Origin: Limnohabitans sp. MORI2
Lineage (GTDB): Bacteria; Pseudomonadota; Gammaproteobacteria; Burkholderiales; Burkholderiaceae_C
Length of the DNA stretch: 64,000 bases
Assembly (NCBI RefSeq): GCF_027925025.1
Contig: NZ_AP027058.1
Location: 2,170,001 to 2,234,000, forward strand
Direction: 5' to 3'
The position numbers were made by a program, and so were the translations under genes. The notes beneath the pieces are model-generated. The model saw nothing but the letters and a program-made list of their open reading frames with translations. It did no database searches and was not told the origin of the DNA. Positions 1 to 64,000 of this stretch are shown piece by piece. Each line of letters starts with the position of its first letter. Position 1 is the first letter of the stretch.

Positions 1-788
1 GCTGCCATGCCTGCAGGCATTTGCCCCTTACGCACACGTGCCAAACCTTGGGCCACCAAACGGCGGTTGTTGGCATCGAGCTTGACCACGTCGGCGACGG
101 TACCTAGGGCAACGAGCGGCAAAAGTGTGTCGAGCTTGGGTTGCTGTTCGGCAGTGAAAACGCCACGCTTGCGCAGCTCCGCACGCAAGACAAGCAACAC
201 ATAAAACATCACACCCACACCGGCGAGTGCCTTGCTCTCAAACGTGCAGTCTGGTTGGTTGGGGTTCACGATGGCGTCGGCCTCAGGCAATACAGCGGCC
301 GGCAAATGGTGGTCGGTCACGAGCACTTGCAAGCCCAAAGCACGGGCACGTGCCACGCCCTCCACGCTGGCAATGCCGTTGTCCACGGTGATGAGCACAT
401 CCGCACCGCTGGCTTTGACGCGCTCAGAAATGGGGGGCGTGAGGCCATAGCCATCGACCACGCGGTCGGGCACGATGTAGCTCACGTGCCTTGCACCCAA
501 TAAACGCAGGCCTCGCAGCGCCACGGCACAGGCGGTGGCCCCATCGCAGTCATAGTCGGCCACGATGCAGAGTTTCTTGTTCGCAGCCATCGCGTCGGCC
601 AACAGCACAGCGGCAGCTTCGATGCCTTTCAAACCGGTGGGCGGTAACAGCTGCGCCAGCGAAGCATCTAAAGCCGCTGCGTCTTGTACGCCGCGTGCGG
701 CATACAAACGCGCCAGCAGCGGATGCACCCCTGCTTGCTCCAAGGCCCAAATGGTGCGTGGTGGCATGTCGCGAGGAATGAATTGCAT
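1..788 (-). CDS. recJ: Single-stranded-DNA-specific exonuclease RecJ (3' part beyond window)
   Basis: The reverse strand from 788 is open to the window edge, so only the N-terminal ~262 residues are seen. The protein starts MQFIPRDMPPRTIW and contains the DHH-phosphoesterase motifs of RecJ: VADYDCDGATA (motif I), an ITVDNGI motif and a VTDHHLP motif (DHH), followed by NPNQPDC and a GVGVMFYVL segment. RecJ degrades single-stranded DNA 5' to 3' in recombination and mismatch repair, in the cytoplasm. It lies 4 bases downstream of the 793-1824 gene on the same strand, so the two are probably cotranscribed. The truncation is due to the window boundary, not to a mutation. Confidence 0.95.
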   Translation of the reverse strand, partial: MQFIPRDMPPRTIWALEQAGVHPLLARLYAARGVQDAAALDASLAQLLPPTGLKGIEAAAVLLADAMAANKKLCIVADYDCDGATACAVALRGLRLLGARHVSYIVPDRVVDGYGLTPPISERVKASGADVLITVDNGIASVEGVARARALGLQVLVTDHHLPAAVLPEADAIVNPNQPDCTFESKALAGVGVMFYVLLVLRAELRKRGVFTAEQQPKLDTLLPLVALGTVADVVKLDANNRRLVAQGLARVRKGQMPAGMA

Positions 789-792
789 GGGC

Positions 793-1824
793 TTAATCTT
801 TCAAAGGCGCGACGGCCAACACAGTGTCTAAAGAAGTCGGTGCGAAGTGTTGGCGCACGCGTTGCCACAACGAAGGCTTGGCGCTGTCGTACACCTGAAA
901 TTCATATTCGCCACACAGCACCAATCGCTGCGGCTCACCCGCTGTGACACGCGTCAGCATGGGCCCAATCACTTGCGCGTCCACCTGTTGCCACGCTTCT
1001 AGCCAACCGATGAGATCTTGCTGCAAAGCACTGTCACGCAAGGTGTGCACCACCGTCGGCTCGGAACGTACAGGCTGTGCTGCAGGTGGCGTGCCAGTGC
1101 CATGCACCCAAAACGAGTTGATGCTCAATCGACGACGCTCGTTGACAGGGTGGGTGTAGAGCAACATTTGCATTTCGTTTTGCAAGCGGCGCAGCAGTTG
1201 CGCGGCAGGGCTCAACGGCGCCGTGGTGTGGCTACCCACAAGCCAAGGGTCGATGTTGCGGCCAATCACGCGGTCAAGCGAGGCTGTGGGCAAATCAGCA
1301 AACAACGCCGATTGCGCCAACCATTGGCCTGGCTTGTAGGGATGCAAGGCAATGCCGTCTTCAGCAAAAAAACCTTGCATCGCTTGAAACAAAGTGGCGT
1401 CTGTCTCTGCATCGATCTGCAAATGAGCTGGATCACCTAAGGTGACTTGGCCGTTGCTCACATGCCAGTTGCACAGGCTGATGAAGGCCCAGCCACGCGA
1501 CGACGTCTCGTCTCCTGCCTCGCACAGGCCATACGCTGCGGCCGTTCGTGCAGCGCTTGGCATGCACCCATCGGCGATGCGCCAGCCCATGGCTTGAGCC
1601 CATGAGCGCTCATGGGGCGGCGTCAAGCTGGCCAGCAAAGGGGCTTGCACGGTGTCGGCTTGCACCGCCACGCGCGTGGCCAACTTCAGCCAGTTGCGCA
1701 GGTGCGGCAGTTCGGCTTGGACCAATGCTGCGGCTTCGGGGCCTTGCAGGCTCCACAATGCAAAGGGGATCAAGGTGGTGGCACGTCCAACATCGGACGG
1801 CGAAGAGCTCAGCACAGAAGTCAT
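793..1824 (-). CDS. Conserved hypothetical protein upstream of recJ
   Basis: A 343-residue soluble protein with no signal peptide or membrane segment. I see no catalytic motif that I can name with certainty. Proteins beside recJ in related betaproteobacteria are, as I recall, sometimes labelled phosphoglycerate-mutase-like, but no clear motif here confirms that. The mid-region is rich in Trp and Leu (LQNEMQMLLYTHPVNERRRL, around residues 213-232) and the sequence ends VLAVAPLKD. It is divergent from lolC, whose start lies 60 bases away, and only 4 bases upstream of recJ, so it probably heads a recJ operon. It is real by codon use and operon fit; the function is unknown. Confidence 0.75.
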   Translation of the reverse strand: MTSVLSSSPSDVGRATTLIPFALWSLQGPEAAALVQAELPHLRNWLKLATRVAVQADTVQAPLLASLTPPHERSWAQAMGWRIADGCMPSAARTAAAYGLCEAGDETSSRGWAFISLCNWHVSNGQVTLGDPAHLQIDAETDATLFQAMQGFFAEDGIALHPYKPGQWLAQSALFADLPTASLDRVIGRNIDPWLVGSHTTAPLSPAAQLLRRLQNEMQMLLYTHPVNERRRLSINSFWVHGTGTPPAAQPVRSEPTVVHTLRDSALQQDLIGWLEAWQQVDAQVIGPMLTRVTAGEPQRLVLCGEYEFQVYDSAKPSLWQRVRQHFAPTSLDTVLAVAPLKD

Positions 1825-1884
1825 ACCGCTGATTGTCCTTGATGCAGGATGGCAAGCTGGTCACTACGGGGATAATCCAGCCAC

Positions 1885-3156
1885 ATGCAAAACACCTCGA
1901 CCCGACTCCCCTACGAACTGCTGATTGGCTGGCGTTACACACGCGCGGGCCGAGTGTCGGGACGCAACGGCTTCATTTCGTTCATCTCGGGCGTGTCCAT
2001 GCTGGGCATCGCACTGGGTGTAGCCGCACTCATCATCGTGCTCAGTGTGATGAACGGGTTTCAAAAAGAAGTGCGTGACCGCATGTTGGCCGTCGTGTCA
2101 CACATTGAGCTACTCGCCCCGGGTGGCGAAGGCTTTGTCGATGTGAATACCCTGATTACACAAGCCAAACAAAACACAGAGGTCGTGGCAGCCGCCCCAT
2201 TTGTGTCGCAGCAAGCCCTGATGGCCCGTGGTGAAGACATGCGTGGCGCAATGGTGCGTGGTATTGCTCCCGAATCCGAAACACAGGTGAGTGACTTCAC
2301 CTTGCAAATTCCGAGTGAGGTGCGCGCCACCTTGCAAAGCGGCAGCTTCAATGTGGTGCTGGGCGGCGAGTTGGCCATGTCGATGGGCGTGCGGGTGGGT
2401 GACCAAATCACGCTCATTGCACCCGGCGGGCAAGTGACGCCCGCAGGTGTGATGCCGCGTTTGAAACAACTCCACGTCTCGGGCATTTTTGATTCAGGCC
2501 ATTACGAATACGACGCCTCGCTGGCTTTGCTGCACATCGAAGACGCACAACGTATCTTCCGCCTCGAAGCGCCCACTGGCGTGCGACTCAAAATCAAAGA
2601 CAGTCAACAAGCCCGCAGCGTGGCGTATGACTTGGCCCTGCAACTCGGCCCCGAAGTGATCGTGCGCGATTGGACCCGCCAAAACCGCACCTGGTTTGCC
2701 GCGGTGCAAGTGGAAAAACGCATGATGTTCATCATCCTCACCCTCATCGTCGCGGTGGCGGCGTTCAACCTCGTCACCACACTGGTGATGACCGTCACCG
2801 ACAAACGCGCGGACATTGCCATTCTTCGCACACTGGGCGCAAGCCCCAAAAGCATCATGACCATTTTTGTGGTGCAAGGTGCCACGGTAGGTGTGCTGGG
2901 CACGCTGGCTGGCTTGGCGCTGGGTCTGTCGGTGGCCTTCAACATCGACGTCATCGTGCCCGCGATTGAAAACTTGTTGGGGGCGAGCTTCTTGCCGCGA
3001 GACATCTACCTCATCAGCCGCATGCCCAGCGACCCGCAAGCGGGCGACATTTGGCCGATTGCCATCATCTCGTTGGTGCTTGCGTTCTTGGCCACCATCT
3101 ATCCCAGTTGGCGCGCCAGCCGCGTCAACCCGGCTCTTGCCTTGCGCTACGAATAA
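1885..3156 (+). CDS. lolC: Lipoprotein-releasing ABC transporter permease LolC/LolE
   Basis: Inner-membrane subunit of the Lol system that extracts outer-membrane lipoproteins from the inner membrane and hands them to LolA. The 423 residues show the family pattern: an N-terminal [13 protein letters not shown] segment, a first membrane helix around 33-57, a large periplasmic MacB-PCD-like domain to about 275, then three C-terminal helices of the FtsX fold, ending at [12 protein letters not shown]. The [11 protein letters not shown] motif is the usual cytoplasmic loop contacting the ATPase. lolD follows 8 bases downstream. Only one permease gene is present, which suggests a LolF-like homodimer, so calling it LolC rather than LolE is arbitrary. 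Confidence 0.92.
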
Positions 3157-3164
3157 GGCTTGCG

Positions 3165-3842
3165 ATGACCTACACACCTGTTCTCACTGCCCACCACATC
3201 AGCCGACGCTTCACCGAAGGGCCGCTGGATGTCACCGTGTTGCACAACGTTGACCTGTCGGTGAACGCTGGCGAAACCTTGGCCATCGTTGGATCTTCAG
3301 GCTCTGGCAAAAGCACCTTGCTGCATGTGCTGGGTGGGTTAGATGAACCGACCAGTGGAAGCGTATCTTTGATGGGCCAGCCATTGGCAGGCCAAAGCGC
3401 CTCAGCCTTGGGCGATTTGCGCAACCAGCACCTAGGGTTTGTGTACCAGTTCCACCACTTGCTGCCCGAGTTCAGCGCGCTCGACAACGTGGCCATGCCG
3501 TTGTGGGTTCGCCGCATGGACCGCGCAGCAGCCAGCGCACAAGCGCAAGCCATGCTTGAAGCGGTAGGCCTCGGCCATCGCATGCATCACCGCCCTGCCG
3601 AGCTGTCAGGCGGTGAACGCCAACGCGTGGCGATTGCCCGTGCGTTGGTGACAAGGCCTGCGTGCGTGCTAGCCGATGAGCCAACTGGCAACTTGGATCG
3701 CAATACGGCTGACCAAGTATTTGCCTTGATGTTGCAATTGGCTCGTCAACACAACACCGCATTTGTGTTGGTGACGCATGACAGCGCCTTGGCCGCGCGC
3801 TGTGACCGCCAACTGCACCTTGACTCCGGGAAATTGGCGTAA
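3165..3842 (+). CDS. lolD: Lipoprotein-releasing system ATP-binding protein LolD
   Basis: ATPase partner of the LolC-type permease encoded just upstream. I chose the ATG at 3165, giving 225 residues, because it follows the lolC stop by a few bases; the longer frame from 3051 would run inside lolC. Walker A is GSSGSGKST, the Q-loop is YQFHH, the ABC signature is [15 protein letters not shown] and Walker B is [12 protein letters not shown], followed by the VTHD switch histidine. LolD proteins are typically close to this length. It powers lipoprotein release at the cytoplasmic face. The gene is convergent with the nhaR-like gene, whose stop lies 15 bases beyond. Confidence 0.95.
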
Positions 3843-3857
3843 GACGCCAGAGAAACA

Positions 3858-4754
3858 TCACCCGTTGAACAAACGACCACGCGCGTTTTGCGTGATCGCG
3901 GCCACACACGGGTGTGAAATACGTCGCTCAACCGACACCGCAAAAAACTCCTCCACCAGTTCGTCCGTGCGGCCTATCACCTGCACGCCAAACTGCGACA
4001 CGGTCTCTTTTTCTAAGATGCTGGGCGACATGAACACACCTCGTCCTTCTCGGCCAAACGCGGTCATCAACGCACCATCGTCAAACTCGCCGACCACGCG
4101 GGGTTGTATTTTGTGACGCACCAGCCAACCATCGAGCTGCTGTCTGACGGAGGAAGCTGAGCCTTGAATCAGCATGGGGGCTTCATGCAAGCACTGCGGA
4201 AACCGGCCTTTCAGCGTGGACTTGAGCTGAGGCGTACAAAAAAAACTCATGGGCGTCGTACCCAACGCATGGTTGAACGCCTTCACGCTGATGCGCTTGG
4301 AAAGCGGCTCGTCGGCAATCACCAAGTCCAGCCGATGCAAAGCAAGTTGCGCCAACAGGTCAGGAAACTTACCCTCGCTGCCAATCAAGCGCACGGGCTC
4401 AACAATCGACAACGCAGGCTCCAGCAATCGATAAGCCACCGACTTGGCCACCGAGTCGGCCACGCCCACCCGAAACTCCAGCGTGCGCACGCCCGCTCGG
4501 GGTTGGGTCATGGCTGCTTGCAGCTCAGAACCCAAAGCAAAAATGTCGTCGGCATAACTCAATGCTTTTCGCCCATCTTCGGTCAATTCAAGCTGCCGAC
4601 CACTTTTACGAAACAACTTGCGGCCCAGACTGTCTTCGAGCAACTTGATTTGTCCAGACAGCGTTTGCGGCGTGATGTGCAACTGTTCACCGGCGCGCAT
4701 GATGCCGCCTGCACGTGCCGTGACCCAAAAATAATAGAGATGCTTGAAATTCAT
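3858..4754 (-). CDS. nhaR: LysR-family transcriptional activator, NhaR type
   Basis: 298 residues. The N-terminal winged helix-turn-helix begins MNFKHLYYFWVTARAGG and continues with TPQTLSGQIKLLEDSLGRKLF, which is characteristic of the NhaR branch (LYYFW and TPQT/SGQIK). The rest is a periplasmic-binding-protein-like effector domain. In enteric bacteria NhaR activates the sodium/proton antiporter gene nhaA in response to sodium. No antiporter gene lies next to it here, so the target is unknown. It is divergent from the IscR-like gene, and an inverted repeat (TTCGA-N5-TCGAA) sits 15 bases upstream of its start, a plausible autoregulatory site. Confidence 0.85.
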   Translation of the reverse strand: MNFKHLYYFWVTARAGGIMRAGEQLHITPQTLSGQIKLLEDSLGRKLFRKSGRQLELTEDGRKALSYADDIFALGSELQAAMTQPRAGVRTLEFRVGVADSVAKSVAYRLLEPALSIVEPVRLIGSEGKFPDLLAQLALHRLDLVIADEPLSKRISVKAFNHALGTTPMSFFCTPQLKSTLKGRFPQCLHEAPMLIQGSASSVRQQLDGWLVRHKIQPRVVGEFDDGALMTAFGREGRGVFMSPSILEKETVSQFGVQVIGRTDELVEEFFAVSVERRISHPCVAAITQNARGRLFNG

Positions 4755-4768
4755 AGCCTTTATTTAAC

Positions 4769-4859
4769 TTCGATTTTCTCGAACAAATAAAACAATAAAT
4801 ACGAATTTACACGAAGTAATTTTCTGCGTAGAGTTCGCAGTAGTTTGGCAAATCGCCAA
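4769..4859. promoter_or_regulatory. Divergent promoter region with three inverted repeats
   Basis: The 128-base AT-rich gap between the divergent nhaR-like and IscR-like genes holds three short dyads: TTCGA-N5-TCGAA (4769-4783, nearest nhaR), CTGCG-N7-CGCAG (4824-4840) and TTGGC-N5-GCCAA (4845-4859, nearest the IscR-like gene). They are visible directly. That they are operators for the two flanking regulators is inference from their position. Confidence 0.45.
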
Positions 4860-4882
4860 CTGACAACCGAAAGGAGCACACC

Positions 4883-5416
4883 ATGCGTTTGAGTACCAAA
4901 AGTCGTTTTGCCGTCACCGCCATGATCGATATGGGCATGCGTCAACACCTAGGACCGGTGTCACTGGCCGCCATCAGCCAACGCCAGCACATCTCCATTT
5001 CGTACCTGGAACAACTCTTTAGCAAAATGCGCCAACACGGCTTGGTGGAAAGCACGCGCGGCCCCGGCGGTGGCTACACCCTCAACCGCGATGCCAACCA
5101 CATCAGCGTGGCTGACATCATCTATGCGGTCAACAGTCCCGACGAAAAAGAACATGTGTCTGAAGACGCGCAAAAGAATGGCTACGTGTCTACCGAAGCG
5201 TTGTGGTCAACTCTGAACCAAAAAATGGAAGACCACATGCAATCCATCAGCTTGCACAGTTTGGTGACGGCGCAGCTTGCTAAAGCAGGTCCTGTCCAAG
5301 CCCCGAGTTCACCTAAACGCGGGGTGTTTGCGAAAAAACCGCAAACCATAGACAAACGCACCCAAGTTCCAAACTCTGTTTTTGCATTGGGTCAACTGCT
5401 GGCAAACAGTCATTGA
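4883..5416 (+). CDS. Rrf2/IscR-family regulator lacking all Fe-S cluster ligands
   Basis: 177 residues. The N-terminal winged helix-turn-helix closely follows IscR: MRLSTKSRFAVTAMIDM, ISISYLEQLFSKMRQHGLV and the wing STRGPGGGYTL. In IscR three cysteines and a histidine between the DNA-binding domain and the EALW/HALW helix bind [2Fe-2S]. Here the matching stretch (about residues 84-107, NSPDEKEHVSEDAQKNGYV then STEALW) has none of them, and the whole protein contains no cysteine. It therefore cannot bind a cluster in the IscR way and may act constitutively or sense something else. No iscSUA genes are adjacent. The ATG follows a GAAAGGAG ribosome binding site. The C-terminal tail (about residues 130-177) is basic and unlike canonical IscR. 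Confidence 0.88.
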   Translation: MRLSTKSRFAVTAMIDMGMRQHLGPVSLAAISQRQHISISYLEQLFSKMRQHGLVESTRGPGGGYTLNRDANHISVADIIYAVNSPDEKEHVSEDAQKNGYVSTEALWSTLNQKMEDHMQSISLHSLVTAQLAKAGPVQAPSSPKRGVFAKKPQTIDKRTQVPNSVFALGQLLANSH

Positions 5417-5458
5417 ACGATGCGCACTAGGAGCACGCACCGCTTTAAAGTTATCGCG

Positions 5459-5884
5459 TCACTTGACAACGACGACAGGAGGCTTGGCAGCGCTCACCAC
5501 ACGTTGAGAAACGGAGCCCATCAGTAAGTCAGCTAAACCACTGCGGCCTTTGGAGCCAATCACCACCAAATCAAATTTACCGCTGTTGGCGGTCTTGACC
5601 ACCTCCTGCGCCACATGACCTTGTTTGATGATGGCGTCATGTAACAAGCCTTCTTTGTCCAAATATTTGCGAGCAGATTTCAAGTCAGCATCACTCACTG
5701 CTCTTAAATAATCATCCACCTCAGCCTTGCCAACAATTTTTTGTGCATGGCGAAGTCCATGGTCATCATGCACATTGACCAAGGTGATGCGATCCTTGGT
5801 ACGCAATGCAACCGCCAACTTCGCGGCATACTTGACAGCATTCAACGATGATTTCGAACCATCGACAGCAACCAAAATTTTCAT
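5459..5884 (-). CDS. Universal stress protein, UspA family
   Basis: 141 residues from the ATG at 5884, which is preceded by a GGAGAGG ribosome binding site; the longer frame to 5923 adds an unconserved 13-residue leader. The sequence starts MKILVAVDGSKSS (the UspA beta1/ATP-binding D) and contains VVIGSKGRSGLADLLMGSVS, the G-x2-G-x9-G-S ATP-binding signature, ending in PVVVVK. Members of this cytoplasmic family support survival under stress. It is convergent with the IscR-like gene and appears monocistronic. Confidence 0.93.
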   Translation of the reverse strand: MKILVAVDGSKSSLNAVKYAAKLAVALRTKDRITLVNVHDDHGLRHAQKIVGKAEVDDYLRAVSDADLKSARKYLDKEGLLHDAIIKQGHVAQEVVKTANSGKFDLVVIGSKGRSGLADLLMGSVSQRVVSAAKPPVVVVK

Positions 5885-5976
5885 AACCTCTCCTTGTTTG
5901 TTAGCGCAGTATCCAGCATACACGCATTCATTCTTTTGACCTTCATCAACTCAACACAAACACCTGCGTGACTTGC

Positions 5977-6807
5977 ATGTCTCGTCTTTTTTTCATTGAC
6001 ACTCACGCGCATTTAGATGCTCCTGAATTTGACGATGACCGCGTCAAAGTGCATCAACGCACCCGCGCAGCTGGCATCGTCACCTGCGTCATGCCAGCGG
6101 TGCAAGCCTCGCACTTTGAGACCGTGCGTTTGCTGGCCCACGCACAGCAAGACACGTATGCACTGGGCATTCACCCGCTCTGCACCCCTCAAGCCACCGA
6201 TGCAGATTTGACGCTACTCAATGCTACTCTGCACGAGCGCCGCGACGACCCGCGTTTGGTGGCCGTTGGTGAAATTGGCCTAGATGGTTTCGTACCCGAG
6301 CTCAACACGCCCGACACATACGCAAGGCAACAACAGTTTTACACAGCCCAACTCAAGCTCGCACAAAAATACCAACTGCCCGTCATCTTGCACGGGCGCC
6401 GCAGTGCCGACCTGCTGCTCAAAGGCTTGCGTGACACCCCCGTGGTGGGCGGCATCGCCCACGCGTTCAATGGCAGCATGCAGCAAGCACAGGCCTTTAT
6501 CGCCTTGGGCTTCAAGCTCGGTTTTGGTGGCGCACTCACTTATGACCGTGCTTTGCAACTTCGCCGACTCGCAACCGAGCTGCCGCTGTCAGCCATCGTG
6601 CTTGAAACAGATGCACCCGACATTCCACCGCATTGGCTCTACGCCACCGCTGAACAGCGTGCCGCAGGCCAACCGCAAGGCCGCAACGAGCCCGCCGAGC
6701 TACCGCGCATCGCGCAAGTGCTGGCAGATCTGCGGGGCATTTCTTTAGAGGCGCTGGCCCAAGCCACCAGTGCCAATGCACGCCAAGCCTTGCCACGCCT
6801 ACAATGA
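5977..6807 (+). CDS. tatD: TatD-family metal-dependent hydrolase (DNase)
   Basis: 276 residues. The TIM-barrel metallohydrolase signature begins FIDTHAHLDAPEF (metal-binding HxH); further motifs are LGIHP, VGEIGLDG, VILHGRRS (catalytic His) and VLETDAPDIPP. TatD proteins are magnesium-dependent 3'-5' nucleases; this one is of the short YjjV-like branch. I prefer the ATG at 5977 to a GTG three codons upstream. It heads a forward run with the PHP gene, yciO, an M50 protease and trpS. Confidence 0.92.
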   Translation: MSRLFFIDTHAHLDAPEFDDDRVKVHQRTRAAGIVTCVMPAVQASHFETVRLLAHAQQDTYALGIHPLCTPQATDADLTLLNATLHERRDDPRLVAVGEIGLDGFVPELNTPDTYARQQQFYTAQLKLAQKYQLPVILHGRRSADLLLKGLRDTPVVGGIAHAFNGSMQQAQAFIALGFKLGFGGALTYDRALQLRRLATELPLSAIVLETDAPDIPPHWLYATAEQRAAGQPQGRNEPAELPRIAQVLADLRGISLEALAQATSANARQALPRLQ

Positions 6808-6811
6808 AGGC

Positions 6812-7669
6812 GTGCCGTTAAACATCCTCAACGCCGACCTGCATTGCCACTCCGTCGTCTCGGATGGCACCCTCACGCCTGAGCAACTGGCTGTGCGCGC
6901 CAAAGCCAATGGCGTAGAACTCTGGGCCTTGACTGACCACGACGAAGTAGGCGGCCAAGACCGTGCACTCGCCGCCGCACAAGCCAACGGTATGAAATAC
7001 CTCACGGGTGTTGAAATTTCCATCACCTTCGCCAACAAAACCGTGCACATCGTCGGCTTGGGTTTTGACGCACACAACGAACAACTGGTGAAGGGCCTGC
7101 GCCAAACACGCGGTGGACGTGGCGAGCGAGCCCAAGAAATGTCAGAAGGCCTCGCCAAAGTCGGTATTCATGGCGCTTATGAGGGGGCTCTGAAATATGC
7201 AGGCAACCCCGAGCTGATTTCGCGCACGCACTTTGCACGCTTCCTCGTGGAAACCGGCGCTTGCCAAGACACCAACGAAGTATTTCGGCGCTTCCTCACC
7301 GAAGGGAACCCCGGCTTTGTACCGCACCGCTGGGCCACGCTCAAAGATTCGGTGCAGTGGATTGTGCAAGCTGGTGGCATGGCCATCATTGCTCACCCTG
7401 CGCGTTACGGCTTCACGCCCAACGAAGAGTTCGCCCTCTTCACCGAATTCAAACACCACGGTGGTCAAGGCGTTGAGGTGGTCACTGGCAGCCATACACC
7501 TGCAGAGTACGTGACCTACGCTGACATGGCTCAAGAGTTTGGCCTCTTCGCCTCACGCGGCAGTGATTTCCACAGCCCCGATGAAAGCCGCATTGACTTA
7601 GGTACCCTGCCTTGGCTACCTGGTCAACTCACCCCCGTGTGGGAAGCGCTCGCTGAACGAATTCAATAA
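6812..7669 (+). CDS. PHP-domain phosphoesterase (3',5'-nucleoside bisphosphate phosphatase / RNase AM type)
   Basis: 285 residues from a GTG at 6812, just after the tatD stop; an alternative start at 6770 inside tatD adds 14 unconserved residues. PHP motifs are NADLHCHSVVSDG near the N-terminus, ALTDHDEVGG, IAHPARY and GSDFHSP at the C-terminal end, which supply the metal ligands. The family (YciV/TrpH) hydrolyses 3',5'-bisphosphonucleotides and trims RNA 5' ends. It overlaps the following yciO gene by one base (TAATG), which indicates translational coupling. Confidence 0.88.
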   Translation: MPLNILNADLHCHSVVSDGTLTPEQLAVRAKANGVELWALTDHDEVGGQDRALAAAQANGMKYLTGVEISITFANKTVHIVGLGFDAHNEQLVKGLRQTRGGRGERAQEMSEGLAKVGIHGAYEGALKYAGNPELISRTHFARFLVETGACQDTNEVFRRFLTEGNPGFVPHRWATLKDSVQWIVQAGGMAIIAHPARYGFTPNEEFALFTEFKHHGGQGVEVVTGSHTPAEYVTYADMAQEFGLFASRGSDFHSPDESRIDLGTLPWLPGQLTPVWEALAERIQ

Positions 7670-8304
7670 TGGCTCAGTTTCTTCAAGTTCACCCCGACAA
7701 CCCTCAACCCCGATTGCTCAAACAAGCTGTGCAACTTTTGGAGCGAGGCGGCATCGTGGCCGTACCCACAGATTCGAGCTACGCCTTGGTCTGCCACTTA
7801 GATGACAAAGCCGCGGTTGAACAGATGCGCCGCATTCGTCAAGTCGACGAAAAGCACCACCTCACTCTGATGTGCCGAGATTTGTCGGAGCTGGCCAACT
7901 ATGCCCGTGTGGACAACCGTCAATACCGATTACTCAAAGCAGCCACGCCCGGGGCCTATACGTTCATTTTGGAGGCCACCAAAGAGGTGCCTCGCCGCGT
8001 GAGCCACCCGCAGCGCAAAACCATTGGCCTGCGCGTGCCGCTGAACAAAACCTTGCTCGACTTGCTCGAACTCCATGGTGCACCGCTCTTGGCCACCACG
8101 CTCATCGCCCCCGGTGAAACCGACCCGATGAACGATGCCGAAGACATCCGCGACCGTTTTGAGCACGACCTCGCCGCCGTGATTGACGCCGGCGCTTGCC
8201 CGCTCGAACCCACCACCGTGGTCGACCTCACCCCCATGGACGGCGGGGGTGACCCCGAGGTGATCCGCGAAGGACGCGGCCCGCTGAGCACATTGGGCCT
8301 GTGA
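7669..8304 (+). CDS. yciO: Sua5/YciO/YrdC-family protein (L-threonylcarbamoyladenylate synthase-like)
   Basis: 211 residues. The YrdC-type fold shows VAVPTDSSYALVCHLDD near residue 30, the KHHLTLMCRDL motif (nucleotide/carbonate binding) and GLRVP. The family proper makes threonylcarbamoyl-AMP for the t6A modification of tRNAs reading ANN codons. YciO paralogues are similar but their role is less certain, and this protein matches the YciO branch (about 200 residues, no SUA5 C-terminal domain). The start overlaps the stop of the PHP gene. Confidence 0.88.
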   Translation: MAQFLQVHPDNPQPRLLKQAVQLLERGGIVAVPTDSSYALVCHLDDKAAVEQMRRIRQVDEKHHLTLMCRDLSELANYARVDNRQYRLLKAATPGAYTFILEATKEVPRRVSHPQRKTIGLRVPLNKTLLDLLELHGAPLLATTLIAPGETDPMNDAEDIRDRFEHDLAAVIDAGACPLEPTTVVDLTPMDGGGDPEVIREGRGPLSTLGL

Positions 8305-8349
8305 ATGGCTGCGCCCTAGCAACAAAGTGTCGGATGCGACAATGGTGCT

Positions 8350-9021
8350 GTGAATTTCCCTGAGCTGATTCAAACCATCCTGATCTATGCCTTGCCCGTG
8401 GTGTTTGCCATCACGTTGCACGAGGCCGCCCACGGCTATGTGGCCCATAAGCTAGGCGACAACACCGCTTGGATGTTGGGACGCGTCACTTTGAACCCCG
8501 TGCCGCACATCGACCCTCTGGGCACGATTGCCGTGCCAGCGCTGCTTTACTTGGCTTCAGGTGGCAACTTTTTGTTTGGCTATGCACGCCCCGTGCCCGT
8601 TCGCTTTGGCAATCTGAATCACCCCAAGCGCGACATGATTTGGGTAGCCTTGGCGGGCCCCGCCATCAACTTTGCACAAGCCCTCGCTTGGCTGCTGACG
8701 TTCTACCTGTTAAAGGGCTTTGGCGTGACAGAAGCCTACTTTTTAAAAATGAGTTTGGCCGGCGTGATGGTGAATGTGTCCATGTTTGTCTTCAATCTGT
8801 TTCCCTTGCCGCCGCTCGATGGTGGCCGTGTGCTGGTAGGACTGCTGCCTTGGCACGCTGCTGTGTGGCTGTCAAAAATTGAAGCTTATGGCATGTACAT
8901 CGTGCTGGCACTGGTAGCCTTTAACAAGCTAGATGACATTTGGATGGCACCGTTGATGAAGTGGACAGTGTTCGCTTTATCTCTGTTGCTGAGCCCTTTT
9001 GAATTTTTATTGAACACCTGA
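8350..9021 (+). CDS. Site-2 protease family (M50) membrane metalloprotease
   Basis: 223 residues with a GTG start. Mostly membrane helices carrying the zinc site: HEAAH in the first helices (around residue 24), NPVPHIDPLG, then FNLFPLPPLDGGRV, the C-terminal aspartate-containing motif. It lacks a PDZ domain, so it resembles the compact M50B type rather than RseP. Likely role: intramembrane proteolysis; substrate unknown. It sits between yciO and trpS in a forward run that is, as far as I recall, common in betaproteobacteria. Confidence 0.9.
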   Translation: MNFPELIQTILIYALPVVFAITLHEAAHGYVAHKLGDNTAWMLGRVTLNPVPHIDPLGTIAVPALLYLASGGNFLFGYARPVPVRFGNLNHPKRDMIWVALAGPAINFAQALAWLLTFYLLKGFGVTEAYFLKMSLAGVMVNVSMFVFNLFPLPPLDGGRVLVGLLPWHAAVWLSKIEAYGMYIVLALVAFNKLDDIWMAPLMKWTVFALSLLLSPFEFLLNT

Positions 9022-9041
9022 TTTTTATAAGTAAGTACGAC

Positions 9042-10238
9042 ATGAAAGAACGCGTTCTCTCTGGCATGCGCCCCACGGGTGCTTTGCATTTGGGCCACTA
9101 CCACGGCGCTTTGAAAAACTGGGTGCGTTTGCAATCCGAAATGGATTGCTACTACTTCGTGGCCGACTGGCACGCCCTCACCACCCACTACGAAAACCGC
9201 GAGGTGATCGAGAAGAACGTCTACGAGATGGTGATCGACTGGCTCGCTGCCGGCCTCGACCCCAACGCTTGCACCATCTTTTTGCAAAGCCGCATCCCTG
9301 AGCACGCCGAGTTGTTCACCCTCTTGGCCATGGGCACACCGCTGGGTTGGTTAGAGCGCGTGCCGACCTACAAAGATCAACAAGAAAAGCTCAAAGACAA
9401 AGACCTGTCCACCTACGGCTTCTTGGGCTACCCCCTGCTACAAGCCGCGGACATCTTGATTTACAAAGCCAAGCACGTGCCCGTGGGCGAAGACCAAGCC
9501 AGCCATGTGGAGCTAACGCGCGAAGCCGCACGCCGCTTTAACCATTTGTATGGCCGCGAAACCAATGCTGAAGAAAAAGTGCAAGCGTCTTTGGCCAAGC
9601 TGCCCAAAGACAGCGTCAAGCGTTTTGAAAAATCACGCAAGACCTACCAAGAAACAGGTGACGCCAAAGCCATGGAAGGCGCGCTGGGCTACATTGCCAC
9701 CGCACCCGAACTCGACGAACAAGATCGCGAGCGCCTGAACGGCTATTTCAAAGGCACTGGCAAGATCATCTTGCCCGAGCCACAAGCGCTACTGACAGAG
9801 GCCAGCAAGCTGCCAGGCCTGGACGGCGCGAAGATGAGCAAGAGCTACAACAACTCGATTGCTATTCGCGAAGACCGCGCCACCATTGAGCAAAAAGTCA
9901 AACGTATGCCCACCGACCCCGCGCGCCAAAAGCGCACCGATGCGGGCGACCCGGACAAGTGCCCCGTGTGGCAATTCCACATGGTCTACAGCAGCGAAGG
10001 TCAACGCCAGTGGGTGGCCCAAGGTTGCAAGACTGCAGGTATTGGCTGCTTAGAATGCAAACAACCCATCATTGATGCCATCTTGCTAGAGCAACAGCCG
10101 ATGCTCGAACGTGCAGAGCCGTACATCACCAACCCCAAAGTGGTTCGTGATATCGTGGACGCAGGTACTGAAAAAGCTCGCAAAACTGCGCGTGAAACCA
10201 TGTTCGATGTTCGGTCCGCAATGGGGCTAAACTACTAA
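9042..10238 (+). CDS. trpS: Tryptophan--tRNA ligase
   Basis: 398 residues. Class I aminoacyl-tRNA synthetase: RPTGALHLGHYHGAL holds the HIGH-type motif and GAKMSKSYNN the KMSKS loop. It charges tRNA-Trp in the cytoplasm. It is longer than the ~335-residue E. coli enzyme because of an insertion between about residues 170 and 240, rich in Lys and Glu (AEEKVQASLAKLPKDSVKRF), a form I recall from other betaproteobacteria. A response regulator follows after 22 bases. Confidence 0.95.
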   Translation: MKERVLSGMRPTGALHLGHYHGALKNWVRLQSEMDCYYFVADWHALTTHYENREVIEKNVYEMVIDWLAAGLDPNACTIFLQSRIPEHAELFTLLAMGTPLGWLERVPTYKDQQEKLKDKDLSTYGFLGYPLLQAADILIYKAKHVPVGEDQASHVELTREAARRFNHLYGRETNAEEKVQASLAKLPKDSVKRFEKSRKTYQETGDAKAMEGALGYIATAPELDEQDRERLNGYFKGTGKIILPEPQALLTEASKLPGLDGAKMSKSYNNSIAIREDRATIEQKVKRMPTDPARQKRTDAGDPDKCPVWQFHMVYSSEGQRQWVAQGCKTAGIGCLECKQPIIDAILLEQQPMLERAEPYITNPKVVRDIVDAGTEKARKTARETMFDVRSAMGLNY

Positions 10239-10260
10239 TATTGATTCAGGAGTAATAAAA

Positions 10261-10854
10261 ATGAGTATGTACATCATTGACGACCATCCTTTGGTCCGCC
10301 AAGCCATCGCCATGTTGTTGCGCCGCATGCGTCCCGCGTCCAAAGTTGTTGAGTTGGAAAAGTTCAGCGAACTGCAGGCTGCCATCATCAAAAACGGGGA
10401 TCCTGAGCTGTTTGTGCTCGACTTGTTGTTGCCCGGCGTGAAGGGCACTTCTGCTGTCAAAGAAATCAAAACCATGTACGCCACTGTGCCCCTGGCCGTG
10501 ATTTCAGCCATGCCTGCCGGTGAAGCCGAAGAAACCTGTATCGAAGCGGGTGCTGACATCTACATTGAAAAGTCCACGCCTGCCAACGAAATCTCCTCAG
10601 CCATCCAAGGTTTGTTTGCCGCAGAGCATGGCGACGACGAGCCCGCCGTGGCAGTGGGCGAAACCAAATTGTCCAAGCGTCAAAAACAACTCATCGTCAT
10701 GTTGGACCGAGGCCTGAGCAACCGCGACATCGCAGCCGAACTCGACATCAGCGAACACACGGTGAAAGTCCACTTGTGGCGTTTGTTCCGTCGCTTGGAT
10801 GTGAAAAGCCGCACGCAAACGCTGCACTTTGCACGCACCAACGGCCTGCTGTAA
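10261..10854 (+). CDS. Response regulator with LuxR-type DNA-binding domain
   Basis: 197 residues. The receiver domain starts MYIIDDHPLVRQA (acidic pair D7-D8) with the phosphoacceptor D54 in VLDLLLPGV and the lysine in IYIEKS. The C-terminal LuxR helix-turn-helix covers about 133-197: LSKRQKQLIVMLDRGLSNRDIAAEL followed by ISEHTVKVHLWRLFRRL. No sensor kinase gene is adjacent. It follows trpS with an AGGAG ribosome binding site and ends at a strong terminator. Target genes cannot be read from the sequence. Confidence 0.92.
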   Translation: MSMYIIDDHPLVRQAIAMLLRRMRPASKVVELEKFSELQAAIIKNGDPELFVLDLLLPGVKGTSAVKEIKTMYATVPLAVISAMPAGEAEETCIEAGADIYIEKSTPANEISSAIQGLFAAEHGDDEPAVAVGETKLSKRQKQLIVMLDRGLSNRDIAAELDISEHTVKVHLWRLFRRLDVKSRTQTLHFARTNGLL

Positions 10855-10863
10855 TTCACAGCG

Positions 10864-10901
10864 CCCGCAAAAAAGCCCCGCATGCGGGGCTTTTTTGCGG
10901 G
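10864..10901. terminator. Bidirectional rho-independent terminator
   Basis: A near-perfect palindrome: CCCGC, A6, GCCCCGC, then ATGCGGGGC, T6, GCGGG. The A and T runs flank a GC-rich stem, so it can end transcription of the response regulator on the forward strand and of ccmI on the reverse strand. It sits exactly between the two convergent genes. Confidence 0.93.
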
Positions 10902-10917
10902 CTTTACAACCACGGGC

Positions 10918-12249
10918 TTAAGGCGAGGCTTGCAAGGTATCTCGCACCATCAAGTTCAAACCTTTGCTGCCTGGTTTGACAGGCGTGAGACTCACACCAT
11001 AGTCCCTAGGTTGGGCTGTGGCTTGGCCGCTCTTAGAAATACGCACGCGCACCGTCACCTCATCCATACCCGAGAGTTTGACGTTGGGGCTCATAGCCAT
11101 GCTGTCGTCAAGCGTGAAGTCGAGCGGTAATTTGTCTGCGGTGGTTCGCAAAATAGCAATTGGCATGCGCGAACCCGTCACGGGGGTGGCATACACAAAC
11201 ACCGTGTCGGTGGGTGCCACCAAGCCTTTGAGCTCTTTGACCAAAGTCACACGTCCGCTGATACTGCTAGCAGCGAGCGCAATTTGGTTGTCTTGCGCCT
11301 GAGCAGGGGCATTGGTGGCGCGTGGAGGAATAGCAGGCAAGCCCAGCTTTTCGCGAGCTTCGGCAATGGCCCGATCGAGCTCGGGTGCGTCAGGTGAATC
11401 AGCCGGCACGACTTCGCGTGCACGTTCCCAATAGCGCAGAGCTGTATTGAAATTCATCTCCGCATACGAGGCACTACCCGCTAAGAAGAGCGCATTGAGG
11501 TGGAGAGGATCTGCCGTCAGCACACGCTGAATGATGAGCCATGGCTCGCCAGCGAAGCTACCCCCATTTTTCTGCGCCAACACTTCGGCACGTTCAATCG
11601 ATAGGTTGTCGTCTCGACTCAACGCCAACGCTTTGGCGTAAGCCTCTGCAGATTCTTCATAGTGACCACGTGCACGCTGCACACGCCCCAACATGACCCA
11701 TCCTTCCATGCTATTGGGCTCATCTTGCAAGCGACGCGTGAGTGCAATGGCCATCTCCGTCAGCTTTTCCGGCGTCACTTCAGAGGACGATCCAACACCT
11801 TGCTTCAATGCGAGGGGGTCCAGCGCGGCAGGCTCACCCAAAACGCTGTACATCAGCATCGAGGCCACAGGCACGACGAACACCATCGCGCCTATCGCTA
11901 GCCAAGGCTTACGCCAAACCACAGGCGAAGAAGCCGGACCTGCATCAGCACTGGTCTGCGGGGCGGCCTGTGCATCGACATCAATCAACAAGCGTTGAGA
12001 CAACTCATCACGCGCCACTTTGAGCTCTTCGTAGCTGAGGTTGCCCATCACAAATTCACGGTCGAGCTCCTCCATTTGGTCACGGTACACCGCTGCATTG
12101 GCCTGCGCCAAGTCGTCTATGCCATTCTCAAATTGGGCGGTTTGACGCGCCCCTTGCTCAGAGCCTCGCCACAGAGCCACACTCAGCACGAGCAAGACGA
12201 CTGCCAGCATGGCAAAAGCCACATAAATAAAACTGAGTGCGGGATTCAC
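10918..12249 (-). CDS. ccmI: Cytochrome c maturation protein CcmI (TPR)
   Basis: 443 residues. Two N-terminal membrane segments (about 5-25 and 100-120) flank a cytoplasmic leucine-zipper-like loop; the periplasmic TPR domain follows (GWVMLGRVQRARGHYEESAEAY) with a C-terminal beta domain (SISGRVTLVKELKG). CcmI presents apocytochrome c to the CcmFH haem ligation complex. It is the last gene of the ccm operon, 1 base after ccmH, and is followed by the shared terminator. Confidence 0.9.
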   Translation of the reverse strand: MNPALSFIYVAFAMLAVVLLVLSVALWRGSEQGARQTAQFENGIDDLAQANAAVYRDQMEELDREFVMGNLSYEELKVARDELSQRLLIDVDAQAAPQTSADAGPASSPVVWRKPWLAIGAMVFVVPVASMLMYSVLGEPAALDPLALKQGVGSSSEVTPEKLTEMAIALTRRLQDEPNSMEGWVMLGRVQRARGHYEESAEAYAKALALSRDDNLSIERAEVLAQKNGGSFAGEPWLIIQRVLTADPLHLNALFLAGSASYAEMNFNTALRYWERAREVVPADSPDAPELDRAIAEAREKLGLPAIPPRATNAPAQAQDNQIALAASSISGRVTLVKELKGLVAPTDTVFVYATPVTGSRMPIAILRTTADKLPLDFTLDDSMAMSPNVKLSGMDEVTVRVRISKSGQATAQPRDYGVSLTPVKPGSKGLNLMVRDTLQASP

Positions 12250-12250
12250 A

Positions 12251-12754
12251 TCAACCTTTCAACAGCTGCTTGGCGCGTTCGCGCGCTTCGTCGCTCAATA
12301 CAACAGGCGCAGCCATGGTGCGGCGCTGACGCAAATAAAGACCCAAGCCAACCGCGGCCATCACAAACAATAGAAATGGACCGAACCACAACACCCAGGT
12401 CAAAGGTTTGACTTCAGGGCGATAAAGCACAAAGTCACCATACCGGGCAACAAGGAAGTCTTTGATTTCTTGGTCTGACTTGCCCGAGCGAATCAGCTCT
12501 CGCACCTCTTGACGCAAGTCGTCGGCCAGCTCGGCATGCGATGAAGCCAATGACTCGTTTTGGCAAACCAAGCAACGCAGCTCTTGCGAGATATCCACCA
12601 GTCGGGCTTCGAGTTTTGGATCTTCAGCCATCAGAGGTGCTTCGCGGCTTGCTTGAAATTCAGCCGTTTGTGCCACGGCCAGATGGGGCAACACACACCC
12701 AACAGCCAGCGAGATGCTGGCAACCAACACAGCCTTCAGCATCCAGCGTTTCAT
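12251..12754 (-). CDS. ccmH: Cytochrome c maturation thiol reductase CcmH
   Basis: 167 residues. Signal peptide, then the CcmH/CycL motif RCLVCQNESLASS with the redox CxxC at C61/C64, a helical domain (DLRQEVRELIRSGKSDQEI), a YGDFVLYRP motif and a C-terminal membrane helix. It reduces the haem-binding CxxCH cysteines of apocytochrome in the periplasm. Its start overlaps the ccmG stop (ATGA). Confidence 0.94.
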   Translation of the reverse strand: MKRWMLKAVLVASISLAVGCVLPHLAVAQTAEFQASREAPLMAEDPKLEARLVDISQELRCLVCQNESLASSHAELADDLRQEVRELIRSGKSDQEIKDFLVARYGDFVLYRPEVKPLTWVLWFGPFLLFVMAAVGLGLYLRQRRTMAAPVVLSDEARERAKQLLKG

Positions 12755-13332
12755 GACTTGTTCAACTCCGAAATCAAGGGCAAGATTTTTTCAGCCAGCA
12801 ACGCAGGTGACACAGCGCCCACGAACTTGTAGCGAATCACACCGGCCTTGTCGATCACATAGGTTTCGGGTACGCCGTAGACACCGTAGTTGATGCCCAC
12901 ACGACCATCCATGTCCATCGCCGAGGTCACATACGGGTTGCCATGCCGCTTGAGCCACACCTCACTGCGTTCGCGGGCGAGCTTGAGCTTTTCATCAAAA
13001 GGCGCTTTGTACGCGGGGTCTTGCGGCTGAATTTCTTTGTAACTCAGACCCACGATAGGCACTTGATTCTTCTCAGCAAAGGCCACCAATACTGGGTGTT
13101 CTTCTCGACAAGCCACACACCAAGTGGCCCAGACATTGAGCATCCACACTTGCCCTTGCATGTCAGAGGGTGAAAACTTGGCATCGCCCCCATCCAAGGT
13201 GAACAACGTGAAATGCGGGGCAGGCTTGCCAATCAAAGGCGAAGGAATTTCGCGAGGGTCACGTTTCAAACCCACGGCTAGGAATACCACCAAAGCGATG
13301 AACAGCACCAGTGGAATCAAGACTTTTTTCAT
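12751..13332 (-). CDS. ccmG: Thiol:disulfide interchange protein CcmG/DsbE
   Basis: 193 residues from the ATG at 13332, which overlaps the ccmF stop; the longer frame is spurious. An N-terminal membrane anchor (VLIPLVLFIALVVFLAVGL) precedes a periplasmic thioredoxin fold with the active site WATWCVACREEHP (C72/C75), the YGVYGVPETYVIDK motif and cis-proline. It supplies reductant to CcmH during cytochrome c assembly. Confidence 0.95.
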   Translation of the reverse strand: MKKVLIPLVLFIALVVFLAVGLKRDPREIPSPLIGKPAPHFTLFTLDGGDAKFSPSDMQGQVWMLNVWATWCVACREEHPVLVAFAEKNQVPIVGLSYKEIQPQDPAYKAPFDEKLKLARERSEVWLKRHGNPYVTSAMDMDGRVGINYGVYGVPETYVIDKAGVIRYKFVGAVSPALLAEKILPLISELNKS

Positions 13333-15248
13333 TTGCGATACCTCCGGTCCAAAGCTGCCATGAGGCCACCCAAGACCATCAACACAACGCCTCCCCACAA
13401 CCACGGCACAAAGGGTTTGTAATACACGCGCATGCTCCACTCGCTGCGTGCATCGTTCAAGGGTTCACCTAAGGAGACATACAAGTCACGCATGAACCCC
13501 GAGTCAATACCTGCTTCGGTCATGGGCATGGCCGATGAAAAATAGCGGCGTTTTTCCGGTTGCAAAATTTCAATGACCTTGTCATTGCGCAGCACTTGTA
13601 CATCAGCGCGCACGGCCTTGTAGTTGGGGCCGCGCACTTCGTCGAGTGAATTCAAGCGGAAGGTATAGGGTGCGATGGTGACCACATCACCAATTTGCAT
13701 GCGCACATCGCGCTCGACCTCGTAACACTTCACACCGGTGATACCTATCACCAACACCGCCATACCGAAGTGGGCGATGTGCTGACCCCAAAACGAGGCT
13801 GGAATGCGTCCTGGCTTACTCACGCGCGCCAGCACTTGTTGTGCTGTCCCTAAAGCCACCCAGCAACCGAGAAACAAACCGAACGCAGCACCCAACGACC
13901 AACCACCCAGCACAAATGGCAACAGCACGGCCAAAGCTGCCGCGCCCGCCAATGTCCAGCGCAGCTGATGCGCGATCTCACGTACATGGGCATCACGCCA
14001 ACGCGCCACAGACCCTGGAATGATGAGAAATACCACAGGCACCAACAGCGGTGCAAACACGGCATTGAAATACGGAGGCCCCACAGATAACTTGCCCAAG
14101 TTGAGCGCATCAATGATGAGTGGATAAATCGTGCCCAGCAAGACCGCCGCTGTAGCCACCACCAGCAACACACTGTTGGCCAACAAGAACGATTCACGCG
14201 AAACCAACTCCATACGACCGCCCAAGGCCACACGCGGTGCACGCCAAGCAAACAGGGTGAGCGAGCTACCGACCACCACAGCCAAGAAAATCAAGATGAA
14301 CACACCACGCTTGGGGTCTGACGCAAACGCATGCACAGAGGTGAGCACGCCCGAGCGAACTAAGAACGTGCCTAGCAAAGACAACGAGAAAGCCGCAATC
14401 GCCAGCAACACCGTCCACGCCTTGAAGCTGCCGCGTTTCTCCGTCACCATCAATGAATGAATCAGCGCCGTGCCCACCAACCAAGGCATGAGAGAAGCAT
14501 TTTCAACGGGGTCCCAAAACCACCAACCACCCCATCCGAGTTCGTAGTAGGCCCACCATGACCCCAGACCAATACCGAAGGTGAGAAACATCCACGCCAC
14601 CACCGTCCAAGGACGTGACCAACGTGCCCAGGCCGCATCCAAGCGACCGCTCATCAACGCAGACACGGCAAATGCAAATGCCACTGCCATGCCCACGTAA
14701 CCCATGTAGAGCATGGGCGGGTGAATGACCAAGCCTGGGTCTTGCAGCAAGGGGTTCAAATCGCGGCCATCTAAGGCCGCTGGCAGCAAGCGCTCAAAGG
14801 GATTGGAGGTGGTCAAGATAAAAAGCAAGAAACCCACCGAAATCAAACCCAGCACGCCAATCACGCGAGCCACCATGTCGAGCGGCAAGCTGCGCGAGAA
14901 CACCGCAACTGCCACCGACCACATGGACAACAACAACACCCACAGCAAGAGTGAGCCTTCATGACCACCCCACACCGCAGCAAACTGATAGGGCTTAGGC
15001 AACAACGAGTTGGAATGTTGCGCCACATACTGCACCGAAAAATCATTGCCTAAGAACGCAGCGGCCAAGGCCCCAAATGCAAAGGCTACCAACACAAATT
15101 GCAATGCGGCAGTTGGACGCGCCAAGGACTGCAAAGTCACTCGTGTTTGCTGCGAGGACACCAAAGTGCCGGCAATGGGCAACACCCCCTGCATCAACGC
15201 CACCACAGTGGCCAAGATGAGGGCGAAATGACCGATTTCTGGAATCAT
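13329..15248 (-). CDS. ccmF: Haem lyase subunit CcmF
   Basis: 639 residues with many membrane helices. The haem-handling WWD motif is seen in the [20 protein letters not shown] segment, with histidines conserved around it (e.g. [11 protein letters not shown]). CcmF is the core of the synthase that attaches haem to apocytochrome c in the periplasm. The start overlaps the ccmE stop (ATGA) and the stop overlaps the ccmG start. Its length is as usual for the family. Confidence 0.96.
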
Positions 15249-15697
15249 GGTTTGACCTTCAGGGACTGCGCGGCTTTGGCGGCAGCGGCTTGGTCCATCG
15301 CATGCTGCGCTTCGGGCGGCATGTAGTTTTCATCGTGCTTGGCCAACACCTCGCTGGCCACAAAGACGCCGTCGTCACCCAACTTACCTTGCGACACCAC
15401 GCCTTTGCCCTCTTTGAACAAATCAGGCAACAAGCCTATGTAAGTCACAGGCATTTCATGTGCGGTATCTGTGATGACAAAGCGCACAGTGTTGCCGTCA
15501 CGGACCAAGCTGCCTTCTTTCACCATGCCACCCGCACGGAACACACGGCCTTTGGGCGCTTCCCCGTTGCTCACTTGCGTGGGCGTGAAGAAAAACACCA
15601 AATTGCTTTGGAAGGCGTTCAGCACAAAAGCTGCTGCCGCGCACAGCACCACAATGCCAGCGGCAATCAGTGCAAATCGTTTGGTTCTGGGTTTCAT
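15245..15697 (-). CDS. ccmE: Haem chaperone CcmE
   Basis: 150 residues from the ATG at 15697 (TGATG overlap with ccmD; a GTG one codon upstream is possible). An N-terminal membrane anchor precedes an OB-fold. The covalent haem-binding histidine is H121 in [12 protein letters not shown], with Y125 as likely axial ligand. CcmE receives haem from CcmABCD and delivers it to CcmF. Confidence 0.95.
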
Positions 15698-15888
15698 CAC
15701 ATCAATTCTTCAACAGGTAATTGAGCCACAGCCAGCTCGGCTTTCAATTGATTCAGCACAACGCGGTGCGCCCAACGGGCTTGCCACACTTCCACGGCCA
15801 AGAGCAAAGCGGTCACACCCACGCTGCCCCACACATACACGGCATAGCCGCCCATGGCCCAAAACTGACTCCAGCTCTCCCACCTCAT
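15697..15888 (-). CDS. ccmD: Haem exporter small subunit CcmD
   Basis: 63 residues, one membrane helix ([22 protein letters not shown]), then a basic/amphipathic tail. CcmD is needed to release holo-CcmE from the CcmABC complex. It fits between ccmC and ccmE with overlapping stops and starts on both sides, which supports so short a gene. Confidence 0.9.
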
Positions 15889-16628
15889 GCTTTCACCTCG
15901 TCAAGTTCGTGCACCCAAGTGGCATGGCTCTCACGCTGCAAGATGAGCGTGCGCACGCGGTACAGCACCAGCGCCACGGTGTAAAACCAAAACGCCAGCG
16001 CCATCAGCAACATGCTCCACAACATGATCTCGGCCATGCTGGGGGCTTTGGTGAGTGACACCGAGGCACCTTGGTGCAAGGTGTTCCACCACTTCACTGA
16101 GAAATAAATGATGGGCACGTTGATGGCACCCACGATGGCAATGAGCGCGCCCGCACGGTCGCTGCGGCGTGTGTCGTCAATCGCGGAGGTCAAGGCGATG
16201 TAGCCGAGGTACAAGAAAAACAAAATCAGCTCAGACGTGAGGCGTGCATCCCACACCCACCACGCGCCCCACATGGGCTTGCCCCACAGTGCGCCGGTCC
16301 ACAGCGAGAGAAATGCAAACAAGGCACCCGTGGGTGCCAAAGCGCGGGTCATCATGCCCGACAAGCGGGTGTTGAAGGTCAGACCCAGCACGCTCCAAAA
16401 CGCCATGGCCAAGTAAATGACCATTGACATCCAACTCGCAGGCACGTGCACGAAGATGATGCGGTAGCCCTCGCCTTGCTGAAAGTCGGTCGGGGCCACA
16501 GCAAAGCCCAGCCACATGCCCACTAGCATCAAGACTGTGGCAAGCACCGCAAACCAAGGCCACGCCTTGCCCGCCAACCCATAAAAGGTTTGCGGCGCAG
16601 CGTAGTGAAACCAATTGATATTCTTCAT
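15885..16628 (-). CDS. ccmC: Haem transporter CcmC
   Basis: 247 residues from the ATG at 16628, which overlaps the ccmB stop (ATGA); the longer frame is rejected. Six predicted membrane helices; the tryptophan-rich WWD domain is WGKPMWGAWWVWDAR (about 115-129), and H61 in FVHVPASW is a conserved haem-ligand histidine. It loads haem onto CcmE. Fits family length and position in the operon. Confidence 0.95.
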   Translation of the reverse strand: MKNINWFHYAAPQTFYGLAGKAWPWFAVLATVLMLVGMWLGFAVAPTDFQQGEGYRIIFVHVPASWMSMVIYLAMAFWSVLGLTFNTRLSGMMTRALAPTGALFAFLSLWTGALWGKPMWGAWWVWDARLTSELILFFLYLGYIALTSAIDDTRRSDRAGALIAIVGAINVPIIYFSVKWWNTLHQGASVSLTKAPSMAEIMLWSMLLMALAFWFYTVALVLYRVRTLILQRESHATWVHELDEVKA

Positions 16629-17296
16629 TCCAACGCGATCCTTAAAGCCGCTGCACATGCAAACGGGCTGAAAAAGGCTGCAGGCAACAGCATGGCCATC
16701 AAAATTGAAAAATGCGCCTGTGCGCCTAACCCACTGGCTTGCGCTTCCACCGCACCCGCGCCAAACACCAGTACAGGGATGAACAAAGGCAACACCAACA
16801 GCGACAACAACACGCCACCGCCACGCACACCCAAGGTCAAGGCAGCACCAATGCCGCCCACCAAAGACAAAATCGGCGTGCCCAACAATAGGGCCAAGGT
16901 GAGGGTCAGCAGTGCATCCGCCGAGAGGTCAAACTGCAACCCCAAAACTGGCGCCAATAATACCAACGGCACCCCTGAGACCAACCAATGCGCCAGCAGT
17001 TTGGCGCTGATGAGTAAGGGCATTGGCGTAGGCGACAAAGCCATTTGTTCCAGCGTGCCGTCGCGGTAATCCGCCTCAAACAAACGCTGCAAGGCCAGCA
17101 TACTCGACAGCAGTGCCCCCACCCACAAGACGCCAGGTGCAACCAAGCGCAAGGTGTTCAGCTCTGGGCCAATGCCCAGCGGAAACAAGGCTGCGACCAC
17201 CACAAAGAAAAACACCGCTGTCAGCACCTCGCTCTTGCGGCGCATGGCCAAAAGCAAGTCGCGCCGTAACACGGCCATGAACGCGCCGCCACTCAT
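16625..17296 (-). CDS. ccmB: Haem exporter permease CcmB
   Basis: 223 residues from the ATG at 17296, overlapping the ccmA stop (ATGA); the 284-residue frame runs into ccmA. It starts MSGGAFMAVLRRDLLLAMRR and has about six membrane helices (FFFVVVAALFPLGIGP; LLLGTPILSLVGGIGAAL). Motif FEADYRDGTLEQMALSPTP is typical of CcmB. It forms the ABC complex CcmAB that drives haem handover to CcmE. Confidence 0.95.
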   Translation of the reverse strand: MSGGAFMAVLRRDLLLAMRRKSEVLTAVFFFVVVAALFPLGIGPELNTLRLVAPGVLWVGALLSSMLALQRLFEADYRDGTLEQMALSPTPMPLLISAKLLAHWLVSGVPLVLLAPVLGLQFDLSADALLTLTLALLLGTPILSLVGGIGAALTLGVRGGGVLLSLLVLPLFIPVLVFGAGAVEAQASGLGAQAHFSILMAMLLPAAFFSPFACAAALRIALE

Positions 17297-17931
17297 GCCA
17301 CGCCTTTCAGTCGGTAAGTTTGCACATCGACCGATGTGCCGTTGGCGCTGTTGAGCGCCACAGGTTGATGGCTGGTGAACAACACCATGCCGCCATTGGC
17401 CACATGCTCGGTCAACAAACCACGCAAGCCATCCACCGCTTTGACATCCAAAGCTACAAAGGGCTCGTCCAACACCCACAGCGGCGCTTGACTAGCCAGC
17501 AAACGGGCCAAGGCCGTGCGGCGCTTTTGACCTTGCGACATGACACGCAGCGGCAAGTGCTCGCGCCCACGCAGCCCCATGCGGGCCAAGGCGACCAAGG
17601 CTTGTGCCTGGCTCAACTCACGGCCCGACACCGCGGCATCGGACATCAGGTTTTCCAAAGCGGTCAGCTCTTCTTTGAGCGACAAACCGTGGCCCAAATA
17701 AAACAAAGACGAACGAAAGGCAGTCGCGTTTTGCTGAATGGTTTTGTCGTGCCAACACACCTCGCCCGCATCAGCAGGTGACAAGCCGCAGATGATGCGC
17801 AGCAAACTGGTTTTGCCTACGCCGTTGTCACCCTCAAGGTGCAGGGTTTGACCGGCTTTGAGCTCAAAGCTGACGTCAGCAAACAGCGGCTTGTTGCCAC
17901 GACTGCATGAGAGGTTGGAGACGCGCAGCAT
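17293..17931 (-). CDS. ccmA: Haem exporter ATP-binding protein CcmA
   Basis: 212 residues, a short ABC ATPase. Walker A is GDNGVGKTSL, the signature is MSQGQKRRTALARLL and Walker B LWVLDEPFVALD. With CcmB it couples ATP hydrolysis to release of holo-CcmE. It starts 3 bases after the FemAB-like gene and overlaps ccmB, so it is the first ccm gene of a long reverse operon. Confidence 0.94.
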   Translation of the reverse strand: MLRVSNLSCSRGNKPLFADVSFELKAGQTLHLEGDNGVGKTSLLRIICGLSPADAGEVCWHDKTIQQNATAFRSSLFYLGHGLSLKEELTALENLMSDAAVSGRELSQAQALVALARMGLRGREHLPLRVMSQGQKRRTALARLLASQAPLWVLDEPFVALDVKAVDGLRGLLTEHVANGGMVLFTSHQPVALNSANGTSVDVQTYRLKGVA

Positions 17932-17934
17932 GGT

Positions 17935-18858
17935 TTAAATGAAGGTCCCTGCGCAGGTCAGCACTTGGCCGCCTGTGCTCATCTTGAAACGTGCAATCCC
18001 TGCGCTGCGGGTGGTGTTGACACCACCGAGGTCGAGCTTGCGCACACCGCGCTCGCGCAACTCTTCGATGCCTTTCCACAAAATTAGGTTGTGGGCATGC
18101 AAGTCACGGCCTGCGTCGCTGGTCCAACCCACTTGGTAGGTGGCGGCTTCGCCATGGATCAAAAACATCATGCCGGCCACACGGTCGCGGCCCACGTCAG
18201 CACGCATGGTCAAAATCGTTTTAGCCGGTTGTTGGCGCGAGGGCACATACAGATCGAAGAACTGCAGCGGCAAACCGTGCAAGCCGCGTTGCTCACGCTG
18301 CTGCATTTCAGCGTCGAGCAACCAACGGTATTGGCCCGCATTGGTACCTACGCGGTGAACGGTGAGCTCCGAGTTTTCAGCACCGCCTAGGCGGTGACGC
18401 CAGCGTTTGTCGAGCTGCGCGCGCAATTCGTCCATCGACAAAGTGAGGTCGAGCATCACCGTACTGTGGCCTGTCATGACGCGACGCCAGCGCGAGAGGC
18501 CCAACTCGGGGCCTTGCGCTTCTAGCGGCGTGAACGCGACCACGCGCAAGTTCTTCAACGGTATCGTCCTCTTGAGCGCCTTGTAAACACGCGATTTATC
18601 AGCACCCGACAAAGGTTGCAGCCACACAGGCCCGAGCGAACACAGCGCCATATGGGCCAAGCCACCCACCATGCGGCGCACGATGAACTGGGCCAAAGCC
18701 ACAGGTGCACCGTCTTGTTCAACGTACGCGCGGAGCACACCGACGCCCAGCGTTTTCATGCATGCACCATAGGCCCAGTCTTGCTGCAAGGGTGCAGCAG
18801 CGGCAGCATGGTGTGCATCCCACTCGGGATAGCTCAGGGTGTCCCAGTTGACTTTCAT
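17935..18858 (-). CDS. FemAB-like / GNAT-fold acyltransferase
   Basis: 307 residues, no signal peptide. The N-terminal half (SYPEWDAHHAAAAAPLQQDWAYG) and the C-terminal half (AATYQVGWTSDAGRDLHAHNLILWKGIEELRERGVRKLDLGG) follow the twin-GNAT layout of FemAB/peptidyltransferase-like proteins; the final GVNTTRSAGIARFKMSTGG is typical of that fold. FemAB enzymes add amino acids to lipid-linked peptidoglycan precursors, but many proteobacterial relatives have unknown substrates. It lies directly upstream of ccmA, so it probably leads that operon, with no obvious functional link to cytochrome c. Confidence 0.8.
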   Translation of the reverse strand: MKVNWDTLSYPEWDAHHAAAAAPLQQDWAYGACMKTLGVGVLRAYVEQDGAPVALAQFIVRRMVGGLAHMALCSLGPVWLQPLSGADKSRVYKALKRTIPLKNLRVVAFTPLEAQGPELGLSRWRRVMTGHSTVMLDLTLSMDELRAQLDKRWRHRLGGAENSELTVHRVGTNAGQYRWLLDAEMQQREQRGLHGLPLQFFDLYVPSRQQPAKTILTMRADVGRDRVAGMMFLIHGEAATYQVGWTSDAGRDLHAHNLILWKGIEELRERGVRKLDLGGVNTTRSAGIARFKMSTGGQVLTCAGTFI

Positions 18859-18878
18859 GCGCCTAGAATCCTCACACC

Positions 18879-19076
18879 ATGTTGAACAAACTTCGCCTTC
18901 GCCGACAAGCTGAGACCGTGATGGGCCATCGCTTGGAAGAACCTCGACTCACGTTGGTGTTTGTGCTGTGGGTGTTTGTGTACGTGGGTTTGCCACTGCT
19001 GGTCATCAGCAGCGTGATTGATTTGCTCATTCAGCAAATCACGGGCAACTGCACCGGTTTTTGGTGCTGGTTTTAA
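18879..19076 (+). CDS. Small membrane protein, function unknown
   Basis: 65 residues: a basic N-terminus (MLNKLRLRRQAETVMGHRLEEPRL), one clear membrane helix (LTLVFVLWVFVYVGLPLLVISSVIDLLI) and a Cys-containing tail (ITGNCTGFWCWF). Its start is only 20 bases from the divergent FemAB start. A TAGAAT -10-like box lies 10 bases before the ATG, so the message could be nearly leaderless. The strong hydrophobic helix and basic N-terminus favour a real gene; no family recognised. Confidence 0.6.
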   Translation: MLNKLRLRRQAETVMGHRLEEPRLTLVFVLWVFVYVGLPLLVISSVIDLLIQQITGNCTGFWCWF

Positions 19077-19104
19077 ACACTGAGCCATCGCTGTTTGCAC
19101 GGCC

Positions 19105-19539
19105 TCAGCGGGGCACGCTGCATGGCCCTGTGATGTTGATGCGAACCTTCTTACCCATGTAGGTGGTGTCGTGATAAGCACTCACGATCACGGTGGCTTG
19201 CTCAATGCGAATTTCTGACTCTGCGCCCGTGACCTTGTGTTTACGGAACGCGCCCATCTCTTTGGCCGTGGTTAAGTTTTTGCCTGTGAATTCTTCAGTG
19301 GCCAAGCTGTTGGCGATCAAGGTGTAAGGCTCAGGGCCATTCATTTTCAAGAAGATGTTTTTGCCCATGGATTGAATCTCAATCACCACTTTTTGTGGCT
19401 TGATCTTCACATCTTCAGCCGCTGGAATCGTCGCTTCAACCTCACATGGCATTTTGAAAGTTTGGGCAAACGCAGGCATGCCAAGCAAAGCCACTGCGCA
19501 CAGCACGGCTTGTAGCAAACGGTTGAGGTTCATGGTCAT
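19105..19539 (-). CDS. Small periplasmic protein, function unknown
   Basis: About 144 residues from the ATG at 19539, which has a GGGA ribosome binding site and starts 10 bases after the CLC gene stop; longer frames run into that gene. A signal peptide is clear (LLQAVLCAVALLGMPAFAQ, cleavage after AFA). The mature part has two cysteines (near its N-terminus in MPCEVE and near its end in GPCSVPR) that may pair. It is mostly beta-type, with KVVIEIQSMGKNIFLKMNG and TVIVSAYHDTTYMGKKVRI. No family recognised. Confidence 0.7.
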   Translation of the reverse strand: MTMNLNRLLQAVLCAVALLGMPAFAQTFKMPCEVEATIPAAEDVKIKPQKVVIEIQSMGKNIFLKMNGPEPYTLIANSLATEEFTGKNLTTAKEMGAFRKHKVTGAESEIRIEQATVIVSAYHDTTYMGKKVRINITGPCSVPR

Positions 19540-19549
19540 AGTTCCCATT

Positions 19550-20785
19550 CTAAGAAGACGTGTTTGTCTTGCGATGCGCCACACGCTGAGCGCGGTAAAT
19601 ACCGTTATGGCCCGAGCACACATAGCTCATCACGCAGGCCAGCGCGGCAAACACACCGATCTCTGCACCAAACAGTTCCATCGCCATTAAGGTCGAGGCA
19701 ATAGGTGTGTTGGCCGCTCCGGCAAATACCGCCACAAACCCCACGGCAGCGAGCAAAGCAAACGGCACATCTAACAAGGGAGCCAAGGCATTGCCCAAGG
19801 TCGCGCCGATGTAGAACAAAGGCGTCACTTCACCGCCCTTAAAGCCAGACCCCAACGAGGCAATGGTGAACACCATCTTGCCCACAAAGTCAGTCGGCGC
19901 GAGGGGATGAGCAAACGCCTCCACCATCACGGGAATGCCCAAACCGATGTAGCGGTCAAAGCTGCCCCACATCACCACAGCCGCTATCACGGCGCCGCCC
20001 AACAAGGGACGCAGCGGTGCGTAGGCAATGTGCTTTTTCATCACAGCACTCAGCGCGTGCGTGCTGTCTGCAAACACCTTACCTGCCAAACCAAATGCGC
20101 CACCCGCCACCACCATGGCAGCCAACAACCAAGCTGTGATTTGAGGCACCAAACCCACCTCGTACTGGGTGTGTTGCACGCCCCACAGCAAACCCACTTG
20201 ATCAGCCACTACAGCGGCAATCACACAGGGCAGCAACGCATCGAGGCGCATACGGCCAATGGCCAACACCTCCAGCGCAAACACAGCACCCGCCAACGGC
20301 GTGCCAAAGACGGAAGCAAAACCCGCACTGATACCGGCCATCAACACCATGCGACGGTCCACATGGTTGAGCTTGAAAAAGTGTGTGAGCTGATCGGCCA
20401 AAGCCCCGCCCATTTGCACCGCTGTGCCTTCACGGCCTACGGAAGCGCCAAACAAGTGAGAAATGACCGTGCCACCCAACACAAAAGGCGCCATGCGCAA
20501 AGGCACGACTTTTTTAGGGTCGTGAATTTCGTCGATCAACAAGTTATTGCCCGCCTCCACGTGCTGACCAAACTTGAGATACAACCAACCTACAAAGAAG
20601 CCCGCCACAGGCAAGCCCCAAATCAGCCATCGGTTGGCTTCGCGGGTCTGGGTAGCCCAATCGAGCGAGAAGAGAAACAGGGCGGATGCAGAACCAGCTA
20701 AAACAGCCACCACAATCGCCAAGAACATGGCCTTGATGATGTATCTGAATAGCGCGATCAACGCTTGGCGGTCAAACAGGTGCAT
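19550..20785 (-). CDS. CLC-type anion transporter, probable fluoride/proton antiporter (CLC-F)
   Basis: 411 residues from the ATG at 20785. It is a CLC membrane protein but carries CLC-F hallmarks. The anion-site motif GSGIP is replaced by GNNLL (79-83); the gating glutamate is kept in GREGT (E119); and the position equal to the proton glutamate E203 of E. coli ClcA is valine (V173 in FALEVL). The segment GFKGGEVTPLFYIGATLGNAL is also typical. CLC-F proteins export fluoride in exchange for protons. The short leader shows no fluoride riboswitch. The assignment of the valine is by eye alignment. It starts 37 bases after the zinc-ribbon gene, so cotranscription is possible. Confidence 0.82.
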   Translation of the reverse strand: MHLFDRQALIALFRYIIKAMFLAIVVAVLAGSASALFLFSLDWATQTREANRWLIWGLPVAGFFVGWLYLKFGQHVEAGNNLLIDEIHDPKKVVPLRMAPFVLGGTVISHLFGASVGREGTAVQMGGALADQLTHFFKLNHVDRRMVLMAGISAGFASVFGTPLAGAVFALEVLAIGRMRLDALLPCVIAAVVADQVGLLWGVQHTQYEVGLVPQITAWLLAAMVVAGGAFGLAGKVFADSTHALSAVMKKHIAYAPLRPLLGGAVIAAVVMWGSFDRYIGLGIPVMVEAFAHPLAPTDFVGKMVFTIASLGSGFKGGEVTPLFYIGATLGNALAPLLDVPFALLAAVGFVAVFAGAANTPIASTLMAMELFGAEIGVFAALACVMSYVCSGHNGIYRAQRVAHRKTNTSS

Positions 20786-20822
20786 GGGGCTATTTTCGCC
20801 CATTCACCGGTACGCCAAATGG

Positions 20823-21608
20823 TCACATAAAACCTTTTAAACCTGTGTAGATTGACATGGCTGTCGTGCCTGCGGCCACCAGACTTCCACCCACCTCTTC
20901 CAACTTCTTGATGGTGTCCTGAATGTCTTTTGGCGAGGACTTCCCTTTGGTAAAGCCCGCAACCAAAGCCATCAAAAATGGCGGCTCTTTCTTCGTACGT
21001 ACACGATGCTTGCGGTGGTACGACATGCCCCCCAGCAACATGCCCGTCAAAAAGCTAAAGGTGATACTAGCTGCGTACTCAATGAATTCGCGCCACTCCA
21101 CCATGCTTTGCGGCAGAACTGGCGTTTGATCCACCCATCCTGTAATCGCACTCATGCCAATGACGGATGCCACAGCCAATACAGCCGTCCCCATGAACCA
21201 AGCCAAAATCGAACGCTGGCGTGTTTTGAACAAGTAAATACCAAAAGGCAAAGGCAACACCATCGACACAATGCGCAGGTACAACATATTGATGTCGTAC
21301 ACCACCGTCACCAGCGCATGCGCAAGCAGCAAAAGCGCCAACGGGATGAAGATGAACTGGCCAATGTCCGCCAGCACTCGCCAAGGTGTCGCCAGTCGGA
21401 TTGCAACTTGAGCCCGCTCAGCGGCTAGCAAAGACTCAAGCTCTTCAACCCGTGCCTTTAATTCGACAGGGTCCTGATATTCCGCCAGTTTGTCCTCTAG
21501 CTCTTTGACTTTTTCAAGCAAGGGCCGGAATAAATACAAATCACGCGTGCACACCTTGCACACGTTCGCCTTTTCATCAACCGGACTCAGGCAGTACACG
21601 CACTCCAT
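20823..21608 (-). CDS. Zinc-ribbon, coiled-coil, multi-helix membrane protein
   Basis: 261 residues. The N-terminus is a CxxC...CxxC zinc ribbon (MECVYCLSPVDEKANVCKVC), followed by a coiled coil around residues 30-68 (LLEKVKELEDKLAEYQ, LKARVEELESLLAAERAQ) and then four or five membrane segments (FIFIPLALLLLAHALVTVVY; TAVLAVASVIGMSAI; TFSFLTGMLLGGMSY). The C-terminal tail (KGKSSPKDIQDTIKKLEEVGGSLV) is amphipathic. It starts one base from the stop of the upstream secreted-protein gene and is the third gene of the CHAT module. The ribbon and coiled coil would face the cytoplasm. No family name can be given. Confidence 0.8.
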   Translation of the reverse strand: MECVYCLSPVDEKANVCKVCTRDLYLFRPLLEKVKELEDKLAEYQDPVELKARVEELESLLAAERAQVAIRLATPWRVLADIGQFIFIPLALLLLAHALVTVVYDINMLYLRIVSMVLPLPFGIYLFKTRQRSILAWFMGTAVLAVASVIGMSAITGWVDQTPVLPQSMVEWREFIEYAASITFSFLTGMLLGGMSYHRKHRVRTKKEPPFLMALVAGFTKGKSSPKDIQDTIKKLEEVGGSLVAAGTTAMSIYTGLKGFM

Positions 21609-22057
21609 TACTTACCAACCACCAGATTCATCACAGTGCTGGACTCTCGACCATCCACATCTTTGACTGTGATCTTGACCGAGTGTTCACCCGGAGGAAC
21701 TTCGGCCTTGGCAAAGTCAATGCCGTTCTCGGTGATTGCGTCTTTGAGACGAGGTGTCAGGTCTACCGCAGTGGCTTTGAGGTAAGTCACCTTCACAGCC
21801 GAGGCATCGATCTTGTTGCCACCTCGACTTTCAAACACCACTTTCAAATCAAAAGGGCCCTTGATTTCTGGCGCAGTCACATCGGGCGAGATGACCTTGA
21901 TGCCAGGTCCGCGCGCAATGCCACGTGTTTTCAATTCGCCACTCGCAGCGGGCATCTGAGCTTCCTTAGGTGTGATCAAAGGCGCTGCTTGCAGGGATGC
22001 AGACCCCAGCGCAAGCACCACAGCGATCACCCCAATGATTTGATTTTTTTTCTTCAT
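21608..22057 (-). CDS. Secreted protein with Ig-like beta domain, function unknown
   Basis: 149 residues. A signal peptide (IIGVIAVVLALGSASLQA) is followed by a linker and a compact domain of about 95 residues beginning near GPGIKVISPDVTAPEIKGPFDLKVVFE and ending PPGEHSVKITVKDVDGRESS. That end is the pattern of an Ig/FN3-like periplasmic domain (E-H-x-V-x-I-x-V-x-D-x-x-G). It lies between the CHAT gene and the zinc-ribbon membrane gene on the same strand with minimal spacing, so the three probably form one transcript. Role likely in the periplasm with the CHAT protein. Confidence 0.78.
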   Translation of the reverse strand: MKKKNQIIGVIAVVLALGSASLQAAPLITPKEAQMPAASGELKTRGIARGPGIKVISPDVTAPEIKGPFDLKVVFESRGGNKIDASAVKVTYLKATAVDLTPRLKDAITENGIDFAKAEVPPGEHSVKITVKDVDGRESSTVMNLVVGK

Positions 22058-22079
22058 ACAGATTCCCTCTTTTCAACAA

Positions 22080-25000
22080 TTAATTGCCAACCATCGTGAA
22101 TGGCGCCCAAAACAATGGATGCGCATAGGTGTAACGCGACTTCTGATCGTCAGGCACCCCCTCATCCAATAACTTCAAACTCGCCAACTGCAAAGCTCGG
22201 GGCTTGCTCATATCTCGCTCTTGCGCATAGCGTTTGAACAAGTCTGTCATCAACTTGCGAGAGGCCTCACTGTCTACAGGCCAACTTGATACCAAGATCG
22301 CTCTTGCCCCTGCAAAAAAGAATGCACGCCCCAAGCCAGACAAAGCCTCCGCACCTTCGCCCTCACCCGCCGCAGTGTTACACGCCGATAAAACAACCCA
22401 GTCCGCATCTAGCTTCAACGTCAAAATTGTGTCCACTTTCAATAGGCCATCGCCTTTTTCATTGCGCACTTCAGGGTTTGTCAATGCCAAGGCTGGTTGC
22501 GTCAAGCCATCAAGTTCGCCTGGAACTAAGCCATGGGTAGAGAACATGACTACTTTGCGGTTGGATAGATCAACTTTCAGCACCTCGTCCAAATTCGCAC
22601 GTTTTTGCAAAAAGATGTCGCGCTCAGGTTGTACGTTAAAAACTTTGGAAATCTCCAAAATTTCTTCATTCGTATCCGGTAAACGCGGCAACATGCTGAC
22701 CTCGGCAGAGCTCACGCTAGACGTGTTGGGAGAGTTTCTCAGACGCAGCGGTACACCACGAGAAGCCAACTGCGTGCCAGAGGTGGAAGCGGCCGCATGC
22801 TGACGATCATCGAGCTTAGCTTGCTCCACACTGAACAGCGGATCCCCAAAACCTATGAAGTCCAGTCGTCCCTTTTTAGGCTCTGGCAATCCACGTAAGG
22901 CATTCAGCGATGTCGCAGAGGGCGCACTGACAATGGCATATTGACGAATCAACCAAGGCGCATCCTTGTAGTTCGCAAAAAGCTTGTCTGGTGTACCTTT
23001 GAGCTGAAACGGTGCTGTGGTCAATACCCCCAATGGCAATTGCCCAATCTCGTCATGTGGCACAACCACAAGCGTGTTCTTGCCTGTAAACGCAGCTTGT
23101 ACGGGCTTGAACAGCGTGTCATACATGCGAGCAGACAACTGGAAGTCAAACTGAGGAATATCTCCAATCGTGGCAACTCCCGGATCGAGTGATTTGCGAA
23201 TTTGGGTGACGCTCTTGCGCACCTCTGCTTGCCCGATCGCAACCGACTTAAACATCGGTGCGCCTTGATGATTCACAGCCCAGACATAACTGGTGTGCTG
23301 ACCCACAAACCATGTGACCATGGTTTCGTTCGGCTTGATGAGCTTTTGGATCTTTTCAAGGGTAATCGGTCTTGGGCTGACCAACTCCGCATACTCAGGA
23401 AAATCCAAAGCAATCAAATGAGCAGCATGTTTTGCCTCTTTGCGCAGCTGCTCAATATCAGCTTTCATCTTCGCCTGAATCTGTGGCAACTGCTCACTGA
23501 CCGGCTGCATCGAGAGTTCTTTGCTAAAACGTGTCAAGAAAACAATTTGCTGATTCAAATCTTGCTCTTGACGAACTAACTTAAGCAAGCGCGGATCCGT
23601 GATGTTGGCGCGCGCCGTACTGGCACTGAGCGCGCGTTGCACATTGCTGCTGCGCGCTAAGTCCCCCAATGCAAAAGCCTCACTCGCCAACTTTTGACTT
23701 GGATTCTTGTCATATGCACGAGACAAAACACCTAGATATGACTCGACATAGCCAGCCAAAAACTTCTTCTCTTTGGATGAAATGCCATCAGAGTCTGAGG
23801 AAACCTCGCGTTCTTGCTCAATGAGATCGTTGATAGATGACGTAAATAACTGTTGAGCAGAATCATCTTTGCGTTGTTCTGCTAAGGTAACAGCCAAAAG
23901 CAACTTAGATTGTGTTGTCTCTTTGGAAGACTTACCTGTACGTGCTTCACTCAAAGCAACCAACCGTCGCGCCGCATCTTCAGCGCGAGACAACTCAGAA
24001 GTTCGAACCAACGCCAAGACACGATCAGGGCTATCTAGATCGACAAAGCGAGCCGTCTCAGAATATGTCTTTAAAGTTGCTTCGAGCTCGGTGTAAATTT
24101 TCAACGCTTCGGCAAATCTGTCATCGGCAATCAAAGCCGATGCCATCGTTTTTTTAGTCATCGCCAATTGAATTGATTCGTCTGTGACGCCCGACTCTTT
24201 CAATCCGAGCAATGCTTGATTCAGCAAATAAATGGCATCTTTATTTCTCTCTCGTGACAACATCACAATTGCCAGCTGTCGCAGTGCCCTGGCCGTAGAA
24301 ACAGAATCTTTGCCTGTACGAGCCAAAGACATCTTCAATGCTTCTCGAGCGTAGTATTCAGCTTCATTGACCTTGCGCAACTTGATCAGCGTTGCACTTA
24401 ATTTGCTATGGAAATTTTGCAAAGACTCTTTCGGACCATTCATATTTGAATTAATCCTCTCGTCGGATCCCAGGCCTGGCGCACGCTCAGTATCACCAGT
24501 GGATATCACCATCGCTTCCATGCCTTTGATGTATGGCGCAAACAAATCAATGATTTTTCTCAGCGTAATTTCAGCCTCTAAAAAATGGCCGCGTTGAAAA
24601 GCCAATTCAGCTTGTGCTGATAAAAAACTTGTGGTCCAAGCTGGGCCAATCAGAGCGTAGTTGGGTGCTCGTTTCAGCGACGTCAAGACAGCGCCAGCAT
24701 CTCTGAGATGTTTTTCAGCTTTTTCAAAATCGCCAATTTGCGCATACGCTTGGGATAGGCTGGAGTTGTACCCAACCAACAAACCCGAGTAGCGATCAGG
24801 TACTTTTTCTAAGAGGGCTTCAAAACGCGCAATCGCTTTTTTTGAATTGCCAATTTGCATTTCAGACTGAACCAATTCAGCAGTCACCTGAAACTGTTGT
24901 TGCGTCCCCACCTTGGCATGCTCGAGTGATTTATTGAGCAAATCTACCCGCAGATTGATGCGACCCAATCGTTGCGCAGCCTTCGCTTGAAAGTAGTAAT

Positions 25001-25241
25001 GGCTGTATAAATTCTCTGTCGATGCATCCTGAGGAGGAGCTTTGCTGAGAAGTTTTATGTCATCGTCTCTGGATTTGTTATCTGCTGATGTTTGATTTAG
25101 CAAAGCCACAATATCCTGAATTCCTTTCGGAACAGATACTTCTGCTTCCAACGCTTGTGCTGCCGCAACGTAGCCGACTGAGGTTGCGATCAGAAGACCA
25201 AATGCAAGACGAACAAACACTTTGAAAAAAGTTCTCTTCAT
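22080..25241 (-). CDS. TPR and CHAT-domain (caspase-like) exported protein
   Basis: 1053 residues. A signal peptide (VFVRLAFGLLIATSVGYVAAAQA) precedes a long alpha-helical TPR region (about 75-540; for example GNSKKAIARFEALLEKVPDR and IGDFEKAEKHLRDAGAVL), a helical linker, and a C-terminal CHAT domain (about 640-1053). The catalytic dyad is seen as H903 in VVMFSTHGLVPG and C954 in WVVLSACNTAAGEG, and the domain ends HPLFWAPFTMVGN as usual. CHAT proteases are caspase/separase relatives; some act in regulated protein cleavage. This one would be periplasmic. The region looks more AT-rich than flanking genes, hinting at transfer. The ATG follows an AAAGGA site. Confidence 0.9.
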   Translation of the reverse strand: MKRTFFKVFVRLAFGLLIATSVGYVAAAQALEAEVSVPKGIQDIVALLNQTSADNKSRDDDIKLLSKAPPQDASTENLYSHYYFQAKAAQRLGRINLRVDLLNKSLEHAKVGTQQQFQVTAELVQSEMQIGNSKKAIARFEALLEKVPDRYSGLLVGYNSSLSQAYAQIGDFEKAEKHLRDAGAVLTSLKRAPNYALIGPAWTTSFLSAQAELAFQRGHFLEAEITLRKIIDLFAPYIKGMEAMVISTGDTERAPGLGSDERINSNMNGPKESLQNFHSKLSATLIKLRKVNEAEYYAREALKMSLARTGKDSVSTARALRQLAIVMLSRERNKDAIYLLNQALLGLKESGVTDESIQLAMTKKTMASALIADDRFAEALKIYTELEATLKTYSETARFVDLDSPDRVLALVRTSELSRAEDAARRLVALSEARTGKSSKETTQSKLLLAVTLAEQRKDDSAQQLFTSSINDLIEQEREVSSDSDGISSKEKKFLAGYVESYLGVLSRAYDKNPSQKLASEAFALGDLARSSNVQRALSASTARANITDPRLLKLVRQEQDLNQQIVFLTRFSKELSMQPVSEQLPQIQAKMKADIEQLRKEAKHAAHLIALDFPEYAELVSPRPITLEKIQKLIKPNETMVTWFVGQHTSYVWAVNHQGAPMFKSVAIGQAEVRKSVTQIRKSLDPGVATIGDIPQFDFQLSARMYDTLFKPVQAAFTGKNTLVVVPHDEIGQLPLGVLTTAPFQLKGTPDKLFANYKDAPWLIRQYAIVSAPSATSLNALRGLPEPKKGRLDFIGFGDPLFSVEQAKLDDRQHAAASTSGTQLASRGVPLRLRNSPNTSSVSSAEVSMLPRLPDTNEEILEISKVFNVQPERDIFLQKRANLDEVLKVDLSNRKVVMFSTHGLVPGELDGLTQPALALTNPEVRNEKGDGLLKVDTILTLKLDADWVVLSACNTAAGEGEGAEALSGLGRAFFFAGARAILVSSWPVDSEASRKLMTDLFKRYAQERDMSKPRALQLASLKLLDEGVPDDQKSRYTYAHPLFWAPFTMVGN

Positions 25242-25398
25242 TTTGGAATCCTTTTTGCGGGGATCTACGTATAGAAAAGCTAAATATAACTTTCATCGTG
25301 TGTTAACTGCTAAATATCTTCAACAACCCAAAAATGCACTCCTAAAGTATCTATATTTAAATTAAGTTTTTAGATGCAAATAATTACGAATTGAAATG

Positions 25399-25430
25399 AA
25401 AAAAGCCGTTCAATACTGAACGGCTTTTTG
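25399..25430 (-). terminator. Rho-independent terminator downstream of tRNA-Ser
   Basis: The stem AAAAAGCCGTTCA/TGAACGGCTTTTT has a short loop and a T-run when read on the reverse strand. It lies 17 bases after the tRNA 3' end and before the CHAT gene promoter region, so it ends the tRNA transcript and insulates the CHAT module. Confidence 0.85.
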
Positions 25431-25446
25431 GGGTGCTTTTTAGGCT

Positions 25447-25536
25447 TGGCGGAGAAGGAGGGATTCGAACCCTCGGTAGGGTCGCCCCTACGCTTGATTT
25501 CGAGTCAAGTACATTCGACCACTCTGCCACTTCTCC
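25447..25536 (-). tRNA. tRNA-Ser (anticodon CGA)
   Basis: Reverse-strand cloverleaf of 90 bases including an encoded CCA end. The acceptor stem GGAGAAG pairs with CTTCTCC and the discriminator is G. The anticodon loop is CTCGAAA within a CTTGA/TCAAG stem, giving anticodon CGA (codon UCG). The T arm is the usual GGTTCGAATCC, and a long variable arm typical of class II serine tRNAs is present. It lies near serS, with only a lipoprotein gene between. Confidence 0.95.
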
Positions 25537-25570
25537 TGATTCGGTGTCGTTTGTCGAAGCTGCAATTCTA

Positions 25571-26059
25571 TCAGGGGCGACGTGCGCCAGCGCCACCCAA
25601 GGGCTGCACCACCACGCCTGCACCTGCGGGTGCACCGACTGCGCTACCCACAAGGCCAACCGTCATCGAGGCCAATGAGCCGCTGAACAAACCACTGTCT
25701 TCAATCTCAATCGTGGCGGAGCGATCTGCACGCGTGAAGACGAGCAAACTCTTTTTGCCGCGTACCGAAGCCACCATGGTCCAACCTTGACGAGGCAACT
25801 GCTCGGCATAGAAGTTGTAGCTGGCATTGGCATCGGTCGGTATCTCAAACACAGCACGCCCTAACCACGCTTCACCCACCCCAAAGATCAAAGACTCCGT
25901 GGTGCGCAACTTGGTTCCTGCTGGCATGGGCATGCGACCAAATTGGTCCACGCTGGGACGCTGAGCATTGTCTGAGTTGTTTTGCGAATCGCCGGTTGTG
26001 CCGCATGCAGTCAGCAACGCTGTGGCCAACAAGAGAAGTAGTTTTTTCACAGCGTGCAT
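25571..26059 (-). CDS. Lipoprotein of unknown function
   Basis: 162 residues from the ATG at 26059. The leader MHAVKKLLLLLATALLTACG ends in a lipobox (LTAC), so the protein is probably lipid-anchored at the envelope. The mature domain (about 55-130) has the pattern FGVGEAWLGRAVFEIPTDANASYNFYAEQLPRQGW, a small alpha/beta fold, and ends in a glycine/alanine-rich tail that could insert in a membrane. It lies directly after serS on the same strand (start 24 bases beyond the serS stop). Cotranscription with serS is likely; function unknown. Confidence 0.75.
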   Translation of the reverse strand: MHAVKKLLLLLATALLTACGTTGDSQNNSDNAQRPSVDQFGRMPMPAGTKLRTTESLIFGVGEAWLGRAVFEIPTDANASYNFYAEQLPRQGWTMVASVRGKKSLLVFTRADRSATIEIEDSGLFSGSLASMTVGLVGSAVGAPAGAGVVVQPLGGAGARRP

Positions 26060-26082
26060 TCCTTCGAGTTTAGGAAATTGGA

Positions 26083-28475
<2,393 letters not shown>

Positions 28476-28476
28476 G

Positions 28477-28935
28477 TCAGAGCACACCAATCACTTGCAC
28501 TTCAAACGTCACCGGCTGGTTGGCCAGTGGGTGGTTGAAGTCAAACAACACCGCGTCGTCAGTCACCTGCTGAATCGCGCCGGCAAACGAGCCCTTGCCC
28601 GTGGGCGCAGGGAACTGCACCACATCGCCTACGTTGTATTGCTCATCGGGGTCGCCAAACTCTTTGAGCAAGTTCTTGCTCACCCATTGCTGCATGTCGG
28701 GGTTGCGTTCGCCAAAGGCCTCGCCTGCGGCCAGTTCAAACGTGGTGTGCGTGCCTTCAGCCAAACCCAACAAATGCTGCTCCAACGCGGGCGACAACTC
28801 GCCCGAACCCAGCGAGAGCGTGGCAGGTTTGTCGTTGAACGTGTTGATCACGTCGCCTTGCGGTCCCGAAAGCCGATAGTGCAGCGTTAAAAAAGAATCG
28901 GGGCCGATGGTAGGGTGAGCGTTGGATGCAGTCAT
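28477..28935 (-). CDS. fkpB: FKBP-type peptidyl-prolyl isomerase (SlpA/FkpB type)
   Basis: 152 residues. The FKBP core is interrupted by an insert-in-flap (IF) domain as in SlyD/Slp[20 protein letters not shown], then [20 protein letters not shown], then the flap domain with [11 protein letters not shown], and the return [17 protein letters not shown]. It lacks the His-rich tail of SlyD. Cytoplasmic folding helper; encoded immediately before ispH with the stop and start one base apart. Confidence 0.92.
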
Positions 28936-28979
28936 AGGACTCTTTTTGGTTGAACCGCCTATTGTAGAAAGCTCTCGCT

Positions 28980-29678
28980 ATGGACCGAATGCCCGAACCC
29001 ATGACCATTGCCCAGCTTCCGGCTGAGATGCGCCCCCGCGAAAAACTCCTCAAACACGGGGCCTCGGCGCTGACCGACACCGAACTGCTGGCCCTTTTTC
29101 TGCGCACCGGCATCAAAGGCAAAAGCGTGTTTGTGATGGCCCAAGAGCTGCTGGACCGCTTCAAGGGCTTTGCGGGCCTCATCCACGCCAGTGCGGCAGA
29201 GCTCAAAACCTGCAAAGGCATGGGCGGCGACGCCAAACGCTCGCAGCTGGTGGCGGTGCTGGAAATGGCCCGTCGCGCCTTGACGCAACAATTAACGGAA
29301 ACCACCGTGATGAATTCACCCAATGCGGTGAAACAATACCTCCAACTCGAACTCGCCCAACTCAAACACGAGGTCTTTGCAGTTTTGTTCCTTGATGCCC
29401 ACAACCGCCTGTTGTCGTACCAGCCCATGTTTCGCGGCTCGCTGTCGCAAACCATGGTCTATCCGCGCGAAGTGGCCAAGACCGCCCTCGCCTTGGGCGC
29501 AGACGGCGTGGTATTGGCACACAACCATCCGGGCGGCACGGTCAAGCCCTCACAAGCTGACATGAAACTCACCCGCACCCTGCAAGAAGCCTTGGCACTC
29601 ATTGATGTGACTGTGCGCGACCACATCATCGTGGCGCAAGGCAAGTATTTGTCGATGGCTGAAGAGGGGCTGCTGTGA
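28980..29678 (+). CDS. radC: RadC family JAB-domain protein
   Basis: 232 residues. An N-terminal helix-hairpin-helix-like part (LPAEMRPREKLLKHGASALTD) precedes a JAB/MPN metalloprotease-like domain with the zinc motif VLAHNHPGGTVKPSQAD near residue 180. RadC was once linked to DNA repair but its function is unsettled. It overlaps the following Smr gene by 4 bases (GTGA), so the two are coupled. Confidence 0.93.
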   Translation: MDRMPEPMTIAQLPAEMRPREKLLKHGASALTDTELLALFLRTGIKGKSVFVMAQELLDRFKGFAGLIHASAAELKTCKGMGGDAKRSQLVAVLEMARRALTQQLTETTVMNSPNAVKQYLQLELAQLKHEVFAVLFLDAHNRLLSYQPMFRGSLSQTMVYPREVAKTALALGADGVVLAHNHPGGTVKPSQADMKLTRTLQEALALIDVTVRDHIIVAQGKYLSMAEEGLL

Positions 29679-30316
29679 AAGCCAAATCGTTGCAAGACTT
29701 GGGCGCGATTCGCAAACAAGTGAATGACGCAGCCAAAGCAGCTGCCGCGGCCGAAGAAGCCCGCAAAGAAGCCGAGCGCCGCGCCGAGGCAGAGCGCAAT
29801 TTATTCACCCATGCTGTGGGTAACGTCAAACCCATCGCAGCAAAGCCCCGCGTGCTGATCACGCCACAACGCCCTGCCGCACGTCCCTTGCAACAAACGC
29901 TGGACGACCAAGCGGCCTTGATCGAGAGCATGAGCGACGAGTTTGATGTGAGCACCTTGCTCGACGTAGACGACCAACTGAGCTTTCGTCGCCCCGGCAT
30001 TGGAACCGACGTGACACGCAAACTACGCAAGGGCGAATGGAGCATTCAAGGCCAGCTTGACCTGCACGGTCTGCGTAGCGACGAAGCCCGCGAAGCCGTA
30101 GGCCAATTTGTGCGTGATGCCAAACGCATGGGCTGGCGTTGCGTGCGCGTGGTGCACGGCAAAGGCTTGGGCTCGCCCGGCAAAGAGCCAGTGCTCAAAA
30201 GCAAAGTACAGCGCTGGCTGGTACAAAAGCAAGAAGTGATTGCCTTTGTGCAAGCCAAGCCTTCGGACGGCGGTGCAGGGGCGTTGGTGGTGTTGCTGGG
30301 GCCAAGCGCCGCATAA
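29675..30316 (+). CDS. Smr-domain protein (MutS2-like nuclease domain)
   Basis: 213 residues with a GTG start overlapping the radC stop. An N-terminal alanine/glutamate-rich helical part (about 10-45, DAAKAAAAAEEARKEAERRA) precedes a C-terminal Smr domain (about 125-213) with the motifs LDLHGLRSDEAREAVGQF and VRVVHGKGLGSPG. Smr domains nick or cleave DNA or RNA. The protein resembles SmrA/YdaL. Coupling with radC is seen; a shared role in nucleic-acid repair is inference. Confidence 0.9.
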   Translation: MKAKSLQDLGAIRKQVNDAAKAAAAAEEARKEAERRAEAERNLFTHAVGNVKPIAAKPRVLITPQRPAARPLQQTLDDQAALIESMSDEFDVSTLLDVDDQLSFRRPGIGTDVTRKLRKGEWSIQGQLDLHGLRSDEAREAVGQFVRDAKRMGWRCVRVVHGKGLGSPGKEPVLKSKVQRWLVQKQEVIAFVQAKPSDGGAGALVVLLGPSAA

Positions 30317-30343
30317 ACCGCCAGCGCTTGCACAGCATTGACG

Positions 30344-30754
30344 TCAGAACGTGACGTCTCGGTTACGCATCCAATCTGCAGTTTGGAAAAAGCTGGCTTT
30401 CAAACGGGTGCGCAGCTCTTCGGGTACGTGTGTTTCACCCATCGCTTGGTCCATGCATGCGACCCACTGGTCGCGTTCTTTGATGCCGATGGAGAATGGC
30501 ATGTGGCGCATGCGCAAACGTGGATGACCGTGCTTTTCAATGTAGTAATCCGGGCCACCCAACCAACCGCACAAGAACATGAACAAGCGCTCGCGGGCGT
30601 TGGACAAATCAGGGCCGTGGGTTGCGCGCAGCTCTAGATATGCTGGCTCTAAATCCATCAAGTCGTAAAAACGATCCACCAATAGTTTGACGCGAGGCTC
30701 GCCCCCGATCCATTCAAACGGCGTATCAAAAGGTGGCTTTTCTTCGATTTGCAT
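30344..30754 (-). CDS. Group II truncated haemoglobin
   Basis: 136 residues, 2/2 globin fold: PFEWIGGEPRVKLLVDRFYDLM at the N-terminus, the proximal histidine H84 in LRMRHMPFSIG, and the group II tryptophan W97 in ERDQWVACMD. Such globins bind oxygen or nitric oxide and often have a detoxifying role. It is convergent with the Smr gene and on the same strand as the AlkD-like gene, whose stop lies 25 bases upstream. Confidence 0.93.
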   Translation of the reverse strand: MQIEEKPPFDTPFEWIGGEPRVKLLVDRFYDLMDLEPAYLELRATHGPDLSNARERLFMFLCGWLGGPDYYIEKHGHPRLRMRHMPFSIGIKERDQWVACMDQAMGETHVPEELRTRLKASFFQTADWMRNRDVTF

Positions 30755-30778
30755 AAGGCTGATTGTCGCGCCAATCGA

Positions 30779-31486
30779 TCAGGGTAAGGTCAAATGTTTG
30801 GCAGCTTCGCGTACCGTCAGGCCAGACAACCGTGTGCGGTGTTCCACCAAAAAGTGCGTCACAGCTTGTGGATTCCACCGTGCATAGTCGCGCAGAGCCC
30901 AGCCGATGGCTTTGCGGATGAAGAATTCTTTTTCCTCGGCCAGCTCCTGTGCATAGCCAAACAAGCGAGCACTGTCAGTGTCTAAGCGCCAACCGAGCTG
31001 GTGCAGCATGGCTGCTCGGCGTACCCAATGACTAGGGTGCTTGAGCCACGGGTCCATCACTCTGGCGGCATTGGGTTTTTGCTGCACGGCCACATGCATC
31101 ACCTCGGCGATGACCGCACTTAGGCCATCCACGGTTTCCCACCAAGGCTCGCGCAACAACAGTGCCTGTAGTGCAGGCAAATCATTCACACAGAGTTGCT
31201 GGCTGTGTTGACGCAGCAAATCCACCGCGGTGTAACGGTACTCACGTTCGGGTTTTTGCCACAGCAACTCAGCAGCGGCCAACAAATCAGCCGAGCTTTG
31301 CCACTGCACTTTGCCTATGCTTTTGGCCGCTGCGCGCCTAACGGGCGCTGGCAAACCCAAGAATTCAAACTGGTTGAGCAAGTAGGCTTTCATTTGCTCA
31401 GCCCTGACCGCATCAGCCAAAGGTGTGAGGGCGTGTTGAACCGCGAGCACAAACTGCTTGGGCTTCATGGCTTGCTTAGACGTCAT
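30779..31486 (-). CDS. DNA alkylation repair protein, AlkD-like HEAT repeat
   Basis: 235 residues from the ATG at 31486, 8 bases after the stop of the permease gene; the longer frame lies in that gene. All-helical with HEAT-like repeats: QMKAYLLNQFEFLGLPAPVRR, YRYTAVDLLRQHSQQL, PSHWVRRAAMLHQLGW and FFIRKAIGWALRDYARWNPQAVTHFL. That last block is diagnostic of the AlkD family, glycosylases that excise bulky or positively charged alkylated bases. It probably shares a transcript with the upstream permease and fdhD. Confidence 0.88.
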   Translation of the reverse strand: MTSKQAMKPKQFVLAVQHALTPLADAVRAEQMKAYLLNQFEFLGLPAPVRRAAAKSIGKVQWQSSADLLAAAELLWQKPEREYRYTAVDLLRQHSQQLCVNDLPALQALLLREPWWETVDGLSAVIAEVMHVAVQQKPNAARVMDPWLKHPSHWVRRAAMLHQLGWRLDTDSARLFGYAQELAEEKEFFIRKAIGWALRDYARWNPQAVTHFLVEHRTRLSGLTVREAAKHLTLP

Positions 31487-31494
31487 CGCCACCT

Positions 31495-34140
31495 TCAAGA
31501 CGCTTGCCGCAAGGTCTGCACCACGGGGCGGCGCAGCACATCGCGCAAGCCCCACCAGCCTGCGGCCAAGGCCAGTAACGCACCCACCATGGCCCCAAGC
31601 AAAGGCACCCATAGGCTGGCCGTCCATTCAAACTCAAACGCAAAGCGGGCTAACCCCCAGCCCATCAACATGGCCACACAGGTGGCCAGCAAACCAGCCA
31701 GTGCGCCAATGCCTGCCAACTCGGCGCGTTGCACATTGGCCAGCAGTTGATTCGATGCACCCAAGGCGCGAAGCACCGCGTATTCACGCGCACGTTCTTC
31801 ACGCGTCGCCGTCACTGCCGCAAACAACACCACCAGACCCGCTGCCAAAGTGAACAAGAACAAAAACTCCACCGCACGCACCACTTGACCGAGCACGCTT
31901 TGCACTTGATTCAAGGTCGCGCCCATGTCTACATTGGTGACGTTGGGAAAACGGTTGATGAGTTGGTTGTCAAACGATGGTGTGGGCTTGTCCGTCGCGA
32001 CCGCGCGCTGTGGTGCACGGAAAGCCGCGATGTAAGTGGTGGGCACATCAAAACCAGCACCGGTGGTCATTCGGCTGACGGGATACATGACAAAGAAGTT
32101 GGCACGCATCGAAGCCCAGTCCACACGCCGCACAGAGGTGATGCGTGCTTCGTGCAATACACCGGCCATGTCAAAGCGCAAGGTATCCCCCAGTTTGAGT
32201 TTCAAAGTTTTGGCAATGCCTTCTTCAATGCTCAAACCATCTGCTTCTTCCGCTTGCCACGCGCCCGCGACCACTGTGTTGTGTTCAGGCCTGTCGGCGC
32301 TAAAGGACACATTGAACTCTCGGTCTACCAAACGCTGGGCACGCTCTTCGGTGTAACTGTCAGGCGTGACAGTGTTGCCGTTCACTGCCACCAAACGTGC
32401 GCGAATCATGGGGTACCAGTCGAGCTTGCTCACACCGGCATCGCGCAGGGTTTGCAAAAATGTATCGGTTTGTGTGGGCTGGATGTTGATGACAAAACGA
32501 TTGGGGGCATCCACTGGCGTCGCATTGCGCCAGCTACTGATGAGATCGGTACGCAGCAACACCAACAAAGCCAGCGCCAACAAGCCAACGGCCAGCGCAC
32601 TCACCTGCACCATGGCATAGACGGGGCGGGCACTCACCTGTCGTGTCGCCAGCATCAACCAAGGCGGCGCACTCCCCTCCACCACGCTGCGGCGCAACAC
32701 CTGCACGGCCAACCAAGCCATGCCCGCAAACAACAACACTGCAGCTGCCCCCCCCCCCACCACCATGAGGCCGAGTTTCAAATCACGGCTCACCGCAATC
32801 AACAACAGTGCAAAACCTGCCAAGCCTAAGGCCCACACACTGAGCGTCGTGGCCTTGAGCTCACCCACATCGCGGCGTATCACGCGCAAGGGTGGCACGC
32901 TGGCCAGTTGCAACACGGGCGGCAAACCAAATGCAAGCAACAAAGTCAGACCAGCACCTAGTCCATACACCACGGGCCACATACTTGGCGCAGGCAAAGC
33001 CGTCTCGACCAAACCTTTGAGCAACGCCACGAACACCAAATGCACGGCATAACCCAAAGCCAAACCCAACGCGCTGGCAAACGTGCCAACCCACACAAAC
33101 TCTGCGGAGTACGACAACGCAATATGGCGTTGACTCAGACCCAACACACGCAGCATGGCGCAGTCATCCAAATGACGTGCAGCAAATGCGCGTGCGGCCA
33201 GGGCCACTGCCACGGCACTGAGCAAAGCAGCGAGTAACGCCACGAGGTTCAAAAACTTACCCGCACGATCCAAGGTCTGGCGCATCTCAGGGCGACCTGC
33301 TTCGAGCGACTCCACACGCACGCCACGCACCTCTGGTTTTTTACTCTCGGCTTCAGCCCATGCCAAAAAGTTTTGAGTCGCGTTGTCTGCGCCAACCACG
33401 GCGTAACGCCATGTGACGCGACTGGCGGGCTGAACCAAGGCGGTAGCTTCCAGATCAACCGCGTTCATCAACACACGCGGCGCGAAATTCATGAAACCCG
33501 CGCCACGGTCGGGCTCATTCACCAACACGCGGCTGATGCGCAAACGGTTGTTGCCAAGCAACACGCTGTCGCCCACATCAAGGCCCAAGGCTTCTAAGCC
33601 TGAAACCTCCATCCACACCTCGCCACGCGCTGGAATACCTTTGATTTTTTCAGCCCCCAACTTGCCGCCGTCTTGAATGAGGTTGGTGCTGTCATGGTTG
33701 AGTTCAAGCTGCGCAGCAGCCAAGCTGCTAGCCACTGTGAGTTCACCACGCAAAGGGTAGCCCGCCTCCACGGCTTTGAGCGCTACCAAACGGCTGTTGC
33801 TCTCCGCACCGCTTTGCGCTTGTCCACGCGCCATGGTGGGAAAACTCAATGTCGTTACGCCTTGCAAGCCTTCAGCTTTGGCGCGCTGCACGATGTGTGC
33901 GGGCGTGGCTTGGTCGCTCACCACCACCACATCGCCCCCCAAGAGTTGGCGTGCATCACGTTGCAAACCACCATTCAATCGGTCCGCCAAAAAACTCACC
34001 GAGCTGAGTGCGGCCACGCCCAATGCCACCGCCACGACTAACAAGCGAAGCTCGCCCGCACGCGCGTCACGCCATAACGTGCGCCAAGCCTGCGTCCACC
34101 ATGTCACGCCCGTGGACACCATGTGCTTGCCTTGACTCAT
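31495..34140 (-). CDS. Large FtsX/MacB-type ABC permease (YbbP-like)
   Basis: 881 residues. An N-terminal helix (LLVVAVALGVAALSSVSFLADR) and two FtsX domains, each with three helices after a large periplasmic domain, match the YbbP family, which pairs with an ATPase (YbbA) whose gene is not next to it. The function is probably export of lipid or hydrophobic substrates (inferred from family). The start overlaps the fdhD stop by 4 bases (ATGA). Oddity: the coding strand holds 11 consecutive G (forward 32748-32758) within VVGGGAAAVLL, a tract prone to slippage; the frame is intact here. Confidence 0.88.
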   Translation of the reverse strand: MSQGKHMVSTGVTWWTQAWRTLWRDARAGELRLLVVAVALGVAALSSVSFLADRLNGGLQRDARQLLGGDVVVVSDQATPAHIVQRAKAEGLQGVTTLSFPTMARGQAQSGAESNSRLVALKAVEAGYPLRGELTVASSLAAAQLELNHDSTNLIQDGGKLGAEKIKGIPARGEVWMEVSGLEALGLDVGDSVLLGNNRLRISRVLVNEPDRGAGFMNFAPRVLMNAVDLEATALVQPASRVTWRYAVVGADNATQNFLAWAEAESKKPEVRGVRVESLEAGRPEMRQTLDRAGKFLNLVALLAALLSAVAVALAARAFAARHLDDCAMLRVLGLSQRHIALSYSAEFVWVGTFASALGLALGYAVHLVFVALLKGLVETALPAPSMWPVVYGLGAGLTLLLAFGLPPVLQLASVPPLRVIRRDVGELKATTLSVWALGLAGFALLLIAVSRDLKLGLMVVGGGAAAVLLFAGMAWLAVQVLRRSVVEGSAPPWLMLATRQVSARPVYAMVQVSALAVGLLALALLVLLRTDLISSWRNATPVDAPNRFVINIQPTQTDTFLQTLRDAGVSKLDWYPMIRARLVAVNGNTVTPDSYTEERAQRLVDREFNVSFSADRPEHNTVVAGAWQAEEADGLSIEEGIAKTLKLKLGDTLRFDMAGVLHEARITSVRRVDWASMRANFFVMYPVSRMTTGAGFDVPTTYIAAFRAPQRAVATDKPTPSFDNQLINRFPNVTNVDMGATLNQVQSVLGQVVRAVEFLFLFTLAAGLVVLFAAVTATREERAREYAVLRALGASNQLLANVQRAELAGIGALAGLLATCVAMLMGWGLARFAFEFEWTASLWVPLLGAMVGALLALAAGWWGLRDVLRRPVVQTLRQAS
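32748..32758 (-). repeat. Homopolymer tract of 11 G inside the YbbP-like gene
   Basis: Eleven C in a row on the forward strand (G on the coding strand), located in the coding region for VVGGGAAA. It is the longest G/C homopolymer I noticed in the window. A change of one or two bases would frameshift the permease, so the tract may act as a phase-variation switch or be a sequencing artefact. Confidence 0.9.
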
Positions 34141-35015
34141 GCGTTGTGCACCTTGTGCACGCCACCCACAGCCAGTTCAGGCTGCAACAGCAAACGCTCG
34201 TTCGCGGTGTAGGCAAGAAAGTGTTTGTTCGTCGCGCGGCCAATCGTGCACAAATTCAAACGGTTGGCCACGTCAAATCCCATTTGTGTGATGCCGCTGC
34301 GCGACACCACCACGGCCACGCCCATTTGTGCGGACTTCATCACCATCTCGCTGGTCAAACGGCCTGTGGTGTAAAAAATTGAATCGACATTGGCCGTCAC
34401 GCCATTCATCCACATCCATCCGGCGATGGTGTCGATGGCGTTGTGACGCCCCACGTCTTCTACAAACATTTGCATGCGCTCACCATCGAATAAAGCGCAA
34501 CCATGCACCGAGCCTGCAGACTTGTACGTGGTTTCTTGCAAGCGAATGGCATTGAGCACGGCATACAAACGCGCTTGGCTGATGCGTGCATCGGGCAATT
34601 CCAATGTGTCTATCTCAGCCATCAAATCACCAAACACACTGCCCTGGCCGCAACCCGTGGTGACCACGCGTTTTTCGGTGCGGGTCGCAATGTCAGCAAT
34701 GCCGTGGCGCGTTTTGACAGCAGCCACGCCTGCGCCATCTTCGCCGGCATCCCAATCGACCGTGATGGACTCGACCTCACTGACATCGTTCACCAAACGC
34801 TGGTTGCGCAAATAGCCCAACACCAACAACTCGGGATGTTCACCCAAGGTCATGAGCGTGACAATTTCGCGCTTGTCCACATACACCGTGAGCGCACGCT
34901 CGGCAGGAATGGACACCTGCTCGTGCACGCCGTGCTCGTTGACGACATCGATATGACGGGTCAATTCGGTTTTAGCTTGAGTGAGGTGCGGCAGCACAGA
35001 AGAATCTAAGGACAT
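34137..35015 (-). CDS. fdhD: Formate dehydrogenase accessory sulfurtransferase FdhD
   Basis: 292 residues. FdhD transfers sulfur from IscS to the molybdenum/tungsten bis-MGD cofactor, needed for formate dehydrogenase activity. Motifs: HPELLVLGYLRNQRL, the cysteine loop VVTTGCGQGSVFGD with C122, SAGSVHGCALFD, VEDVGRHNAIDTIAG and SEMVMKSAQMG. The usual CxxC is reduced to one cysteine at this loop, a form I recall from other betaproteobacteria. It lies downstream of the FDH subunits behind a terminator and is coupled to the large permease by overlap. Confidence 0.93.
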   Translation of the reverse strand: MSLDSSVLPHLTQAKTELTRHIDVVNEHGVHEQVSIPAERALTVYVDKREIVTLMTLGEHPELLVLGYLRNQRLVNDVSEVESITVDWDAGEDGAGVAAVKTRHGIADIATRTEKRVVTTGCGQGSVFGDLMAEIDTLELPDARISQARLYAVLNAIRLQETTYKSAGSVHGCALFDGERMQMFVEDVGRHNAIDTIAGWMWMNGVTANVDSIFYTTGRLTSEMVMKSAQMGVAVVVSRSGITQMGFDVANRLNLCTIGRATNKHFLAYTANERLLLQPELAVGGVHKVHNA

Positions 35016-35033
35016 AAGCTGAGTAGGCTACAA

Positions 35034-35064
35034 CAAAAAGGGCCGCCACCTTGCGGTGCGGCCC
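35034..35064 (-). terminator. Rho-independent terminator after the FDH cluster
   Basis: Read on the reverse strand: GGGCCGCACC-GCAA-GGTGGCGGCCC (one bulged base), then TTTTTGTTG. It follows the Ala-rich protein gene and separates it from fdhD, whose start lies 19 bases beyond. Confidence 0.85.
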
Positions 35065-35087
35065 AATGAACAGCAAGGCTGTATGGG

Positions 35088-35453
35088 TTACTTTTTCACC
35101 GGTGCAGCGGGCGCTACAGCTTTCGCAGGTGCGGCTGCCACAGCTGGGGCCGAAGCGGCAGCGGCTGGTGCAGAAGCGGCGGCCTCTGGTGGTGTGTAAA
35201 CAAACTTGCCAGGGTCAGCACAAGGCGGTGTGGCCTCGGGCTTGCCAGCTTTTGCTTTGTTTGTTTTTTGCACATGCGCTGCCACTTTGTCTTGCGACTT
35301 GCACAGCAAGTAGGCATCCACTTTGGCTGTGTGCGCTGTTTTGGCTTTGGCTTCCTCAGCCTTGGCTTTGGCTTCGTCACTCAGAGGTGGCAATTTGGCA
35401 AAGGCCGTGGCGCTGACAGCGGCCAAGATCAGTGCAAAGAGTGCTTTGTTCAT
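35088..35453 (-). CDS. Alanine-rich secreted protein of the FDH cluster
   Basis: 121 residues from the ATG at 35453 with a GGAGAAT ribosome binding site. A signal peptide (ALFALILAAVSATAFA) is followed by a Lys/Ala/Glu helix (LSDEAKAKAEEAKAKTAHTAKVDAYLLC), two cysteines (DAYLLCKSQ and TPPCADPGKF) and a low-complexity Ala-Pro tail (about 88-121, PEAAASAPAAAASAPAVAAA) ending in KK. It is the last gene of the FDH run before the terminator, 23 bases after fdh gamma. Function unknown; periplasmic location is inferred. Confidence 0.75.
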   Translation of the reverse strand: MNKALFALILAAVSATAFAKLPPLSDEAKAKAEEAKAKTAHTAKVDAYLLCKSQDKVAAHVQKTNKAKAGKPEATPPCADPGKFVYTPPEAAASAPAAAASAPAVAAAPAKAVAPAAPVKK

Positions 35454-35475
35454 GCTTATTCTCCTATTCAGCGCG

Positions 35476-36615
35476 TCAAACATGCGCTGTGGTGCCCGAA
35501 GCTTCTTCGGAGCGGTGAGCTGGAATCTTGCCAGCCTTGATGTCGTCGTGCCAAAGTTCGTGATGCTCTTTGGCCCATGTTTCATCCACATAACCGGTTT
35601 TCATGGCTTTGTAGGCGCCTTCCATGCCAATGGTGCCCATGTATATGTGTCCCATGAACATGGCCATCATCAACACGGTTGCCACTGCGTGAATCATGTG
35701 CGCCATTTGCATGGTGCTGCGCTCGTACACAAGGAAAGGAATGACTTTATCCAGCACCAAGCCAGACGCCACCACCACTAAGCCGAGGCCAAACACACCC
35801 GCCCAAAACACCACTTTTTCGCCTGCATTGAAACGGTGTGAAGGGACTTCTTTGCCGCTAAGCAGACCACCGCCCTTGAGAATCCAAGTGATGTCTTCCT
35901 TGCTTGGCAAGTTGTCTTTCACAAACGTGATGAACACGATGGTGAGCGACACCGCGAAGAGAGGACCAGCAAAGTTGTGCGCGTTTTTCAGCATGTAAGT
36001 GATCCAGCCAAACAGCGTGTCGCCAATGATGGGCTGAATGATGAACTTGCCAAACGCCATGGTGAGGCCAGACAACGCCAACACCACAAAGGCAATGGCA
36101 TTGACCCAGTGGGCTGAACGCTCGAATGGTGTGAAGCGTTCAATCTCCACGCCGGTGGGCGCACCGTGCATCATGATCATGCCCTTGCGCCAATAGAACA
36201 AGGCGATCGCGCCAAACACGATCAGGAGCAACGAACCACCATAAGGGATGATCCAGTTGTTGCGCACTTGCCGCCATGCTTCGCCACCGTTGGTGAGGCG
36301 TGAGCCAGGGTACTGAACGAAAGGTTGAATCAACACACCCGCCTCTGGGGCTTGTGACTTGGGCAAGCTGCTGTAGCCTTCCACGCCTTTGCCCACATCA
36401 CGCCACATGGGCGCGTTGTTGCCGGGCTGGACTTTGCCACGTTCGCCATTGGTTTGCTCGGCGTAGCCAGGCGAATCGCTGGCGTCAGGCTTGACGTCTT
36501 GAATGTTCACGCTCTGCACAGCGGGGGCTGCTGCAGGCGTTTTGTCTTGTGCCACCGCCGACAGTGCAAACACTGTCAACGCTGCACACAACACCGATTG
36601 AAAAGAGCGGTACAT
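35476..36615 (-). CDS. Formate dehydrogenase gamma subunit (cytochrome b)
   Basis: 379 residues. A signal peptide (SVLCAALTVFALSAVAQ) and a periplasmic stretch of about 100 residues precede a FdnI/FdoI-type cytochrome b with four or five membrane helices: LLLIVFGAIALFYW, SAHWVNAIAFVVLALSGLTMAFG (haem-ligand H), FAGPLFAVSLTIVFITFV and MAHMIHAVATVLMMAMFMGHIYMG (haem ligands). It passes electrons from the beta subunit to quinone. The long periplasmic N-terminal extension is typical of the FDH3-type gamma subunits and not of E. coli FdnI. Confidence 0.92.
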   Translation of the reverse strand: MYRSFQSVLCAALTVFALSAVAQDKTPAAAPAVQSVNIQDVKPDASDSPGYAEQTNGERGKVQPGNNAPMWRDVGKGVEGYSSLPKSQAPEAGVLIQPFVQYPGSRLTNGGEAWRQVRNNWIIPYGGSLLLIVFGAIALFYWRKGMIMMHGAPTGVEIERFTPFERSAHWVNAIAFVVLALSGLTMAFGKFIIQPIIGDTLFGWITYMLKNAHNFAGPLFAVSLTIVFITFVKDNLPSKEDITWILKGGGLLSGKEVPSHRFNAGEKVVFWAGVFGLGLVVVASGLVLDKVIPFLVYERSTMQMAHMIHAVATVLMMAMFMGHIYMGTIGMEGAYKAMKTGYVDETWAKEHHELWHDDIKAGKIPAHRSEEASGTTAHV

Positions 36616-36630
36616 GATGTGCCCCTTGGT

Positions 36631-36852
36631 TTACGGTGCGCGACTGTTGTCGTTTTGGCCGTATTGAGCGCGAGCGCGCAGGTGTTGCTCCCAGCTGTTT
36701 TTGTCGCCGGCGGTCCACCCCGTCGCCACGAACGCATTCTCAGCACCACTAAAGGCTGTGGCATCTTTTTTGGTACCAAGGGTTTGAGCTTTCTCACCGC
36801 AAGCAGTGAGTGCGGCCACGCTGAGCACCATGAGTGAAAGGCGTTTCATCAT
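36631..36852 (-). CDS. Small lipoprotein of the FDH operon
   Basis: 73 residues (or 72 from the second of two adjacent ATGs). The leader RLSLMVLSVAALTAC ends in a lipobox at C18. The mature 55 residues (GEKAQTLGTKKDATAFSG, then GWTAGDKNSWEQHLRARAQYGQNDNSRAP) are hydrophilic and have a Trp-rich middle. The start overlaps the fdh beta stop and the gene lies 15 bases before fdh gamma, so it is made with the complex. I recognise no family; it may be an accessory or assembly factor. Confidence 0.72.
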   Translation of the reverse strand: MMKRLSLMVLSVAALTACGEKAQTLGTKKDATAFSGAENAFVATGWTAGDKNSWEQHLRARAQYGQNDNSRAP

Positions 36853-37478
36853 TTCTTCACTCCTTCGACCTTGGCAGGCGCTTGACCGGCTTGCTTAGAG
36901 CCGTAAGCCGTACCCCAGCCCCACACTTCAGCACCCTTGTTGCGTTTGACCACACGGTTGCGGAAGATGTCGGCCACCACGTCGCCGTCACCAGCGAGCA
37001 AGGCTTTGGTCGAGCACATTTCGGCGCACGCAGGCAATTTGCCTTCGGCCAAACGGTTGCGACCGTATTTTTCAAACTCGGCTTGGCTGCCGTTGGCTTC
37101 TGGGCCGCCGGCGCAGAACGTGCACTTGTCCATCTTGCCGCGCACACCAAAGGTGCCCTGGCTTGGGAACTGAGGTGCGCCAAATGGGCAAGCGTATGAG
37201 CAGTAGCCGCAACCGATGCACACATCTTTGTCGTGCAAGACCACACCTTCGTCGGTCTTGTAGAAGCAGTTCACAGGACAAACCGCCATACAAGGCGCGT
37301 CTGAACAATGCATACAAGCGACTGAGATGGATTTCTCACCGGGTACGCCGTCGTTCAAGGTGACCACACGGCGACGGTTCACACCCCATGGAACTTCGTG
37401 TTCGTTTTTACAAGCGGTGACGCAACCGTTGCACTCGATGCAACGCTCAGCGTCACAGATAAATTTCATGCGTGCCAT
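36849..37478 (-). CDS. Formate dehydrogenase beta subunit (four [4Fe-4S])
   Basis: 209 residues with four ferredoxin-type cysteine clusters: CIECNGCVTACKNEH, CMHCSDAPCMAVCPV, CIGCGYCSYACPFGAP and CTFCAGG...CAEMC. It carries electrons from the alpha subunit to cytochrome b gamma. No signal peptide; it would be exported with the Tat-targeted alpha subunit. The C-terminal membrane helix of FdnH is absent, as in FDH3-type enzymes. The ORF lies 12 bases after alpha. Confidence 0.94.
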   Translation of the reverse strand: MARMKFICDAERCIECNGCVTACKNEHEVPWGVNRRRVVTLNDGVPGEKSISVACMHCSDAPCMAVCPVNCFYKTDEGVVLHDKDVCIGCGYCSYACPFGAPQFPSQGTFGVRGKMDKCTFCAGGPEANGSQAEFEKYGRNRLAEGKLPACAEMCSTKALLAGDGDVVADIFRNRVVKRNKGAEVWGWGTAYGSKQAGQAPAKVEGVKK

Positions 37479-37490
37479 ATCAATTTCTCC

Positions 37491-40454
37491 TTAGGCGCGT
37501 TCGATGTTGCAAACGGTGGTTTTGGTTTCTTGCATCATGGTGACGCTGTCATAACCATAGGTGGTGGCCGTGTTGACCGCCTCACCTCGCACCACAGGCG
37601 CAGCGCCTTTGGGGTAGTACTTGAGCAGGTCTTCACCTTGCCAGCGACCAGAGAAGTGGAACGGCATCCAAACAGTGCCTGTGTCCACGCGCTCAGTCAC
37701 CAACGCTTGCACATTCAAACGTGCGCCAGTGGGACTCTTCAACCACACGCGCTCGCCGTTGCGGATGCCACGATCTGCTGCGGTCTTGGGGTTGATTTCC
37801 ACGTAGGCTTCTTGTTGCAACTCGGCCAACCATGGGTTGGAACGGGTTTCTTCGCCGCCACCTTCGTACTCGACCAAACGGCCTGAAGTGAGGATGAGCG
37901 GGAACTTCTCGTGCACCTTGTCAGCCATGTTTTTGTCTTGCACGGTTTTGTACAAGGTGGGCAGACGCCAGAACGCTTTTTTGTCAGCGTGTGTGGGGTA
38001 CTTCTCCATCAAGTCAGGACGTGTGCCATACAAAGGCTCGCGGTGTTGTGGGATGGGGTCTGGGAAGTTCCACACCACGGCACGCGCTTTGGCGTTGCCA
38101 AAAGGATGGCAACCGTGGTTTTGCATGAACACACGCATCATGCCGCCGGAGTTGTCGGTCTTCCAGTTCTTGCCTTCGGCTAATGCTTTTTCGGCATCGG
38201 TGAGTTCGTCCCACCAGCCGAGTTTCTTGAGCAACACATGATCGAGCTCAGGGTAGCCCGTGGTGATGTCCGCGCCTTTGGAGTGCGAGCCATCTTCAGC
38301 CAACAGGTTTTTACCGTCTTTCTCAACACCAAAGTTGGCGCGGAAGTTACCGCCGCCATCCATGACGTGCTTGGAGGTGTCGTACAGGTTGGGCGAGCCT
38401 GGGTGCTTGAGTTCGGGTGTGCCGTAGCAAGGCCAAGGCAAGCCGAAGTAGTCGCCACCAAAGTCGTAACCGGTTTCTTTGTCTTTGCCGCCTTTGGACT
38501 TGAGGGTCTTGACGTCAAAGAGGTGCATGTTGCGCATGTGCGCTTTCAAGCGCTCTGGGCTTTGACCGGTGTAGCCAATGGTCCAGACCGACTTGTTGAT
38601 TTCGCGCAAGATGTCTTCGACCATGGGTTCGTCCATGCCTTTGACTTTTTGCAGCTTGTAGTTCTTGACCAGCTCTGGGCCAAAGCCAAGCTTTTGCGCC
38701 AATTGATACATGATCATGTGATCAGAGCGGCTCTCCCACAAGGGCTCGATGACCTTCTCACGCCACTGAATCGAACGGTTCGATGCTGTGCAAGAACCGC
38801 TGGTTTCAAACTGTGTCGCAGCGGGCAACAAGTACACCGCGCGGTTGGGGTTGAGGTCTTCGGCCTTGCCGGGCATGGCTGCCATCGCGGCTGTGGCCGA
38901 TGGGTAGGGATCAACCACCACCAACAAGTCGAGCTTGTCCATGGCGCGCTTCATTTCCAAACCACGGGTTTGTGAGTTGGGTGCATGACCCCAATAGAAC
39001 ACGGCCTTGAGGTTGCTGTCTTGGTCGATCAGGTCGTTCTTTTCGAGAACGCCGTCAATCCAACGCGACACGGTGATGCCAGGTTTGGTCATCATGCCGG
39101 GGTTGGCAAAGCGGCCTTTGAGCCAATCGAATTCCACACCCCATGCTTTGGCGAAGTGTTTCCATGAACCTTCGACGATGCCGTAGTAACCAGGCAATGA
39201 GTCGGGGTTAGGCCCCACGTCGGTTGCGCCTTGCACGTTGTCGTGACCGCGGAAGATGTTGGTGCCACCACCGCTCTTACCCACATTACCTAGGGCCAAC
39301 TGCAAGATGCAAGAGGCACGCACGATGGCGTTACCAATGGTGTGTTGGGTTTGGCCCATACACCACACGATGGTGCCAGGGTTGTTCTCGTGCAGCATGG
39401 TGGCCACTTTGAGCAACTGCTCTGGTGTGACGCCGCAGACCTCTTCCACCTTGTCAGGTGTCCACTTGTCCATCACCTCTTCTTTGACCTTGTCCATGCC
39501 GAACACGCGGTCGTTGATGTATTTCTTGTCTTCCCAACCATTCTTGAAAATGATGTGCAAGAGACCGAACAAGAAAGCGATGTCAGAACCAGAGCGAATG
39601 CGCACGTACTCATCGGCCTTGGCCGCTGTGCGTGTGAAACGTGGGTCGACCACGATCATCTTGCAGCCGTTTTCTTTGGCGTGCAGCATGTGCAGCATCG
39701 ACACAGGGTGGGCTTCGGCAGCGTTAGAACCAATGTACAAAGCGACCTTGCTGTTTTGCATGTCGTTGTACGAGTTGGTCATCGCACCATAACCCCAAGT
39801 GTTGGCCACACCGGCCACGGTGGTGGAGTGACAAATACGGGCTTGGTGGTCGCAGTTGTTGGAGCCAAAGTAGCTCACAAACTTGCGCAACAAGTAGGCT
39901 TGTTCGTTGTTGTGCTTGGAGGAGCCAATCCAGTAAACGCTGTCTGGGCCAGAGGTCTTGCGCAGCTCCAGCAACTTAGCGCTGATTTCGTCGAGTGCGG
40001 TATCCCAGCTGATGCGCTCGTATTTGCCGTTGACCAACTTCATCGGGTAACGCAAGCGGAACTCACCGTGGCCGTGCTCACGCAAGGCAGCACCTTTGGC
40101 GCAATGTGCGCCGAGGTTGATGGGGGAATCAAACACCGCTTCTTGGCGCACCCAAACGCCGTTTTCGACCACGGCATCCACAGCGCAACCCACAGAGCAA
40201 TGGGTACACACAGTGCGTTTGACTTCGATCTTGCCAGCGCCGTCTTTGGACATGGCACCAGATGCCTGGGCTTTCTTCACCAAAGTGAGTTGCGTCGCAG
40301 CCAAACCCACGCCAATACCTAAGCCCGAACGACGCAAGAAGCCGCGACGATCCAAGGTAGGTAGTGCTTGCGACAAACCGCGTTGCAAGCGGCCTACAAA
40401 CGCAGAACTGCCAACAGTTTGGGCAGTTGAATCGGATTTACGGGTCAACAACAT
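37491..40454 (-). CDS. Formate dehydrogenase alpha subunit, molybdopterin, Cys form
   Basis: 987 residues. A twin-arginine signal (DRRGFLRRSG, about 35-44) after a 30-residue N-terminal extension targets it to the periplasm by Tat. The [4Fe-4S] ligands are C83, C86, C90 and C118. The metal ligand equivalent to selenocysteine is C208 in DHQARICHSTTVAG, followed by the catalytic H209. The rest is the molybdopterin dinucleotide fold with the C-terminal cofactor-binding domain (WLKSPTGARLNVQALVTERV). It oxidises formate to CO2. No in-frame TGA at position 208, so no selenocysteine is needed. Confidence 0.95.
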   Translation of the reverse strand: MLLTRKSDSTAQTVGSSAFVGRLQRGLSQALPTLDRRGFLRRSGLGIGVGLAATQLTLVKKAQASGAMSKDGAGKIEVKRTVCTHCSVGCAVDAVVENGVWVRQEAVFDSPINLGAHCAKGAALREHGHGEFRLRYPMKLVNGKYERISWDTALDEISAKLLELRKTSGPDSVYWIGSSKHNNEQAYLLRKFVSYFGSNNCDHQARICHSTTVAGVANTWGYGAMTNSYNDMQNSKVALYIGSNAAEAHPVSMLHMLHAKENGCKMIVVDPRFTRTAAKADEYVRIRSGSDIAFLFGLLHIIFKNGWEDKKYINDRVFGMDKVKEEVMDKWTPDKVEEVCGVTPEQLLKVATMLHENNPGTIVWCMGQTQHTIGNAIVRASCILQLALGNVGKSGGGTNIFRGHDNVQGATDVGPNPDSLPGYYGIVEGSWKHFAKAWGVEFDWLKGRFANPGMMTKPGITVSRWIDGVLEKNDLIDQDSNLKAVFYWGHAPNSQTRGLEMKRAMDKLDLLVVVDPYPSATAAMAAMPGKAEDLNPNRAVYLLPAATQFETSGSCTASNRSIQWREKVIEPLWESRSDHMIMYQLAQKLGFGPELVKNYKLQKVKGMDEPMVEDILREINKSVWTIGYTGQSPERLKAHMRNMHLFDVKTLKSKGGKDKETGYDFGGDYFGLPWPCYGTPELKHPGSPNLYDTSKHVMDGGGNFRANFGVEKDGKNLLAEDGSHSKGADITTGYPELDHVLLKKLGWWDELTDAEKALAEGKNWKTDNSGGMMRVFMQNHGCHPFGNAKARAVVWNFPDPIPQHREPLYGTRPDLMEKYPTHADKKAFWRLPTLYKTVQDKNMADKVHEKFPLILTSGRLVEYEGGGEETRSNPWLAELQQEAYVEINPKTAADRGIRNGERVWLKSPTGARLNVQALVTERVDTGTVWMPFHFSGRWQGEDLLKYYPKGAAPVVRGEAVNTATTYGYDSVTMMQETKTTVCNIERA

Positions 40455-40465
40455 GTGTATCTCCT

Positions 40466-40684
40466 TCAGACGCGAGTGGTCTGGTAGTAACGCTTGACGT
40501 GTTCACTCAAGCTGTAGCCGCCGCCGTTTTCGGGTGCGGGAGGAAGTTTGTTCATTTCAGCTGAGGGAGTGCTGAGACCAGGCATAGCTGTCACAGCTGC
40601 TGCGGCTGCGCCTGCAGCGGCAGCACCCATAAAAAAGCCACGGCGCGAGTGTGTCGCCTGGTCATTCAGTTTTTCTTTTGGCAT
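40466..40684 (-). CDS. FDH-region Tat-target small protein
   Basis: 72 residues from the ATG at 40684, with an AGGAGCT ribosome binding site. It matches the small formate-dehydrogenase-region Tat-target family: THSRRGFFMGAAAAGAAAAAV is a twin-arginine signal, and the C-terminal SLSEHVKRYYQTTRV is conserved. The longer frame is unlikely. Located 11 bases before alpha, it may help maturation or be a FDH subunit; its exact role is not settled. Confidence 0.9.
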   Translation of the reverse strand: MPKEKLNDQATHSRRGFFMGAAAAGAAAAAVTAMPGLSTPSAEMNKLPPAPENGGGYSLSEHVKRYYQTTRV

Positions 40685-40755
40685 GTCTAGCTCCTCATTG
40701 GATATTCTTATGCACGAGTTTGCATACTGTAACAATGTTGTGAGTTTGTCTAGGG

Positions 40756-40774
40756 CGGAATAACCACAATTCCG
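40756..40774. promoter_or_regulatory. Inverted repeat CGGAAT-N7-ATTCCG upstream of the FDH operon
   Basis: A perfect 6-base dyad with a 7-base spacer, 72 bases upstream of the Tat-target gene start (reverse strand) in a 169-base gap between it and the TorD-family gene. It looks like an operator; the binding regulator is unknown. The gap also holds AT-rich stretches fit for a promoter. Confidence 0.45.
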
Positions 40775-40853
40775 TCTAAAAAACAATCCCACCATTGGGT
40801 TATGTCACCTAAGCGTCATAACGTTCATCAAAAGAAAAAATAAATCCGAATTT

Positions 40854-41471
40854 TTAAGCCAACATGTCAAAGCCTTGCGCTTCAACACTGACAAACGCGC
40901 GAGTCAGCTCAGCCAGTGCAGCGTAGAAACGCGCGCGCGGCGTAGCCTGCAAAGCATCGCAAAACGCGGGCACCCAAGTTTGCACATGTGCAGCAAAAAA
41001 TTTGGCTTGCTGCGTCAGGTTGGACACGGCCACGTCGTCGCCCGCCACCAAAAAGCGCATGACTTCAAACACGTACGACACATGGTCTTCGGTCTCAGAC
41101 ATGGTGGTGTCATCGCGACCTAAGCCCAGCGCTGTCAAGTCAGTGCGCAATTGCGCCAAAGGCTTTTCATTCAAGAAGCCAGTCAAAAAATGCGAGGCAT
41201 ACACATAGACCTCGGGCTTGCCCACGCCACCAAACAAAGTGTGATGTTCGTTATGAATGCTCTTGTCGTCCATGTCGCGAGCCACGCCCACGAGTTGGCG
41301 CCATGGCTCCTCCAAAAAGCCCCCCGAGGTTGGGGCATCGGTGGCCGCCACGCGCAACTGCGCCAGCAACTCAGAGCGCGGCGGGGCGTAGAACAACTCC
41401 GAAATTAAACCGTACAACTCGGCGCGAGCGGTTTCTTCGTCAAGGGCGGAAGACAAGTGAAGGTCAGTCAT
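40854..41471 (-). CDS. TorD-family molecular chaperone
   Basis: 205 residues from the ATG at 41471, 7 bases after the polyferredoxin stop. All-helical: ARAELYGLISELFYAPP (N-terminal motif), NEHHTLFGGVGKPEVYVYASHFLTG (the E-x-x-x-L-F-x-G-x-x-x-P-x-x-P/Y motif) and SETEDHVSYVFEVMRFLV. Such chaperones bind the Tat signal of a molybdoenzyme and hold it until the cofactor is inserted. Here the client is most likely the FDH alpha subunit or the Tat-target protein. Confidence 0.9.
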   Translation of the reverse strand: MTDLHLSSALDEETARAELYGLISELFYAPPRSELLAQLRVAATDAPTSGGFLEEPWRQLVGVARDMDDKSIHNEHHTLFGGVGKPEVYVYASHFLTGFLNEKPLAQLRTDLTALGLGRDDTTMSETEDHVSYVFEVMRFLVAGDDVAVSNLTQQAKFFAAHVQTWVPAFCDALQATPRARFYAALAELTRAFVSVEAQGFDMLA

Positions 41472-41478
41472 AAATGGC

Positions 41479-43578
41479 TTACAAAATTTTGTGCTCGTCG
41501 TCAGAAGAGTAGATGTCAATCACGCGGCAGTCGCCGCACATTTTGAGGCGCTCCAGCGCCTCACCTTGGAACATCGCGTGGCCTGCCAATTTGCCGATCA
41601 TGGCCTCGATGCCTTTGAGCGTGCCAAAGGGTTTACCGCATCGCACACAGCCATAAGGCTGGGTTTCATTGAGCACGCGCACTTCTTTGCGTTGGGGCGT
41701 GAGTAACAAACGCGGCACGAGGTTGAGCGCTTTCTCAGGGCAGGTACTGACACACAAACCACACTGCACGCAGTTCTTTTCAAAGAATCGCAACTGCGGT
41801 GCTTGTTGGTTGTCTTGCAGCGCATTGGCAGGGCACGCGCTGACGCAGCTCATGCACAAAGTGCATTTATCTTTATTAACTTCAACCAAACCAAACGGCG
41901 CACCGTCTTTAGGCAAAGCCAAAGCTTCAGGGGCAGCTGCAGTTTTCAAGACGGGCGCGTGTTCTAGCAAGTGGTCAATCACCATGCTCAGCGTGCTGCG
42001 TTTTTCGGCCATCACCGCAAACGTAGCCGCAGGCACGCTGCAATTCAGACGCTGCTGGCCTGTGGTGAGGCGTTGCAGCTCGGCATCCAGCTCCATCGCT
42101 TGTGTGGCATGTACCAACTGCACAAGCATCTGGCCAGGCTTGGCATAGCCCAAGCCTTCAAGCATCGCCTGGGCTTGAGTCATTTGCGCCTTCAGTCCAT
42201 CGGCATATTGCGGAGCCTCTTCAGCAGTTTGCAGAACCAACACTTGGGCTGCACCGTAAGCTAAGGCTGAGAGCCACACATCCAAACCTAAGCTGGCGGT
42301 GTGCCACAAAGACACGGGGATGACATGTGCAGGCAGGCCTTGCGCCACCTTGAGCTGCGCGGCGCGGCCTAGTTCATTCACCAAAGCTTGGCCCGCATCT
42401 TGGCTGTGCAACAAAATGACCGCATCTTTGCCACCTGCTTTTTGGTAGGTGCTTAATAGCGTTTTAAGCTTCGTTCCTTGCTCGCTCGCTCGCGGGTAAG
42501 CGTAAGTCAGTGCACCAGTGGGGCACACCGTGGTGCACGCACCGCAGCCCACACACAAATTTGGATTGACCTTGATTTGTTGGCGTGATTTATCAGAGCT
42601 GATAGCTTCAGCAGAGCAAATATCCACGCAGGCGTTGCAGCCTACTTTTTCGTTGCGGCTGTGCGCGCACAGTTTTTGTTTGTAGTCAAAGAACTTGGGC
42701 TTTTCAAACTCACCCACCAGCTCCCGTAAGCGCAGCAAGTTGGCAGGCGTTGCGCCACGGAAATAGCCTTGAGGCAGAGCGTGGCGTGTGAAAGCGCTTT
42801 GCTCACGCAGGTCGAGCACGAGGTCGAACTCTGCCGTTTCTTCTTGCGCTTCGCGCTGGAAGTTGATGGCGCCAATGGCCCCACATGCCGTCACGCAGTT
42901 GCGATGCGAGCTGCACTTGCTCAAGTCAATTTGGTAGTCGAGGCCAATCGCTTGCTCGGGGCAAACGGACACGCATGCGTTGCAACGTGTGCAGAGATCA
43001 AGGTCAATCGGGTTGTTGTTTTGCCAGGTGAGCTTGAACGCGCCCAGCCAACCATCCACGCGCACCACTTGCCCACCCAGCACGGGATAACGACGAGCTT
43101 GCGCACCGCCCGCCTCGCCAGCACCTTGGCTAAAGATCGTGATATTCAAGGTATCGGCCAGCAACGCCGCAGCTTGTTCGGCTGCATCAAGTGGCCCTAC
43201 GATGAGCAAGCGCCCAGCACTTTTGAATGTCACCGTGGGCACAGGCTCAGGATCAGGCAAATGGGCGGTCGCTAAAAGCGCAGCGATTTTGGGCGAAGCA
43301 TTTTTGGCGTCATGGCTCCACCCTCCTGTTTCTCTGATGTTGACAAACTTAATGACCGAAGTCTTGGCCTGAGCCTGTACCGCCAGCTCGCCAAACAAGC
43401 GTTGCTCTTGGGTACAGGCCACCACCACATCGTCCGTGCCTTGCACGGCTTGCACAAATGCTCCGGCCTCGCGACGGCACAACGCAGTGTGCAGCGCAAG
43501 TGACTCAGACAGGCTTTCGCCCAGTGCTTTGGGGTCCAGAGGTTGGGTTTGATTGCAGTCGCAAATCAGTGTGGTCAT
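41479..43578 (-). CDS. Polyferredoxin of the FDH cluster
   Basis: 699 residues from the ATG at 43578. It holds six or so Cys clusters of ferredoxin type: CTRCNACVSVCPEQAI, CSSHRNCVTACGAIGA, CNACVDICSAEAI, CVGCGACTTVCPTGAL, CTLCMSCVSACPANAL and CVQCGLCVSTCPEKAL, plus CGDC near the C-terminus. The N-terminal 200 residues (with a CTQEQRLF motif) resemble heterodisulfide-reductase-like or FDH-associated polyferredoxins. It lies between the kinase gene and the TorD gene and probably carries electrons in the cytoplasm, perhaps in cofactor maturation. The frame to 43626 adds an unconserved leader. Confidence 0.88.
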   Translation of the reverse strand: MTTLICDCNQTQPLDPKALGESLSESLALHTALCRREAGAFVQAVQGTDDVVVACTQEQRLFGELAVQAQAKTSVIKFVNIRETGGWSHDAKNASPKIAALLATAHLPDPEPVPTVTFKSAGRLLIVGPLDAAEQAAALLADTLNITIFSQGAGEAGGAQARRYPVLGGQVVRVDGWLGAFKLTWQNNNPIDLDLCTRCNACVSVCPEQAIGLDYQIDLSKCSSHRNCVTACGAIGAINFQREAQEETAEFDLVLDLREQSAFTRHALPQGYFRGATPANLLRLRELVGEFEKPKFFDYKQKLCAHSRNEKVGCNACVDICSAEAISSDKSRQQIKVNPNLCVGCGACTTVCPTGALTYAYPRASEQGTKLKTLLSTYQKAGGKDAVILLHSQDAGQALVNELGRAAQLKVAQGLPAHVIPVSLWHTASLGLDVWLSALAYGAAQVLVLQTAEEAPQYADGLKAQMTQAQAMLEGLGYAKPGQMLVQLVHATQAMELDAELQRLTTGQQRLNCSVPAATFAVMAEKRSTLSMVIDHLLEHAPVLKTAAAPEALALPKDGAPFGLVEVNKDKCTLCMSCVSACPANALQDNQQAPQLRFFEKNCVQCGLCVSTCPEKALNLVPRLLLTPQRKEVRVLNETQPYGCVRCGKPFGTLKGIEAMIGKLAGHAMFQGEALERLKMCGDCRVIDIYSSDDEHKIL

Positions 43579-43651
43579 GCGAGGGAGGCGTGAATCAGTG
43601 AAGGCGCAATGGTAGCGGCCTTGCAAAGCCCCGCTGATATATCCCCTTTAC

Positions 43652-46012
43652 TTAGGCATTGCGAAGCAAAGCACGTTGAATCTCCTTGCGCAAAGCAATC
43701 TCAGACATAGGCTTAGACACGTAGCCATCTGCCCCTGCGGCCATGAATCGCTCTCGGTCCCCAGTCATCGCATGCGCTGTCACCATCAGGACAGTTGTGC
43801 GCGGCAACTGACGTTCAAGCTCTCGCTCACGCCAAATACGTAACGCTGTGAGCCCATCCATCACTGGCATCATCACGTCGAGCAAGACCACATCAAAGCG
43901 CTCTTTGTCTAGGCAGTTCAGGGCCTGCTGCCCATCGTTGGCGAGTACAAATTGATGCCCCATACGCTGCAACATGATCTGCGCCAATTTACGGTTGATT
44001 TCATGGTCTTCAACCAGAAGAACAGTCAACACCTTGTTGGCCACACTGTCATCAGACAGCATGACACCCCCACCAGAAGCGGCACGGATCAACGTGGTTT
44101 CTTCGGTCACACGTTGAACAGGAAAGTTGATGGTGAAACAGGCCCCTTGCCCTGGCTGGCTTTTGGCAGTGACATCACCACCCATGAGTTGCATCAAACT
44201 TTTCGTAATCGCCAAACCTAAACCCGTGCCACCGTAAGAACGCGTGATCGATTCGTCAGCTTGTGTAAATGGGCTAAATAAAGATTCGACCCGTGCGTCA
44301 TCAAAACCAATGCCCGTATCTGCCACCGAAATTTCCAGTCGGAACTCATCGTCGGCACGCACCGCAAACACACGTGACGCCACAGTGATGGTGCCATCTT
44401 CTGTGAATTTAATCGCATTCCCAATTAAATTGGTCAGTACTTGACGCACGCGCACAGGATCCATCCAGACCAATTCTGGTAGCGCTGGATCATTGTTGAC
44501 TTGCAGCCTCACCCCTTTGGCTTGTGCCAATTGTTCCAGCGAACGCGCTGTATGCCGAACCAACTGTGCCGGACAGACTGTGAGCTTCTCTAACTCCAGC
44601 GCACCTGCTTCAATCTTCGAAAAATCAAGGATCTGATTGATGATGTGAAGCAAGTGACTCGCAGAATCACGCGCCAAAGACAGATACTCCTTTTGCACTT
44701 GGGCATCATCTGTTGCCATGGCTAACTCTGTCATGCCCAAAATGCCATTCATCGGCGTTCGAATCTCATGGCTCATGTTGGCCAAAAATTCACCACGCAT
44801 GCGATTGGCCTGCTCCGCTTTTTCTTTGGCTTCCACCAATAAATCTTGCGCGTGCTTAATGGCGGTGAAATCTTGAATCACCCCGATGAAAAAATGCGCT
44901 TCATCGACTCGCGTTTCCTTGACCGTGATGCGCACAGGGAACACACCACCGTCTTGCCGCATGCCTTGCACAATGCGCGGCTGATTCAATAGTCGCTTAG
45001 TTCCAGTTTTTGCGTAGGCTTGCAAGTACCCATCATGAGCTTGACGATCTTGCGCGTGCATCAAAATTTTGATGTTCTGACCAATCAACGCTTGCGGTTC
45101 GTAACCGAATATCTCAGCCGTTGCCAGATTGCACTGAACGATATGCCCTTGCGCATCAGTCACCACGATGGCTTCAGGCACAGCTGCAAAAATGCTGTTG
45201 AGTTTGCTCTCACTCAAACGCAGCTGCTGAATGGCTTGTTGCCTCTCCGTTGACAAATCTCTAGCCACGATCAGAGCCGTTCGAATGCGGCGCACAGACA
45301 GCCACACCATCGACAGACCACCCAACACAACCAACAGCAAAACACTGAATGTGCGTGTCAAAACCTCTGTCGCGGCTGTTTGCCATTGAGAGACCGGCAA
45401 AACAATTTCGAGCGCACCACGGACATCGCCTACTTTCCAATCCGTTTTCGGTGAATTCTGGTATTGGTTGTGGCACGCCACACAGCCAGACAACATCCGA
45501 TCTGCTTGTGCATAACGCAGCACCCGCTGTCCATTAAGCATTTCCTCTCTCACATACGGCACGTTTGGGTTGACCTTGAGATGTGCCAAAGCTTGAATTT
45601 GAAAATCATCCAGCTTGCGCTCATTCATACGCCAAGGAAACGGCAAATCGCTGTACAAACGCACCTGAGTGCCGCCATCCACTTGCGATATGTAGTGCCC
45701 TAGCTCAATCGTGAGCGTTGCTGGCAGTGGCAAAGCTTTGTCTTTGTCTTTGTAGTCATGTGTGATGGCTACCCCTGCACGCAATGCACGTGGCACCAAC
45801 TCTTGCGCATAAAAATTGCGAAACTGAGTGACAGACTCTGCGTGCTCTTGTGCGCTGTCCGTCGCGTATTGAAACACCACACGCTCACTGGATTTGTAGG
45901 TGTAATAAACCACCCATATCGAGATCAATATCAACACACCAGCCACGACTTGCATTGGCCAACGTTTGAGCAGCTTTTGCACACTGCGAATGAGACGTTT
46001 AAGAGCTTGCAC
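43652..46012 (-). CDS. Hybrid sensor histidine kinase with periplasmic c-type haem motif
   Basis: 786 residues. Membrane helix about 20-40; periplasmic Tll0287-like (DUF3365) sensor about 42-210 with the haem-binding CVACH motif (C177-H181); second helix about 220-240; PAS about 262-390; HisKA with the phosphoacceptor H415 in ANMSHEIRTP; HATPase with NLIGNAIKF and GGTGLGLAITKSL; receiver domain about 660-786 with the phosphoacceptor D712 in VLLDVMMPVMDG. The haem would let it sense redox state or a diatomic gas. It sits inside the FDH locus between DUF3306 and the polyferredoxin; no partner regulator gene is adjacent. Haem attachment would use the Ccm system. Confidence 0.92.
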   Translation of the reverse strand: MQALKRLIRSVQKLLKRWPMQVVAGVLILISIWVVYYTYKSSERVVFQYATDSAQEHAESVTQFRNFYAQELVPRALRAGVAITHDYKDKDKALPLPATLTIELGHYISQVDGGTQVRLYSDLPFPWRMNERKLDDFQIQALAHLKVNPNVPYVREEMLNGQRVLRYAQADRMLSGCVACHNQYQNSPKTDWKVGDVRGALEIVLPVSQWQTAATEVLTRTFSVLLLVVLGGLSMVWLSVRRIRTALIVARDLSTERQQAIQQLRLSESKLNSIFAAVPEAIVVTDAQGHIVQCNLATAEIFGYEPQALIGQNIKILMHAQDRQAHDGYLQAYAKTGTKRLLNQPRIVQGMRQDGGVFPVRITVKETRVDEAHFFIGVIQDFTAIKHAQDLLVEAKEKAEQANRMRGEFLANMSHEIRTPMNGILGMTELAMATDDAQVQKEYLSLARDSASHLLHIINQILDFSKIEAGALELEKLTVCPAQLVRHTARSLEQLAQAKGVRLQVNNDPALPELVWMDPVRVRQVLTNLIGNAIKFTEDGTITVASRVFAVRADDEFRLEISVADTGIGFDDARVESLFSPFTQADESITRSYGGTGLGLAITKSLMQLMGGDVTAKSQPGQGACFTINFPVQRVTEETTLIRAASGGGVMLSDDSVANKVLTVLLVEDHEINRKLAQIMLQRMGHQFVLANDGQQALNCLDKERFDVVLLDVMMPVMDGLTALRIWRERELERQLPRTTVLMVTAHAMTGDRERFMAAGADGYVSKPMSEIALRKEIQRALLRNA

Positions 46013-46057
46013 GATCAGTCTTAATAAATATTAATGACTAATATTAGTGCAATATTC

Positions 46058-46537
46058 TTACTTATTAGAGTCCTTAGGATTTAATTTATTAGCCTCTTGA
46101 TCCAAACTTTGTTCGGTTGAGTCTGGCTCCACGTCATCGAATAAATTCAAAGTTTTGGCACTCACCATCTGGCGTAGCAAAGCCTTTGGCAAGGGTGATA
46201 TCTGGTTGTAGTCATCGATGTAGACATCCATGCCATCCATCATGTTGAAGTGAGGATCGGCAAACAACTTTTTCATGGCTGCATTCTTGACTTCTGACGA
46301 CACATCGTTCGCCACAAAACTGGCGAAATTTGAGTTCGGTGTCAGCTGCTCAACATCCGCCAAGGTGGGAGCTGGCTGGTTCGTCTGCGCTTCAACCGCA
46401 GGCGCAACGGGCTCTACAACACTCGGCACGGGAGGAGATGCGCTCCTGCTGGGCTCTGCTGGCACGCGCCCTTCGCGCACGTCCGACTTGCGACGGGACC
46501 AACGACTCAAAAAGCCATCGTCATTCGACATGCCCAC
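46058..46537 (-). CDS. DUF3306 protein of the FDH cluster
   Basis: 159 residues. It matches DUF3306: an N-terminal SRWSRRKSDVREG, a low-complexity linker rich in Pro, Ala and Val (about 25-65), then TPNSNFASFVANDVSSEVKNAAMKKLFADPHFNMMDGMDVYIDDY, the conserved core, and a charged tail. The role is unknown, but the gene regularly accompanies FDH and DUF3305. The start may be 46537 or 46531 (two ATGs); both overlap the DUF3305 stop. Confidence 0.85.
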   Translation of the reverse strand: MGMSNDDGFLSRWSRRKSDVREGRVPAEPSRSASPPVPSVVEPVAPAVEAQTNQPAPTLADVEQLTPNSNFASFVANDVSSEVKNAAMKKLFADPHFNMMDGMDVYIDDYNQISPLPKALLRQMVSAKTLNLFDDVEPDSTEQSLDQEANKLNPKDSNK

Positions 46538-47093
46538 CTCCGCGAATCTTTTCTGTGCTCACAGAGGCCGGATTCCCAAAACGATCTTGCAGCGGCCTGA
46601 AACTGTCAGGACGTTTGCGGCGTTTGCCTTCAACCACCCAATGCTCATCCACAAAAGCAGCCATCCAAGCCACCACCTCAGCAGGTGCAGGAACTTGATC
46701 CACATGCTCTTGCGCATCTAGCCAGCGCCCCGCGTCGTGATAGCTCAGACTCACCGCAGCAGGTACGGCCATCGGCTGATCCGACAGACGCGCCTCCTCT
46801 TCCATACGCCACAACACAAACCAGCAAGGTGCGGGTGAGGTGGCATTGAGGTAATACCCCTCGGCATCGTCTTTGAACAGCTCCACCGTGAAGCCAGGAT
46901 GCAGCCACATTTGCTCATCTTCCGTCTGACGCAAGCACCTTGGCTCTGCCCCGAAGTGCTCAGCGTGCGGGACTAAGTCGTGACCTGTGACATCGTGCAG
47001 CACCCAACGCCAAGGTTGCCAGCGGCTCATAGCGCCCGCTACGCGTTCGCGGCGCATCACGACAGCGACTTGAAGGTTGGGACGGTGAACCAT
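46521..47093 (-). CDS. DUF3305 protein of the FDH cluster
   Basis: 190 residues, no signal peptide. It matches DUF3305 proteins: VAVVMRRERVAGAMSRWQPWRWVLHDV at the N-terminus, GFTVELFKDDAEGYYLNATSPAPCWFVLWRM in the middle, and a C-terminal SYHDAGRWLDAQEHVDQVPAP region. It is the first gene of the FDH run and overlaps DUF3306. Function unknown; a role in assembly or electron transfer of formate dehydrogenase is inferred from the linkage. It is divergent from the repeat-protein gene, 157 bases away. Confidence 0.85.
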   Translation of the reverse strand: MVHRPNLQVAVVMRRERVAGAMSRWQPWRWVLHDVTGHDLVPHAEHFGAEPRCLRQTEDEQMWLHPGFTVELFKDDAEGYYLNATSPAPCWFVLWRMEEEARLSDQPMAVPAAVSLSYHDAGRWLDAQEHVDQVPAPAEVVAWMAAFVDEHWVVEGKRRKRPDSFRPLQDRFGNPASVSTEKIRGGGHVE

Positions 47094-47250
47094 GTGTGTG
47101 ATGTTAACGAAGCGCCAATGAGAAAGTAACTCACAAGAGTTAACTTATTAAATTTAGAAAATTTTTTCTGTAAATCGCTAAAGAAATTCAGTTTCGTGCC
47201 GATAGATAGGACGCTTGTTAATTTAAGTAGAAATCACAAAAAGGCAACCT
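47094..47250. promoter_or_regulatory. AT-rich divergent intergenic region before the repeat-protein gene
   Basis: This gap separates DUF3305 (reverse) and the 1454-residue repeat protein (forward). It is much richer in A and T than its surroundings, with GTTAAC at 47103-47108 and 47139-47144, and a run of A/T around 47145-47175. It must contain the promoter of the repeat gene; I cannot fix a -35/-10 pair with confidence. Confidence 0.4.
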
Positions 47251-50200
47251 ATGTCCACGATCAATAACGTCACACTCTCTGCAGCCACAGCTGGAACAAC
47301 CGCAACTGCCACTGCCGTGGACTTCGCCGCTCTCGATCAAACAAGCATCAAGGCTTTAGGTGTTGGCGTTTTTACAAGCCTGACGGCCACAGATGCAGCC
47401 AAAATCTCGGCCGATGCATTCGCAGGCATCACCAACGTACAGCTAGCAGCGATTTCTACTGCTGTTTTTAATAAGCTCACAACAGATCAGGTTTCTAGCT
47501 TGTCGGCTTCGCACATCACATCTTTAGCCACGGCAAAAATCCAAGCCCTCTCTACCAGTCAACTTGCTGTGATGGTTGAAACGCAAATCGCTGCGTTGAG
47601 TCAGACGCAAGTTGCCGCGCTCACCACCACACAAATCGGCAAGCTCTCTGAAGAGCAAATGGGTGCCATTAACAGCGTGGGTTTAACCGCACTGCAAATC
47701 AGCGCGCTGAGCACTGCGCAAATCAGCGCATTAACAACACAACAGTTGTCTAGCCTCAGCACCAGCCAAATCGGCTCTTTAGGCACAGACGACATGAAGG
47801 CGTTGAATGAAGAGCAAATTGCCAGCCTGACGAATAAACAAGTCTCTGCGCTTTCTACGCAACAAGTCTCTGCGTTGTTTGCGATGCAATCGCTGGGTTT
47901 TTCCACCTCGCAAGTTCAGAATATTTCCACGCGTGCCATTGCGGCGCTCACTACTGAATATCTCAAAAAACTCGATGAAAACGCAATGGTTGCATTGAGT
48001 GCCATGCAAGTCAAAGCGCTGACCAGCACACAACTCAATGGTTTAACGGATGAAAATTTTCAAGCCATTGAAAGCGGCGACATCGCATCCATTTCAGCTA
48101 CAACATTGGCGACGGTTAGCACTAGCAAAATAAATCGATTGACCAGTGCACAAGTCAGTGCGCTCACAACGGCGCAAGTCAAAGCCATGACCGTGGCACA
48201 AATTGGAGCGCTCTCCGAAGACAGCATCAAAGGCCTCAAAGCCATGCAACTGAGCTCGCTGTCGTCCACCCAAGTCGCAACCCTAAGCTCAGACCAACTT
48301 GCAGCATTCAGTACTTCACAAATTTCGGCCCTCAGCACCAGCGCTATCAGCAACATCAGTGCTAGCAAGCTTAAAACACTGAATGCGAGCTCCATTGCTG
48401 CACTCTCCAGCAGCCAAGTCAAAGCGCTGAGCACGGCGCAACTCAGCAACTTGACGGAAGAACAATTTCAGGCGATCGAAACCGCTGACATCGTAGCCAT
48501 CGCCACCTCCACTCTCACCGCTCTCGCGAGCGACAAAATTGGGGCCCTTACCAGCACACAAATAGGCGCACTGACCACTGCACAGGTTAAATCTCTTACA
48601 ACCACTCAAATTGGCTACCTATCGGAAGATGGCATTAGAGGACTCAAAGCCATCCAAGTCACTAATATGACTTCCGACCAAGTCAAAAAATTTGACACGA
48701 CACAATTAAGCGCACTCAGCGCCAGTCAAATTAATGCACTGAGCACGGCCGCCGTAACAAATCTTGAATCCACCAAACTTCAAAGTTTGGATGCCTCATT
48801 CATCAAAGCGCTTTCATCGACACAAGTCAAAGCGTTGACAACCTCACAAATCAACGCTTTGAGCGATGAGCAAATAGCTGCTATTGAAACAGGTGATATC
48901 GCAGCCATTTCAACTGCGATTCTGTCAAGTATCAGCACCAGCAAAGTGAGCGCAATCACAAGCAGCCAAATTGGTGCGCTATCACTCAGCCAAACCAAGT
49001 CCTTGACAACAGGTCAAATCGAAAAAATTTCTGAAGAGGCAATTGCAGGCCTAAAAACAGCACAACTGAATGGATTAAGCACGGCACAAGTTAAAGCTCT
49101 GTCAACTTCACAACTTTCTGCGATGACTAGCTTGCAAGTGCAAGCTATCAACACGGCAGCCATCAGCCAAATTTCGACAGACAAACTGAAGACCTTAGAG
49201 CCCAGCTTTATTCAAGCACTTTCGGCCAGTCAAGTTCGTGCACTGACTTCTACACAAGTCAATAATTTGACTGATGATCAAATTGCAAGCATAGACAGTA
49301 GTGATATCGCTAGCCTCAGCACATCCGTACTTTCAGCCATTACCACCGATAAATTGGTCGCATTGAACAGCACGCAAATCAGCGCGCTGAGCTCAACGCA
49401 AATTAAATCGCTGACCACCTCACAACTCAGCAATCTGTCTGAAGACAACGTCAAAGGCCTCACTTCCACGCAACTGAGTAGCATCACCACACAGCAAGTT
49501 AGCTCTTTAGCCAAAGAGCAATTCAATGCCATGAGTGCTGCGCAGGTTCAAAATTTAAGTACGGCGGCAATCAGCAGCATTTCAACCAGCACACTAAAGA
49601 ACGTGGATGCTGCATTCTTGACAAATTTGTCAGCCAACCAAGTCAAAGCGCTGACAAAGGCGCAAATTGACACTTTGGATGCCGAACACATTCAAGCCAT
49701 TGAGAGCAATGACATCGTTGCCATGACATCGGCAGTGCTGTCAACACTGGGTGACAGTGCATTGGCGGCCTTCTCAAGCAGCCAAGTCAACAACATGACC
49801 AGCTCTCAAATCAAAGCTTTGAACATCAGCAAACTGTCTGATGATGGCTTGAGTGGTTTGAAAGATGTGCAACTTGCTTCACTCACATCCACTCGCGTGA
49901 ATGAGCTCAGCTCAACACAACTTGGCGCACTCAGCACCGATCAAATCAAATCGTTGAGCACTTCCGTCATTGCCAACTTGGCATCTAACAAACTTAACAC
50001 TTTGGATGCATCCGTGTTCACAGCCTTGACATCGAGTCAAGTCAAGGCATTGACCACCACGCAAATCAACGCACTCAAAGAAGATCAGCTGCAAGGTATT
50101 GGGATCGATGACATTTCTGCCATCAGCACAGCCGTTTTGTCTACCATCGACAAAGACAAGCTGGTTCTCTTGTCTGGGGATCAAGTGGGCGCCTTTACGA

Positions 50201-51615
50201 CAGCACAAGTGCGCAGCTTAACGACTGCTCAACTTGAAAAATTTGGTGAGGAAGAAATTCAAGGTTTGTCTGACGCAGGTATTGCCGCAATTTCAACCAC
50301 TCAAATCGAAAAGCTCACATCCACGCAGCTCAACTACTTGGGCACGTCTCAAATTGCCAGTTTGTCTACCAGTGCAATCGCCAAGATTGATGCAACATCC
50401 ACCTTCAAATACTTATCGACAGACAACATCACCGCATTGAGCACATCACAGGCGAAGGCACTGACATCGACACAACTCAATGCCATGTCAACTAGCCAAC
50501 TGAATGCTTTAGAGGCTGAAGATGTAGCAGCCTTGAGCACACGCGAAATTTCTGGTTTAACTACTGCGCAACTCAACGCACTCACAACCGAGCAATTCGC
50601 AGCCCTGACGTCTGCTGAAATCAAAGCCTTGACAACAGATCAAATCGCAAAATTGACGACCGAAGATGTCAATGCGCTCGCCAGCGAAGCATTTGCTGCG
50701 CTCACCACTGATCAAATTCAAAAATTGAGCACAGATGTTTTGTCTAAGTTAGGGTCAGAACAGTTCCAAGCTCTTACAACGAAGCAAATCACGGCGCTAT
50801 CAACCAGCACCATCGATAAACTGAATGCCTCTAATATTCATGCGCTGTCCACTGAGCAGCTCACCAAACTGAGTCAAGCTCAAATCGACAAACTCACGAT
50901 TGGTCAGTGGTATGACTTAGACCAAAGTCAACGCGATGCCGTGACTGAGAAGAGCCGTCGCGTGAAGGAATTAACCAGCACGCTCTTGAATGCAGCGAGT
51001 ACAACCGAAGTTCAAACAATCGCCGCATCTGATGTCTCAAAAATCACGACAACCGATTTGGCAGCTTTGAGCACGACCAATTTCCAAGCCTTGACCACAG
51101 AGCAAATTGCGGCATTAACCACAACACAAATCGGCAATATCACCACCGACCAAATCAAGGCATTAACTTCGACTCAGGTTGGTTCAATTGAAACTACAGA
51201 TTTAGCTGTGTTGACATCGACCAAGTTGAACGCCTTATCGACCAACAGTGTGGCAGGCTTGACCACCGACCAAGTTGCCTCGTTGTCCACCGGTACGGTC
51301 AAGGGCCTAGACACAACAATCGTCAGCAACTTGATCACGGCCCAAGTTGCAGCACTGACCACTGCGCAAGTGAAAGAGCTAACAAGTTCTCAGCTGAACG
51401 CGTTAACAACGGCAAACATTAAGGGACTTGAAGCTGAAGATCTAGTCGTCATTGCAACCAGCACATTCAAGCTAATCAGCACAGACAACTTGAAAGCCTT
51501 GACATCGGATCAAGTAGCGGCGCTAACAACAGCTCAAGTTCACAGCTTGTTTGTTGACAGCGCCCAGGCCGCTACTCTAACCACCACACTTGGGTGGTCT
51601 AGAAACATCGTCTAA
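47251..51615 (+). CDS. Giant octapeptide-repeat protein with 136-residue super-repeat
   Basis: 1454 residues. No signal peptide, no cysteine, no recognised domain. From about residue 25 to 1440 it is built of octapeptides of form A/S-L-S/T-S/T-x-Q-I/V/L-x (well over 150). Between residues 264 and 1077 a higher unit of 17 octads repeats six times (starts at 264, 400, 536, 672, 808 and 941; steps 136, 136, 136, 136, 133). Each copy opens with a block like NLTEEQFQAIETADIVAI and has a marked GLK/LSED block. The first ~120 residues and 1078-1440 are octads outside that register, and 1384-1435 again resembles octads 1-7 of the unit. S/T-x-x-Q looks like a helix N-capping box, so a short-helix solenoid is possible; a beta-solenoid is the alternative. 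The C-terminus ends SAQAATLTTTLGWSRNIV. Codons differ between copies, so the repeats are old. No transport gene is adjacent. Confidence 0.93.
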   Translation: MSTINNVTLSAATAGTTATATAVDFAALDQTSIKALGVGVFTSLTATDAAKISADAFAGITNVQLAAISTAVFNKLTTDQVSSLSASHITSLATAKIQALSTSQLAVMVETQIAALSQTQVAALTTTQIGKLSEEQMGAINSVGLTALQISALSTAQISALTTQQLSSLSTSQIGSLGTDDMKALNEEQIASLTNKQVSALSTQQVSALFAMQSLGFSTSQVQNISTRAIAALTTEYLKKLDENAMVALSAMQVKALTSTQLNGLTDENFQAIESGDIASISATTLATVSTSKINRLTSAQVSALTTAQVKAMTVAQIGALSEDSIKGLKAMQLSSLSSTQVATLSSDQLAAFSTSQISALSTSAISNISASKLKTLNASSIAALSSSQVKALSTAQLSNLTEEQFQAIETADIVAIATSTLTALASDKIGALTSTQIGALTTAQVKSLTTTQIGYLSEDGIRGLKAIQVTNMTSDQVKKFDTTQLSALSASQINALSTAAVTNLESTKLQSLDASFIKALSSTQVKALTTSQINALSDEQIAAIETGDIAAISTAILSSISTSKVSAITSSQIGALSLSQTKSLTTGQIEKISEEAIAGLKTAQLNGLSTAQVKALSTSQLSAMTSLQVQAINTAAISQISTDKLKTLEPSFIQALSASQVRALTSTQVNNLTDDQIASIDSSDIASLSTSVLSAITTDKLVALNSTQISALSSTQIKSLTTSQLSNLSEDNVKGLTSTQLSSITTQQVSSLAKEQFNAMSAAQVQNLSTAAISSISTSTLKNVDAAFLTNLSANQVKALTKAQIDTLDAEHIQAIESNDIVAMTSAVLSTLGDSALAAFSSSQVNNMTSSQIKALNISKLSDDGLSGLKDVQLASLTSTRVNELSSTQLGALSTDQIKSLSTSVIANLASNKLNTLDASVFTALTSSQVKALTTTQINALKEDQLQGIGIDDISAISTAVLSTIDKDKLVLLSGDQVGAFTTAQVRSLTTAQLEKFGEEEIQGLSDAGIAAISTTQIEKLTSTQLNYLGTSQIASLSTSAIAKIDATSTFKYLSTDNITALSTSQAKALTSTQLNAMSTSQLNALEAEDVAALSTREISGLTTAQLNALTTEQFAALTSAEIKALTTDQIAKLTTEDVNALASEAFAALTTDQIQKLSTDVLSKLGSEQFQALTTKQITALSTSTIDKLNASNIHALSTEQLTKLSQAQIDKLTIGQWYDLDQSQRDAVTEKSRRVKELTSTLLNAASTTEVQTIAASDVSKITTTDLAALSTTNFQALTTEQIAALTTTQIGNITTDQIKALTSTQVGSIETTDLAVLTSTKLNALSTNSVAGLTTDQVASLSTGTVKGLDTTIVSNLITAQVAALTTAQVKELTSSQLNALTTANIKGLEAEDLVVIATSTFKLISTDNLKALTSDQVAALTTAQVHSLFVDSAQAATLTTTLGWSRNIV
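48040..50481 (+). repeat. Six tandem 136-residue (408-bp) super-repeats
   Basis: Starts at 48040, 48448, 48856, 49264, 49672 and 50071; the last copy ends at 50481. The first four are exactly 408 bp apart, the fifth is 399 bp (three residues missing) and the sixth 411 bp. The units are similar at protein level but clearly diverged in DNA sequence, as judged from the opening 48 bases of copies one and two. Confidence 0.88.
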
Positions 51616-51626
51616 AGAAGCACTAC

Positions 51627-51657
51627 AGCATCAAGTCTCTTTGGAGATCTTGATGCT
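51627..51657. terminator. Possible hairpin between convergent repeat gene and apbC
   Basis: AGCATCAAG pairs with CTTGATGCT, extended inward by TCTC/GAGA with one bulge. It lies just after the repeat-gene stop and covers the last codons of apbC. There is no clear T-run on either strand, so terminator function is uncertain. Confidence 0.35.
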
Positions 51658-52722
51658 AGGAAACTTGCTAGAAAAGTCCTTGGCTTTCGCAGCAATTTTC
51701 ACGGCAACTTGGCGGGCCACCGCCTTGTAGATGCTCGCCACTTCGCCATCGGGATCGGCCACCACGGTGGGTTTACCGCTGTCGGCTTGTAGGCGAATTT
51801 GCATGTTGAGTGGCAGCGCACCTAGGTAGTCCATGCCGTATTGCGCGGCCATCTTCTTGCCGCCGTCCGCGCCAAAAATGTGTTCAATGTGGCCACAGTT
51901 GGTGCACACATGCACCGCCATGTTCTCGACCAAACCGAGGATGGGCACGCCCACCTTCTCAAACATCTTGATGCCTTTTTTGGCATCGAGCAGCGCAATG
52001 TCTTGCGGTGTCGTGACGATGACCGACCCTGTCATGGGGACGCGCTGGCTCAGGGTGAGCTGAATGTCGCCCGTACCGGGCGGCATGTCCACAATCAAAT
52101 AGTCCAACGACTTCCAATTGGTCTGGCGCAGCAACTGCTCCAGCGCTTGGGTGGCCATGGGGCCACGCCAAATCATTGCCTCATCTTGATCCACCAAGAA
52201 ACCGATGGACATGACTTGCACGCCATAGTTTTCGAGGGGCTCCATGGTTTGACCGTCTTCGCTCTCGGGGCGACCTTCAATGCCCATCATCATGGGCTGA
52301 CTAGGGCCGTAGATATCGGCGTCGAGCAAACCCACGCTTGCGCCTTCGGCAGCCAAGGCCAAAGCCAAGTTGGCAGCAGTGGTACTTTTGCCCACACCGC
52401 CTTTGCCTGAAGCCACAGCAATGATGTTTTTAACTTGCGGCAACAAAGCCACACCGCGCTGCGCGGCATGCGCCACGATGTTGACCGTGATATTGGCTGA
52501 CACGTTCTCAACGCCCGCCACGCTCTTGGCTGCAGCAATCAACTCTTTACGAAAACCCGCAATTTGGCTCTTGGCTGGGTAGCCCAACACCACGTCAAAC
52601 GACACATCACCATCGTTGATTTGCAGGTTCTTCAACGCCTTGCTGGTCACGAAGTCTTTGCCCGTGTTGGGGTCAATCACGGTTTGCAGGGCAGCGGTGA
52701 GGGTTTGTTCGTTCAATGACAT
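51631..52722 (-). CDS. apbC: Iron-sulfur cluster carrier ApbC/Mrp
   Basis: 363 residues from the ATG at 52722. An N-terminal MIP18-type (DUF59) domain of about 90 residues (ALQTVIDPNTGKDF) is followed by a ParA-like P-loop ATPase: GKGGVGKSTTAANLA (deviant Walker A), DADIYGPSQPMMMG and a DMPPGTGDIQL motif; the cluster-binding CxxC is HVCTNCGH. It carries and delivers Fe-S clusters in the cytoplasm. The longer frame adds 40 unconserved residues. It is convergent with the repeat gene. Confidence 0.94.
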   Translation of the reverse strand: MSLNEQTLTAALQTVIDPNTGKDFVTSKALKNLQINDGDVSFDVVLGYPAKSQIAGFRKELIAAAKSVAGVENVSANITVNIVAHAAQRGVALLPQVKNIIAVASGKGGVGKSTTAANLALALAAEGASVGLLDADIYGPSQPMMMGIEGRPESEDGQTMEPLENYGVQVMSIGFLVDQDEAMIWRGPMATQALEQLLRQTNWKSLDYLIVDMPPGTGDIQLTLSQRVPMTGSVIVTTPQDIALLDAKKGIKMFEKVGVPILGLVENMAVHVCTNCGHIEHIFGADGGKKMAAQYGMDYLGALPLNMQIRLQADSGKPTVVADPDGEVASIYKAVARQVAVKIAAKAKDFSSKFPSIKISKET

Positions 52723-52777
52723 AAGAATTTCTTTACATAGGAATGCGCACAAGTCTAGCGCGAGACTTTTGACGCCG

Positions 52778-53065
52778 TTAGTTTCGACGAGCCACCCAAT
52801 AAGTTGCGCCTTCTGCGCCATACCGCTCGTCGTGGGGGACATCGCGTTCTAGCTCAAAAACGGAACCTAGCAACAGGTGCTGAGTTTGACCATTTAGGGT
52901 CAACCACATCTCGCCGCGCGTGAGGATGGCATGCACCGCAAACGGGTGGGTGTGGGTATCCAGCACAGTGTGAGGCGGCCAGTCGCGCTCAATCACCTCG
53001 TCAAACCCAGCGGCAAGGGCTTGTTGCTTGAATTGATCAAAGCTAGGCAAGTTCATGCTGGGCAT
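52778..53065 (-). CDS. Small cupin protein
   Basis: 95 residues (92 if the second ATG at 53056 is used). The cupin motifs are [25 protein letters not shown] (metal-binding H-x-H and E) and [17 protein letters not shown] (H). The stated role of this family is only sugar or small-molecule binding; no substrate can be read. It is divergent from metG (starts 49 bases apart) and lies 55 bases from apbC on the same strand. Confidence 0.85.
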
Positions 53066-53113
53066 TGTCGAGGACTAGAATTAGCCCCCTTGTTCAAAAG
53101 GTCTTGCCCTCTC

Positions 53114-55255
53114 ATGTCTCAGCGCCAGCTATTTGTTACCACCGCCCTGCCCTACGCCAACGGCAACTTCCACATCGGCCACATCATGGAGTACATCCAG
53201 GCCGACATCTGGGTGCGTTTCCAGCGAATGCAGGGCAACAAAGTGGACTTTGTGGGCGCAGACGACACCCACGGCGCGCCCATCATGATTGCCGCCGAGA
53301 AGGCCGGCATCACCCCGCAGCAGTTTGTAGCCAACATCGCCGCAGGCCGCAAGCCGTATTTGGACGGTTTTCATATTCAGTTTGACAACTGGCACAGCAC
53401 CGATGCGCCCGAGAACCACGAACTGGCCCGCCAGATTTACCGCGACTTGCGCGATATTCCCGAATCACAAGGCGGCTCACTGATCGAGCGCCGCACGATT
53501 GACCAGTTCTTCGACCCCGAAAAGAACATGTTCTTGCCAGACCGCTTCATCAAAGGCGAGTGCCCCAAGTGCCACGCCCACGACCAGTACGGCGACAACT
53601 GCGAGGTGTGCGGCGCGGTTTACGCCCCCACCGACCTCATCAACCCGTTCTCCGCTTTGTCGGGCGCTAAGCCTGAGCTAAAGAGCTCAGAGCATTTCTT
53701 CTTCAAGCTGTCTGACCCACGTTGCGTGGAATTCTTGGAAAAGTGGACGCAAGACGGCAAGCTGCAAGCCGAAGTGGCCAACAAGGTCAAAGAGTGGTTC
53801 ACCGTGCGCACCAACCCCGATGGCACCACCAGCGAAGGTTTGGGCGACTGGGACATCTCGCGTGATGCTCCTTACTTTGGCATCGAAATTCCCGATGCAC
53901 CAGGCAAGTACTTTTACGTGTGGCTCGACGCGCCTGTGGGCTACTTGGCCTCGCTCAAAAACTTGCTCGACAAGCGCGGTGAGAACTACGACGCCTACAT
54001 GGCCAACCCTGCGTTAGAGCAATACCACTTCATCGGCAAAGACATCGTCACGTTCCACACGCTGTTCTGGCCCGCCATGCTGCATTTCAGCGGCCGCAAA
54101 ACACCCAACAACGTGTTTGTGCACGGCTTCCTCACCGTCAACAACGGCGAGAAGATGAGCAAAAGCCGTGGCACTGGTCTCGATCCGCTCAAGTACCTGA
54201 GCCTCGGCATGAACCCCGAGTGGCTGCGCTACTACTTGGCAGCCAAGCTGAACAACAAGAATGAAGACGTGGACTTCAATGCCGACGATTTCATGCAACG
54301 TGTGAACAGCGACATGATTGGCAAATACGTCAACATTGCTAGTCGCACCTCGGGCTTCATCGCCAAGAAGTTTGAAGGCAAACTCGCCTCAGGTTACGAA
54401 AACAGCTTGCAGGAAATGCAATTACTCAGCCTGTTTGCTGACACGCTGCCAGGAATTCGCAAAGCCATCGAAGCCCGCGACTACTCCAAGGCACTACGCG
54501 ACGTGATGATGCTCACCGACCGCGCCAATGAATACGTGAGCGAACGCGCACCTTGGGACTTGTCCAAGCATGCAGACAAACAAGTCGAGTTGCACACCGT
54601 GTGCTCATTTAGCTTGGTCATGTTCAAGCTGCTCACTCTCGCGCTCAAGCCCATCCTGCCCGACACAGCGCAGAAGGTGGAGCAGTTCTTCAACATCCCG
54701 CCTCTCACTTGGGCAGATGCAGACAACTTGCTCATCACACCCGAAGGCGAGCAAGCTGCCAACCGCATCAACCCAGCCGCCATGATGGGCGGACACACCA
54801 TCAACGCTTACCAACACCTCATGCAACGCGTCACCCCCGAACAACTCGAAGCCTTGTTTGAACCCCCTGCCGTGGTGGAAGAAAAAGTGACGCCCGGCGG
54901 CGAAGAAATTGCGCCCACCATCAGCATCGACGACTTCGCCAAAGTCGATTTGCGCATTGCCGAAATCGTCAACTGCGAAGCGGTGGAAGGCTCGACCAAG
55001 CTGCTGCGCCTCACGCTCGATGTAGGCGAAGGCAAAACGCGCAATGTGTTCAGCGGTGTGGCCAGCATGTACAAGCCCGAAGATCTCAAGGGCAAGCTCA
55101 CCGTGATGGTGGCCAATTTGGCCCCACGCAAGATGAAGTTTGGCGTGTCTGAGGGCATGGTGCTCGCCGCCAGCCATGCAGACGACAAAACTGATGCTGG
55201 CATTTATGTGCTCCACCCATGGCCCGGCGCAAAACCCGGAATGCGTATCCATTAA
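53114..55255 (+). CDS. metG: Methionine--tRNA ligase
   Basis: 713 residues from the ATG at 53114 (a longer frame from 52931 overlaps the cupin gene). Class I synthetase: HIGH at 20-23 ([12 protein letters not shown]), a zinc knuckle [23 protein letters not shown] near residue 347 ([10 protein letters not shown]), the anticodon-binding domain, and a C-terminal tRNA-binding domain (Trbp111-like, [20 protein letters not shown]) for dimerisation. It makes Met-tRNA for initiation and elongation. The SulP gene follows 36 bases later. Confidence 0.95.
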
Positions 55256-55262
55256 TTGGGTT

Positions 55263-55288
55263 CTGACCCCAAATACTGACCCCAAATA
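55263..55288. repeat. Tandem 13-bp direct repeat before the SulP gene
   Basis: CTGACCCCAAATA occurs twice in direct tandem and ends 3 bases before the SulP ATG. With the preceding TTGGG it can form a TTGGG/CCCCAA hairpin, like the GGGGTCAGACCCC-type REP elements seen in betaproteobacteria. It leaves no clear ribosome binding site just before the start. Confidence 0.7.
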
Positions 55289-55291
55289 CTC

Positions 55292-56962
55292 ATGCTCAAC
55301 TTTTTTCGCCCCCACGCCATCGATTCATTGAAGGGGTACACGCGTCAGCGCTTTTACCAAGACGTGGGCGCGGGTATCACGGTGGGCGTGGTGGCGCTGC
55401 CGCTGGCCATGGCGTTTGCCATTGCCTCGGGGCTCAAGCCCGAAGCGGGTTTGTTCACCGCCATCATTGCGGGCTTTTTGATTTCTGCTTTGGGCGGCAG
55501 CCGCGTGCAAATTGGCGGGCCAGCGGGGGCGTTCATCGTCATCGTCTATGGCATTTTGGAGCGCTACGGTTTGGCCAACCTCATCATCGCCACCGCCATG
55601 TCGGGCGTGTTGTTGTTTGCCATGGGCTTGCTGCGCTTGGGTACGCTCATTCGCTTCATTCCTGTGGCGGTGGTGATTGGTTTCACCAACGGCATTGCGG
55701 TGCTCATCATGGTGTCGCAGCTCAAAGACTTCTTTGGCTTGCAAGTCAAAGCCATGCCAGCAGACTTCTTTGGCATCTTGCGCACACTGAGCGACAGCTT
55801 TGGCACGCTCAACGCAGAAGCCTTGGGCTTGGCCTTGGTTTGTTTGGCCGTCTTGGCATTTTGGCAATTGGCCCTGCCGCGTTTGGCCAATGCCATGCCG
55901 AGCACCAAAAGTTTTTCCACCATCCCCGGCTCTATCGTGGTGTTGGTAGGCGCCACCGTTGCCGCCAAGATGATGGGGCTGGAGGTTGAAACCATCGCCT
56001 CACGCTTTGGCAGCATCCCCAACAACTTGCCCGCTTTTGCATGGCCTGAGTTCAGCTGGGAAACCGCGAAGTTCTTACTCATCCCCGCCACCACCTTGGC
56101 CTTGTTGGGCTCGATTGAATCGCTCTTGTGCGCCCGTATTGCCGACCAAATGATGGCCGATGGCCCCTATGGCGACCGCCACGATGCCAACCAAGAACTG
56201 ATGGCCCAAGGCATTGCCAACCTCGTCACACCCTTCTTCGGCGGCATGCCCGCCACCGGCACGATTGCCCGCACTGTGACCAACGTGAAAAACGGTGGAA
56301 ACAGCCCTGTGGCTGGCATGGTGCACGCCGTCACGTTGTTGCTGGTCATGCTGGTAGCCGCCCCCTTGGCAGGCGATGTGCCGCTGGCAGCGCTCTCGGC
56401 CATTCTGATGTTTGTGGCTTGGAACATGGGCGAGTGGCGCGAGTTTGTGCACCTGCGCCAGTTCCGCATGACCTATCGCGTCACCTTGCTGCTGGTGTTC
56501 GCCCTCACCGTCATCGTCGATTTGACGGTGGCTGTGGAGGTAGGCCTGATTGCCGCATGTTTAACCTTCATCTACCGCATCTCTAGCCTCAGCCGTGCCG
56601 AGCAAGTGCAGCCCGACAACCACCCCGAGTTGGCAGGCCACGAAGCCAAGGTGCAAGCCCACCGCTTGTATGGCGCGCTGTTCTTTGGCGCGGTCAAGCT
56701 GGTGGAAGACATTGAAGAACACCTGCCCGAGCAAGCTTTGGTGCTGGACCTGAAAAATCTCATCTACATCGACACCTCAGGCGCTGACGCGCTCATGGCT
56801 TTGGCCCGCAGTTGCCGCAAAAAACAGGTTCGCCTGATTCTGTGCGGCGTGGACCACCAGCCTTTAGAAATGATGCAGCGCTGTGGCCTACTGGCCCAGC
56901 TGCCCGAGCAAGACCTGCGTCCCGATTTGGGCCAAGGTTTGGCAGCAGCCCTCGGTCGTTAA
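55292..56962 (+). CDS. SulP-family anion transporter with STAS domain
   Basis: 556 residues. The SLC26/SulP membrane domain (about 10-12 helices) shows DVGAGITVGVVALPLAMAFAIASG and RVQIGGPAGAFIVIVYGI, and the motif CARIADQMMADGPYGDRHDANQELMAQG (internal helix region). The C-terminal STAS domain (about 450-550) has LVLDLKNLIYIDTSGADAL, the regulatory serine pattern. Likely sulfate, bicarbonate or dicarboxylate uptake; no substrate can be fixed. Its ATG follows a short tandem repeat. Confidence 0.92.
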   Translation: MLNFFRPHAIDSLKGYTRQRFYQDVGAGITVGVVALPLAMAFAIASGLKPEAGLFTAIIAGFLISALGGSRVQIGGPAGAFIVIVYGILERYGLANLIIATAMSGVLLFAMGLLRLGTLIRFIPVAVVIGFTNGIAVLIMVSQLKDFFGLQVKAMPADFFGILRTLSDSFGTLNAEALGLALVCLAVLAFWQLALPRLANAMPSTKSFSTIPGSIVVLVGATVAAKMMGLEVETIASRFGSIPNNLPAFAWPEFSWETAKFLLIPATTLALLGSIESLLCARIADQMMADGPYGDRHDANQELMAQGIANLVTPFFGGMPATGTIARTVTNVKNGGNSPVAGMVHAVTLLLVMLVAAPLAGDVPLAALSAILMFVAWNMGEWREFVHLRQFRMTYRVTLLLVFALTVIVDLTVAVEVGLIAACLTFIYRISSLSRAEQVQPDNHPELAGHEAKVQAHRLYGALFFGAVKLVEDIEEHLPEQALVLDLKNLIYIDTSGADALMALARSCRKKQVRLILCGVDHQPLEMMQRCGLLAQLPEQDLRPDLGQGLAAALGR

Positions 56963-57001
56963 AATCTTCGCAATCTTAAAAATTCAATCAGGAACCCTGT
57001 C

Positions 57002-57205
57002 ATGTCGATTTTTCAACGCGACCACTACACCTCAGAAGCCACGCAATTCATCGAGTCGCTCAAGGCCAAAAACCCAAAGCTTGAACAAAGCCAACGCGAA
57101 GGCCGCGCTTTGCTGTGGGACAAGCATGTGAACACCGAAATCCAGCAAGACCTGCAAGCTGGCCGCGTGGCGCAAAAGCCCTACGTTTACCAAACGAACG
57201 CTTGA
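57002..57205 (+). CDS. DUF3460 protein
   Basis: 67 residues, soluble and charged. It begins MSIFQRDHYTSEATQFIESLKAKNPKLEQSQREGRALLWDK, the pattern of DUF3460, a small family common in betaproteobacteria next to scpA. It lies 26 bases before scpA and probably shares its transcript. Function unknown. Confidence 0.88.
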   Translation: MSIFQRDHYTSEATQFIESLKAKNPKLEQSQREGRALLWDKHVNTEIQQDLQAGRVAQKPYVYQTNA

Positions 57206-57231
57206 TACGCGCGTTCGACTGAGCGCTGACC

Positions 57232-58083
57232 GTGCATCCTGCTGACCCCACCCTGCCTGACGACGAGGCACACCTCGCCTCGGCCATGCCAGAGGTGATC
57301 GACAACGTGGCTGTGGCCCGCCTGTATGGCGAGCCGCTGTTCGCCATGCCGCAGGATTTGTACATCCCGCCAGACGCGCTCGAAGTTTTCCTCGAGGCCT
57401 TCCAAGGCCCGCTGGATTTGCTGCTCTACCTCATCCGCAAGCAAAACTTCAACATTCTCGACATCCCCATGGCCGCGCTCACGCGCCAGTACCTGAGCTA
57501 TGTGGACGAGATTCGCAGCCGCAACTTAGAACTGGCCGCCGAGTATTTGCTGATGGCCGCCATGCTGATTGAAATCAAATCACGCATGTTGCTGCCACCC
57601 AAGAAGGTAGCCGAAGGCCAAGAGCCCGAAGACCCCCGCGCCGAGCTGGTGCGCCGCTTGCTCGAATACGAGCAAATGAAGCTCGCCGCCGCCAAGCTCA
57701 ATGAAGTGCCGCAGTTTGGCCGCGACTTCTTGCGCGCACAGGTCTACATCGAACAATCGCTGCAACCGCGCTTTCCGGATGTGCATGTGGTCGAGCTTCA
57801 ACAAGCGTGGGCCGACATCTTGAAGCGTGCCAAGCTGGTGCAGCACCACAAAATCAGCCGCGAAGAACTGTCTGTGCGTGAGCACATGAGCATCGTGTTG
57901 AAGAAGCTCCAAGGCCAACGCTTTGTCGAGTTTGAAAACCTCTTTGACCCCGCTGAAGGCGTGCCTGTTTTGGTGGTCACCTTCATCGCCTTGCTGGAGC
58001 TGGGCAAAGAAACCCTGATTGAAATCACCCAGGCCGAGGCTTTTGCCCCGATTTACGTGCGTTTGGCCTATACCCCGACGTAA
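57232..58083 (+). CDS. scpA: Segregation and condensation protein A
   Basis: 283 residues with a GTG start. The kleisin N-terminal motif EVFLEAFQGPLDLLLYLIRKQNFNILDIPM (after a 50-residue leader), YLLMAAMLIEIKSRMLLPP (helical motif) and a C-terminal winged helix (FIALLELGKETLIEITQAEAF) define ScpA. It joins with SMC and ScpB to condense and separate chromosomes. No scpB lies next to it in the window. Confidence 0.93.
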   Translation: MHPADPTLPDDEAHLASAMPEVIDNVAVARLYGEPLFAMPQDLYIPPDALEVFLEAFQGPLDLLLYLIRKQNFNILDIPMAALTRQYLSYVDEIRSRNLELAAEYLLMAAMLIEIKSRMLLPPKKVAEGQEPEDPRAELVRRLLEYEQMKLAAAKLNEVPQFGRDFLRAQVYIEQSLQPRFPDVHVVELQQAWADILKRAKLVQHHKISREELSVREHMSIVLKKLQGQRFVEFENLFDPAEGVPVLVVTFIALLELGKETLIEITQAEAFAPIYVRLAYTPT

Positions 58084-58146
58084 AGACCCACGTAAACTCC
58101 ACATCCTCTTGGCAACACAGGACTGGCTTTGCGCCACGCACGTTCT

Positions 58147-59019
58147 ATGAGCAACCCCAACGCTTCGCCCTACGGCACTTTGCCGCCCGCTTCCCCCGTC
58201 GCCGCCCGCAAGCCCATCAGCTTGCCCCGCTTGAACGAGATGCGCGCCCGTGGTGAAAAAATCACCATGCTCACCGCCTACGACGCCACATTTGCTGCCG
58301 TGGCCGATGCTGCTGGCGTGGAATGCATCTTGGTCGGCGACTCACTCGGCATGGTCTGCCAAGGCCTCACCAGCACCGTGGGCGTGACGCTGGACACCAT
58401 GCGCTACCACGTCGAAAGCGTGGCCCGTGGCATCCGCCGTGTGCAAGGCACAGCGTGGATCATTGGCGACTTACCCTTTGGCAGCTACCAAGAGTCCAAA
58501 GAGCAAGCCCTACGCAGCGCCACGGTTTTGATGCAAGCGGGCGCTCACATGGTCAAGCTCGAAGGCGGTGGCTGGACCACCGACATCGTGCATTTTTTGG
58601 TGGAGCGCGGCATTCCCGTCTGTGCGCATTTGGGCCTCACCCCCCAAACCGTGCATGCCTTGGGCGGCTACCGCGTGCAAGGCCGTGGCGACTCGGCCAC
58701 CCAACTGCGCCAAGAAGCCATTGCTCTGCAAAACGCAGGCGCCAGCATGTTGGTACTAGAAATGGTCCCCGAACCACTGTCCACCGCCCTCACGCAAGAG
58801 CTGCCAAGCTGCCACACCATTGGCATTGGCGCGGGCAATGGCACGGCCGGCCAAGTGCTGGTCATGCACGACATGCTAGGCGTCAACTTGGGCAAAAACC
58901 CCAAGTTCGTGCACAACTTCATGGAAGGCCAAGCCAGCGTGCAAGCCGCCATGAGCGCCTATGTGGCCGCCGTCAAAAACGGTACTTTCCCCGACAACGC
59001 CAAACACGCTTGGGCTTGA
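58147..59019 (+). CDS. panB: 3-Methyl-2-oxobutanoate hydroxymethyltransferase
   Basis: 290 residues from the ATG at 58147 (a TTG at 58129 gives 296). The TIM barrel has the magnesium-binding motif [65 protein letters not shown] and KFVHNF. It makes ketopantoate from 2-oxoisovalerate and methylene-tetrahydrofolate, the first step of pantothenate synthesis. panC follows 36 bases later. Confidence 0.95.
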
Positions 59020-59055
59020 TCAAGCCCTAATGCCCAAGCCACCTTTTTTCGTTTC

Positions 59056-59919
59056 ATGCAAATCGTTCACACCCTCGCGGATCTGCGCCGCGCCCTAGAG
59101 CCAGCCACACTTCGCGCCTTCGTGCCCACCATGGGCAACCTGCACCAAGGCCATTTAGAGCTGATGCAAATGGCCCGCCAAGAGGTGGACAAACGTGCAG
59201 CCACAGGCGGTATGACCGTGGCCAGCATCTTCGTGAACCGCCTGCAATTTGGCCCCAACGAAGACTTCGACACCTACCCACGCACCCTAGAAAACGACTG
59301 CGCTTTGCTAGAAGCCAACGGCTGCGACGTGGTCTTTGCGCCGTCCGAAAAAGACCTCTACCCCGAACCCCAAGTGTTCAAGGTGCACCCACCCGCTGAG
59401 CTGGCCGATATCTTAGAAGGCGCGTTTCGGCCAGGCTTTTTTGTGGGCGTGAGCACCGTGGTGCACAAGCTGTTCAACATCGTGCAGCCCGACTTGGCCG
59501 TGTTTGGCAAGAAGGACTACCAACAGCTCATGGTCATCCGCCGCCTGGTGCAGCAAATGGCCTTGCCCATCGAGATCATCGGCGGCGAAACCCGCCGTGC
59601 TGAAGACGGCTTGGCGTTGAGTTCACGCAATGGCTATTTAAGCGCCGAAGAACGCGCCGAAGCTGTGCAACTGTCGATGGCTTTGAAAGGCTTGGCTGCT
59701 GCGACCCGTGCAGGCAATGCTTCAGGCCAGCTAGATGTGACGGCCGCCGAAGCCGCTGCGATGGATGCCCTGCGCCAACGCGGCTGGGTCCCTGACTACA
59801 TCACCCTACGCCGTCAGCATGACTTGTCACCCGTGAACGGGCCATGCGCTGAGCCGCTGGTGGTGCTGGGTGCGGCTAAGCTGGGTAAGACGCGATTGAT
59901 TGATAACTTGGAGGTTTGA
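59056..59919 (+). CDS. panC: Pantothenate synthetase
   Basis: 287 residues. ATP-grasping nucleotidyl-transferase fold: [15 protein letters not shown] (HIGH-like), [49 protein letters not shown] and SSRNGYLS (KMSK-like). It joins pantoate and beta-alanine to make pantothenate. Next to panB on the same strand, the usual operon. Confidence 0.96.
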
Positions 59920-59979
59920 TAGCAGCTATTCAGCCAAGCCGCAACGGATACAATATCGATAACTTTTATAAATTAGTTT

Positions 59980-60315
59980 ATGAAATCCACGTTTATTCGA
60001 TTTCTTCACCTTAAGGAAGTTTTAAGTGGTCATCAAGTCGATGCCGAGATTGACTTGACTGCGCAAAAATTACTGGAAGTCGTGAGTCTGCGGCATTCAA
60101 ACCACAAGGCCCTCACAGTAACTGATGCCATGCAACTACAAAGCATTGCTTCACCAGCAACATTGCATCGCAAACTATCGACTCTGCTGGAAACGGGCTA
60201 TGTCGAATTTGCATTCGAAGGCACGAATCGTCGGACCAAATACATTCACCCCACAGCCAAAACTGACGCTTACTTTGACGCACTGGGGCAAGTGCTGAAA
60301 GAATCTTTGACTTAA
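59980..60315 (+). CDS. Winged-helix MarR-like regulator, short
   Basis: 111 residues. It shows a winged-helix pattern: LTAQKLLEVVSLRHSNHKALTVTDAMQLQSIASPATLHRKLSTLLETGYVEFAFEGTNRRTKYIHPT; the middle (SPATLHRKLSTLLETGYVE) is the recognition helix and the last part the wing. No ligand domain. It precedes a membrane protein gene by 40 bases, so the two may be one unit. The upstream 60 bases are AT-rich. MarR-like by pattern only. Confidence 0.78.
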   Translation: MKSTFIRFLHLKEVLSGHQVDAEIDLTAQKLLEVVSLRHSNHKALTVTDAMQLQSIASPATLHRKLSTLLETGYVEFAFEGTNRRTKYIHPTAKTDAYFDALGQVLKESLT

Positions 60316-60355
60316 TCGTGTGTGCTTGAGCTGAGTTTCAGACGGTTGGTTTGAT

Positions 60356-60922
60356 GTGAAGTACCTGACAGAAAAAATATTGCTCTGCGCTCTGTTTGGT
60401 GCGCTGTACTTCGCACTGTTTGAAATCTCTTGGTCATTTGATTTGGTCGAAAGTTATGCCCCTGGCATCTCTCTGGTGTTCTTACCTGCAGGGGTCAAGC
60501 TACTTGCGGCCTTGATTTCTGGCTTTTGGGGTGTTCTCGGGACGGTCATTGCCCTCGCCTATGTCACCCCAGGTTTTTGGCCTGATCAACCCCTTTGGTT
60601 TTATGTGGTCTATCCAGCGTTGAGTGGCTTTAGCACGCTGGCAGTCGTGGCACTCATGAAACGCATGCTTGGAATTGACGACGACATTCGTAACCTACGC
60701 TTCATCCATATCCCGATCATCGATCTGTGTGCAACGTGTGTGCACGGAGCAGTGGTGAATGGTTTCTTCGCGCTAGAACATTTGTCTGTGGACAAAGACT
60801 TTTTCACCCGAGCATTCGCCATGTCTGTGGGAGACTTTTTAGGAAGCCTCATCTTGATGCTCAGCTTTGCAGTGTTGGCAAAGTTATACGACCTTCACAC
60901 ACAAAGCGTTATTCGCCCTTAG
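60356..60922 (+). CDS. Integral membrane protein, MASE1-like
   Basis: 188 residues with a GTG start and about five or six membrane helices ([79 protein letters not shown]). The pattern resembles the MASE1 sensor domain but the protein lacks any output domain. It ends 14 bases inside the 3' end of the convergent gpsA gene. The function is unknown, perhaps regulated by the winged-helix protein encoded upstream. Confidence 0.7.
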
Positions 60923-61904
60923 CTCCGCGCCCCATCAATTCAGCAACCGCCTGTACTGGCGTGGTCTTACCGTCAAGTAACGCCACGACAGCCTGCGCAA
61001 TCGGCATCTCTACACCTAAGTGCTGCGCACGTTGCGCCACAGTACGGGCGCAGTACACGCCTTCAGCCACGTGGCCGAGTGAGTCGACCGCTTGTTGCAA
61101 CGTCATGCCTTGGGCCAAAGCGAGGCCCACTTTGCGGTTGCGGCTCAGATCGCCTGTGGCGGTAAGCACCAAGTCGCCCAAGCCCGAGAGGCCCATGAAG
61201 GTTTCAGTCTTAGCGCCCAATGCCACGCCGAGGCGCGTAATTTCGGCCAAGCCGCGAGTGATGAGTGCAGCACGGGCATTCAATCCCAACTGCAATCCAT
61301 CGCATAAACCTGTAGCGATGGCCAACACGTTTTTCACCGCACCGCCCACCTCCACGCCCACGATGTCATCGTTGGCGTACACACGCAGGCTGTTGTTGTG
61401 AAAGGCTTGCACCATGGCGTCGCGCACCGCAGCGTCGTTGCTGGCAGCCACCAAGGCGGTGGGCATGCAGCGTGCCACTTCTTGCGCAAAGCTGGGGCCA
61501 CTGAGCGCACCGCCGCGCAACGCGGGGGCCACTTGGGCTTGCACTTCGTGAGCCATCAAGCCCACACCATCCAAAGCCGCTTCAAAGCCTTTGCAAAGCC
61601 ATGCCACAGGCACCTTGCTACCCAAAATGGGCGCGAGTTGCGTGAGCATGCCACGCAGGCTGCTCATAGGTGAACCGATGACCACCAAATCTTGCTCGGC
61701 CAACCAAGGGCCAAGAGGTGCTGACGATACTTGCACGCCGGCGGTAAAGGGCAACTCAGGCAAATAACGTGTGTTCACACGCTCCGCCTGCATAGCTTGC
61801 GCTTGGCGCGCATCGCGCGCCCACAGGGTCACGGTGTGGTGTGCGCCCGCATTAATCGCCAATGCTGTGCCCCACGCGCCTGCACCTAAAACGGCAACCT
61901 TCAC
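60909..61904 (-). CDS. gpsA: Glycerol-3-phosphate dehydrogenase [NAD(P)+]
   Basis: 331 residues. The N-terminal Rossmann motif is [12 protein letters not shown]; further motifs are [43 protein letters not shown] and [11 protein letters not shown]. It makes sn-glycerol 3-phosphate for phospholipids. It lies downstream of secB on the same strand, a conserved betaproteobacterial order (rhodanese-grxC-secB-gpsA). Confidence 0.96.
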
Positions 61905-61925
61905 GTCGATGCCCTAAGAGCAGAT

Positions 61926-62372
61926 TTACTGAACAGAGGCAGCTGCTTGTTGCTGCTGTTGTTCGTACATGGCTTGGAAGTTGATTTCAGCCAAGTGCAC
62001 AGGTGGGAAACCAGCGCGTTGAATCACATCGGCCACGTTGCCACGCAGGTAGGGGTAAATGATCTGGGGGCAAGCGATGCCAATGACGGGACCCATTTGG
62101 TCGTCGGGCAAGTTACGCACTTCAAAAATACCCGCTTGCTTGGCTTCGACCAAGAACACAGTTTTATCTTCAATCTTGGTGGTGATGGTGGCTGTCACGG
62201 TCACTTCCACAATGCCATCGGCCACTTGTTCCATGCCCACGCCCAACTGAATGTCCACCGAAGGTTGCTCTGTGCTGGTGAGGATGGCAGGGGAGTTGGG
62301 TTGCTCCAAAGATAGGTCTTTCAAATAGACGCGTTGAATTTGAAAGACGGGTGTTGCTTGTTCTTCTGACAT
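61926..62372 (-). CDS. secB: Protein-export chaperone SecB
   Basis: 148 residues: [19 protein letters not shown] near the N-terminus, [21 protein letters not shown] and a C-terminal [25 protein letters not shown] are SecB hallmarks. The tetrameric chaperone holds preproteins unfolded and hands them to SecA. A terminator lies between it and grxC, so secB probably also has its own promoter. Confidence 0.96.
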
Positions 62373-62391
62373 TGTTTTTTCCTAGTACACA

Positions 62392-62424
62392 AAAAAGCCC
62401 GCATCGGACATACCGAAGCGGGCA
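62392..62424 (-). terminator. Rho-independent terminator downstream of grxC
   Basis: On the reverse strand GCCCGC-N15-GCGGGC is followed by T6. It lies 30 bases after the grxC stop and before the secB start. Confidence 0.85.
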
Positions 62425-62453
62425 GCTAATCGGGATAGTTGAATTATGTCAGC

Positions 62454-62711
62454 TCACGACTGCAACAACGGCTGCAGGCCGCCTTTGGCATCCAAAGCCA
62501 TCAAATCGTCGCAACCGCCCACATGGGTGTCGCCAATGAAGATTTGCGGCACGGTGCGGCGACCGGTGATTTCCATCATGTGCGCACGTTGTTCGGGGTT
62601 GGTGTCAATGCGGATTTCTTCAATCTGCGTCACGCCTTTGCTTTGCAACAGTTGCTTGGCGCGAATGCAGTAAGGACATACGGCGGTCGTGTACATCTTG
62701 ACGGGTGACAT
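62454..62711 (-). CDS. grxC: Glutaredoxin 3
   Basis: 85 residues from the ATG at 62711. Active site VCPYC (MYTTAVCPYCIRAKQLL), GRRTVPQIFIGDTHVGGCDDL (cis-Pro and GG motif). Reduces disulfides with glutathione. The longer frame has no conserved leader. Lies 30 bases after the rhodanese gene. Confidence 0.95.
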   Translation of the reverse strand: MSPVKMYTTAVCPYCIRAKQLLQSKGVTQIEEIRIDTNPEQRAHMMEITGRRTVPQIFIGDTHVGGCDDLMALDAKGGLQPLLQS

Positions 62712-62741
62712 GGTGTGTTCTCCGAGTGAATAGGCCAACAA

Positions 62742-63149
62742 TCAGGCTTTCGCCACAGGCAGATTAGCCTCTTTCCATGCTTTGAGCCCGCCATTGAGCG
62801 AATGCACCTTCTCGTAACCCAGTTTTTGGGCAATGGCTTGAGCACGCTTCGAGCGCGCACCAGCCGCACACACCATGATGACGGGCGTGCCTTTGTTTTT
62901 CACAACTTTGTCTAAACGGGCTTCCAATTCGTCCAGCGGAACGTTCACAGCACCTTTGATGTGGCCTTGCGCATATTCGTCTGCACCGCACACATCCACC
63001 ACCACGCCTTTTTCGCGGTTCATGCATTGCACAGCTTCGGTGGGCGTGATGCCACTGGCCGCTGCGCCTTGCACCACGGGCAGCAGCAAAAAGAAACCAC
63101 TGCTCAAAGCGATGGTGATCAACATCCAGTTGTCGAGAATAAATTTCAC
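62742..63149 (-). CDS. Membrane-anchored rhodanese-like protein
   Basis: 135 residues. An N-terminal helix (WMLITIALSSGFFLLLPVV) anchors a rhodanese domain with the active-site cysteine in VIMVCAAGARSKRAQ and the motifs VVVDVCGADEYAQGHIKGAVNVPL and LNGGLKAW. It could carry sulfane sulfur. It is the first gene of the rhodanese-grxC-secB-gpsA series and is divergent from gpmA. Confidence 0.92.
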   Translation of the reverse strand: MKFILDNWMLITIALSSGFFLLLPVVQGAAASGITPTEAVQCMNREKGVVVDVCGADEYAQGHIKGAVNVPLDELEARLDKVVKNKGTPVIMVCAAGARSKRAQAIAQKLGYEKVHSLNGGLKAWKEANLPVAKA

Positions 63150-63241
63150 GGGGGAATCCAGTTCAGGGGGTTAAAAGTATCGAGTCAGGGCAGCATTCTA
63201 AAATCACAACCAATCTTTCACTGACTCTGTTGATTTAAACC

Positions 63242-63985
63242 ATGTACAAGCTCGTATTAATCCGCCACGGCGAATCCACTTGGAACCTTGAAAACCGTTT
63301 CACCGGCTGGACCGATGTGGACCTCACCCCCACCGGCGTCGAACAAGCCAAAAACGCAGGCAAGCTGCTCAAGGCCGAAGGCTATGAGTTTGACGTGGCC
63401 TACACCAGCGTGCTGAAGCGTGCCATTCGCACCCTCTTCTTGGCCTTGGACGAAATGGATCGCACCTGGTTGCCCGTGGTCAAAAGCTGGCGTTTGAACG
63501 AGCGCCACTATGGCGGCTTGCAAGGCTTGAACAAAGCCGATATGGCCAAGCAATATGGCGACGAGCAAGTGCTGGTTTGGCGCCGCAGCTACGACACACC
63601 ACCTCCCGAGTTGGAAGCCAACGACCCCCGCAGCGAGCGCAACGACCCTCGCTACACCCGCTTCGAGCCCAACCCCGTGCCCTTGACTGAATGTTTGAAA
63701 GACACCGTGGCTCGCGTGGTCCCCTTCTGGAACGAAGCCCTCGCCCCCGCCATCAAGTCTGGCAAGCGAGTGGTCATCGCGGCACATGGCAACTCGATCC
63801 GCGCTTTGATCAAGTATTTGGACGGCATCAGCGACCAAGACATCGTGAGCTTGAACATCCCCAACGGCATTCCCTTGGTGTACGAGCTGGATGAAAACTT
63901 GAAGCCCATCCGCCACTACTACTTGGGTGACGCCGAAGCCGCTGCCAAAGCCGCCGCCGCAGTAGCCACACAAGGCAAAGCCTAA
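63242..63985 (+). CDS. gpmA: 2,3-Bisphosphoglycerate-dependent phosphoglycerate mutase
   Basis: 247 residues. The histidine-phosphatase motif is [19 protein letters not shown]; further motifs are [34 protein letters not shown] and [12 protein letters not shown]. It interconverts 3- and 2-phosphoglycerate in glycolysis. The stop is 15 bases before the window edge; the last 15 residues are an Ala-rich tail. Divergent from the rhodanese gene. Confidence 0.96.
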
Positions 63986-64000
63986 TCGTCGTACTTACAA

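Follow-up and report, generated by a model that had tools for sequence, protein, structure and literature searches.

The ALTTAQ repeat (ALTTAQ_rpt, PF20080) is represented in Pfam by a 38-position model of octads in long tandem tracts with a description line that names no function, and neither the family name nor the accession was found in any paper in the literature searched. HeliScrew4 (PDB 9zem, 120 aa) is built of the same octads, and the literature searched likewise held no paper on HeliScrew. HeliScrew4 also matches TALE proteins by sequence; TALE repeats are not octads. Mesothelin (7ued, 8cx3) is a short-helix solenoid, described as right-handed and with 24 short helices (PMC10035497). 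These helices are not fixed-length octads.

The protein described here is encoded in a 64,000-nucleotide stretch of the genome of the freshwater bacterium Limnohabitans sp. MORI2 (the window; Table 1), starts with ATG and matches PF20080 at an E value of 1.8e-206 (668 bits, where the curated cut-off is 26.4, in 45 stretches). It matches HeliScrew4 in sequence at 5.4e-15 over 108 residues; 9zem was not listed by searches of a fold library that ends in April 2026. The original prediction that it has no known domain was therefore wrong: the family is curated and its function unexplained, and this protein is a further member, with a super-repeat that can be explained. Segmentation with a position-specific matrix gives 179 octads of consensus A-[LI]-[ST]-[TS]-x-Q-[ILV]-x that cover 98.5% of the residues, and the composition is marked by no cysteine, one proline, 29% Ser+Thr and a pI of 4.7. 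Weak Pfam matches (CAAP1, LRR_EndoS, DUF4351 and others) and LRR matches in the PDB were ascribed to repeat composition. No promoter or terminator was found in a scan of positions 46900-47400.

Table 1. Features of the ALTTAQ-repeat gene and its immediate neighbours (positions in the window).
Feature	Position	Strand	Basis
Neighbour, DUF3305 protein, divergent	46521..47093	-	
Complete gene for the 1454-aa stand-alone ALTTAQ-repeat protein	47251..51615	+	ORF, Pfam match, octad segmentation
N-terminal residues 1-26, T/A/S-rich, low octad scores; Jir61 ortholog starts similarly	47251..47328	+	
17-octad unit 1, 136 aa	48040..48447	+	
AIESGDIA, the earliest acidic octad (unit 1, octad 2), with counterparts at 17-octad intervals	48064..48087	+	
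17-octad unit 2, 136 aa	48448..48855	+	
17-octad unit 3, 136 aa	48856..49263	+	
17-octad unit 4, 136 aa	49264..49671	+	
17-octad unit 5, 133 aa, one octad cut to 5 residues	49672..50070	+	
17-octad unit 6, 137 aa	50071..50481	+	
Residues 1225-1248, two longer predicted helices interrupting the octad rhythm, lower pLDDT	50923..50994	+	AlphaFold2
Residues 1437-1454 at the C-terminus, a longer helix by prediction with a low-confidence tail; conserved in Jir61 ortholog	51559..51612	+	
Neighbour, Mrp/NUBPL-type P-loop protein, convergent	51631..52842	-	

The protein shares the octad consensus and long tandem tracts with the Pfam model, but differs from it in a unit of 17 octads that recurs in six copies over residues 264-1077. 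The units start at residues 264, 400, 536, 672, 808 and 941, and the next would begin at 1078, giving four steps of 136 residues (408 bp), then 133 and 137; pairwise identity among the six is 38-54%. Protein self-identity is highest at lag 136, with values of 0.30 for the full sequence and 0.39 for residues 264-1077, and 408 bp, a peak named beforehand as a check, is the top lag of the DNA self-comparison. At lag 17, octads match in 3.91 of 8 residues across 74 gapless octads; in none of 300 shuffles of octad order did any lag between 2 and 34 exceed 2.76. Segmentation, lags and shuffles thus bear out the octad period and the six-fold unit with its four 408-bp steps. The special octads expected at fixed places are also there: octad 2 reads xI...DI, with a third position that is E in four of the six units, D in one and G in one; octad 8 reads xxSE or xxSD, with GL in octad 9 just after it (extended to GLK in 4/6); and octad 16 reads ALSxxQVK. 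A known family sharing this 136-residue unit had been put forward as what would count against the original prediction, and here the outcome is divided, since the family is known and the unit lies outside its 38-position model.

AlphaFold2 predicts 34 helices in 34 octads and no strands, at a pLDDT of 96.0, in agreement with the earlier preference for short helices over a beta helix; a beta-solenoid was rejected, as strands are absent from both predicted models. Each predicted helix runs from position 4 to position 1 of the next octad, with positions 2-3 as the loop, which places the S/T of position 3 and the Q of position 6 at the sites expected for an N-cap and a capping box. The longer helices predicted at residues 1225-1248 form a possible hinge.

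How many octads make a turn can be approached through the genus. In 31 gapless runs from genus ALTTAQ ORFs the mean spectrum peaks at 0.294, or 5/17 cycles per octad, and its lesser peaks are harmonics of 5/17 (spectra were used because averaging each lag over 21 homologs gave a noisy result). Acidic octads alone give a best mean period of 3.40 over 11 proteins, which represent at most seven independent cases. Among compact solenoids sampled by backbone geometry, 4200 of 4375 have 2-4 octads per turn, and in those at 3.3-3.5 octads per turn positions 7 and 2 lie closest to the axis. This geometry and the 3.40-octad period of the genus together suggest that 17 octads make five whole turns. The earlier idea that the 136-residue unit makes a distinct turn or assembly face is supported indirectly, as regards a recurring face, by the 5/17 periodicity.

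We favour, at a probability of roughly 0.55, an alpha-screw in which 17 octads equal five turns, forming a rod most likely outside the cell. Each octad would form one short alpha-helix with Leu2 and Ile/Val7 inside, and the helices would coil compactly, ~3.4 octads (27 residues) making one turn of the screw, as sequence periodicity and sampled geometry suggest. Duplication of 17 octads would return the special octads (acidic xIExxDI and the SEDx-GLK pair) to one face as stations, spaced by an estimated ~5 nm along a rod of ~55 nm. Outside the cell this rod would probably act as a fibre on the surface, or as a stalk or spacer, presenting its stations to a partner, glycan or metal ion.

The placement outside the cell comes from relatives and from copies elsewhere in the genus. 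Of the 120 homologs listed, the two-partner-secretion domain PF05860 is present in 14 and the RTX repeats PF00353 in six; one relative (P0002) carries the flagellar-hook domains FlgE_D2 and FlgD_ig, and another (P0005) has, by eye, a BapA-like start. These proteins have long ALTTAQ tracts like the 1454-residue protein, but the export or surface domains of P0002 and of the TPS-domain and RTX relatives are missing from it: neither PF00353 nor PF05860 is among the ten Pfam families that match it at E values up to 10. Four ALTTAQ genes occur in the genome, which is related to that of Limnohabitans sp. Jir61; two of them adjoin flagellin and are close to GT41 (O-GlcNAc-type) glycosyltransferases. 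What bears on export through the flagellar apparatus is these paralogs' neighbours and the one fused relative. Genus copies adjoin flagellin in 5/17 genomes, GT41 in 7/17 and an ABC-HlyD pair in 3/17, counts that are weak because many contigs are short. Across 37 genus genomes, ALTTAQ occurs in 21/28 with GT41 and 2/9 without (Fisher p 0.014), and in 21/30 with flagellin and 2/7 without (p 0.08); incomplete MAGs confound both comparisons, and we do not use this co-occurrence as proof.

Against an outside location stands the gene itself, whose neighbourhood (Mrp, MetG, DUF3305/3306, a sensor kinase) has no secretion, flagellar or glycosyltransferase gene, and whose product has no RTX or TPS domain and, as originally predicted and judged by eye at the N-terminus, no evident signal peptide. 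The same observations would suit an intracellular rod, a scaffold or cytoskeletal spacer, as would the calpain-type peptidase, the domain most often present in the listed homologs (29/120), which says nothing in favour of export. We nevertheless regard an intracellular rod as unlikely, given the lack of cysteine, the high Ser+Thr content, the TPS, RTX or hook domains of relatives and the paralogs beside flagellin and GT41, and judge an exported surface rod or spacer the most likely form on this sequence evidence.

The turn number has its own dissenting data. The 1454-residue protein and its Jir61 ortholog have spectra that peak at 5.6-5.7 octads (5.67), not 3.4, with top lags that include 6, 23 and 28; two of the 11 acidic-octad proteins, mutual orthologs by position, lack a signal at 3.4; and in 41 runs of wider homologs period 2 gives the highest peak, with the 5/17 frequency second. 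In an alternative with the same fold, one turn would take ~5.67 octads, so that 17 octads make three turns of a wider and possibly hollow superhelix. This seems improbable to us, because most other clear-peak genus runs favour 3.4, 5.67 is the fourth harmonic of 5/17, and just one of the 4375 compact sampled solenoids has 5.5-6 octads per turn.

Two further readings are very unlikely, and about equally so. In one, the protein is a solenoid of the ARM or mesothelin kind that binds in a modular way, its variable outer positions taking up peptides or partners singly; mesothelin is the best Foldseek match of the predicted model (TM 0.36, rmsd 10 A, 14% identity). In the other, the repeat tract is drifting with little or no function, as might be suggested by a patchy family (23/37 genus genomes), a fragmented remnant adjoining mrp in one MAG (L113) and a recent 59-residue expansion in the Jir61 ortholog. 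That ortholog is, however, colinear and keeps the 17-octad order despite synonymous sites near saturation (rough dN/dS 0.20), the frame is open through 1454 codons, and a 2046-residue paralog has exactly the same length in Jir61 at 74% identity; the ortholog and the constant length of this paralog argue for constraint. A scan of genome contigs with the 1454-residue protein found no relative, and one with the Mrp protein found 80 loci, Jir61 included. A protein search with residues 1-110 gave three matches, all ALTTAQ proteins with other domains.

Least probable of all is that ALTTAQ proteins are phase-locked rods decorating the flagellum, with stations in register with flagellin and nearby GT41 glycosylating both, an idea that comes from the closeness of the axial rise of 17 octads (~5.3 nm, 17 x 3.1 A in the sampled geometry) to the ~5.2 nm axial subunit spacing of the flagellar filament. 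If true, the 136-residue unit would act as a vernier matched to a second fibre. With flagellin and glycosyltransferase genes near them, the paralogs offer a concrete starting point for function. For the family as a whole, a screw of 3.4 octads per turn, if correct, would account for the recurrences at 7, 10, 17, 24, 27 and 34 octads in many of its proteins, and would allow the residues that share a face to be mapped in ALTTAQ proteins and their length and spacing to be predicted.

The original prediction of a protein built almost entirely of octapeptides proved sound, since the ORF is real and 98.5% of its 1454 residues fall into 179 octads. The 17-octad super-repeat is equally clear: a lag of 136 residues is the highest in the protein self-comparison and 408 bp the highest in the DNA, and the six proposed copies start at residues 264, 400, 536, 672, 808 and 941, with the last ending at 1077. 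At a lag of 17 octads, 3.91 of 8 residues match, versus at most 2.76 in 300 shuffles of octad order, none of which reached the observed value. The claim that there is no known domain has to be withdrawn, as the window protein belongs to Pfam PF20080, the ALTTAQ repeat (E 1.8e-206). It also resembles the octad protein HeliScrew4 (PDB 9zem) at the sequence level; 9zem is absent from the fold library searched. Our structure models cover residues 264-535 and 1183-1454. For the former, two units, AlphaFold2 predicts 34 helices in 34 octads, one each eight residues (pLDDT 96.0), from an alignment of 16 rows, every one from the MORI2 genome. A solenoid is also predicted for the C-terminal part (pLDDT 86.7), where two longer helices interrupt the octad rhythm at residues 1225-1248, the last helix is longer and the tail is of low confidence.

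The length of the super-repeat may reflect the geometry of this solenoid. Across 31 gapless runs from ALTTAQ ORFs of the genus, the window protein's runs included, the mean octad spectrum peaks at 0.294 cycles per octad, which is 3.40 octads, or 5/17; lesser peaks at 0.414, 0.172 and 0.12 are the second, fourth and third harmonics of 5/17, folded back. In 41 runs from 120 listed homologs, 0.294 ranks second and period 2 first. The acidic xIExxDI octads alone have a best mean period of 3.40 in 11 proteins, at most seven of them independent cases because several resemble one another or are positional orthologs (window and L053, L043 and L050, L042 and L051, L054 and L066, named by their DNA stretches). 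L042 and L051 are without signal at 3.4 for these octads, and the five counted in the window protein are exactly 17 apart, so every multiple of 1/17 fits them equally.

The spectra of the window protein and its ortholog in Limnohabitans sp. Jir61 peak at 5.67 octads, not 3.4, which counts against five turns and, taken alone, would fit three turns of 5.67 octads per unit; however, 5.67 is a harmonic of the same 17-octad unit. Sampling of the octad backbone (41600 trials, with the helix starting at position 4, its N-cap at 3 and a loop at 2) yielded 4375 compact, non-clashing solenoids, 4200 with 2-4 octads per turn and one with 5.5-6. At 3.3-3.5 octads per turn, positions 7 and 2, occupied by Ile/Leu/Val and Leu, respectively, lie nearest the axis. 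With 3.40 octads per turn, a 17-octad duplication would add five whole turns. In the sampled geometry such a five-turn unit would be about 5.3 nm long and the whole protein about 55 nm (179 x 3.1 A), and the solenoid would twist and may present its special octads on a common face.

The single 2.65-Mb contig of MORI2 encodes four ALTTAQ proteins (1454, 2439, 2046 and 604 aa). Members of the family occur in 23 of the 37 genomes of the genus, and none occurs in 24 genomes from other families of the order. The 2046-aa paralog has a Jir61 counterpart of the same length with 74% identity, and the 2439-aa paralog aligns with its counterpart at 60% identity over 2230 of 2231 residues. Rough dN/dS values against Jir61 are 0.20 for the window gene and 0.10 for the paralog, ratios limited by synonymous sites near saturation (0.73-0.77 different). 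The first 1000 residues of the Jir61 ortholog are colinear with the window protein, with gaps of 1, 3 and 3 residues. Near its C-terminus (residues 1176-1478) is a 59-residue tandem repeat of seven octads plus three residues, each copy carrying one AIETxDIA octad (six such octads, five steps of 59). This repeat is not in the window protein; it is young, and gives the same gene a second super-repeat length. An ALTTAQ ORF adjoins mrp in two of 30 mrp loci searched with flanks up to 1.5 kb, those of MORI2 and G010 (a different ORF, 1130 aa); Jir61 lay outside that search. Among 80 named mrp loci, ALTTAQ is next to mrp in Jir61 and the G010 contig and several kb off in one; a further weak match was judged spurious.

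ALTTAQ-related features by fetched DNA stretch (L) or genome contig (G)
Location	Feature	Remark
L053:8650-13416	Jir61 (G033) ortholog at the corresponding locus, flanked by mrp and DUF3305	1589 aa, 46% identity
L113:6187-6789	Two ALTTAQ fragments, both short, adjoining mrp in a MAG, one of the 80 named loci	Likely remnant of an ALTTAQ gene
L043:540-8722	ALTTAQ genes on both sides of two GT41 genes, a GT2 gene, a TPR gene and a weak O-fucosyltransferase match	Possible protein glycosylation island
L043:8783-11353	Metalloprotease-like protein of 856 aa, matching M10/M12 weakly, next to an ALTTAQ gene	Counterpart beside ALTTAQ in G015, G033
L062:1-10723	ALTTAQ protein, signal-peptide-like start (by eye), convergent to TolC-, ABC-, HlyD-like genes	
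L046:698-10580	MORI2 protein starting like the adhesin BapA (by eye), alongside TolC-, ABC-, HlyD-like genes	Putative type I secretion set, far from ALTTAQ genes
G023:C29 (L049 and beyond)	6361-aa ALTTAQ open frame, directly after flagellin and GT41 gene	144-bp match spacing suggests six-octad step over part of frame

Genes for Mrp, MetG, DUF3305 and DUF3306 proteins and for a sensor kinase surround the window gene. The 2439-aa paralog comes after flgK-, flgL- and fliD-like ORFs (by eye) and a flagellin (Pfam), the 2046-aa paralog has another flagellin gene on one side and a gene for a metalloprotease-like protein on the other, and each of the two paralogs has a GT41 gene within 4 kb. We surveyed 20 stretches from 16 other genus genomes together with MORI2; in two of the stretches (L058, L059) the script flagged no ALTTAQ ORF. 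In five of these 17 genomes (G000, G006, G015, G023, G033) a flagellin gene occurs on the same stretch, or in the same gene cluster, as an ALTTAQ ORF, GT41 accompanies ALTTAQ in those five plus G003 and G027 (7/17), and an ABC-HlyD pair does so in three (G008, G027, G036), counts in which absence means little because many contigs are short.

Domains of wider homologs were counted by hand in the 120 listed of 184 found, from 7987 best candidates scored. The largest group carries a calpain-type peptidase domain (29/120), which is neutral on export; TPS domains (PF05860) occur in 14, G8 domains in 13 and RTX repeats in six. In P0002, a metagenomic protein, hook-type flagellar domains (FlgE_D2 and FlgD_ig) follow the ALTTAQ tract.

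The idea of a rod whose repeat keeps step with the flagellar filament draws on the axial subunit spacing of the filament and on the neighbours of the paralogs, and is very improbable. Family, predicted fold, super-repeat, conservation and paralog neighbourhoods are established, and the twist, lengths, common face, export and role as a rod or spacer are inferred; weighing the calpain group as well, we put the probability of an exported rod built of five-turn units at roughly 0.55.
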